Origin: Oscillospiraceae bacterium
Lineage (GTDB): Bacteria; Bacillota; Clostridia; UBA1381; UBA9506
Assembly (NCBI GenBank): GCA_015068935.1
Contig: SVJO01000013.1
Coordinates: forward strand, 1 to 34,005
DNA: 34,005 bases
Direction: 5' to 3'
A program made the translations under genes and the position numbers. Under the pieces are notes generated by a model that saw only the letters and a list, made by a program, of their open reading frames with translations, did not search any database and was not told where the DNA came from. The first letter of the stretch is position 1. Each line of letters starts with the position of its first letter. Positions 1 through 34,005 of the stretch are shown here, in pieces.

Positions 1-7
1 ATGCTGT

Positions 8-82
8 TGGCACCCCCGGCGTGAGTCGAACACGCGACTAGCCCTTAGGAGGGGCTTGTTATATCCACTTAACTACGGAGGC
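8..82 (-). tRNA. tRNA-Arg (anticodon CCU)
   Basis: The reverse strand folds into a full cloverleaf. The 7-bp acceptor stem (82-76 with 18-12) has two G-U pairs. The D stem is GTTA/TAAC, the anticodon stem AGCCC/GGGCT, and the T stem GCGTG/CACGC with loop TTCGACT. The anticodon loop CTCCTAA places CCT at the anticodon (complement of 47-49), reading AGG, so the charge is arginine. The discriminator base is G and the CCA end is encoded (complement of 8-10). A promoter lies just upstream at 110-138. No other tRNA is seen in the window. Confidence 0.96.
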
Positions 83-109
83 ATACCAAATTTAGCATTT
101 GACTTAATT

Positions 110-138
110 ATTATACTATAATCTTTTTAAAAGGTCAA
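110..138 (-). promoter_or_regulatory. Sigma-A-like promoter of the tRNA-Arg gene
   Basis: On the reverse strand TTGACC (138-133) and TATAAT (115-110) are separated by 17 bp. The expected start near 103 lies about 20 bases before the mature tRNA 5' end. Match by eye only. Confidence 0.65.
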
Positions 139-200
139 GAAAAATCTTCTCATTATTATATTTCAGGAAATAAAGAATTAAGGCAACACAGACAGAAATA

Positions 201-229
201 TTGACATTGTCATTAATATATTATATACT
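201..229 (+). promoter_or_regulatory. Sigma-A-like promoter of dnaE
   Basis: A perfect TTGACA (201-206), a 17-bp spacer and TATACT (224-229). The leader to the dnaE start would be about 80 bases; I see no convincing structure in it. The gene-free stretch 83-318 otherwise holds only the divergent tRNA promoter. Confidence 0.7.
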
Positions 230-318
230 TTATTAGTAGATAATTTAATGTTTTTCTACCCTTAATAAGTTTTAATAAATGCTTTAGAAAACCAACATTT
301 ATAGAAAGAGGTAAAATT

Positions 319-3300
319 ATGGGGTTTGTCCATTTGCATGTACATACTGAGTTCAGCTTTTTAGACGGGGCCTGCAGGATAGCAGGTCTTATTGAGCGTG
401 CAAAAGAGCTTGGAATGAAGGCTGTTGCAATAACTGATCACGGCGGAATGTACGGTGTAATTGATTTTTATAAAAAGGCAAAAGCTGAGGGTATTAAGCC
501 GATTATTGGATGTGAGATATACACTGCATCTAAGGACATGTATGATAAAACCTTTGACTTGGGAAACAGAACAGGCCACCTTATTTTGCTTGCTAAAAAC
601 ATGACAGGATATAAAAATCTTATAAAGCTTAATTCTTATGCCTTTACAGATGGATTTTACTATAAACCAAGGGTTGATTTTAACCTTATAAAAAAATACT
701 CCGAGGGACTGATATGCCTTTCTGCATGTATTGCCGGAGACATTCCAAATGCTATTATAAATGATGATTACAACAAAGCAAAAGAGCTTACCAGACAATA
801 TATAGACGTCTTCGGAAAAGACAATTTTTTTCTTGAAATTCAGGAGCATGGAATTGCAGAACAGAAAAAAGCAAATCAGGGTTTAATGCGACTTGCCAAG
901 GAATTTTCGCTTGGACTTGTTGCCACAAATGACGTACATTATTTAAATAAGGAAGACGCAAAATATCAGGATATTTTAATGTGTATCCAGACAAACAGAA
1001 AAGTTTCTGAAACAGACAGAATGAGCTTTGAAACAGATGAGTTTTACCTAAAAAGCGAAGAGGAAATGCGACAGCTTTTCGGAAATATCCCAGAGAGTCT
1101 TTCAAATACAGAAAAGATTGCAGATATGTGTAATCTTGACTTTGAATTTGGAAAATACCTTCTTCCTGAATTTGATGTGCCTGACGGAAAAGATGCATAT
1201 AGATATCTTGAGGAGCTTTGCCTGAAAGGATTAAAAGAGAGATATGAAGTTATAACTGATGATATAAAAGAGAGACTCAGTTATGAACTTGGTGTCATAA
1301 AAAATATGGGATATGTTGATTATTTTCTGATTGTATGGGATTTTATCAAATATGCTAAAGACAACTCAATTCCTATCGGGCCCGGAAGGGGAAGTGCAGC
1401 AGGAAGTATTGTTGCGTATTGCCTGAGAATAACTGATATTGACCCTATCAGATTTAATTTACTTTTTGAACGTTTTTTAAATCCTGAGCGTGTAAGTATG
1501 CCTGATATAGACGTTGATATATGCAACGAAAACAGAGGCAGAGTAATAGAATATGTTGTAGAAAAATATGGCAGGGAAAAGGTTGCTCAGATTATCACAT
1601 TTAATGCAATGAAAGCGCGTGCGGCAGTGCGTGATGTTGCAAGGGTGCTTGATGTTCCGTATGCAGATACAGATGTAATAGCAAAGCTTATTCCGATGGA
1701 ACCGAAAATGACTATAAAAAAGGCAATGTCGCTTTCTCCTGAGCTGAAGGAAAAATATGAAAATGATGCACAGGTTAAAGAGCTTTTAGATGATGCCATG
1801 GCATTAGAGGGTCTTACAAGGAATGCAGGAACCCATGCAGCAGGCGTCATTATCACAAAAGAACCGATAACTAACTATATACCCATTCAAAAAAATGATG
1901 ATGTAACAACAACGCAATTTCCAATGGGGACTGTTGAAGAGCTCGGTCTTCTCAAAATGGATTTTTTAGGTCTGAGAAACCTTTCAATTATCAAAGATGC
2001 ACTTGATATTATTGAGCTTTCTACGGGGGAAAAAATTGATATTGCAAAAATAGATATTGACAAAAAAGAAGTTTATGATATGCTTTCGCGCGGAGAGACA
2101 GAAGGTGTTTTCCAGCTTGAAAGTCAGGGAATGAAACAGTTTATTAAGGAACTGAAACCAAACAGTATAGAAGATGTTATAGCAGGGATATCGCTTTACA
2201 GACCGGGACCTATGGACCAGATTCCAAGATATATTCAAAACAAAAACAACCCGAAAGATGTAAAATATAAACATAAGATGCTTGAACCGATTCTTAATGT
2301 TACCTACGGATGTATGGTATATCAGGAACAGGTTATGCAGATAGTTCGCCAGATGGGCGGATATTCATTAGGCAGAGCTGACCTTGTGCGCCGTGCTATG
2401 AGTAAGAAAAAAGCTGACGTTATGGCAGAAGAGCGCAAAAACTTTATATATGGAAAAACGGATGATGACGGAAATGTTTTAATTGACGGGGCATTAAGAA
2501 GAGGCGTTTCTGAAGATGTTGCAAATTCGATATTTGATGAAATGATGGATTTTGCTGAATATGCATTTAACAAATCACATGCGGCGGCTTATGCTGCGAT
2601 AACATATCAAACTGCATATTTAAAATGCTTTTATCCGGCACAGTATATGGCAGCCCTTTTGTCAAGTGTTTTGGACTCTCCTGCTAAAGTTTCAAGATAT
2701 ACAATGGATGCAGAGAGAATGGGAATAAAAATTCTTCCGCCAGATATTAATAAAAGCTATAGCGGTTTTGCTGAGTCTGACGGAAACATTAGATTTGGAC
2801 TTGCAGTTATTAAAAACATCGGTAAAGCATGCATAGATACAATAGTTAAAGACAGAACAGAAAACGGTGTCTACAAAAGCTATGAGGATTTTGTAAAAAG
2901 AACAACATATTTAAACGTTACAAAACGTGTTCATGAAAATCTTATTAAAGCAGGAGCCTTTGACTCACTCTCAGAAAAGCGTTCACAGCTTTTGTGTGTT
3001 TATGAAGAGCTTTTAGATGCGGCTCAGGATAATAGAAAACGAAACATAGAAGGTCAGCTTTCCCTTTTTGGTGATGATGAGGAGGAAACAGGTGTAATTT
3101 ATCCTGAAATAGAGGAGTTTGAACAGAAAAAATTGTTGGCACTTGAAAAAGAAGTTGCAGGATTTTACATTTCGGGACATCCCTTGGATGAATATTTGTA
3201 TCTTGTAAATAAACTTTCGACTGTTTATTCTGCCGACCTTTTAGCTGCAAGTGAAGACGGAATTCAGTCAGATGATATATTTGATGGAAAAGAAGTCAGC

Positions 3301-3834
3301 ATGTGTGCTATTATAACAAATGTGAAAACTAAATTTTCAAGAAATAATCAGCAAATGGCATTTGTTACACTAGAAGATTTGACAGGCAGTACTGAGGCGA
3401 TAGTTTTCCCAAAAACTTTTGCAGAATATAAAGCATTAATTTTTGAAGACAGTATAATTAAAATAGACGGAAAACTGAGCTTTCGCGAGGAAGAAGAGCC
3501 AAAAATTTTATGTAATAAAATAACGAGACTCTCAGATTGTACGCCTGATGAACAAAATGAGAAAACCCTATCGTATACCCCTGCAGAAAAAACTGCGGAA
3601 AAGGAAAAGACTCAAAAGCTTTACATAAAATTTTGCCTGGGAAAAGCATTTCTTTTAGAGAGAGTAAAAGAAATTTTATGTAATCATAGCGGTGCTACTC
3701 CTGTTTATATCTATATGGAGGAAACGAAGCAGACTGCTGTTGCACAGAAAAACTATTGGATTAATTCTGAGTCAGACAGTTTGTTTGATGAGCTTAAATA
3801 TTTGCTTGGAGAAGAGAACATAATTTTAAAATAG
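319..3834 (+). CDS. dnaE: DNA polymerase III alpha subunit, DnaE type
   Basis: Replicative or lesion-tolerant DNA polymerase acting at the fork. The 1171-residue protein has the usual DnaE order: N-terminal PHP domain (about 1-210), palm/fingers, helix-hairpin-helix region and an OB fold (about 990-1040). The catalytic aspartates sit in PDIDVD (395-400), with the third in KMDFLGL (D548). QLSLF at 913-917 fits the sliding-clamp-binding pentamer. All nine PHP metal positions appear present (H7, H9, D16, H41, E66, H87, C137, D205, H207). The ATG follows AGAAAGAGG at a normal distance. The aldo/keto reductase gene begins 10 bases after the stop. Whether this is the main replicase alongside a PolC elsewhere cannot be told here. 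Confidence 0.97.
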   Translation: MGFVHLHVHTEFSFLDGACRIAGLIERAKELGMKAVAITDHGGMYGVIDFYKKAKAEGIKPIIGCEIYTASKDMYDKTFDLGNRTGHLILLAKNMTGYKNLIKLNSYAFTDGFYYKPRVDFNLIKKYSEGLICLSACIAGDIPNAIINDDYNKAKELTRQYIDVFGKDNFFLEIQEHGIAEQKKANQGLMRLAKEFSLGLVATNDVHYLNKEDAKYQDILMCIQTNRKVSETDRMSFETDEFYLKSEEEMRQLFGNIPESLSNTEKIADMCNLDFEFGKYLLPEFDVPDGKDAYRYLEELCLKGLKERYEVITDDIKERLSYELGVIKNMGYVDYFLIVWDFIKYAKDNSIPIGPGRGSAAGSIVAYCLRITDIDPIRFNLLFERFLNPERVSMPDIDVDICNENRGRVIEYVVEKYGREKVAQIITFNAMKARAAVRDVARVLDVPYADTDVIAKLIPMEPKMTIKKAMSLSPELKEKYENDAQVKELLDDAMALEGLTRNAGTHAAGVIITKEPITNYIPIQKNDDVTTTQFPMGTVEELGLLKMDFLGLRNLSIIKDALDIIELSTGEKIDIAKIDIDKKEVYDMLSRGETEGVFQLESQGMKQFIKELKPNSIEDVIAGISLYRPGPMDQIPRYIQNKNNPKDVKYKHKMLEPILNVTYGCMVYQEQVMQIVRQMGGYSLGRADLVRRAMSKKKADVMAEERKNFIYGKTDDDGNVLIDGALRRGVSEDVANSIFDEMMDFAEYAFNKSHAAAYAAITYQTAYLKCFYPAQYMAALLSSVLDSPAKVSRYTMDAERMGIKILPPDINKSYSGFAESDGNIRFGLAVIKNIGKACIDTIVKDRTENGVYKSYEDFVKRTTYLNVTKRVHENLIKAGAFDSLSEKRSQLLCVYEELLDAAQDNRKRNIEGQLSLFGDDEEETGVIYPEIEEFEQKKLLALEKEVAGFYISGHPLDEYLYLVNKLSTVYSADLLAASEDGIQSDDIFDGKEVSMCAIITNVKTKFSRNNQQMAFVTLEDLTGSTEAIVFPKTFAEYKALIFEDSIIKIDGKLSFREEEEPKILCNKITRLSDCTPDEQNEKTLSYTPAEKTAEKEKTQKLYIKFCLGKAFLLERVKEILCNHSGATPVYIYMEETKQTAVAQKNYWINSESDSLFDELKYLLGEENIILK

Positions 3835-3844
3835 TGAGGATAAT

Positions 3845-4816
3845 ATGAAATCAATTGCAATTAAAAATCCTGAACATACCCTAAAAATGCAAAGGCTTAC
3901 TTTCGGTGCAGGCAGTTTTAAGGATTATTCAAAAAAAGAAGATTATTTTAAACTGTTAGATTGTTATTATAATGAGTTCGGCGGAAGAAGTTTTGACACA
4001 GCAAGAGCATATTTTATATGGGAAAAAGGCGGAGAAGGAGTAAGTGAGAGAGTTCTTGGAGAATGGATAAAATCACGCGGAATAAAACGTGATGAAATTG
4101 TCGTGACAACAAAGGGCGGATTTCCTTATCTTGAGGATTACCACAGGCACAGACTTGATAAAAAGAGCCTCTATACCGATATGGAGGAAAGCCTTGATGC
4201 CCTTTCGCTTGATTATATTGACTGCTATCTTCTTCACCGTGACACCAAGGAAATTCCAGCTGGCGAGATGCTTGAAACATTAAATGAATTTTATGATAAA
4301 GGGTATATCAGATTTTTGGGAGTATCAAACTGGACAGGCAAAAGGATTGATGAGGCAAACAAATATGCAAAGAAAAAGAATCTTATGCCGATTTCTATAA
4401 GCCAGATATCCTTTAGTCTTGCTAAAACAACACCTCTCTTAATGAAGGACGACACAATTGTTTGTATGGACGATAATGAGTATAAATGGTATAGTGAAAA
4501 TGAATTTCCAATAATGGCATTTTCATCTCAGGCGAAAGGATTATATCCAAAACTGCTTTCAGGAAAAACTCTGTCTGGGAAATGTTTGGAACGATACGCT
4601 ACAGAAGAAAATATTAAAAAAGCCGAAAGAGTAGCAAAAATAGCTGAAGAGAAGGGGATTTCTCCTGCTGCGGTGTCTGTATTGTATGTTTCCTCAAACC
4701 CGATTAATTCAATTGCTGTTTTTTCTCCTTCAAGTGTAGAGCAGCTTAGGGATACCATGAGTGCAATGAAATGCGAACTTACAGAAAAAGAGATAAAATA
4801 TCTTGACGGAGAGTAA
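3845..4816 (+). CDS. Aldo/keto reductase
   Basis: NAD(P)H-dependent oxidoreductase of the (beta/alpha)8 aldo/keto reductase superfamily, 323 residues, likely cytosolic. The catalytic tetrad is visible: D51 and Y56 in FDTARAY, K90 in VTTKGG and H131 in LLHRD. The cofactor-binding end is seen in GVSNW and the late MAFSSQAKG and PINSIAVFSPSS segments. The ATG follows GAGGATAAT, 10 bases after dnaE, so the two may share a transcript. The natural substrate cannot be read from sequence. The promoter of the next gene begins inside its last codons. Confidence 0.9.
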   Translation: MKSIAIKNPEHTLKMQRLTFGAGSFKDYSKKEDYFKLLDCYYNEFGGRSFDTARAYFIWEKGGEGVSERVLGEWIKSRGIKRDEIVVTTKGGFPYLEDYHRHRLDKKSLYTDMEESLDALSLDYIDCYLLHRDTKEIPAGEMLETLNEFYDKGYIRFLGVSNWTGKRIDEANKYAKKKNLMPISISQISFSLAKTTPLLMKDDTIVCMDDNEYKWYSENEFPIMAFSSQAKGLYPKLLSGKTLSGKCLERYATEENIKKAERVAKIAEEKGISPAAVSVLYVSSNPINSIAVFSPSSVEQLRDTMSAMKCELTEKEIKYLDGE

Positions 4817-4831
4817 AAAAGAGGATATAAT
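4803..4831 (+). promoter_or_regulatory. Sigma-A-like promoter of the decarboxylase beta/gamma genes
   Basis: TTGACG (4803-4808), a 17-bp spacer and a perfect TATAAT (4826-4831). The -35 box lies within the last codons of the aldo/keto reductase, so the membrane-pump genes probably have their own transcript. Confidence 0.65.
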
Positions 4832-4876
4832 AGATTAGCAAATATTTTTAACATTTTAAGGAGGAAATTTTAGAAA

Positions 4877-5968
4877 ATGGAAATTTTGTACGAGAATTTG
4901 CTTAGAATTGAATGGCAGCAAATTGTGATGTGGATAATCGGAGGCCTTTTGATTTATCTTGCAATCAAAAAAGATATGGAGCCTACGCTTCTTTTGCCAA
5001 TGGGATTCGGTGCAATTTTAGTAAACCTGCCGTTTTCAGGCGCAGTTGAAACACTTGAGACTCTCTTTTCCGCCGGAATTTCAAATGAGCTTTTCCCGCT
5101 TATATTATTTATAGGAATTGGCGCAATGATTGACTTCGGGCCGCTTTTATCAAATCCTAAATTGATGATTTTCGGTGCGGCGGCACAGTTTGGTATATTC
5201 CTTACCCTTTGCTTTGCATCTATGTTCTTTGGAATAAACGATGCTGCGTCAATTGCAATTATTGGTGCGGCAGACGGACCTACATCTATAGTTGTTGCGC
5301 AGGCGCTTGAGTCAAAATACTTAGGAGCAATAATGGTAGCGGCTTATTCATATATGGCGCTTGTTCCTATTATTCAGCCTCCTGTAATTAAACTTTTGAC
5401 AACAAGGAAAGAACGTCTGATAAGAATGGAATATGTTTCTAAGCCTGTTTCACAGACAACAAAAATTCTTTTCCCGATAATAATTACAATAGTTGCCGGA
5501 ATAGTTGCACCTGCTTCTGTTGCTTTGGTAGGATTTTTAATGTTTGGTAACCTGATAAGAGAATGCGGAGTTTTAAATTCTCTTTCAGAAACTGCGCAAA
5601 AGGTTCTTGCTAATCTTATTACAATATTCCTTGGTATAACAATATCGCTTCGTATGCAGGCGGCAGAGTTCTTAGCACCTGAAACATTACTGATTTTAGC
5701 ACTTGGTCTTGTTGCGTTCATTTTTGATACTGCAGGCGGTGTCGTTTTCGCTAAAATATATAATATATTTGCCAAAAAGAAAATTAATCCTATGATTGGT
5801 GCCGCTGGAATATCTGCTTTCCCGATGTCAGGAAGAGTAGTACATAAGATGGGTCTTGCAGAAGACCCGCAGAATTTCCTTCTTATGCATTCAATAGGTG
5901 TAAACGTGTCAGGACAGATCGCTTCTGTTATTGCGGGCGGCTTGATACTTAATTTCTTCTTGAAATAG
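4877..5968 (+). CDS. Sodium-pump decarboxylase beta subunit (OadB/GcdB/MmdB family)
   Basis: Integral membrane subunit of biotin-dependent Na+-translocating decarboxylases, which couples decarboxylation of carboxybiotin to Na+ export. The 363-residue protein is strongly hydrophobic with about nine or ten membrane segments. The family signature GAADGPTSI (130-138) contains the membrane aspartate D133 known to be essential in OadB. The C-terminal GVNVSGQIAS segment fits the second conserved ion-site region. The SD AAGGAGG lies 12 bases before the ATG, slightly far, but a TAG in frame just upstream rules out a longer start. A gamma-like peptide gene follows. No alpha (carboxyltransferase) or biotin-carrier gene is in the window, so the substrate (oxaloacetate, methylmalonyl-CoA, glutaconyl-CoA) is undetermined. 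Confidence 0.92.
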   Translation: MEILYENLLRIEWQQIVMWIIGGLLIYLAIKKDMEPTLLLPMGFGAILVNLPFSGAVETLETLFSAGISNELFPLILFIGIGAMIDFGPLLSNPKLMIFGAAAQFGIFLTLCFASMFFGINDAASIAIIGAADGPTSIVVAQALESKYLGAIMVAAYSYMALVPIIQPPVIKLLTTRKERLIRMEYVSKPVSQTTKILFPIIITIVAGIVAPASVALVGFLMFGNLIRECGVLNSLSETAQKVLANLITIFLGITISLRMQAAEFLAPETLLILALGLVAFIFDTAGGVVFAKIYNIFAKKKINPMIGAAGISAFPMSGRVVHKMGLAEDPQNFLLMHSIGVNVSGQIASVIAGGLILNFFLK

Positions 5969-5983
5969 ACGAGGTGAGTGAAT

Positions 5984-6124
5984 ATGAATTTTAATCCGAT
6001 GAATTTTATTAGTAATTTGAAATATATGGGTACAGGTATGCTCAGTATTTTAATAGTTATTGCCGTGATAATCATATGCACGGTGGTACTGAACGTTATA
6101 ATGAATAAAATAGAAAAAAAATAA
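5984..6124 (+). CDS. Small membrane peptide, OadG-like gamma subunit
   Basis: A 46-codon gene starting 15 bases after the beta-subunit stop, with a good ribosome site (GAGGTGAG, 5971-5978). The peptide has a short polar start, one hydrophobic helix (about residues 19-39, rich in I/V) and a lysine-rich tail ending KIEKK. Size, single N-proximal helix and position directly after the beta gene match OadG-type gamma subunits, which hold the alpha and beta subunits together. It is shorter than classical OadG (about 80 residues) and lacks the usual C-terminal soluble tail with its zinc-binding residues. The assignment therefore rests mainly on context. A terminator follows immediately. Confidence 0.7.
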   Translation: MNFNPMNFISNLKYMGTGMLSILIVIAVIIICTVVLNVIMNKIEKK

Positions 6125-6130
6125 AAAAAA

Positions 6131-6155
6131 GACTGTGACGAGCTTCGTCACAGTC
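6131..6155. terminator. Bidirectional intrinsic terminator
   Basis: An 11-bp perfect stem (6131-6141 with 6145-6155) and 3-base loop, flanked by an A run on the left and a T run on the right. It can stop both the rightward pump genes and the leftward his-to-dgt operon, whose last stop codon begins at 6161. Confidence 0.9.
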
Positions 6156-6160
6156 TTTTT

Positions 6161-7354
6161 TTAAATTATGTCATCAAAATATGAAATATATTCTATTGTC
6201 TTTTCTTTTGGAAACAGATAAGAATATAAATCTGTAAAATAATCGTCCGTCATGCTTGCGATATAGTCTACTACAATTTGATTTTTTTCTGTTGTTTCAA
6301 AATAATTATATCCTTCTCTGAACCTGTTTAAGTTATTTAAAAACTCTATGTGGTGCTTAAATATAACTGAATTTTTATCTCCGTTATTTAAATATGATAA
6401 AAGTTTATCGTATATTTTCTCAAACATTGGATTAATGATTGTAGTAATTTTATTTGCAACAGCTTCGCTTTTGTAAATAAACTCATAATTATCTTTTTTT
6501 GCTTTTTTCAGGTCGTTAAAATATAAATCGTCCATTTTAATACAGTCTTTTCCATAACTGTTTTCAACTATGTTAACAATCAGGTTATTAATCATAGCAG
6601 CATTAAAATTTCCTATAACTCCTGAATCGAAAATATTATCGTTATCAATTATGTGAGTTTTTAAAGCGTCCTGTCTGTCTTTGCCAAGGTATGCTATTAT
6701 ATCGCAAATTCTGACAATACACCCTTCCATAGTTGAAGGAATAAGAGATAAAGATGCGTCTTTACTATTGTAGCAGGCTTCAAATTTTTTATCAAATTCA
6801 ACAAAAGTTGAAAGGGGAGAGGGACGGTATTCTTTAAGTTCAAGCTCCCCGTTATGACAAAGTATGCCATCTAAAGTCTGCAGACTTATGTTGTAATTAA
6901 ATATTTTATCTAAAACTCGAACACTGTGTACATTATGAAAAAAAAGTCTGCCTGTGTGAGAATAGTAAATTTTACTTAAAATTTCTTCGCCTGAATGTCC
7001 AAATGGTGTATGTCCAATGTCATGTCCTAATGAAATGGCTTCAATCAGGTCAAGGTCCAACCCCAACAGAGAGCCAATATTTCGAGCAATTCGTGAAACA
7101 ATTTGTACATGGAGCGCTCTGCGGGAAATATCATCATTTTTATAAAATGAAAAAACCTGAGTTTTGTCTGCGTAACGGTTGTAGTATGGACAATGCTGAA
7201 TTTTTTCAACATCACGAACAAAGGCGGGACGGTGCAAATTAGCTTTGTCTTTTTCGGGATTTCGCCTGATTGCAGGGTCGAATATAGCTTCAATTCCCTT
7301 GTCCTCTTTGATTTGTTTTTGAATTTTTTCTGAAAGATTATGATAGTTAATCAT
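6161..7354 (-). CDS. HD-domain dNTP triphosphohydrolase, divergent Dgt-like
   Basis: 397 residues of the dGTPase branch of the HD superfamily, which cleaves dNTPs to deoxynucleoside and triphosphate. Metal ligands of the HD site are visible: H82 (RRALHVQ), H111-D112 (LGHDIGHTPFGHSGE) and a later D in ICDIIAYLGKD. The KTQVF segment (64-68) is also typical. The N-terminal part departs from classical Dgt: instead of the compact RxxxSxAFRRL block it reads RPAFVRDVEKIQ and then YYNRYADKTQ. Last gene of a leftward operon, 2 bases after coaX. Could control dNTP pools or act on other nucleotides; specificity cannot be read. Confidence 0.85.
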   Translation of the reverse strand: MINYHNLSEKIQKQIKEDKGIEAIFDPAIRRNPEKDKANLHRPAFVRDVEKIQHCPYYNRYADKTQVFSFYKNDDISRRALHVQIVSRIARNIGSLLGLDLDLIEAISLGHDIGHTPFGHSGEEILSKIYYSHTGRLFFHNVHSVRVLDKIFNYNISLQTLDGILCHNGELELKEYRPSPLSTFVEFDKKFEACYNSKDASLSLIPSTMEGCIVRICDIIAYLGKDRQDALKTHIIDNDNIFDSGVIGNFNAAMINNLIVNIVENSYGKDCIKMDDLYFNDLKKAKKDNYEFIYKSEAVANKITTIINPMFEKIYDKLLSYLNNGDKNSVIFKHHIEFLNNLNRFREGYNYFETTEKNQIVVDYIASMTDDYFTDLYSYLFPKEKTIEYISYFDDII

Positions 7355-7356
7355 AC

Positions 7357-8142
7357 TTATTTTTCCTTTTTTTGCATATTGAGCTTATCGTGAATAAGCT
7401 TAAGACCAGTCAAAGTAAGGTCTCTGTTGATTATATCAATAGACTTAGATTCTTTAGCGATTAATTTTGAAAGTCCGCCTGTTGCAACTACTTTTGCATT
7501 CGGAGCACCCAGTTCAGCTTTGAATTTTTCAACAACATAATCTATCATACCTGCATAGCCATAGTAAATACCTGACTGCATTGATGAGATGGTGTTTTTA
7601 CCGATTGCATTCGTTGGTTCAGTGATTTCAACTCTGGGAAGTTTAGCTGTCTTTTCAACAAGGGCATCAATAGAAATTTTTATACCAGGGTAAATTGCGC
7701 CGCCTAAGTAATCACCATTTTCATTAACTGCGCAAAAAGTTGTTGCTGTGCCAAGGTCAATTATGATAATCGGACCTCCGTAGAGATAAGCAGCTGCAAA
7801 AGCATTTACAAGTCTGTCTGTTCCAAGCTCTTTTGGATTGTCAATTAAAATCTTCATGCCTATTGGAGTTTTGCTTGTTACAATACATGGTGTAATGTTC
7901 AGATATTTTTTTACAGCATTCTCAAGAGAGTGCATAAGGGGAGGAACAACTGAGGCGATAATTACATCCTCAATTTGAGAAATATCGAGCTTTAACGTCA
8001 TCAGAATTTGTGTAAAAAACAGACCGATTTCATCTGATGACCTGTTTTTATCTGTTGACATTCTAAAACTTTGAACGAGTTTCTGTCCATCATAGAGTCC
8101 CATAACTGTATTAGTATTTCCGACGTCAATAACAAAAAGCAT
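7357..8142 (-). CDS. coaX: Type III pantothenate kinase
   Basis: First step of coenzyme A synthesis, phosphorylating pantothenate in the cytosol. The 261-residue length is normal for CoaX. ASKHA-fold motifs are present: IDVGNTN near the start (phosphate loop, D6), GTDRLVN in the middle, and DLGTATTF followed by GGAIYPG. The ATG follows AAGGGGA at 6 bases. It lies between a phosphodiesterase gene and the dgt-like gene. Type III kinases need a monovalent cation and are not feedback-inhibited by CoA (family knowledge). Confidence 0.95.
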   Translation of the reverse strand: MLFVIDVGNTNTVMGLYDGQKLVQSFRMSTDKNRSSDEIGLFFTQILMTLKLDISQIEDVIIASVVPPLMHSLENAVKKYLNITPCIVTSKTPIGMKILIDNPKELGTDRLVNAFAAAYLYGGPIIIIDLGTATTFCAVNENGDYLGGAIYPGIKISIDALVEKTAKLPRVEITEPTNAIGKNTISSMQSGIYYGYAGMIDYVVEKFKAELGAPNAKVVATGGLSKLIAKESKSIDIINRDLTLTGLKLIHDKLNMQKKEK

Positions 8143-8160
8143 AATAAATCCCCTTATAAT

Positions 8161-8616
8161 TTATATTTTTTTAAAAATAATCTTTTTTGTTTCAGTATCT
8201 ATAAGAGCATATGTGCCTGAATATTTCGAGCTTCCTGGATTTAAAACAAAAATTCCGTTTTCCTCACTAAAAGATGATTTGTGAGTATGTCCGTAAACAC
8301 ATATATCGCATCCGAAATCTCTGCAGGCAGACTTTATAATTGTTTCACCCATCTTAACAGAATAAAAATGTCCGTGAGTTATAAAAAATTTAAGCCCGTC
8401 AATCTCGCAAATAAGTTCTCTAGGATAGTTAGTAAAATAATCATTATTCCCGCGGACACCATAAATGCTGAGATTTGGAAAACACATCTTTAAGCTGTCA
8501 ATATCATCTGCGACGTCGCCGCAGTGGATAACGGCTTTAATATCTTTGTTTGAATCAACGACGCTCAGCATAGAGGTATTATCCCCGTGGGTGTCGCTAA
8601 ATACAGCAATAATCAT
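8161..8616 (-). CDS. YfcE/MJ0936-type metallophosphodiesterase
   Basis: Small (151 residues) calcineurin-fold phosphoesterase. All the metal-site motifs are seen in order: SDTHGD (D8, H10), HCGD (D34), GNND (56-59), THGH, and the final YGHTH. Relatives hydrolyse model phosphodiesters; the physiological substrate is usually unknown. Its start overlaps the hisH stop (ATGA), so translation is probably coupled. SD AGGTGAT. No histidine-pathway role is implied by position alone. Confidence 0.9.
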   Translation of the reverse strand: MIIAVFSDTHGDNTSMLSVVDSNKDIKAVIHCGDVADDIDSLKMCFPNLSIYGVRGNNDYFTNYPRELICEIDGLKFFITHGHFYSVKMGETIIKSACRDFGCDICVYGHTHKSSFSEENGIFVLNPGSSKYSGTYALIDTETKKIIFKKI

Positions 8617-9227
8617 ATAATCACCTGCAGTTTAGCAAAATTATCCAGCATTTTAAGACCGGTCTTTCCACTCTTTTCGGGATGAAACTGAGCAAGAAAA
8701 AGGTTATCCTTTTCAACTAAAACATGAGGTGTGACACCATAATCAACTGTTGCTGTGACAGTTGATAAGTCTTCTGCCTCAACATAATATGAATGAACAA
8801 AATAAACAAATGGATTTTCGCTGATGCCATCTAAAATAGGCGATTTTTTTAACACGTTTAAATTGTTCCATCCGATTTGTGGAATTTTTAAATCAGGAAG
8901 CTGCGGAAATCTTTTGACTTTGCCTTTTAAAATGCCAAATCCCTTGCCGCTTCCTTCTTCGCTTTCCTCATACATAAGCTGCATACCAAGACATATTCCT
9001 AAAAATGGTGTGCCCTTATAAATAGTCTCTCTTATGACAGAATCAAGCCCTAAAGTCTTAATTGAATTCATGGCATCTGAAAAAGAGCCAACACCGGGAA
9101 GAATTACTTTTTCACAAGAGAGAATTGTTTTTGCATCATCTGTCACACAAACATCATGCCCTAAAGAAAGAATTGCTTTTTCTACACTTCGCAGATTTCC
9201 TGCCTTATAATCTATAATTGCTATCAT
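8613..9227 (-). CDS. hisH: Imidazole glycerol phosphate synthase, glutaminase subunit HisH
   Basis: Class I glutamine amidotransferase that feeds ammonia to HisF in histidine synthesis, also yielding the purine intermediate AICAR. 204 residues, normal length. The triad is visible: nucleophile C79 in LGICLGMQ, H182 and E184 in FHPEKSG. The oxyanion strand is PGVGSF. The SD GGGGA precedes the ATG; 13 bases separate it from hisG. HisF, the obligate synthase partner, is not encoded in this window. Confidence 0.95.
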   Translation of the reverse strand: MIAIIDYKAGNLRSVEKAILSLGHDVCVTDDAKTILSCEKVILPGVGSFSDAMNSIKTLGLDSVIRETIYKGTPFLGICLGMQLMYEESEEGSGKGFGILKGKVKRFPQLPDLKIPQIGWNNLNVLKKSPILDGISENPFVYFVHSYYVEAEDLSTVTATVDYGVTPHVLVEKDNLFLAQFHPEKSGKTGLKMLDNFAKLQVII

Positions 9228-9240
9228 ATATTTTCCCCAA

Positions 9241-9873
9241 TCATAAAAGCGAATTTAATTTTTGAGCAAGAGCCATTATACGTTCTTTTTCCATTTTCAT
9301 GCTGACTCTGTTTACTACAAAACGTGCTGAAAGGTCACAGATTTCTTCTAAAACTACAAGACCGTTTTCTTTTAAGGTTTTTCCGCTTTCAACAATATCA
9401 ACAATTACTTCTGAAAGACCAACAAGCGGAGCAAGCTCAACTGAGCCGTTTAGCTTAATTATTTCAACTGATTGTTTCTTTACATGGTGATAATAATCTT
9501 TGGCAATTTCAGTATACTTTGATGCGACCCTCATGTGATTTACAGTACTGAGTTTATCTTTCATTTTTTCAGGGCCTGCTACAATCATTTTGCATTTTCC
9601 AAAGCCTAAATCAAGAACTTCATATAAATCCCTTTTTTCCTGCAGGAGAGTGTCGTATCCGACAACACCAATATCTGCTGCACCGTATTCTACATATGTA
9701 GGAACATCAGAGGCTTTTACCAAAATGAATTTGAATTTATTCACTTCATCAGTAAAAATCAGCTTTCTTGATTTTTCTCTTACTTCGTCAACACATAGAC
9801 CTGCCTTTTCCAAAAGGTCAATAGTGATTTCGGCAAGTCTGCCTTTGGCTAAAGCTATAGTAATATATCTCAT
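9241..9873 (-). CDS. hisG: ATP phosphoribosyltransferase, short form HisG
   Basis: First committed enzyme of histidine synthesis (ATP + PRPP). The protein is the short type of about 210 residues that lacks the C-terminal regulatory domain and works with HisZ, whose gene is just upstream. Motifs: N-terminal [12 protein letters not shown] and the PRPP-loop region in the C-terminal half ([16 protein letters not shown]). I place the start at ATG 9873 because CGGAGG (centred near 9883) sits 7 bases before it. A longer reading from 9900 would swallow this ribosome site. The gap to hisZ is 13 bases. Confidence 0.94.
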
Positions 9874-9886
9874 AAATGTTCCTCCG

Positions 9887-11146
9887 TTATTCCTCTTCAC
9901 CTAACAACTCACATAAATCACATTCTGAAACAGAGCCATCCTCTAAATTGTGAATTGTGACTGAATCCTCTGCATTTGAGATATTCATGACACCATGGAT
10001 TTTTGCATTTTTTGCATAGCTAAGGGCATCATTAAAGTTTCCTCCCAAAACATAATCCTCAGCAATATAACCTTCGTGTCTTAAAGATTTTAACAGTCTG
10101 TATTTCAATCTGTTATCTTCGCAGTATATTAAAAGGTCAGAGGATTGAGCATGTTCCATTTCGTCGTTTCGCGACAGGACGCTTATTAATCTGTCTGTTT
10201 CTATTGCCATACCGACAGCAGGAAGGTCGGAGCCAAATTCTCCGCAAAGACCGTCATATCTGCCTCCTGAACAGATAGAGTAGCCAATTCCGTGAGTAAT
10301 CCCTTTAAAAATTATTCCAGTGTAACAGTTTATTCCCTGAACTAACGATAAATCAAAACTTATGTATTTAGCTAATCCGTAATCACATAAAACGGAATAT
10401 ACATTTTTAAGATTTAAAATAGCATCTTTTGACTGCTTTGGAAGACGTGATAAATCAATGCTGTCTAAAACATCAATATCACCGAAAAGTATCGGAAGTT
10501 TACAAATTAGATTTTTAATATATTCGTCTATATCCATATCTTTAAGGAGCTGTTCTATAGCAAATGAATCTTTTTTGTCAATTAGTGCCCTGATTTTCTC
10601 AGATGTTTCATCAGAGATATTGCTCGCTGCAATTAATCCCTTGAAGAATTCTACTTGTCCTACTTCTATCTGGAATTTTTCAAGACCAGTAGAAAGAAGC
10701 GCCTCTATTGCGCAGGAGATCACCTCAGCATCTGCCTCGTCAGTTTTTGCACCAATCAGCTCAATGCCTGCCTGACAGAATTCACAGCTTACATCATATA
10801 GTCTGTCTGCATACCTGAAAACCTTTCCGGAATAGTAAAGCCTTTTTGGAATTATACCGTCTGAGAGTTTTCCTGATGCCATTCTTGCAATGCACGTAGT
10901 TATGTCAGGACGAAGTACTAAAATTCTTCCGTCTCTGTCAAAAAATTTATACATAACCTCCTGAGCGATAGTTCCGCTCGGTGTTGTGTACGCATCGTAA
11001 AACTGCATAACAGGGGTTTCTACAACTTTATATCCAAAATCTTCAAAAACCTCACAAATAGAGTTTTCAACAGATGTTTTGTATGCACACTGTCCAGGCA
11101 GAAGCTCTGTTGTACCGTCAGGTGTGTAAAGTTTCCAGTTTGCCAT
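9887..11146 (-). CDS. hisZ: ATP phosphoribosyltransferase regulatory subunit HisZ
   Basis: HisRS-like paralogue that forms a hetero-octamer with short HisG and gives histidine feedback. 419 residues. Class II synthetase-like signatures are present: [11 protein letters not shown] near the start, [12 protein letters not shown] (motif-2 region) and a late [12 protein letters not shown]. It lacks the C-terminal anticodon-binding domain expected of a true histidyl-tRNA synthetase. Adjacency to short-form hisG supports HisZ over HisS. First gene of the leftward operon, with a strong promoter at 11186-11214. Confidence 0.92.
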
Positions 11147-11185
11147 ATTTTCCTCCCAGTAACAATAATCTTATACAACTTATAC

Positions 11186-11214
11186 ATTATATATTAAAAA
11201 TACGAATTTTTCAA
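11186..11214 (-). promoter_or_regulatory. Sigma-A-like promoter of the hisZ operon
   Basis: On the reverse strand TTGAAA (11214-11209), a 17-bp spacer, then TATAAT (11191-11186). The leader is only about 30-35 bases, too short for a T-box or leader-peptide attenuator, so histidine control at this promoter (if any) must use another mechanism. Confidence 0.75.
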
Positions 11215-11266
11215 GGTTTTCACAATAATTTTTCGTTATACAGCACAACTTTTCCTGAATTTTGTT

Positions 11267-11272
11267 TATAAT
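11267..11272 (+). promoter_or_regulatory. Possible -10 element for the ykuS gene
   Basis: A perfect TATAAT 34 bases before the ykuS ATG, but no recognisable -35 box at 16-18 bp. Weak call. Confidence 0.35.
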
Positions 11273-11306
11273 AACAGATATATAAATTTATTGCGGAGGT
11301 AAATAA

Positions 11307-11582
11307 ATGGTTATAGCAGTCGAAAGAGGACTAAATGACATTAAAAAATATCTTGAATATATTGGCTATACTGTTGTTGACGGATATTCATACAGAGGGG
11401 CAATAGATGCTTATGTTTATGAAAATATGGGTTTTTCTGCAGTTGATGATTTCAACAGTTATTCACAGAGCATCAGCCAGTCTGCAGGAGTTTTGATAGT
11501 TAATGCAAAAAATAAAACACCTGAGGAAATTGCCCAGATTCTAAAAAACAGAGTTTATGGAGAAAATATAAATTTTATGTGA
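11307..11582 (+). CDS. UPF0180 family protein (YkuS-like)
   Basis: A 91-residue protein resembling Bacillus YkuS and its family. IAVERGLNDIKKYLEYIGY at the start matches the family pattern of a short strand, a helix and 'G-Y-x-V'. The second half carries VLIVNAKNKTPEEI, like the family's 'T-x-D-E-I' helix. No catalytic residues are evident and the function of the family is unknown. SD GCGGAGG precedes the ATG. It precedes nifS, but nifS has its own promoter. Confidence 0.75.
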   Translation: MVIAVERGLNDIKKYLEYIGYTVVDGYSYRGAIDAYVYENMGFSAVDDFNSYSQSISQSAGVLIVNAKNKTPEEIAQILKNRVYGENINFM

Positions 11583-11589
11583 TTTTGTA

Positions 11590-11618
11590 TTGCAGTTTTT
11601 GGGAAAATAGTGTATAAT
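11590..11618 (+). promoter_or_regulatory. Sigma-A-like promoter of nifS-nifU-queT
   Basis: TTGCAG (11590-11595), a 17-bp spacer and TATAAT (11613-11618), just after the ykuS stop. Confidence 0.7.
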
Positions 11619-11646
11619 GAACTAATGCTGAAGGAGAGTGACATAA

Positions 11647-12819
11647 ATGGAAAGAAGTATATATCTTGATAATAGTGCTACAACTCCCTTGAAAAAGGAA
11701 GTATTGGATGTAATGATGCCTTGTTTAACTTCAAATTTCGGAAACGCATCATCAATATATAAAACAGGCAGAAAAGCTAAGACAGTATTAGAAGCCGCAA
11801 GAGAAAAGGTTGCAAAGGCAATTGGCGCAGAGCCAAATGAAATTTATTTCACAGGTTCAGGTTCAGAGGCAGATAACTGGGCAATTAAAGGAATTGCTGA
11901 GGCTTATGCTGAAAAAGGAAAGCATATTATTTCTACCAAGATAGAACATCATGCAGTACTTCATACATTGGAATATCTCCAAAAACACGGTTACAATGTG
12001 ACATATCTTCCCGTTGACAGCGAGGGCTTAATAAGTCTAAATGACTTAAAAAATGCAATACAGGAAGACACAATTTTAATTACGGTTATGACCGCAAATA
12101 ACGAAATCGGTACAATTCAACCAATTGAGGAAATTGGAAGAATTGCTAAAGAAAAGAAGATTATTTTCCACACAGATGCTGTTCAGGCTGTGGGGATGAT
12201 GGAAATTGACGTTAAAGCGCAGAATATTGATATGCTTTCTTTGTCTGCTCATAAGTTTGGCGGACCTAAAGGTGTAGGAGCGCTCTATGTAAGAAAGGGT
12301 ATAAAACTTCCAAGCTATATACATGGAGGTGGACAGGAAAGAAATAAAAGAGCAGGAACAGAAAATATAGCATCAATAGTCGGCCTTGGTGCGGCTATCG
12401 AGATTGCAACTGATAATTTAGAAGAGAAAACCTCTAAAATAAGAGCTTTAAGAGATAAATTGATTTCTGGTATTGAAGAAAATATTCCTTATGTTAAGCT
12501 AAACGGACACAGAGAAAAACGTCTGGCTGGAAATGTAAATTTCTCATTTGAGTTTATTGAGGGAGAAGCTCTTCTTTTGATGCTTGATTTAAACGGAATA
12601 GAGGCATCGAGCGGTTCTGCATGCACAAGCGGCTCTCTTGACCCGTCACACGTGCTTTTAGCTATAGGTCTTCCGCATGAAATAGCACATGGCTCATTGA
12701 GACTGAGTGTTGGCGATATAAACACAGAAGAGGATGTTGATTATGTTCTCGAAAAACTGCCTCAGATAGTGCAGAGATTGAGAGAAATGTCTCCTCTTTA
12801 TGAAAGAGTAAATAAGTAA
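11647..12819 (+). CDS. nifS: Cysteine desulfurase (NifS/IscS family)
   Basis: PLP enzyme that takes sulfur from cysteine and hands it to the scaffold protein encoded next. 390 residues. Motifs: YLDNSATTP near the N-terminus, [14 protein letters not shown], the PLP lysine in [10 protein letters not shown], and the persulfide cysteine loop [10 protein letters not shown]. The long Cys-containing loop puts it in the NifS/IscS group rather than the SufS group. SD GAAGGAGAG. The nifU start is 16 bases after the stop. A general Fe-S housekeeping role is likely; no nitrogenase genes are present. Confidence 0.95.
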
Positions 12820-12835
12820 TCAGGAGGTAGTTATT

Positions 12836-13264
12836 ATGTATAGTGAAAAAGTAATGGACCATTTTGCAAACCCCAGAAACGTTGGGGAAATACCTGATGC
12901 TGACGGAATTGGCGAAGTCGGAAATGCAAAATGCGGCGATATAATGAAAATTTACTTAAAGATTGAAAATAATGTTATAGTAGATTGTAAGTTCAAGACA
13001 TTTGGCTGCGGTGCGGCTGTTGCTACAAGTTCAATGGCAACAGAAATGGTAAAAGGTAAAACAGTTGAAGAGGCTCTGGAGCTTACTAATAAAGCTGTTA
13101 TGGACGCACTTGACGGACTTCCGCCTGCTAAGGTGCATTGTTCTGTTTTAGCAGAAGAGGCGGTAGAAGCTGCTATTATTAACTATTACGAACGAAACGG
13201 AATAGAATATACACCGAAAAGAAAGTGCACCGGTTGTTGCTCAAGTTGTTCAACCTGCGGATAA
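12836..13264 (+). CDS. nifU: Iron-sulfur cluster scaffold (NifU/IscU-like) with cysteine-rich tail
   Basis: Scaffold on which NifS sulfur and iron form [2Fe-2S] clusters. 142 residues. The three cluster cysteines and the conserved aspartate are present: C33 and D35 (AKCGD), C58 (FGCGAA) and C102 (HCSVLAE). The protein is the U-type scaffold domain alone, without the ferredoxin and Nfu domains of full nitrogen-fixation NifU. It carries an extra basic, cysteine-rich C-terminus: C131, C134, C135, C138 and C141 in the last 12 residues. SD CAGGAGG. queT follows after 20 bases. Confidence 0.93.
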   Translation: MYSEKVMDHFANPRNVGEIPDADGIGEVGNAKCGDIMKIYLKIENNVIVDCKFKTFGCGAAVATSSMATEMVKGKTVEEALELTNKAVMDALDGLPPAKVHCSVLAEEAVEAAIINYYERNGIEYTPKRKCTGCCSSCSTCG

Positions 13265-13284
13265 TTTTTTTGGGGGATAATATT

Positions 13285-13755
13285 GTGAGAAAAACAAAAC
13301 ATATCGTAATGTCAGCAGTTATTGCGGCAATTTACGCGGTCATGACTTTAAGTCTGTATGTTATTTCATATGGTCCTATTCAGTTCAGGTTGTCTGAGGC
13401 GCTGACAATTCTTCCGGTTTTTACAGCCAATGCAATTCCGGGTCTTACAATTGGTTGCATTATAGCAAATATAATGGGCGGCTATGGCATAATGGATGTA
13501 GTTTTTGGCGGAGTAGCGACATTGCTCGCGGCTGTTTGCACAAGAGTTTTTCGCAAAAATTCTTTTATGGCACTTTTTTCACCTGTTTTTTTCAACAGTC
13601 TGATAGTTGGACCTATGCTTTACTTTGTTGTGCCTGAGAGCAAGTCGCTTTTATTTAATATTTTTACGGTAGGTGCAGGCGAGTTTGTAGTTTGTTTTGC
13701 GGTCGGTTATCCGCTTATACGTCTTTTGAAGAAATATCCGAAATTATTTGATTGA
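13285..13755 (+). CDS. queT: QueT-family transporter (queuosine precursor type)
   Basis: Small multi-pass membrane protein (156 residues, about five helices) of the QueT group of energy-coupling-factor S components. The family pattern is seen in VMSAVIAAIYAVMTLSL, then GPIQFRLSEALTILP and TIGCIIANIMGG. I set the start at GTG 13285, 8 bases after GGGGG (13272-13276). An in-frame ATG farther up (13225) would run through the nifU C-terminus. No preQ1 riboswitch fits in the 20-base gap to nifU, so it is probably co-transcribed with the Fe-S genes. Its last 41 bases overlap the opposing gene that ends at 13715. The exact substrate is inferred from the family. Confidence 0.85.
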   Translation: MRKTKHIVMSAVIAAIYAVMTLSLYVISYGPIQFRLSEALTILPVFTANAIPGLTIGCIIANIMGGYGIMDVVFGGVATLLAAVCTRVFRKNSFMALFSPVFFNSLIVGPMLYFVVPESKSLLFNIFTVGAGEFVVCFAVGYPLIRLLKKYPKLFD

Positions 13756-14071
13756 TGTATTCAGGCGGAACTTTTAAAATATGCAGGTGGGGATAGTCGC
13801 CTGAGAGGTTTAATATAATTTTTTCTGTTTCTTCGCTTGTATCGCTGATGACAACTAATAGCTCATAACCAATATTTTTGGCGGTAATTGCAGATGTCCT
13901 TATAGCTCCTTCAATATTGCTTTTAGAATCAATATAAAGTAGCATTAAAGTTTTGTTGCTGTTACGCTTAGTATTGTTGAAGAAATAGTTAAAAATTTTT
14001 GTTAAAATATCAATTATAGCATATGTAACAAGAAATATTATCAGTGTATCTGTTAAAATTCTTATAAACAT
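13715..14071 (-). CDS. Unrecognised small membrane-anchored protein
   Basis: 118 residues, no family I can name with confidence. An N-terminal hydrophobic helix (about 5-30) is followed by a short basic linker and a soluble alpha/beta stretch (about 40-110) with alternating strands and a helix (LMLLYID, IEGAIRTSAITAKNIGY, ELLVVISDTSEETEKI). This faintly resembles the first half of a GT-A/Rossmann-type domain but has no visible catalytic motif. A good ribosome site (GAGGTGATG) precedes the ATG, which supports a real gene. It converges on queT with a 41-base tail overlap and is covered by the probable queT read-through transcript. Confidence 0.6.
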   Translation of the reverse strand: MFIRILTDTLIIFLVTYAIIDILTKIFNYFFNNTKRNSNKTLMLLYIDSKSNIEGAIRTSAITAKNIGYELLVVISDTSEETEKIILNLSGDYPHLHILKVPPEYINQIISDISSKDV

Positions 14072-14127
14072 AAAACATCACCTCATTTTTAAAATATGTT
14101 AAATTTAAAAAATGTGTTACAGGACAC

Positions 14128-14156
14128 GGCTGTAAAAAGTATTACTTTTTACAGCC
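14128..14156 (+). terminator. Rightward intrinsic terminator
   Basis: A perfect 13-bp stem (14128-14140 with 14144-14156), loop ATT, then a T-rich run (TGTTTTTATTT). The reverse strand has no T run after the stem, so it works rightward. The only rightward transcript reaching it is nifS-nifU-queT, after crossing the opposing gene at 13715-14071. Confidence 0.85.
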
Positions 14157-14219
14157 TGTTTTTATTTAAAGAGGAGAGTGCAGCAGTAAAACTGTACTTG
14201 TTTGTTGTTGTATTTTATG

Positions 14220-14248
14220 TTGACAAAACAATATTTGAGTGATAGAAT
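14220..14248 (+). promoter_or_regulatory. Sigma-A-like promoter of birA
   Basis: A perfect TTGACA (14220-14225), a 17-bp spacer and TAGAAT (14243-14248). The leader is about 40 bases. No inverted repeat resembling a BirA operator is seen. Confidence 0.75.
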
Positions 14249-14293
14249 TACAAAAAACGGAACAGTCACAAAATTTATGAAAAAAGGTGAAAA

Positions 14294-15070
14294 ATGGATA
14301 TTAAGAATTTATTGAATAAAAGTAAAGATTTTTATGATATAGAGATGTTTGATGTTTTAGAGTCAACAAATTCTACTCTTAAAAGCATGGCAAAAAGTGG
14401 AGAAAAAGAGGGCAAGGTTATTGTTGCCCAGAGGCAGACAAAAGGCAGAGGAAAGATGAATAGAGAATTCTTTTCGCCTGAAGGAAGCGGTATATATATG
14501 AGTATACTATTAAAACCTGATATAGAAATAGATAAAGCTGTTCTTTTGACAGCAATGACAGCTGTTGCAGTAGCTGAAACAATAGAAAACGTGTCTGGAG
14601 TTGAAGCAAAAATAAAATGGGTTAACGACATTTACTGTAAAGGTAAAAAGGTTTGCGGCATATTGACAGAGTCTGGTTTAGAGCTTTACAGCAAAAAAGT
14701 CAGTTATTCAGTGATAGGAATAGGGATTAACTTAATTGAAGCTGAAACAGGATTTCCATCTGAAATTTCAAATATTGCAGGCACTGTGTATGAAAGGAAC
14801 GAATACAAGGACGAAAGCAGAGCACAAATTATTGCAGGTATTTTAGAAAGTATATATAATTATTATTTAGAATTTTCCAAAGGGAGATATAAAGAAAAAT
14901 ATAAGAGCCGTTCAAATCTTTTGGGCAAAGAAATAATTGTAACATCAGGAGAAAGCATAAAAAAAGCAATCGCCACCAATATTGATGACGATTGCAGATT
15001 AGTTGTAAAATATGATGACGGAAATCAGGAAGCACTTTTATCGGGCGATGTTTCCGTCAAAGCAGTGTAA
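14294..15070 (+). CDS. birA: Biotin--protein ligase, group I (no DNA-binding domain)
   Basis: Activates biotin with ATP and attaches it to carrier lysines of carboxylases or decarboxylases. 258 residues. The protein starts directly with the catalytic domain, with no winged-helix repressor domain, so it should not act as a transcription factor. Motifs: ESTN (23-26), the biotinyl-AMP loop GRGKMNR (51-57, variant of GRGRRGR), KWVNDIY (108-114, variant of KWPND), and the lysines before CGIL (118-119). A C-terminal SH3-like domain follows. It could modify the biotin carrier of the decarboxylase at 4877, if that carrier exists elsewhere. Confidence 0.93.
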   Translation: MDIKNLLNKSKDFYDIEMFDVLESTNSTLKSMAKSGEKEGKVIVAQRQTKGRGKMNREFFSPEGSGIYMSILLKPDIEIDKAVLLTAMTAVAVAETIENVSGVEAKIKWVNDIYCKGKKVCGILTESGLELYSKKVSYSVIGIGINLIEAETGFPSEISNIAGTVYERNEYKDESRAQIIAGILESIYNYYLEFSKGRYKEKYKSRSNLLGKEIIVTSGESIKKAIATNIDDDCRLVVKYDDGNQEALLSGDVSVKAV

Positions 15071-15102
15071 TGTAAGTCTGCTATAGGTATTTTAAAGGGG
15101 AT

Positions 15103-15151
15103 AAGCTCGTTCGTCATGCGAAAAGCTGATGAACTGCTTGTTCTCTTTTTT
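15103..15151 (+). terminator. Probable rightward terminator after birA
   Basis: An imperfect hairpin (AAGC near 15103 with GCTT ending 15139; inner GTTC/GAAC and CAT/ATG pairs) followed by TTTTTT at 15145-15151. It overlaps the lysA stop region, so it may also mark the end of the opposing transcript. Confidence 0.5.
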
Positions 15152-16451
15152 ATAACAAATCGTTTTTGATTAAATCTTCATATGTTTCGCGTCTTACAAT
15201 AACACGTGGTTCTCCGTCTTTTATCATAACAACAGCAGGTCTGGGAATTCTGTTGTAGTTACTTGACATGGAGTAGTTATATGCTCCTGTTGAAAGAACT
15301 GCCATAATATCGCCTACCTTTGACTCAGGAAGAAGAACGTCTTTTCCAAGTATATCTCCTGATTCGCAGCATTTTCCTGCAATTGTTACACGTTGGTCTT
15401 TAGCAGCAGATGCATTGTTTGCAAGCATGAATTCATATTCTGCATCATATAGAATATATCGGGGATTGTCAGCCATGCCTCCATCTACTGTTACATATGT
15501 TCGGATATCAGGAATTTTTTTCACGGCACCTATTTTATAAAGTGTAATACCTGCTGCGCCGACAATAGAACGGCCCGGTTCCATTATTACCTTTGGAGTG
15601 TTTATCCCAAACTTATGGGAGGTTTCCTTAAAGACCTCGCTTACAATACGTATATATTCATCATACGATACAGGGTCATCAGACTCAACGTACCTGATTC
15701 CAAATCCGCCGCCTAAGTTCAGCTCATCAATTATGACTCCAAGCTCATTTTTAAGTCTGGCTGCAAATTCCAGCATAACTTGTGCAGCACTTTTAAACGG
15801 TGCAATATCAAAAATCTGAGAGCCAATATGACAATGTATTCCAACGACATTAACATAATCCATTTCTGATGCAGTTTTTACAATTTCAAAGGCTTCGCCT
15901 GTTTCTATTGCAGTACCGAATTTTGAATCAATCTGACCTGTCATGATAAAATCATGAGTATGGGCATCTATTCCCGGTTTTATTCTGAAAAGAATATCAG
16001 CCTTTTTACCCATTTCTCTGCATAAATTATTTAAAAGCTCGAGCTCAAAAATGTTGTCAACAACAATTTTGCCTACACCCAGACTCAAAGCCTGTCGGAG
16101 CTCATCTTCAGTTTTATTGTTTCCGTGAAAATAAACTTTTTCCATAGGAAAGTCGGCCTTAAAAGCAGTGTAGAGTTCGCCGCCTGAAACGACGTCAAGC
16201 CCCATGCCTTCTTCTTTTGCAATTCTGCACATGGCAAGTGTACAAAAGGTTTTTGAGGCATAAAGAATCAGTCCGTTTCCGCCGTAATATTTGTCCAAAG
16301 CATTTTTATATACTCTGCAGTTTTCCCTAATTAAATTTTCATCCATTACATAAAGCGGAGTTCCGTAATTTTTTGCAAGCTCAACTGTGTCGCATCCGCC
16401 TATGGTGAGATGATTTTTTTCGTTTGTTGATAAGTTTTTGTGTAATAACAT
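15150..16451 (-). CDS. lysA: Diaminopimelate decarboxylase
   Basis: Final step of lysine synthesis, meso-DAP to lysine, PLP-dependent. 433 residues with the alanine-racemase-like barrel and a C-terminal beta domain. The PLP lysine is K67 in LYASKTF. HCHIGSQ, GGGFGIRY and EPGRS line the phosphate and substrate sites. The C-terminal active-site cysteine is in GKCCESGD. SD GAGGGGA. Adjacent to a dehydrogenase and rapZ, which have no evident link to lysine synthesis. Confidence 0.96.
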   Translation of the reverse strand: MLLHKNLSTNEKNHLTIGGCDTVELAKNYGTPLYVMDENLIRENCRVYKNALDKYYGGNGLILYASKTFCTLAMCRIAKEEGMGLDVVSGGELYTAFKADFPMEKVYFHGNNKTEDELRQALSLGVGKIVVDNIFELELLNNLCREMGKKADILFRIKPGIDAHTHDFIMTGQIDSKFGTAIETGEAFEIVKTASEMDYVNVVGIHCHIGSQIFDIAPFKSAAQVMLEFAARLKNELGVIIDELNLGGGFGIRYVESDDPVSYDEYIRIVSEVFKETSHKFGINTPKVIMEPGRSIVGAAGITLYKIGAVKKIPDIRTYVTVDGGMADNPRYILYDAEYEFMLANNASAAKDQRVTIAGKCCESGDILGKDVLLPESKVGDIMAVLSTGAYNYSMSSNYNRIPRPAVVMIKDGEPRVIVRRETYEDLIKNDLL

Positions 16452-16476
16452 TTTTGTCCCCTCGTGTATGTTATAG

Positions 16477-17571
16477 TTATTTTACTAATTTTAAGAAAAT
16501 TTTGTATTCGTCTTCTTGCGTAATATCCCATGGACAAGAAGAAACATTTTTTGCCTTGATAGTTTTTTCAGAAAACAGTTTAGCTTCATCTTCTGTAATT
16601 ATTTTTCTATCGGGAAGTAGAGTATTTAACATTTTATCAAATTCATTAATAGAATTTAACCCTAAATATCCCAGAAGTTCGCTAACAAGTTTATGATTTA
16701 CATTATCGCACCCTTTAATAAAAGATGAGAGCAAAACACCATTGGCATTTCCGTGAGTTAGTCCTTTATAGTATGTGAGCGGATACCCCATTGAATGAAC
16801 AACTGTTGTTCCTGTTTGTGCAATAGCAATGCCGACATAAGCAGATGCAAAAAGAAGATTTTCTCTGTCTTTATATGTAAGATTTCTCTTGACTAAAGAA
16901 GAGAGAGATTTTCCTGTCAGTTTTAAAGACTCTTTTGCATAAACTTCAGAAAAAATATTACTTCTTTTATTTAAAATGCTTTCAAAAGCATGAGAAAGTG
17001 CATCAACCGCAGTGTCAATTGTTATAGACATAGGAAGAGACTCTGTATATTTTGCATCTAAAAATGCAATTTTCATAAATGTATCAGGTGTAGAAAAACT
17101 TCTCTTTGTTTCTTCGCTTTCTACTGTAAGAACTGAATACTGTGTCACTTCACTCCCTGTTCCCGCCGTGGTCGCAACGCCAATAACAGGAATAGGCTTG
17201 TTTTTCTGTTCTCCGTCAAAAATCTGCATTGGAGATATATCATTGGTTTTATACATGGAAATTGCTTTTGCGGCATCTAATGGAGAGCCGCCGCCTATTG
17301 CTATAATAAAATCTGCTTTTATTTCTTTTGCAAATTTTCCTCCTTCATAACAATTTTCAACTGTAGGATTATTTAGTACCTTGTCAAAAATACTGTAGGA
17401 TATATTGTTTTCGTTAAGTGCTTTAACTACGTCGTCTAAAGCACCGCATACTTTAGCGCTTGTTTTTCCTGTGACAATCATGGCGTTTTTGCCAAAATTT
17501 TTAAAAACAGATGCGTTTTTTATGACGCAGTCACTACCTGAATATATTTTTGTTGGCATATAAAAGCTCAT
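16477..17571 (-). CDS. Iron-type (group III) alcohol dehydrogenase
   Basis: NAD(P)-dependent dehydrogenase of the iron-activated family, 364 residues. The nucleotide loop GGGSPLDAAKA starts at 93. The metal ligands are in place: D190 and H194 (DALSHAF), H259 (VHSMGYPL) and H273 (LTHGNANG). Family members act on butanol/ethanol, 1,3-propanediol or lactaldehyde; the substrate is not readable here. SD TAGGAGG. Lies between rapZ and lysA on the same strand, with 21 and 25 base gaps. Confidence 0.92.
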   Translation of the reverse strand: MSFYMPTKIYSGSDCVIKNASVFKNFGKNAMIVTGKTSAKVCGALDDVVKALNENNISYSIFDKVLNNPTVENCYEGGKFAKEIKADFIIAIGGGSPLDAAKAISMYKTNDISPMQIFDGEQKNKPIPVIGVATTAGTGSEVTQYSVLTVESEETKRSFSTPDTFMKIAFLDAKYTESLPMSITIDTAVDALSHAFESILNKRSNIFSEVYAKESLKLTGKSLSSLVKRNLTYKDRENLLFASAYVGIAIAQTGTTVVHSMGYPLTYYKGLTHGNANGVLLSSFIKGCDNVNHKLVSELLGYLGLNSINEFDKMLNTLLPDRKIITEDEAKLFSEKTIKAKNVSSCPWDITQEDEYKIFLKLVK

Positions 17572-17592
17572 TTTTAACCTCCTAAGTCCGTC

Positions 17593-18447
17593 TTAAAATG
17601 AGATATCTCTGTGTGCAACCGTGGTGTAATAGTTTTTGCTCCTTAAAAATTCACCAAGCTCTTCGGCAAGAGCAACAGAACGATGCTTGCCCCCAGTGCA
17701 GCCGATGCTTATAACAAGCTGAGGTTTTCCTTCTTCAATATACTGAGGAAGTAAAAATTCAACAAAGGAGTGGAGATGGTTTATAAATTCCTTTGTCACA
17801 TCCCAATGCATTACATAGTCGCGCACATCTGAGTCAAGACCTGTATGCTCTTTAAGATTCTCCTCATAAAACGGATTGGGAAGAAATCTCACATCAAGCA
17901 TTAAATCGCTGTCAAGCGGAATTCCGCGCTTAAAACCAAAAGAAAGAATTGTAATATTAATATTTTCGTATTTCTCTCGTGATTCAAATATAGCAAGCAT
18001 TTGCTCTCTGAGTTGATTTGCTTTAAGACCCGATGTATCGATAATATAATCAGATTTTTTTCTTATAGAGGAGAGAAGTTCGCGCTCCATTTCTATACCG
18101 TCTATAACACGTCCGCCCTTTGAATGTGGGTGCTTTCTGCGTGTCTCTTTATATCTTTTTATAATACATTCATCACTTGCTTCTAAAAACAGAACTTCGC
18201 ACTGGTCACCACTTTTTTTGATTTCCGTAATTTCGTCTGCAAGTTTTTTTATCAGTTCACCGCTTCGTGCATCTGCAACAAAGGCAATTTTATCCATGTT
18301 CATATTAGAATTCTGGCATAATGTTATAAAATTACGCACAAGTGTCGGAGGCATATTATCTATACAATAATAGCCAATATCTTCCAAAATATGAATAGCA
18401 GAGCTTTTTCCAGCACCTGATAAACCTGTAACGACAATATATTGCAT
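17593..18447 (-). CDS. rapZ: RNase adapter / nucleotide-binding protein RapZ (YvcJ)
   Basis: P-loop protein family known in E. coli to guide RNase E to the GlmZ small RNA and in Bacillus as YvcJ, a nucleotide-binding protein affecting competence. 284 residues. The Walker A motif GLSGAGKS is at 8-15. The C-terminal domain carries the conserved SIGCTGGKHRSV block and an ending HRD. SD GAGGGAG. In most Firmicutes it is followed by yvcK and whiA; here it is followed by an alcohol dehydrogenase, so the usual cluster is broken at this site. Confidence 0.94.
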   Translation of the reverse strand: MQYIVVTGLSGAGKSSAIHILEDIGYYCIDNMPPTLVRNFITLCQNSNMNMDKIAFVADARSGELIKKLADEITEIKKSGDQCEVLFLEASDECIIKRYKETRRKHPHSKGGRVIDGIEMERELLSSIRKKSDYIIDTSGLKANQLREQMLAIFESREKYENINITILSFGFKRGIPLDSDLMLDVRFLPNPFYEENLKEHTGLDSDVRDYVMHWDVTKEFINHLHSFVEFLLPQYIEEGKPQLVISIGCTGGKHRSVALAEELGEFLRSKNYYTTVAHRDISF

Positions 18448-18485
18448 TTTTCTCCCTCGCTTGTCAGTAGTTAATACAGAGTATT

Positions 18486-18514
18486 ATTTTATCATATTTT
18501 CAGTAAAAAGTAAA
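18486..18514 (-). promoter_or_regulatory. Probable promoter of rapZ
   Basis: On the reverse strand TTTACT (18514-18509), a 17-bp spacer and TAAAAT (18491-18486), with TG one base before the -10 (extended -10). Confidence 0.55.
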
Positions 18515-18568
18515 AGGTTTTTATAAAAAATTTTAAAATTTAATTATGCGGGAGTTTTTAATAATTTA

Positions 18569-18597
18569 TTGACTTTAAAAAATTAATGTGTTAGTAT
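18569..18597 (+). promoter_or_regulatory. Sigma-A-like promoter upstream of sigK
   Basis: TTGACT (18569-18574), a 17-bp spacer and TAGTAT (18592-18597). The dyad at 18600-18615 covers its expected start point. Confidence 0.5.
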
Positions 18598-18599
18598 CT

Positions 18600-18615
18600 A
18601 ACTATGTACGTAGTT
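18600..18615. promoter_or_regulatory. 16-bp dyad, candidate operator
   Basis: AACTA-T-GTAC-G-TAGTT is a near-perfect palindrome with one mismatched pair (T/G, a wobble pair if transcribed). It sits right after the -10 box at 18592-18597, where a repressor would block start. Confidence 0.4.
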
Positions 18616-18632
18616 GATAAAAGCATGCCATA

Positions 18633-18661
18633 ACATAATCAATTAATTTATGACATATAAA
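18633..18661 (+). promoter_or_regulatory. Possible sigma-E-type promoter of sigK
   Basis: ACATAAT (18633-18639) and CATATAAA (18654-18661) with a 14-bp spacer partly match the sigma-E pattern (KMATATT, CATACANT); each box misses two positions. Transcription would start about 30 bases before the ATG. Sigma-E control of sigK is known in Bacillus; here it is only a pattern match. Confidence 0.3.
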
Positions 18662-18698
18662 TTATTATCTTAGTTTATAGTTTTAAAGGGGATTGTTT

Positions 18699-19406
18699 AT
18701 GTCGATGCTTTTTTATCTTATCTATCTTTTGAGATACGGTGCATTTCTTCTTTCGTATGTATCACAAAAAAATGCATTTCCAAAACCGCTCTCGCCTAAA
18801 GAAGAAGATGAGCTTTTAGCTCTTATCCAAAACGGAGATGAAGAAGCAAAAGAAAAATTAATTGAACACAACTTAAGACTGGTTGCTCATATAGCTAAAA
18901 AATATTCACAAAGTGCAGGATTTGATGTTGATGACCTGATTTCAGTAGGAACCATAGGCTTAATCAAGGCTGTGAACTCATACAACGGAAAAAAGAGTGT
19001 GCGCTTAGCTACATATGCAGCGCGCTGTATTGAAAATGAGATGCTTATGATGATGCGCAGTGCCAGAAAAACCTCAAAGGAAATATCCCTAAATGAAAGT
19101 CTTGGAGGAGATACAGACGGCAGCGAGGTTACTTTGATGGATATTTTATCTGTAGATGACGATGATGTAATTGATGAAGTAAGCCTTGGTATAGAATCAA
19201 AAAAATTATATGAGGCAATAGAAAACTGCCTGTCAAGCAGAGAAAAGCAAATAATAGTTTTAAGATATGGTCTTGTTTCCAAACCATACACACAACGTGA
19301 AATAGCAAAAAAACTTTCAATTTCACGTTCATATGTTTCAAGAATTGAAAAAAAGGCACTTTTTAAAATGAATAAATATTTTATGAGTAATGAGGGAGTA
19401 AATTGA
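18699..19406 (+). CDS. sigK: Sporulation sigma factor SigK, pro-protein form
   Basis: RNA polymerase sigma factor of the late mother cell. 235 residues from ATG 18699, chosen because AAAGGGGA ends 6 bases before it; a TTG two codons earlier would touch the ribosome site. A hydrophobic N-terminus of 19 residues precedes YVSQKNAFPKPLS, which aligns with the mature start (YVKNNAFPQPLS) of Bacillus sigma-K, so the product is an inactive pro-form needing cleavage near S19/Y20. Region 2 (NLRLVAHIAKKY, DLISVGTIGLIKAV, YAARCIENE) and the region 4 helix-turn-helix (TQREIAKKLSISRSYVSRIE) are intact. The gene is not split by a skin-type element. Its stop overlaps the next start. Confidence 0.95.
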   Translation: MSMLFYLIYLLRYGAFLLSYVSQKNAFPKPLSPKEEDELLALIQNGDEEAKEKLIEHNLRLVAHIAKKYSQSAGFDVDDLISVGTIGLIKAVNSYNGKKSVRLATYAARCIENEMLMMMRSARKTSKEISLNESLGGDTDGSEVTLMDILSVDDDDVIDEVSLGIESKKLYEAIENCLSSREKQIIVLRYGLVSKPYTQREIAKKLSISRSYVSRIEKKALFKMNKYFMSNEGVN

Positions 19407-20569
19407 TTAAATTTATCATAAGAACATTTATAAAAGATAGCGATAATATAACAGATAAAGAGGTCAGGGCGAGCTATGGAACACTTGCAGGTGTGATGGG
19501 AATTATCTTAAATTTAATTCTTTTTGTTGTTAAATTATTTTCGGGAATTATAGTCAATTCTATAGCAATAATTTCAGACAGCTTTAATAACCTTTCAGAC
19601 ATGGGCTCATCTCTGGTTTCTGCGATTGCTATGAAAATGAGCAACCGCAGACCCGATAAGGAGCATCCGTTCGGTCACGGAAGAATTGAATATATTTCCG
19701 CACTGATAGTTTCTTTTATTATTTTGTTTGTAGGATTTGAGCTCTTTAAGGGCTCTTTTGGAAAAATATTAAATCCTGTTACGGTAAGATTTTCTTTAGT
19801 GCCGTTTTTAATTCTTTGCCTTTCTATATTTGTAAAGGTCTGGATGTTCAGCTATAACAAATACATTGGAGAGAAAATTAATTCCAGTGTTATTTGTGCA
19901 ACAGCTAAGGATAGCTTAAATGACTGTATTGCCACCGTTTCTGTAATATTTGCGACTGCAATCGGTACTAAGGTAAATTTCCCGCTTGACGGAATTTTAG
20001 GTTGTGTTGTTTCTGTAATGATTTGCTGGACCGGCTTTTCTGTAGCAAAAGATACAATCGGAGTTTTACTTGGCACAACACCTGATTCTGAGATGGTAAA
20101 GGAAATTTCTGAAATTATAATAAGTCAGGAAAATATTGAAGGTATTCATGATCTTATTGTACATGACTACGGTCCAGGCAGAATCATGGCTTCAGTCCAT
20201 GCTGAAGTGCCAAATGATGCAAGTGTTGATGCTATCCATGAAGTGATTGACAGAACTGAAAAATATATAGAAGAAAGACTCGGTGTTCATATTGTAATAC
20301 ACATGGATCCTATATCTGTTAACTGTGAGAGAACAAACAAAATTAAAGAAACTGTAAGAAATATCGCAAAGGAAGTAAACGAATTATTTGATATTCATGA
20401 TTTCCGAATGACTGACGGAGAATATAACATAAATCTTATATTTGACCTTGAGGTTCCATGCGAAATGGGTCAAAAGGAGAGGGAAGAGGCACTTGCTTCA
20501 ATTAAACAAAAACTTAAAGAAGAAGATGAAAGATATACTTCTGTAATTATTGTGGACAATAAATATTAA
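19403..20569 (+). CDS. Cation diffusion facilitator (Zn/Mn/Fe efflux)
   Basis: Proton-driven divalent metal exporter, 388 residues, about six membrane helices and a long cytoplasmic C-terminal domain. Metal-site segments are SDSFNNLSD (58-66) in helix 2, the HPFGHGRIEY loop after it and AKDSLNDC in helix 5. The start is TTG 19403, whose last two bases are part of the sigK stop codon; GAGGGAG (19392-19398) precedes it. Coupled translation with sigK suggests mother-cell expression, an inference. The C-terminal part is longer than in YiiP-type members. The metal cannot be assigned. Confidence 0.92.
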   Translation: MIKFIIRTFIKDSDNITDKEVRASYGTLAGVMGIILNLILFVVKLFSGIIVNSIAIISDSFNNLSDMGSSLVSAIAMKMSNRRPDKEHPFGHGRIEYISALIVSFIILFVGFELFKGSFGKILNPVTVRFSLVPFLILCLSIFVKVWMFSYNKYIGEKINSSVICATAKDSLNDCIATVSVIFATAIGTKVNFPLDGILGCVVSVMICWTGFSVAKDTIGVLLGTTPDSEMVKEISEIIISQENIEGIHDLIVHDYGPGRIMASVHAEVPNDASVDAIHEVIDRTEKYIEERLGVHIVIHMDPISVNCERTNKIKETVRNIAKEVNELFDIHDFRMTDGEYNINLIFDLEVPCEMGQKEREEALASIKQKLKEEDERYTSVIIVDNKY

Positions 20570-20586
20570 AAAAAGTAAAAAAACTC

Positions 20587-20615
20587 TTTACATTACAAAA
20601 AAGTTATGATATAAT
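20587..20615 (+). promoter_or_regulatory. Sigma-A-like promoter of rpsO
   Basis: TTTACA (20587-20592), a 17-bp spacer and a perfect TATAAT (20610-20615). The start would fall near 20622, leaving a leader of about 105 bases. Confidence 0.75.
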
Positions 20616-20621
20616 TCTATT

Positions 20622-20728
20622 TGCTTGTTTTAACAAGGTATAATTTTCCGTTGCTAGGTTTTTGGCGTCACCTCCGTTGGTTGGCCTCAGGCTTGGCTTC
20701 AGGAACAAAATTTTAAGGAGGTTTCATC
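20622..20728 (+). promoter_or_regulatory. Structured rpsO leader, candidate S15 autoregulatory element
   Basis: The leader is more GC-rich than its surroundings. ACCTCC (20670-20675) is exactly complementary to GGAGGT (20717-20722), the core of the rpsO ribosome site. Between them lies an imperfect hairpin (20685-20692 with 20696-20703). A small hairpin CTTGT/ACAAG opens the leader. TTGGC occurs three times (20662, 20681, 20693). S15 represses its own mRNA through leader structures in several bacteria (known); that this leader does so is inference. Confidence 0.5.
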
Positions 20729-20998
20729 ATGAGCATGAAAACAGAACAGAAACAGGAAATCATTGCAAAATACAAATTGCATGATACAGACACAGGTTCT
20801 CCGGAAGTGCAGATTGCAATTTTAACAGAGAGAATCAACCACTTAAATCAGCATCTTAAAGTTTATAAGAAGGACCATCATTCAAGAAGAGGTCTTCTTA
20901 AGATGGTAGGTCAGCGTCGTGGTCTTTTAAACTATCTTATAAAAGTTGATATTGAAAGATACCGTGCTATCATTGAAAAGCTAAATTTAAGAAAATAA
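20729..20998 (+). CDS. rpsO: 30S ribosomal protein S15
   Basis: Primary 16S rRNA-binding protein of the small-subunit platform. 89 residues, the usual length. Family segments are clear: [41 protein letters not shown] and [12 protein letters not shown]. The AAGGAGG ribosome site is 7 bases before ATG 20729; a second ATG two codons later is possible. Monocistronic here, with its own promoter and terminator. In many bacteria pnp follows rpsO; here it does not. Confidence 0.98.
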
Positions 20999-21014
20999 TT
21001 TGTCATTTAAAAGG

Positions 21015-21054
21015 TGCCACGTTACTGCATTTTCGCTGACGTGGTATTTTTTTT
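21015..21054 (+). terminator. Intrinsic terminator after rpsO
   Basis: TGCCACGT (21015-21022) pairs with ACGTGGTA (21039-21046, one G-U pair), followed by eight T residues (21047-21054). Confidence 0.88.
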
Positions 21055-21097
21055 GTCAAAAAGTTTATTATTAGGTCTTTTAATTTCCTTTTTTATA

Positions 21098-21106
21098 TGA
21101 TATAAT
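21098..21106 (+). promoter_or_regulatory. Extended -10 promoter of the dnaD operon
   Basis: TGATATAAT gives an extended -10 (TG at 21098-21099, TATAAT 21101-21106). No good -35 box is seen, as is usual for extended -10 promoters. Confidence 0.5.
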
Positions 21107-21169
21107 ATACTCAGTGTAGTTTTAAAAGTAATTCATGCGTATATTAACTATTTAACAGGATGGTAAAAT

Positions 21170-22141
21170 ATGATTGTTAATTCTGAGGCGCTTTTCAATT
21201 CTTCAGATTGTTTTTTGGTGCCGAATATAGTAGCAAACAATTTAATACAGGAAGGCCGCCCTGTTTACATAGCGGTTTATCTTTATGCGCTCTGTCAGTA
21301 TAACAGCGGGAACCTTTCCATATCAAACAGTGCTATAGCTGATGCTCTTAAGGTAAACGTAATAGACGTTGTAAATGCTTTTTTGTTTTTTAATTCAAAA
21401 GGACTTATTAAAATTCATAATTTTAAAAGTATAGATGATGCCGAGTTTGATATTGAGTTTATTGGTTCAGGAAATTATAATAAAAAAACTTGCGGAGAAT
21501 TCAGACCAAGTTATAAGACGCAGGAAATTGTAAAAAATTTAAATGATAATTCGAGACTTTCGGGAATGTATAAAATGGTGAGCCAGATTTTAGGTAAAAA
21601 CTTAAGCACATCAGATATTGAGCTTTTGTATTCTTTTTATGACTATTATGCACTTCCAGTTGAGGTAATTCTTGTGCTTATTGAATATTTTGTTTCAAAG
21701 GGCAAACGGTCTTTAAAGGCACTTGAAAAAGAAGTCGCCAAATGGGCAAATGCCGGTGTGGACAGTGTCAGAAAGGCTAAGAATTATATTAAAAAGCGAG
21801 AGGATTTTTTAAGTTATGCCTACAAAGTACGTTCTATAGTAGGAATTAGTGAAAGAAAACTTTCGGAAAAAGAATTATGTTTTATTAATAAATGGCAAAA
21901 TGAGTATAAAGCAAGTGAAGATGATGTGAAAAAAGCATTTGAGATTACTGTAGATAAAACAGGAAAGCTTGCTTTTGCATATATGGATGCTGTTTTACAT
22001 TCATTTTTAGGTGTGCCTGAACCGAAAAAAACGGTTCCAAGAAAATCTGTGCCTAAAACAAGCTCAAGATATAATTTTGATGCACTTCAGAAAAAAGCTT
22101 TTGAAAATATCAATAAAATTAATAATGGGGGTGGCTGCTGA
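21170..22141 (+). CDS. DnaD-domain replication initiation protein
   Basis: Primosomal protein of the Firmicutes DnaD/DnaB type, 323 residues. The N-terminal 90 residues look like a winged helix (SISNSAIADALKV as the recognition part). Two DnaD-type C-terminal modules follow (about 125-200 and 215-275). The first carries the W-x3-G-V signature in VAKWANAGV and the second KWQNEYKASEDDVKKAFE. The tail is basic with low complexity. Its stop overlaps the start of the helicase-loader gene by one base. Together they probably load the replicative helicase. Confidence 0.88.
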   Translation: MIVNSEALFNSSDCFLVPNIVANNLIQEGRPVYIAVYLYALCQYNSGNLSISNSAIADALKVNVIDVVNAFLFFNSKGLIKIHNFKSIDDAEFDIEFIGSGNYNKKTCGEFRPSYKTQEIVKNLNDNSRLSGMYKMVSQILGKNLSTSDIELLYSFYDYYALPVEVILVLIEYFVSKGKRSLKALEKEVAKWANAGVDSVRKAKNYIKKREDFLSYAYKVRSIVGISERKLSEKELCFINKWQNEYKASEDDVKKAFEITVDKTGKLAFAYMDAVLHSFLGVPEPKKTVPRKSVPKTSSRYNFDALQKKAFENINKINNGGGC

Positions 22142-23148
22142 TGGCATATGACAGAAATCTTTACTTTCTTGTCCGTGAAGAATATGAGGAAATCAGGAGA
22201 CACAACGAGCAGGATTTAGAGGAAAGACGTTTAAATGTTTTTTCAAAAATCCCTGAAATTGAGCAGATTGATTCTGAAATCAAGCAAATTGGACTGAAAA
22301 TATTTAAGACAGGATTAAAATCTTCAACGGATAATTATATGAGTCAGCTTTCTATGCTCAGGATGGAGCAGAAAAATCTGCTTGCAAAAAGGAAAGCACT
22401 TTTGTTAGAAAATGGTTTTGCAGAAGATGAGCTTTCTGAAAGATTTATGTGTGATATATGCAAGGACACGGGAGTAATTGACGGAAAAGATTGTGAATGC
22501 TTTAAAAGAAGACTTATACTCAAATCATTTGAAAATTCAAATCTTTCTAAACAGCTCCGAGACCAGAGTTTTAAAACAATGTCATTTGATATGTATTCGA
22601 GAGAGATAATCCCTGAATATGGAGTTTCTCCTTATGAACATATGTTAAGCGTTGTTGAGATATGCAAAAACTTTGTCAAAGAGTTTGATTTTTCTGGCGA
22701 AAATCTTCTTTTCTGGGGAGAACCTGGGCTAGGAAAGACATTTCTTTCAACATGTATAGCAAAGGAACTCATAAAAAATGGTTATTCAGTAATTTATGAG
22801 ACAACATACAGAATTTTCTCGATGCTTGAAGACTATAAATTTAAAAGGACAAGCGATATAGAAAGCCTAAAAGACAGGACAGAAAAACTCTACGAAACAG
22901 ACCTGTTAATTCTTGATGATTTAGGAAGTGAGTTTTCTACAAGCTATACAAATGCTGCACTTTTTGATATAATAAACACAAGAATGATTTCAAACAAAAA
23001 AACTATCATAAATACAAATTTAAGTATGGCTGAAATGGCCGAAAAATACACAGACAGAGTAGTTTCAAGAATAATGGGGAATTACCGTATTGTGCAGTTT
23101 ATAGGCGATGATATTCGTCTTATAAAATCAGGATTAAATAACAACTAA
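22141..23148 (+). CDS. DnaI/DnaC-like helicase loader ATPase
   Basis: AAA+ loader of the replicative helicase, 335 residues. A coiled N-terminal part (about 1-95) precedes a zinc-binding set C104, C107, C118, C120 (CDICKDTG and CECFK). Walker A is GEPGLGKT (193-200) and Walker B LLILDDLGSEF (from 255). An arginine near VVSRIMG fits the ATPase sensor/finger region. SD GGGGGTGG. Homologues are often labelled DnaC or IstB-like; the dnaD gene next door favours a replication role over a transposon helper. Confidence 0.9.
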   Translation: MAYDRNLYFLVREEYEEIRRHNEQDLEERRLNVFSKIPEIEQIDSEIKQIGLKIFKTGLKSSTDNYMSQLSMLRMEQKNLLAKRKALLLENGFAEDELSERFMCDICKDTGVIDGKDCECFKRRLILKSFENSNLSKQLRDQSFKTMSFDMYSREIIPEYGVSPYEHMLSVVEICKNFVKEFDFSGENLLFWGEPGLGKTFLSTCIAKELIKNGYSVIYETTYRIFSMLEDYKFKRTSDIESLKDRTEKLYETDLLILDDLGSEFSTSYTNAALFDIINTRMISNKKTIINTNLSMAEMAEKYTDRVVSRIMGNYRIVQFIGDDIRLIKSGLNNN

Positions 23149-23170
23149 TATACAAGGGGGATATTAACAA

Positions 23171-24127
23171 ATGGTAACTCATGGTAAAGATGTGAAAATT
23201 TTTTCGTGCAATTCACACCCGCAGCTTGCTGCAGATATCGCGCGTCTCTTAGGGGTAGGAGTGGGCGATTCCCAGGTTTCGATGTTTTCTGACGGTGAAA
23301 TTTCCGTTAATATCTATGAAACCGTAAGAGGAGCGGACGTATTTATTGTTCAGTCAACATGCAATCCTGTAAATGACAATTTAATGGAGCTTTTGATTAT
23401 GATTGATGCATTTAAACGTGCGTCGGCAGGAAGAGTAACGGCTGTTATGCCATACTTTGGTTATGCAAGACAGGACAGAAAATCAAAGGCGCGCGACCCG
23501 ATTTCAGCAAAGCTAGTTGCAGACCTTCTGACGGCAGCAGGCGCTGACAGGGTTCTTACAATGGATTTGCATGCGGCACAGATTCAGGGCTTTTTCAATA
23601 TTCCCGTTGACCATCTTGTTGGTGCTCCCATAATTTCCTCATATTACTTAGATAAATTTAAGGACGAGCTTTCAGATTTTGTTGTTGTTTCTCCTGACCT
23701 TGGAAGTGTAACAAGGGCGAGAAATTATGCTTCAAGACTGAATGTTCCGATTGCGATTGTGGATAAAAGAAGACCAAAACCGAATGTCTCTGAGGTCATG
23801 AACATAATCGGAGATATTAAAGACAAGAAGGTTATTTTAGTTGATGATATGATTGACACAGCAGGAACAATCGTAAACGGTGCTAAAGCATTAAAAGAAC
23901 GCGGTGCTGTAGAGGTCTACGCTTGCTGTACACATGCTGTTTTATCAGGCCCTGCAATTGAAAGAATTGAGAATTCTCCAATAAAAGAGCTTGTTGTTTT
24001 AGATACAATACCGCTTTCAACTGCTAAGCACCTTGACAAAATTAAAGTTTTATCAGTTGCGCCTGCTTTTGCTGAAGCAATTAAGAGAATTGATGGTGAT
24101 ATTTCACTTAGCGAGATGTTTAACTAA
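23171..24127 (+). CDS. prs: Ribose-phosphate pyrophosphokinase (PRPP synthetase)
   Basis: Makes PRPP from ribose 5-phosphate and ATP, the input for HisG and for purine, pyrimidine and NAD synthesis. 318 residues, class I length. Motifs: [17 protein letters not shown] (ATP loop), [12 protein letters not shown], and the PRPP-binding [22 protein letters not shown] is 10 bases before the ATG. The last base of the stop is the first base of the nth start. Confidence 0.97.
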
Positions 24128-24777
24128 TGACTAAAAAGGAAAAAGTTCTTTTTATAAAAGAATATTTTGATAAAAAATATAAGGATGCTGAGTGCACTCT
24201 TGAGTATAAAACACCCGCTGAGCTGATGATCGCAACGATTTTAGCGGCACAATGCACTGATGCAAGAGTAAATATTGTAACTAAAGACCTGTTTAAAAAG
24301 TATCCTGATATTTATGCTTTTGCAAATGCAGATTTAAAAACACTTGAGCATGATATACATTCAACAGGCTTTTATCATAATAAAGCTAAAAATATTATTT
24401 CAGCATGTAAAATGCTGATAAATGATTTCGGGGGAATAGTTCCTGACACAATGGAGGAACTTTTAAAGTTGCCTGGAGTCGGCAGAAAAACAGCAAATCT
24501 CTTGCTTGGAGATGTTTTTTTAAAGCCTGCAATAGTTGTTGATACTCATGCAAAAAGAATAACAAAATTAATAGGACTTACAAATAATACTGACCCGACA
24601 AAGATAGAGATGGATTTAAAGAAAATAGTCCCCCCAGAATATAGCAGTCAGTTTTGCCACTGTCTTGTCTATCATGGCAGAGAAATATGCATAGCAAACC
24701 GACCTAAATGTAGAGAGTGTGGGCTGGTAGAAATTTGTAGGTATGGTGGAAGTTTTGAGCGAAAAAATAAGACTTGA
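24127..24777 (+). CDS. nth: Endonuclease III
   Basis: Base-excision repair glycosylase/AP lyase for oxidised pyrimidines. 216 residues. The helix-hairpin-helix LPGVGRKTAN carries the catalytic K121; VVDTHAKRI carries D139. The [4Fe-4S] loop is complete: C188-x6-C195-x2-C198-x5-C204. It is coupled to prs by a one-base overlap and its end overlaps tlyA by about 35 bases. Confidence 0.96.
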   Translation: MTKKEKVLFIKEYFDKKYKDAECTLEYKTPAELMIATILAAQCTDARVNIVTKDLFKKYPDIYAFANADLKTLEHDIHSTGFYHNKAKNIISACKMLINDFGGIVPDTMEELLKLPGVGRKTANLLLGDVFLKPAIVVDTHAKRITKLIGLTNNTDPTKIEMDLKKIVPPEYSSQFCHCLVYHGREICIANRPKCRECGLVEICRYGGSFERKNKT

Positions 24778-25570
24778 TGTATATTTGACAGAAAACAATC
24801 CTGAACTCACTCGGGAAAAAGCTAAATCCCTGATAATGTCAGGAGTTGTTTATGTAGATAATCAAAAATGCGATAAAGCAGGAACAACTGTGACAAAAGA
24901 GCAGAAGGTTGAAATCAGGGGCAAAACACTTAAATATGTTAGCCGCGGCGGATTGAAACTTGAAAAGTCAGTCGATGTTTTTAATATATGTTTAGACGGT
25001 ATGACTTGTATGGATATAGGTGCGTCAACAGGCGGGTTTACTGATGTTATGCTACAAAATGGCGCTAAAAAAGTGTATGCGATTGATGTCGGATATGGTC
25101 AGCTTGCATGGAAACTCCGCACAGATGAACGTGTTGTATGCATGGAGCGTACAAATATCAGATATGTAAAAAAAGAGGATATTCCTGACATAATTGATTT
25201 TTTCAGTGTTGATGTATCATTTATTTCACTTAAACTTGTTCTGCCTGTTGCTTTCGAGTTGTTAAAAGATGACGGTTTGGCAGTAGTATTAATTAAACCT
25301 CAATTTGAAGCAGGAAGAGAAAAGGTTGGAAAAAAAGGTGTTGTCAGAGATAAAACAGTTCATGTTGAAGTAGTAAAGGATATAACTGCTTTTGCAAAAA
25401 AAATTGGTTTTGGACTTGTAGGATTAGATTTTTCTCCCATTAAGGGACCCGAGGGAAATATTGAATATTTGCTTTATATTAAAAAAGGAGCAGCTTCTTT
25501 AGTTGATGAAAGTATGGCAGAAGAAGTGGTAGAGAAGTCGCACAATAATTTAGATAAACAGAACGTATAA
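24743..25570 (+). CDS. tlyA: TlyA-family rRNA 2'-O-methyltransferase
   Basis: S4-domain plus FtsJ-like methyltransferase, 275 residues. Mycobacterial TlyA modifies 16S and 23S rRNA cytidines; some relatives also affect haemolysis. The S4 RNA-binding domain spans about 8-65 (RLDVYL, REKAKSLIMSG, VSRGGLKL). The SAM site is CMDIGASTGGFTDV. VDVSFISL and LIKPQFEAGR fit the catalytic K-D-K-E set. ATG 24743 has a weak ribosome site; TTG 24755 (giving LSEKIRLDVYL) is an alternative start. Both overlap nth. Last gene of its operon. Confidence 0.9.
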   Translation: MVEVLSEKIRLDVYLTENNPELTREKAKSLIMSGVVYVDNQKCDKAGTTVTKEQKVEIRGKTLKYVSRGGLKLEKSVDVFNICLDGMTCMDIGASTGGFTDVMLQNGAKKVYAIDVGYGQLAWKLRTDERVVCMERTNIRYVKKEDIPDIIDFFSVDVSFISLKLVLPVAFELLKDDGLAVVLIKPQFEAGREKVGKKGVVRDKTVHVEVVKDITAFAKKIGFGLVGLDFSPIKGPEGNIEYLLYIKKGAASLVDESMAEEVVEKSHNNLDKQNV

Positions 25571-25575
25571 AAAGT

Positions 25576-25612
25576 AAAGACGTGACAAATAGTTGAATTT
25601 TGTCACGTCTTT
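25576..25612. terminator. Bidirectional terminator between tlyA and lgt
   Basis: A perfect 14-bp stem (25576-25589 with 25599-25612) and 9-base loop, between converging genes. The T runs on each side are short. Confidence 0.85.
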
Positions 25613-25616
25613 AATA

Positions 25617-26408
25617 TTATTTATTTTGTGCCCTGTTTTTATGCCTGAAATAGATAATAGAACAAACACCTGCTATAAAGCATAAAAGAGCAAGTAATTG
25701 TGACACCTTAATCGGTCCTAAATACAGACTGTCAGAGCGAAGAGCCTCTATAAAGAACCTTCCTAGTCCATAGGCTGATATGTATGCTAAAAACATTTCC
25801 CCACTGAATTTTTGTTTTTTTCTGTAGAAAAACACTAAAAACAGGAACACGCAAAGATTCCAAAGCGACTCATAAAGGAAAGTCGGATGAACGCTTATAC
25901 CAAGGTCTAAAAGCTCCATGCGCCATGGAAGAGTTGTTTCACTTCCGTATGCTTCTGCATTTACAAAATTTCCAAAACGGCCTACTATCTGACCTATTAA
26001 CAGACCGAAAGAACACGTATCATAGATTTTTGTAACTTTAATTTTTTTAACTCTGCAGTATATGAAAACAGCTGCCACAGCACCAATTACTGCCCCGTAA
26101 ATAGCAAGACCGCCTTCCCATATTTTAAAAACTGAAGAAATATCCTCTTTATAATTATCCCAACTGAAAATTACATAGTAAAGCCTTGCTCCTATTACAG
26201 CCGAAGGTAGTCCAACTAAGACGGCATCTAATATGTTTTCCTTGTCAATGTCATAATTTTTTGCCATGTTCGAACAGAAAATATATGCAATAACAATACC
26301 TATAGAGATTATAAGACCGTAGTAATGGATGGTAAGTCCAAATAAATTAAATGATTCATAAATTTTAAACGGACCGATTGATAGTCCAGGAAAAGCAATA
26401 GTATTCAT
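25617..26408 (-). CDS. lgt: Prolipoprotein diacylglyceryl transferase
   Basis: Membrane enzyme that moves a diacylglyceryl group from phosphatidylglycerol to the lipobox cysteine of prelipoproteins. Strongly hydrophobic, about seven helices, 263 residues from the start chosen. Signatures: GGLAIYGAVIG, the Lgt motif GRFGNFVNAEAYG and HPTFLYESLWN. I choose ATG 26408 because AAAGGA (26422-26417) is 8 bases before it; the ATG at 26417 overlaps that ribosome site. It follows ymfH by 15 bases at the end of a long operon. Confidence 0.94.
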   Translation of the reverse strand: MNTIAFPGLSIGPFKIYESFNLFGLTIHYYGLIISIGIVIAYIFCSNMAKNYDIDKENILDAVLVGLPSAVIGARLYYVIFSWDNYKEDISSVFKIWEGGLAIYGAVIGAVAAVFIYCRVKKIKVTKIYDTCSFGLLIGQIVGRFGNFVNAEAYGSETTLPWRMELLDLGISVHPTFLYESLWNLCVFLFLVFFYRKKQKFSGEMFLAYISAYGLGRFFIEALRSDSLYLGPIKVSQLLALLCFIAGVCSIIYFRHKNRAQNK

Positions 26409-26423
26409 TTTTTTCATCCTTTC

Positions 26424-27713
26424 TTATACAGGAGTAATAACAGATAAAACAGTTTTAGTCTCGTCAAAATATTCATTTAATCTCTTTTCAATATCTTCAT
26501 GTGTTATCGAATCGAAAACATCAAAAAAATCAAAAGGCAAAATTCCCTTAAATATATTTGACATGAAAGCATGAGAGATAGCGCTTACACTGTTAAACAT
26601 TTTAATATAATTGCCGTATAGGGCTTTTTTCGTTCTCAGAGCATCTTCTTTTGAGATTCCTTTTTCTTTTAACAGAGCAATTTCTTCAATAATAATTTCT
26701 TTTACTGTTTCAGGATTTTGGCTTTCTCCTGAAACAGCAACAAATCCATAGTTTTTCTCGCATGAAACCTCAGTTTCCAAATCACCTAAAATATGCCCTT
26801 CGTTATACAGTCTGTTATGAAGACTGCCTGTTTTACCGAAAATAATTTCTGAAACAATAGAAAGCTCAATACTTTTCTTTAAGAGCTCTTTTCCTGTCTT
26901 GCCGCATGATGTATCTTTAAAACCAAACATAAAAGACGGAACAGAAACAGAAAGTTTCTGAGTAACTTTGCTTTGCATAACAGAATCGGGCTCGTCATCA
27001 AAAATTCTTACAATCTCTCCCTGAGGCGCTTTCTTTGAGGTTATATTTTTTTCAACAATTTTTCCTATCTCGTTCGGGTCAACGTTTCCAACAATAAAAA
27101 GTGCCATATTAGACATATCATAGAAAGTGTTATAACACTTTAAAAGAGTGTCTTTTGTTATTTTTGAAATTGAATCAACAGAGCCTGCTATATCAATTCT
27201 GACAGGATGATTATGATACATTGAGGAAAGGAAATTCATCATAAGTCTCCATGACGGCTCGTCATCATACATTTTAATTTCCTGACCTATTATCCCTTGC
27301 TCTTTTAAGACGTTTTCGTCAGTAAAATATGGTTTTTGTACATAGTCAAGCAGAATTTCAAGGTTTTCATAAACATTTTCGCTTGACTCAAAAAGATATG
27401 CTGTAATATCAAATGATGTGTAGGCATTTGCATTTGCACCATAGCGGGCAAAGCTTTCAAAAACATTTGTTCCGTCAGGTTGTTCGAACATTTTATGTTC
27501 TAGAAAATGTGCAATTCCGTCGGGAACAGAAGTTTCTTCGTTTTCTCCAAAAGCAATAAATCTGTTATTAATTGAGCCAAAATCTGTGCCGATTACGGCA
27601 TAACTTTTAACATAATCATTTTTTGGCATAACGCAGACCTTAAGACCACTTTTGTGCATACCTATATAAAGTTTTTCATTTAGTTTTTTATTATATATAG
27701 TATCAAAATTCAT
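26424..27713 (-). CDS. ymfH: M16 zinc peptidase, YmfH-like
   Basis: Inverzincin-type metallopeptidase, 429 residues, two M16 halves. The inverted zinc motif is intact: H69-x2-E72-H73 in AHFLEHKMF, with the downstream glutamates E138 and E145 (EQGIIGQEI). It is coupled to the ymfF gene by a TAATG stop/start. By analogy with other M16 pairs, it is the catalytic partner of a heterodimer. Relatives process peptides; the target here is unknown. Confidence 0.88.
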   Translation of the reverse strand: MNFDTIYNKKLNEKLYIGMHKSGLKVCVMPKNDYVKSYAVIGTDFGSINNRFIAFGENEETSVPDGIAHFLEHKMFEQPDGTNVFESFARYGANANAYTSFDITAYLFESSENVYENLEILLDYVQKPYFTDENVLKEQGIIGQEIKMYDDEPSWRLMMNFLSSMYHNHPVRIDIAGSVDSISKITKDTLLKCYNTFYDMSNMALFIVGNVDPNEIGKIVEKNITSKKAPQGEIVRIFDDEPDSVMQSKVTQKLSVSVPSFMFGFKDTSCGKTGKELLKKSIELSIVSEIIFGKTGSLHNRLYNEGHILGDLETEVSCEKNYGFVAVSGESQNPETVKEIIIEEIALLKEKGISKEDALRTKKALYGNYIKMFNSVSAISHAFMSNIFKGILPFDFFDVFDSITHEDIEKRLNEYFDETKTVLSVITPV

Positions 27714-28987
27714 TAATTATTTGCCTCGCTTTCTGCCGTCAGGAAATATACCATCTGTGGCTCAATTTTTTCTGCAACCCTGACTACATCTTGAAGTGTT
27801 ACCGCCTCTATTTTGTCAATTAATTCATCTATTGTAACATTTTTTCCCGTAACAATCTGTCCGAGATAATAGTCAGCGCTATAGCCGATATCGTCTCCAA
27901 ATGCTTTTAATGAGTTAGTGATGCTTTTTATTGTTGAATTAAATTCATAATCGGAGATGTCTCCAGAACGCATAGCTTCTAACTGGACATTTATTTCATC
28001 TATGGTCTTTTGCTTATTCTCAATTTCTATTCCTGAGCAAATTGTCATAATACCTTTATATCGTTCTAAACGAGATGATACATAATAGGCAAGGCTTAAT
28101 TTTTCACGCACATTATTAAAGAGTTTAGAATGGGCTCCACCTCCTAAAATTCCATTGTAGACCATTAAAGCAGGGTAGTCGTCATCCTGTGGCATTGTGC
28201 CGGTAGCATAGCCAAGACAGAGCTTAGCCTGTGTGACATCAAATTTTTCTGTTACATCTTCAGTTTTTGCCTTTTTAACATACATATCACAAACCGGATA
28301 TGATGTGTTTGACGGAGTAATATTTTTAAATGCCTCTTTTGTGCATGATATAACTTTTTTTATATCAACGTCACCTGTAATAAAAATATCTATAGGACTT
28401 TCAGAAAGAATTTTTTTATAATGATTATAAAGAGTAATGTTTGTTATTCTGTCAACATCTTGGGGTGTTCCAAGTTCATGTATTCCATAGCGGCTGTCTT
28501 TACACATGAGCTCTAAAATTCTCCATGCACTGTACGAACGCTTGTCGTTGATAATTGCAGAAATATCATTTTTTAAGTTGATTTTTTCCTGTTCTACATA
28601 ATCTTTTTTAAATCCGCCATCTTCTGTAAGAGGATTTAAAAGTAAATCATAAAGCAGCAAAATAGCTTTTAATGTACACTCATCACCGTCTAAATACTTA
28701 TCAGAAACCGCATTTACAGTAAATGAAATAATCTGGTCTTCGCCCTTTCTCTTTATGTTGGTATAAAGACCTGCACCATAAAGAGACTGGAGATATTTTG
28801 AGATTTCAATTGTGTCAGGATATTTTTCGCAGCCTCTGTGCATGACATCTGTAAGAAGTGTATTCATAGAAGCCTCAGATTTAGATAGTGGTCTGTGAAT
28901 ATTAACAGTGGCTGCAACCGTTTTAAATTTTTCTGTTTGAATATGATAAAGATTAATTCCTTTTTTAATATTATATTTAATCATCAT
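27713..28987 (-). CDS. ymfF: M16-like inactive partner, YmfF-like
   Basis: 424 residues with the M16 fold, seen in PLSKSEASMNTLLTDVMHRG near the N-terminus and the C-terminal GYATGTMPQDDDYPALMV and GGGAHSKLFNNVREK. Where active members have HxxEH it reads LLTDVMHRG, so the zinc site is missing. The second half keeps the glycine-rich substrate loop (GGGAHSKLF) and the following VREKLSLAYYVSS, as in substrate-binding partners. The start overlaps the rsmI end by 11 bases; AAAGGA precedes two adjacent ATGs. Confidence 0.86.
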   Translation of the reverse strand: MMIKYNIKKGINLYHIQTEKFKTVAATVNIHRPLSKSEASMNTLLTDVMHRGCEKYPDTIEISKYLQSLYGAGLYTNIKRKGEDQIISFTVNAVSDKYLDGDECTLKAILLLYDLLLNPLTEDGGFKKDYVEQEKINLKNDISAIINDKRSYSAWRILELMCKDSRYGIHELGTPQDVDRITNITLYNHYKKILSESPIDIFITGDVDIKKVISCTKEAFKNITPSNTSYPVCDMYVKKAKTEDVTEKFDVTQAKLCLGYATGTMPQDDDYPALMVYNGILGGGAHSKLFNNVREKLSLAYYVSSRLERYKGIMTICSGIEIENKQKTIDEINVQLEAMRSGDISDYEFNSTIKSITNSLKAFGDDIGYSADYYLGQIVTGKNVTIDELIDKIEAVTLQDVVRVAEKIEPQMVYFLTAESEANN

Positions 28988-29831
28988 TTAATTCCTTTCC
29001 GTCTAAATCTGCATTGTAAACATCACGCTTTGAAACACCTCTGTCACGCGCTACACATTTAAGAGCATCTTTTTTTTGAATACCCTGATTCATATAATAA
29101 TTAATATGCTCTTTAAGCGGTAAATTATTTAAAAATTCATCGCCGATAGTTTTTTCTTTTCCTTCAATGATCAGAACAAACTCACCGCGAGGCTCATTCT
29201 CCTCATAAAACTTTACAGCCTCACTTAACGTTGTGCGTTTGATTTCCTCATAAACTTTAGTAAGCTCTCTGCAAATGGCGATTTTTCGTTCGCCGAAAAA
29301 ATCATAAAGGTCAGAAAGAGTCTTTTTCAGCTTGTGCGGGGCTTCGTAGAAAATCAAAGTTTGTGTATAATCTTTAAAATTCTCGAGCTTTTCTTTTCTC
29401 TGCTTATTTATTGTAGGTAAAAAGCCGCAAAAAGTAAAAGTTGAGGTTGAAAAGCCTGAGCATATTAAAGCTGAAACAAAAGCAGTTGCACCTGGAATAG
29501 GAACTACTTTAATATTATTTTCAATACAGAGCTTAACTAAATCTTCGCCAGGGTCGGAAATTGCAGGTGTTCCGGCATCGGAAACTAAAGCAATATTCTT
29601 TCCATCATTTAAAAGCGAAATAAGGTATTCACCTTTGGATTTGGCATTATGCTTATAATAACTTGTAACCTGTTTTTTTATTTCCAAATGAGATAAAAGC
29701 GACATTGTGCGTCTTGTGTCTTCTGCAGCAATAATATCAGCATTTTTCAGGGTTTCTAAAGCACGCAATGTGATGTCGCCCAAATTACCTATTGGTGTTG
29801 CCACTAAGTATAAAATTCCTTTTTCGTTCAT
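28977..29831 (-). CDS. rsmI: 16S rRNA (cytidine1402-2'-O)-methyltransferase
   Basis: Modifies C1402 in the decoding centre. 284 residues. The tetrapyrrole-methylase fold is evident from YLVATPIGNLGDI, AAEDTRRT, SDAGTPAISDPG and PGATAFVSAL, followed by the family's FCGFLP and YEAPHKL. It starts within the last codon and stop of the methyltransferase gene upstream (ATGA), with GGAGG 6 bases before the ATG. The pairing with a YabB-type methyltransferase matches Bacillus, except that the small yazA gene usually between them is absent. Confidence 0.96.
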   Translation of the reverse strand: MNEKGILYLVATPIGNLGDITLRALETLKNADIIAAEDTRRTMSLLSHLEIKKQVTSYYKHNAKSKGEYLISLLNDGKNIALVSDAGTPAISDPGEDLVKLCIENNIKVVPIPGATAFVSALICSGFSTSTFTFCGFLPTINKQRKEKLENFKDYTQTLIFYEAPHKLKKTLSDLYDFFGERKIAICRELTKVYEEIKRTTLSEAVKFYEENEPRGEFVLIIEGKEKTIGDEFLNNLPLKEHINYYMNQGIQKKDALKCVARDRGVSKRDVYNADLDGKELNDD

Positions 29832-30493
29832 GCTTTTCCTCCCGTGATTTTAAGTCCGGGCTTTCTGTCCTTTTGCGCTTCTATGAGGACTAAAGCAGGT
29901 TCATCCTTTCCTCCGGTCAGATTGAGTCTTTTGGGTTCTAATTTGTATTTTCTCATTAAGTAAAAAATGTCAACTAGGCGCTCAGGGCGGTGTACCATGA
30001 AAAGTCTTCCTCCACTGCCTAAAAGATATGAAGAGCAGGAAATCACATCCTCTAATGTACACATAACCTCATGACGCGATATGGTCTTAGAATCATTTGA
30101 GTTTTTCTTGCCCGTCATATTTATCATATACGGCGGATTGCACGTGACTGCTGTATAACTGTTTGCACTGCAAAGCATTTTAATATTTTTTAAATCGCCG
30201 CACATTATAGAAATATCTCTGTTTAAAGCATTCAGCTCAATAGTACGCTTTGCCATATCTGCAATTTCTTCCTGAATTTCAAGGGCAGAAATATGTTTGG
30301 GTTTAATCTTTTGGTGGAGAAGGAGGGGGATTATTCCTGTTCCTGTACATAAATCCATTATAGTATCATTTGGTTTTATATTTGCAAAATCAGCAAGCAA
30401 AACAGCATCTGTTCCAAACTTAAAGCCATTTTCCTTTTGAAGAATTTTGTATCCGCCGCCTAAGTCCTCCAAAGTTTCAAATTCTTTAATCAT
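29828..30493 (-). CDS. TrmN6/YabB-like adenine-N6 methyltransferase
   Basis: SAM-dependent methyltransferase of the tRNA1(Val) adenine-37 N6 type, 221 residues. Motif I is [13 protein letters not shown] and motif [11 protein letters not shown], the latter typical of N6-adenine enzymes. LGGGYKILQ with [12 protein letters not shown] near the start is the family hallmark. It overlaps recR at the front and rsmI at the back, both by ATGA. The tRNA target is inferred from the family; YabB enzymes are less well studied than E. coli TrmN6. Confidence 0.88.
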
Positions 30494-31083
30494 ATTTCAC
30501 GCCTTCCATCTATGGCACGAGAGAGTGTGACATCGTCTGAATATTCTAAATCTCCGCCAACGGGTATGCCATGTGCAATTCTTGTAACTTTAATTCCAAG
30601 CGGTTTTAAAAGACCTCCAATATACATTGCTGTTGCTTCGCCCTCTATTGTAGGATTTGTAGCCATGATAACCTCTTTTATACCGCCTTCGTTTATGCGT
30701 GTTAAAAGCTCTTTAATGCGGATATCTTCAGGGCCGATTGAATCCATCGGAGAAATAACTCCGTGAAGGACATGATAAAGTCCTTTATATTCTTTAATTT
30801 TTTCTATTTTTGAAACATCCTTTGGATTTTCTACAACACATATCATTGAAGTATCACGTTTAGTATCTGAGCAGATGTGACATGGAATTGTTTCGGTAAG
30901 AGCACAGCAAATGGGGCAGAGAGTTATTTTTTCTTTTACATCCATTAATGTATCAGCAAATTTTTTTACATCTTCTTTGTCCATTTTAAGCACATGATAT
31001 GCAAGCCTTTCGGCACTTCTTTTTCCTATGCCCGGAAGTTTTGAAAATTCTTCTATCAGCATTGCGATAGGAACAGCATACAT
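30490..31083 (-). CDS. recR: Recombination mediator RecR
   Basis: Helps RecF/RecO load RecA at gaps. 197 residues from ATG 31083, the usual length. A TTG three codons earlier is rejected because it sits on the AAAGGA ribosome site. Helix-hairpin-helix: [15 protein letters not shown]. Zinc finger: [16 protein letters not shown]. Toprim: [10 protein letters not shown] and a later [15 protein letters not shown]. In most Firmicutes recR follows dnaX and ebfC; here it follows a MetH-like gene. Confidence 0.96.
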
Positions 31084-31116
31084 AATATCCAATCCTTTCT
31101 GTAACAGGAAAATAAA

Positions 31117-32148
31117 TTAATTGTCTTCCTGACTTAGTGAATTAAAATTAATAACCAAAGCACCTTTTTCCTTTGCGGCAATCTCCCCGTATTCATCAGA
31201 TTTTACCAGTGGTCTGCCAACATATTCATAAAGCAGTCTGTCCAAAATATCGGGGTCTTTAACGCAGAAACAAATAGCTCCGCTGTTTTGGGAGTTAACA
31301 ATTGAAAGAAGTTTATCAACATCTGTGTTTTCATCTTCAATCTTGATTTCAAGTATATTTTTATTGTCGCCGATAATGTTACCCTTAAAGTCCATAAAGA
31401 CAATTTCTTTTCTTGAACAAACCGCGTTAATTTCCTCGAAGTCAGGCATATATGGTTTGAACTGCCACAGAACCTTGGACATCTCAATATAATGCTTTAA
31501 TGTTGCTTTTTCTGACAGACCAATCATTGCACATTTATAATTGACAAAATTGGGAATATAATCAGAAAAAAGCTCAGGTGTCATAAATTCTGCATCAAGC
31601 CACACAAATAGCGGAATGGTAGTAAAATCGCACATTACAGAATATGTTTCCATAGCGACATCAATATCTGTATCAAATACACAGCCTATAGAATCAGCTC
31701 CCATAGCCTGGAGAGTTATTAGAGCAGATAGCGGAGAAGTGCCGTCTGATAAGTTTCCTGAGTCATCAAAACACAGACCGACATTTAAAGGGAGCTCCGT
31801 TGTTTCCTTTGCAGCACTGAGTGCATACTTAGCCTCAGCTAAGGTTTTAGCTCCGTTTAAAAAAATCATTGAAACACCGCTTTTATCAAGATAACTCACT
31901 TCATCTTTTATGGCATTAAAATACTCTTTAAAGTTTCCGTTAAAAGAAGGAATTCTAAATTCCCCTGCAGCGAAAACCTTATCGTCAGCAGCTTTTAAAG
32001 TATTTTCAATTATCTTCTTTTTTTCCTCTGCATTATTTGCAAGATGAGTCGGTGCGATTAAAATATTTGCCCCGCATTCCATATAATCTGAGAATAACTC
32101 CAAAATATCATCAGTTTTTTCAAACTCTGTAAGAGATGCAATGGACAT
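31117..32148 (-). CDS. Degenerate methionine-synthase-like (homocysteine-methyltransferase fold) protein
   Basis: 343 residues that look like the N-terminal barrel of MetH/homocysteine S-methyltransferases. Family-like segments are YMECGANILIAPTHLANN (usual AGADI..TNTFGAN) and a PLNVGLCFDD ... DGTSPLSAL ... MGADSIGC stretch (usual Gts, GadaiGlNC). The zinc ligands are missing: GxNC reads GCVF and no GGCCG motif exists. The DGAMGT start is also absent. The last 57 residues (from 287) recall the beginning of MetH's pterin domain (DPDILDRLLYEYVGRPL). No strong ribosome site precedes the ATG. It heads the recR operon with its own promoter. Function unknown; homocysteine methylation is unlikely. 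Confidence 0.65.
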   Translation of the reverse strand: MSIASLTEFEKTDDILELFSDYMECGANILIAPTHLANNAEEKKKIIENTLKAADDKVFAAGEFRIPSFNGNFKEYFNAIKDEVSYLDKSGVSMIFLNGAKTLAEAKYALSAAKETTELPLNVGLCFDDSGNLSDGTSPLSALITLQAMGADSIGCVFDTDIDVAMETYSVMCDFTTIPLFVWLDAEFMTPELFSDYIPNFVNYKCAMIGLSEKATLKHYIEMSKVLWQFKPYMPDFEEINAVCSRKEIVFMDFKGNIIGDNKNILEIKIEDENTDVDKLLSIVNSQNSGAICFCVKDPDILDRLLYEYVGRPLVKSDEYGEIAAKEKGALVINFNSLSQEDN

Positions 32149-32237
32149 AACATTTAAACTTAATATGGTTTTTAGTTGAGCGGTAGTAATAAAATCATCT
32201 CCTAATTGCCCTTAAAAGGACATAATCATTCATAATA

Positions 32238-32266
32238 ATTTTACTATATATACGATTTTTTTTCAA
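32238..32266 (-). promoter_or_regulatory. Sigma-A-like promoter of the MetH-like/recR operon
   Basis: On the reverse strand TTGAAA (32266-32261), a 17-bp spacer and TAAAAT (32243-32238). The leader to ATG 32148 is about 80 bases. Confidence 0.7.
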
Positions 32267-32339
32267 TCATAAAATATATAAGTAACAAAAATTTAACACA
32301 ATAAAGGTAAAAAATGCTAAGAATTTGTTTAAAAAAGTA

Positions 32340-32368
32340 TTGCACTAACTAATTTTATATGTTAAAAT
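32340..32368 (+). promoter_or_regulatory. Sigma-A-like promoter of alaS
   Basis: TTGCAC (32340-32345), a 17-bp spacer and TAAAAT (32363-32368), with TG one base before the -10. Confidence 0.65.
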
Positions 32369-32443
32369 AATATAATTAGTATTACTATGTTTATAAATAA
32401 ATGGCAATCTGTTTTTACAGAGCCAATAAGGATGGAGATAATA

Positions 32444-34005
32444 GTGAAAAAGTTAGGACTTAATGAAATAAGAGAAAAATATTTAAGCTTTTTTGAAAGT
32501 AAAGCTCATTACAGGATGCCGAGCTTTTCTCTCGTTCCGGAAAACGATGCCAGCTTGCTTTTAATTAATGCTGGTATGGCTCCTTTAAAGCCATATTTCA
32601 CAGGCAGACAAACACCGCCGTCAAAGAGGGTAACAACATGTCAAAAATGCATACGTACTCCTGATATTGAAAGAGTAGGTAAAACTGCAAGACACGGCAC
32701 GTTTTTTGAAATGCTCGGGAATTTTTCTTTTGGAGATTATTTTAAAAAAGATGCTACAAAATGGGCATGGGAATTTGCAACAGAAGTCATGGAACTTGAT
32801 CCCGAAAGACTTTGGGTGACAATATATGAAGAAGATGATGATGCGTTTGATATATGGACAAACCATGTGGGAATTCCCGCTGAGAAGATAGTAAGAATGG
32901 GAAAAGACGACAACTTCTGGGAAATTGGCACAGGACCATGCGGTCCGTGTTCTGAGCTTTATTATGACAGAGGTGAGGAAAACGGATGTGGCTCTCCTGA
33001 TTGTAAGGTAGGCTGTGAATGTGACAGATTTGTTGAGTTCTGGAATTTAGTTTTCACTCAGTTTGATAAGCAGGAAGACGGAACATATGTTCCGCTCGAC
33101 CACCCGAATATTGATACTGGTATGGGCTTAGAGCGAATTGCTTGTATTATGCAGGGTGTGCTTTCAATCTTTGATGTTGATTCAATTGCAAACATACTGA
33201 ATAAAGTATGTGAAATGTCTGGAAAAGAGTATAAAAAAGATGCTGAAACTGATGTTTCCATTCGTGTTGTTACGGACCATATAAGAAGCACTGTATTTAT
33301 GGTGTCTGACGGAGTGAGACCTTCAAATGAAGGAAGAGGATATGTCCTTAGAAGACTTTTAAGACGTGCTGCAAGACATGGCAGACTTCTTGGAATTGAA
33401 GGTGCATTCCTTTCTGTTCTTGCTGACACAGTAATTAATGAATCATATGGTGCATACCCTGAACTGAATGAAAACAGAGAAACGATTAAAAACATTATAA
33501 AACGTGAAGAAGAACGTTTCATGCAGACAATAGACGCAGGTTTCTCTATCCTTGAATCGCTTATTGAAAACATGAAGGCGGGGGATGTTTTAGCAGGAAG
33601 TGATGCATTTAAGCTCTATGATACATATGGTTTCCCAATTGATTTAACACGTGAAATTGTATCGGAAAAAGGCATCGGGATTGATGAAGAAGGTTTTACA
33701 GAAGAAATGAATTCTCAGAGAAAACGTGCAAGAGATGCAAGAGCAAAAATGGGAGAAGTAGGTTGGGATGATAAAATTGCTGACCTCCTCGCAGGATTAA
33801 ATGTTACTGAATTTGTAGGTTACAATGACCTGAAAACAGAAAGCAATATTATTGCTATCATTTCTGATGGCGAAAAATCCGATTCATTATCTGAGGGAAT
33901 GAGCGGATATATTGTATTTGATAAAACACCATTTTATGCTGAAGGCGGTGGTGAAACAGGAGATACAGGCAAGGTATCTTCAAAACTTGCATCAGGAAGT
34001 ATAAC
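32444..34005 (+). CDS. alaS: Alanyl-tRNA synthetase (partial, runs off the right edge)
   Basis: Charges tRNA-Ala. About 520 codons are in the window, covering the aminoacylation domain and the beginning of the editing region. Signatures: [85 protein letters not shown] and [14 protein letters not shown] choose GTG 32444 because GGAG (32434-32437) is 6 bases before it and the product then begins [14 protein letters not shown], the usual clostridial N-terminus. An in-frame ATG at 32432 overlaps that ribosome site. No stop occurs before the window ends. Confidence 0.97.

Follow-up and report, generated by a model that had tools for sequence, protein, structure and literature searches.

The window, i.e., the whole stretch of 34,005 nucleotides that was analysed, carries a minus-strand open reading frame of 343 codons (31117-32148, counted from the first ATG) that encodes a protein related to methionine synthase (MetH). 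The features assigned at the locus are as follows.

31117..32190, minus strand: gene of the MetH-like putative pseudoenzyme, 357 codons if the inferred ATT is taken as start (orthologue alignment and N-termini, AlphaFold model)
32188..32190, minus strand: inferred ATT start codon; 11 orthologues have ATG at this position
32199..32203, minus strand: Shine-Dalgarno AGGAG, 8 nt before the ATT (sequence)
32238..32266, minus strand: sigma-70-like promoter TTGAAA-17-TAAAAT (consensus scan, 10/12 matched)
31468..32190, minus strand: degenerate homocysteine-binding TIM barrel, residues 1-241 (eight strands in the AlphaFold model; Foldseek)
31675..31677, minus strand: first zinc-cysteine position, a Phe codon (GCVF where GxNC is expected; MetH alignment)
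31507..31521, minus strand: GLSEK in place of GGCCG, with neither vicinal cysteine left (MetH alignment)
31153..31428, minus strand: collapsed pterin-binding half-barrel, residues 255-346, ending GRPLVKSDEYGEIAAKEKGALVI (hhalign to MetH 1-444)
30490..31083, minus strand: recR (open reading frame and orthologues), the next gene downstream in 13 of 14 genomes
28977..30493, minus strand: trmN6-like methyltransferase gene and rsmI, with a 4-nt overlap, downstream in the same operon (open reading frames, conserved order)

The reading frame upstream of the internal ATG stays open to 32211, and no ATG, GTG or TTG codon occurs between the upstream stop and this ATG. The orthologue N-termini, MTTSQLKEILKSNIL (MTTSQLKEIL), correspond to ITTAQLKTILSLNVM (ITTAQLKTIL) in the window. 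ATT is present at the same start codon in L046 and L055 as well, where an alternative GTG three codons upstream lies almost on the ribosome-binding site. AUU starts are rare. Because of the open frame, the orthologue N-termini, the position of the AGGAG, and the ATT in L046 and L055, the start is most likely the ATT at 32190, and not the ATG at 32148. In the AlphaFold model, the first barrel helix and strand mostly precede the internal ATG, and the residues encoded before it are needed for helix 0 and strand 1. The consensus promoter proposed in an earlier, sequence-only reading of the locus is recovered by the scan, although shuffled sequences also score several matches in this region. Near the predicted transcript start, a 12-codon frame, ATGAATGATTATGTC...AGGAGATGA (32195-32233, minus strand), is noted that spans the ribosome-binding site and stops 4 nt short of the ATT; it may have arisen by chance, or may be a leaderless frame with translational coupling to the ATT.

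The names of the neighbouring genes, except DUF4340, are those that we presume from sequence inspection. In 13 of 14 genomes, and within the limits of the contigs, the pseudoenzyme gene is followed directly by recR and then by the trmN6-like gene, rsmI, two M16-type peptidase genes and lgt, with one extra gene after recR in some genomes. The exception is G001, where the pseudoenzyme gene lies on another contig, and where recR comes after pdxS- and pdxT-like genes. The gene was also thought to head the recR operon. This applies to the window genome, where a divergent alaS occupies the place of the missing upstream DUF4340 gene, but not to the relatives, in which the upstream neighbour is usually a DUF4340 gene (Pfam 2e-46) on the same strand, itself usually located behind birA.

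The assignment of the protein to the homocysteine-methyltransferase barrels is supported by both sequence and fold. The window protein matches the Pfam profile S-methyl_trans (PF02574) at 4e-9 (37.1 bits, cut-off 22), a sequence search of the PDB returns MetH structures (3e-6), and a Foldseek search with the model ranks MetH first (E 1e-17), with MmuM and BHMT also among the matches. A profile score above the curated cut-off together with the TIM-barrel fold places the protein by descent in the MetH/homocysteine S-methyltransferase superfamily, and not in a different family. The AlphaFold model calculated from the ATT start (mean pLDDT 77.8, pTM 0.72) features a complete eight-stranded barrel followed by a smaller beta-alpha unit, where the stub region is of moderate confidence and residues 244-252 fall below 50 pLDDT. 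In a profile comparison with hhalign, residues 1-348 of the family align with residues 1-444 of MetH, extending into the folate domain (probability 99.9). The C-terminal remnant of a pterin-binding domain noted earlier is thus real, but it comprises about 92 residues rather than 57. As judged from the aligned profiles, the ancestor of the window protein combined a homocysteine barrel with a folate barrel, the latter of which has collapsed to about half.

In MetH, zinc is bound by three cysteines, of which one follows strand 6 and the other two, which are vicinal, follow strand 8 (PMC539065). All three positions are altered in 14 of 14 family members aligned with MetH, which extends to the whole family what had been read from the window, namely GCVF in place of GxNC and no GGCCG. 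A sequencing error or local mutation as the cause of the cysteine loss is ruled out, as the cysteines are missing from every orthologue, including the close homologues in which they might have been retained. When the MetH of the same bacterial family is used as reference, none of the 14 members retains the motifs DGGMGT, NTFGAN, GPTG, ETM, NCSLGP, KPNAG, GGCCG, GERINPTGK and LDVNVG, which are either replaced or deleted. The window protein has ASLT in place of the DGAMGT segment; the motif is absent, as noted before, but the N-terminus is not cut off given the ATT start. Asp390 and Asn411, the pterin contacts in the T. maritima structure, align with Cys and Lys in the window protein, and no conserved Asp or Asn is found at these positions in the family. 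Since none of the 14 members has the three cysteines, they very likely do not act as homocysteine S-methyltransferases; nor does the window protein qualify as MetH, defined by a full folate barrel, GERINPTGK, LDVNVG and cobalamin domains, as only the half-barrel and no cobalamin domain is present. Methionine-synthase chemistry has very likely been lost in the window protein, which would not be able to activate homocysteine. A pipeline relying on the Pfam match would nonetheless annotate the protein as a methionine synthase or homocysteine methyltransferase, i.e., with a step that is very likely impossible for it.

In close orthologue pairs, dN/dS is 0.029, 0.063, 0.073 and 0.087; these figures are rough, with dS near saturation, and were measured on relatives, as the window sequence has diverged too far from every other one to give a useful estimate. 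Because of these low ratios the gene is not decaying, as the sequence-only reading had argued, and codon-level selection indicates that the protein is kept by purifying selection. The combination of lost catalytic residues and purifying selection is that of a pseudoenzyme, the inactivity of which is presumed. The constraint is unevenly distributed. Half of the 38 invariant columns (19) are located in residues 1-238 and none of these is charged; of the other 19, in residues 239-343, six are charged (K239, D250, D267, R326, E333, and E341). When the most distant member is omitted, mean conservation reaches 0.60 for the barrel, 0.75 for the linker and 0.81 for the C-terminal 44 residues, compared with 0.71 for the barrel and 0.36 for the linker of canonical MetH from the same bacterial family. 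The linker and the C-terminal half-barrel contain the invariant motifs W-Q-x-x-P-x-x-P-D-F and G-R-P-x-V-x-S-D-E-Y-G-E.

The gene is present in 14 of the 20 genomes of the host family, spanning four genera, with full-length frames in all 14. The 13 orthologues share 31-41% identity with the window protein, and together with it form one clade (support 100/100) on a long branch, confined here to one bacterial family. No orthologue was found in the remaining families of the order or in a sample of 391 genomes from across the class, where the family profile, outside family f1, detected only canonical MetH-type proteins besides the short proteins discussed below. A scan of database genomes with exact short peptide patterns gave 13 loci, all of them orthologues already known; the database relatives derive from uncultured Clostridia and Oscillospiraceae, and several come, judging by their record titles, from the gut of goats, sheep and buffaloes. 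With respect to a spread by phage, no relative was found in the viral contigs scanned, and we found no paper in the open-access literature on a homocysteine-methyltransferase pseudoenzyme, or on one linked to recR. The window genome (a single metagenome assembly of 1.3 Mb, 48 contigs, 91% complete) encodes an intact MetH of 796 codons on a different contig, i.e., the full-length enzyme that had been envisaged as a partner, and the majority of the family genomes carry both genes. An origin of the pseudoenzyme as a recent copy of the host's own MetH is unsupported, as its clade does not group with host MetH, although its branch is long. In G001 and G002 no full-length MetH was found. G003, which is 97% complete, has the pseudoenzyme gene and neither MetH nor MetE detected, and is perhaps a methionine auxotroph.

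Compared with T. maritima MetH (residues 1-566; 1q7q, 3bof), the window protein is co-linear over its full length and has the same barrel fold, but it lacks the zinc cysteines, the homocysteine and folate motifs, and the cobalamin domain, and its folate barrel is reduced to about half. BHMT and MmuM share the single homocysteine barrel fold, but are active zinc enzymes without a folate half-barrel. A precedent for a homocysteine-type barrel with binding sites obliterated after duplication is the N-terminal barrel of MetE, which has no sequence homology with MetH and, unlike the window protein, is fused to an active barrel (PMC539065).

Elsewhere in the class, short proteins of 400-440 residues are found that likewise combine a homocysteine barrel with a collapsed folate half-barrel. 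The window protein falls in the same class of short collapsed-half-barrel proteins (350-440 residues, ending at a KYGA-type strand). Short homocysteine methyltransferases such as L093, L094 and L209 (about 400-440 residues), which come nearest to the window protein in design, have this two-part architecture and a homologous C-terminal end; unlike the window protein, most of them keep the zinc and homocysteine motifs, and they have other neighbours, e.g., murI-DUF1934-argS. None of them reaches an NCBIfam cut-off. In family f67, 12 of 60 sampled genomes carry a short protein, and the genes are mostly located behind argS, often with murI and DUF1934 preceding. Across the 15 f67 copies the C-terminus, ending YGAI(V/L)Y or similar, is preserved. 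The zinc motifs are intact in L208-L212 and L216, have altered surroundings in L092, L214 and L215, and are lost in L091, L188, L195, L198, L213 and L217. As for the window protein, the zinc-less f67 copies are short, retain the C-terminus, and have MetH or MetE elsewhere in the genome; they differ in that the losses are separate, that some retain other motif parts, and that the genes mostly lie behind argS.

A tree of 63 proteins requires four changes of zinc state, read as losses in the window's clade, in L091 and L188, in L213, L195 and L198, and in L217. The branches that split losses from zinc-keeping sisters are supported by 99/91 (L208 with L091 and L188), 100/97 (L092 with L213, L195 and L198), and 100/97 (L215 with L217). 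The ratio of stub to barrel identity in f67 is 0.95 for pairs in which both proteins keep the zinc motifs, 1.16 for mixed pairs, and 1.34 for pairs in which both have lost them. All six zinc-less f67 copies come from genomes that also encode a full MetH (five copies) or MetE (one copy, G515), and the four f67 genomes without MetH and MetE (G499, G493, G478 and G509) retain the zinc motifs, two of them having an additional homocysteine-methyltransferase protein of 600 residues. This pattern comes from 15 related genomes, and Fisher's test by hand gives approximately 0.09, uncorrected for relatedness.

Based on the sequence comparisons, the window protein appears to be a MetH-type homocysteine methyltransferase that has become a lineage-specific pseudoenzyme. 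Most likely, a short homocysteine methyltransferase was made redundant by a full methionine synthase, and only a second, non-catalytic role would have been retained. The barrel would provide a folded platform, uncharged at its mouth, and the invariant linker and C-terminal half-barrel the working surface for self-association or docking of a partner. A retained binding or scaffolding function in the linker and C-terminal half-barrel is the reading that, judging from conservation, we find on balance probable, and the conserved family, the low dN/dS, and the loss of motifs in all members agree with the repurposed, non-catalytic barrel under selection that had been suggested from the window. The same C-terminal residues could also be viewed differently. 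K239, W242, Q243, D250, D267, R326, E333 and E341 might form a new catalytic site in a repurposed enzyme, which would account for the six invariant charged residues in the last third of the protein and for the C-terminal part being the best conserved in zinc-less copies. Such a site is nevertheless unlikely: searches of Pfam, NCBIfam and the PDB gave no motif of another enzyme family, and half a TIM barrel seldom makes a full active site. It is quite unlikely that the empty barrel instead acts as a sensor, binding homocysteine, methionine, folate or another ligand and regulating methionine synthesis or the recR operon. A TIM barrel is retained and the gene sits in a tightly spaced operon, but the homocysteine motifs at the strand ends have become non-polar or variable residues, the barrel has no invariant charged residue, and the domain searches show no DNA-binding domain. 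A role as partner subunit or competitor of full-length MetH is in keeping with the co-occurrence of the two genes in the window genome and most family genomes. We consider this role very unlikely, as the gene never adjoins metH in the loci read, and full-length MetH was not found in G001, G002 and G003. Because of G003, if truly without MetH and MetE, the partnership would not be obligate, which weakens the earlier proposal in this respect.

The genomic context invites two further explanations. The pseudoenzyme gene is present in 14 of 14 genomes with recR and in none of the six without it, and its position directly upstream of recR could be taken to indicate a factor acting with RecR or in DNA repair. 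We do not accept the co-occurrence as a functional link to recR, as most genomes in which the gene is absent have lost or miss the adjacent block as well: rsmI is detected in 15 of the 20 family genomes, and is missing from five of the six without the pseudoenzyme gene. Because of this, the absence concerns the whole block or its contig. With the separation of the two genes in G001, the location of related zinc-less proteins mostly behind argS, and the often functionally mixed content of operons with housekeeping genes, a RecR-associated factor becomes highly improbable. The four smallest genomes of the family (G004, G005, G007 and G008; 1.1-1.2 Mb) lack recR, rsmI and the pseudoenzyme gene together, either from true loss of the block or from assembly gaps. 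Least probable of all is a decaying relic, or one kept only as a leader for recR translation, as had been considered before. The loss of all catalytic motifs and the unusual ATT start would fit decay, but the full-length frames in 14 genomes of four genera and the dN/dS values contradict it. A leader function is unsupported because selection acts on the protein and G001 keeps the gene away from recR.

In extension of the preferred binding or scaffolding reading, the collapsed folate half-barrel may be a module with its own function, common to short homocysteine methyltransferases from several lineages within the class. Once a different methionine synthase takes over, the barrel chemistry could then go while the protein persists, an end point represented by the window's family and reached about four times. 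This generalisation is tentative, and we would stop short of calling it probable. The graded series of zinc sites, from intact through partly lost to lost, offers a direct test of whether a one-carbon enzyme can keep a second function after its chemistry is gone. Among the short homocysteine methyltransferases with intact zinc motifs, L199, L201, L202 and L205 adjoin a response-regulator gene, and a conserved gene of about 400 codons nearby may encode the sensor kinase of this regulator. In L093 (1020-2654), the short homocysteine methyltransferase directly follows a protein with a 2Fe-2S N-terminus that by eye resembles corrinoid-reductive activators, which hints at a corrinoid methyl donor.
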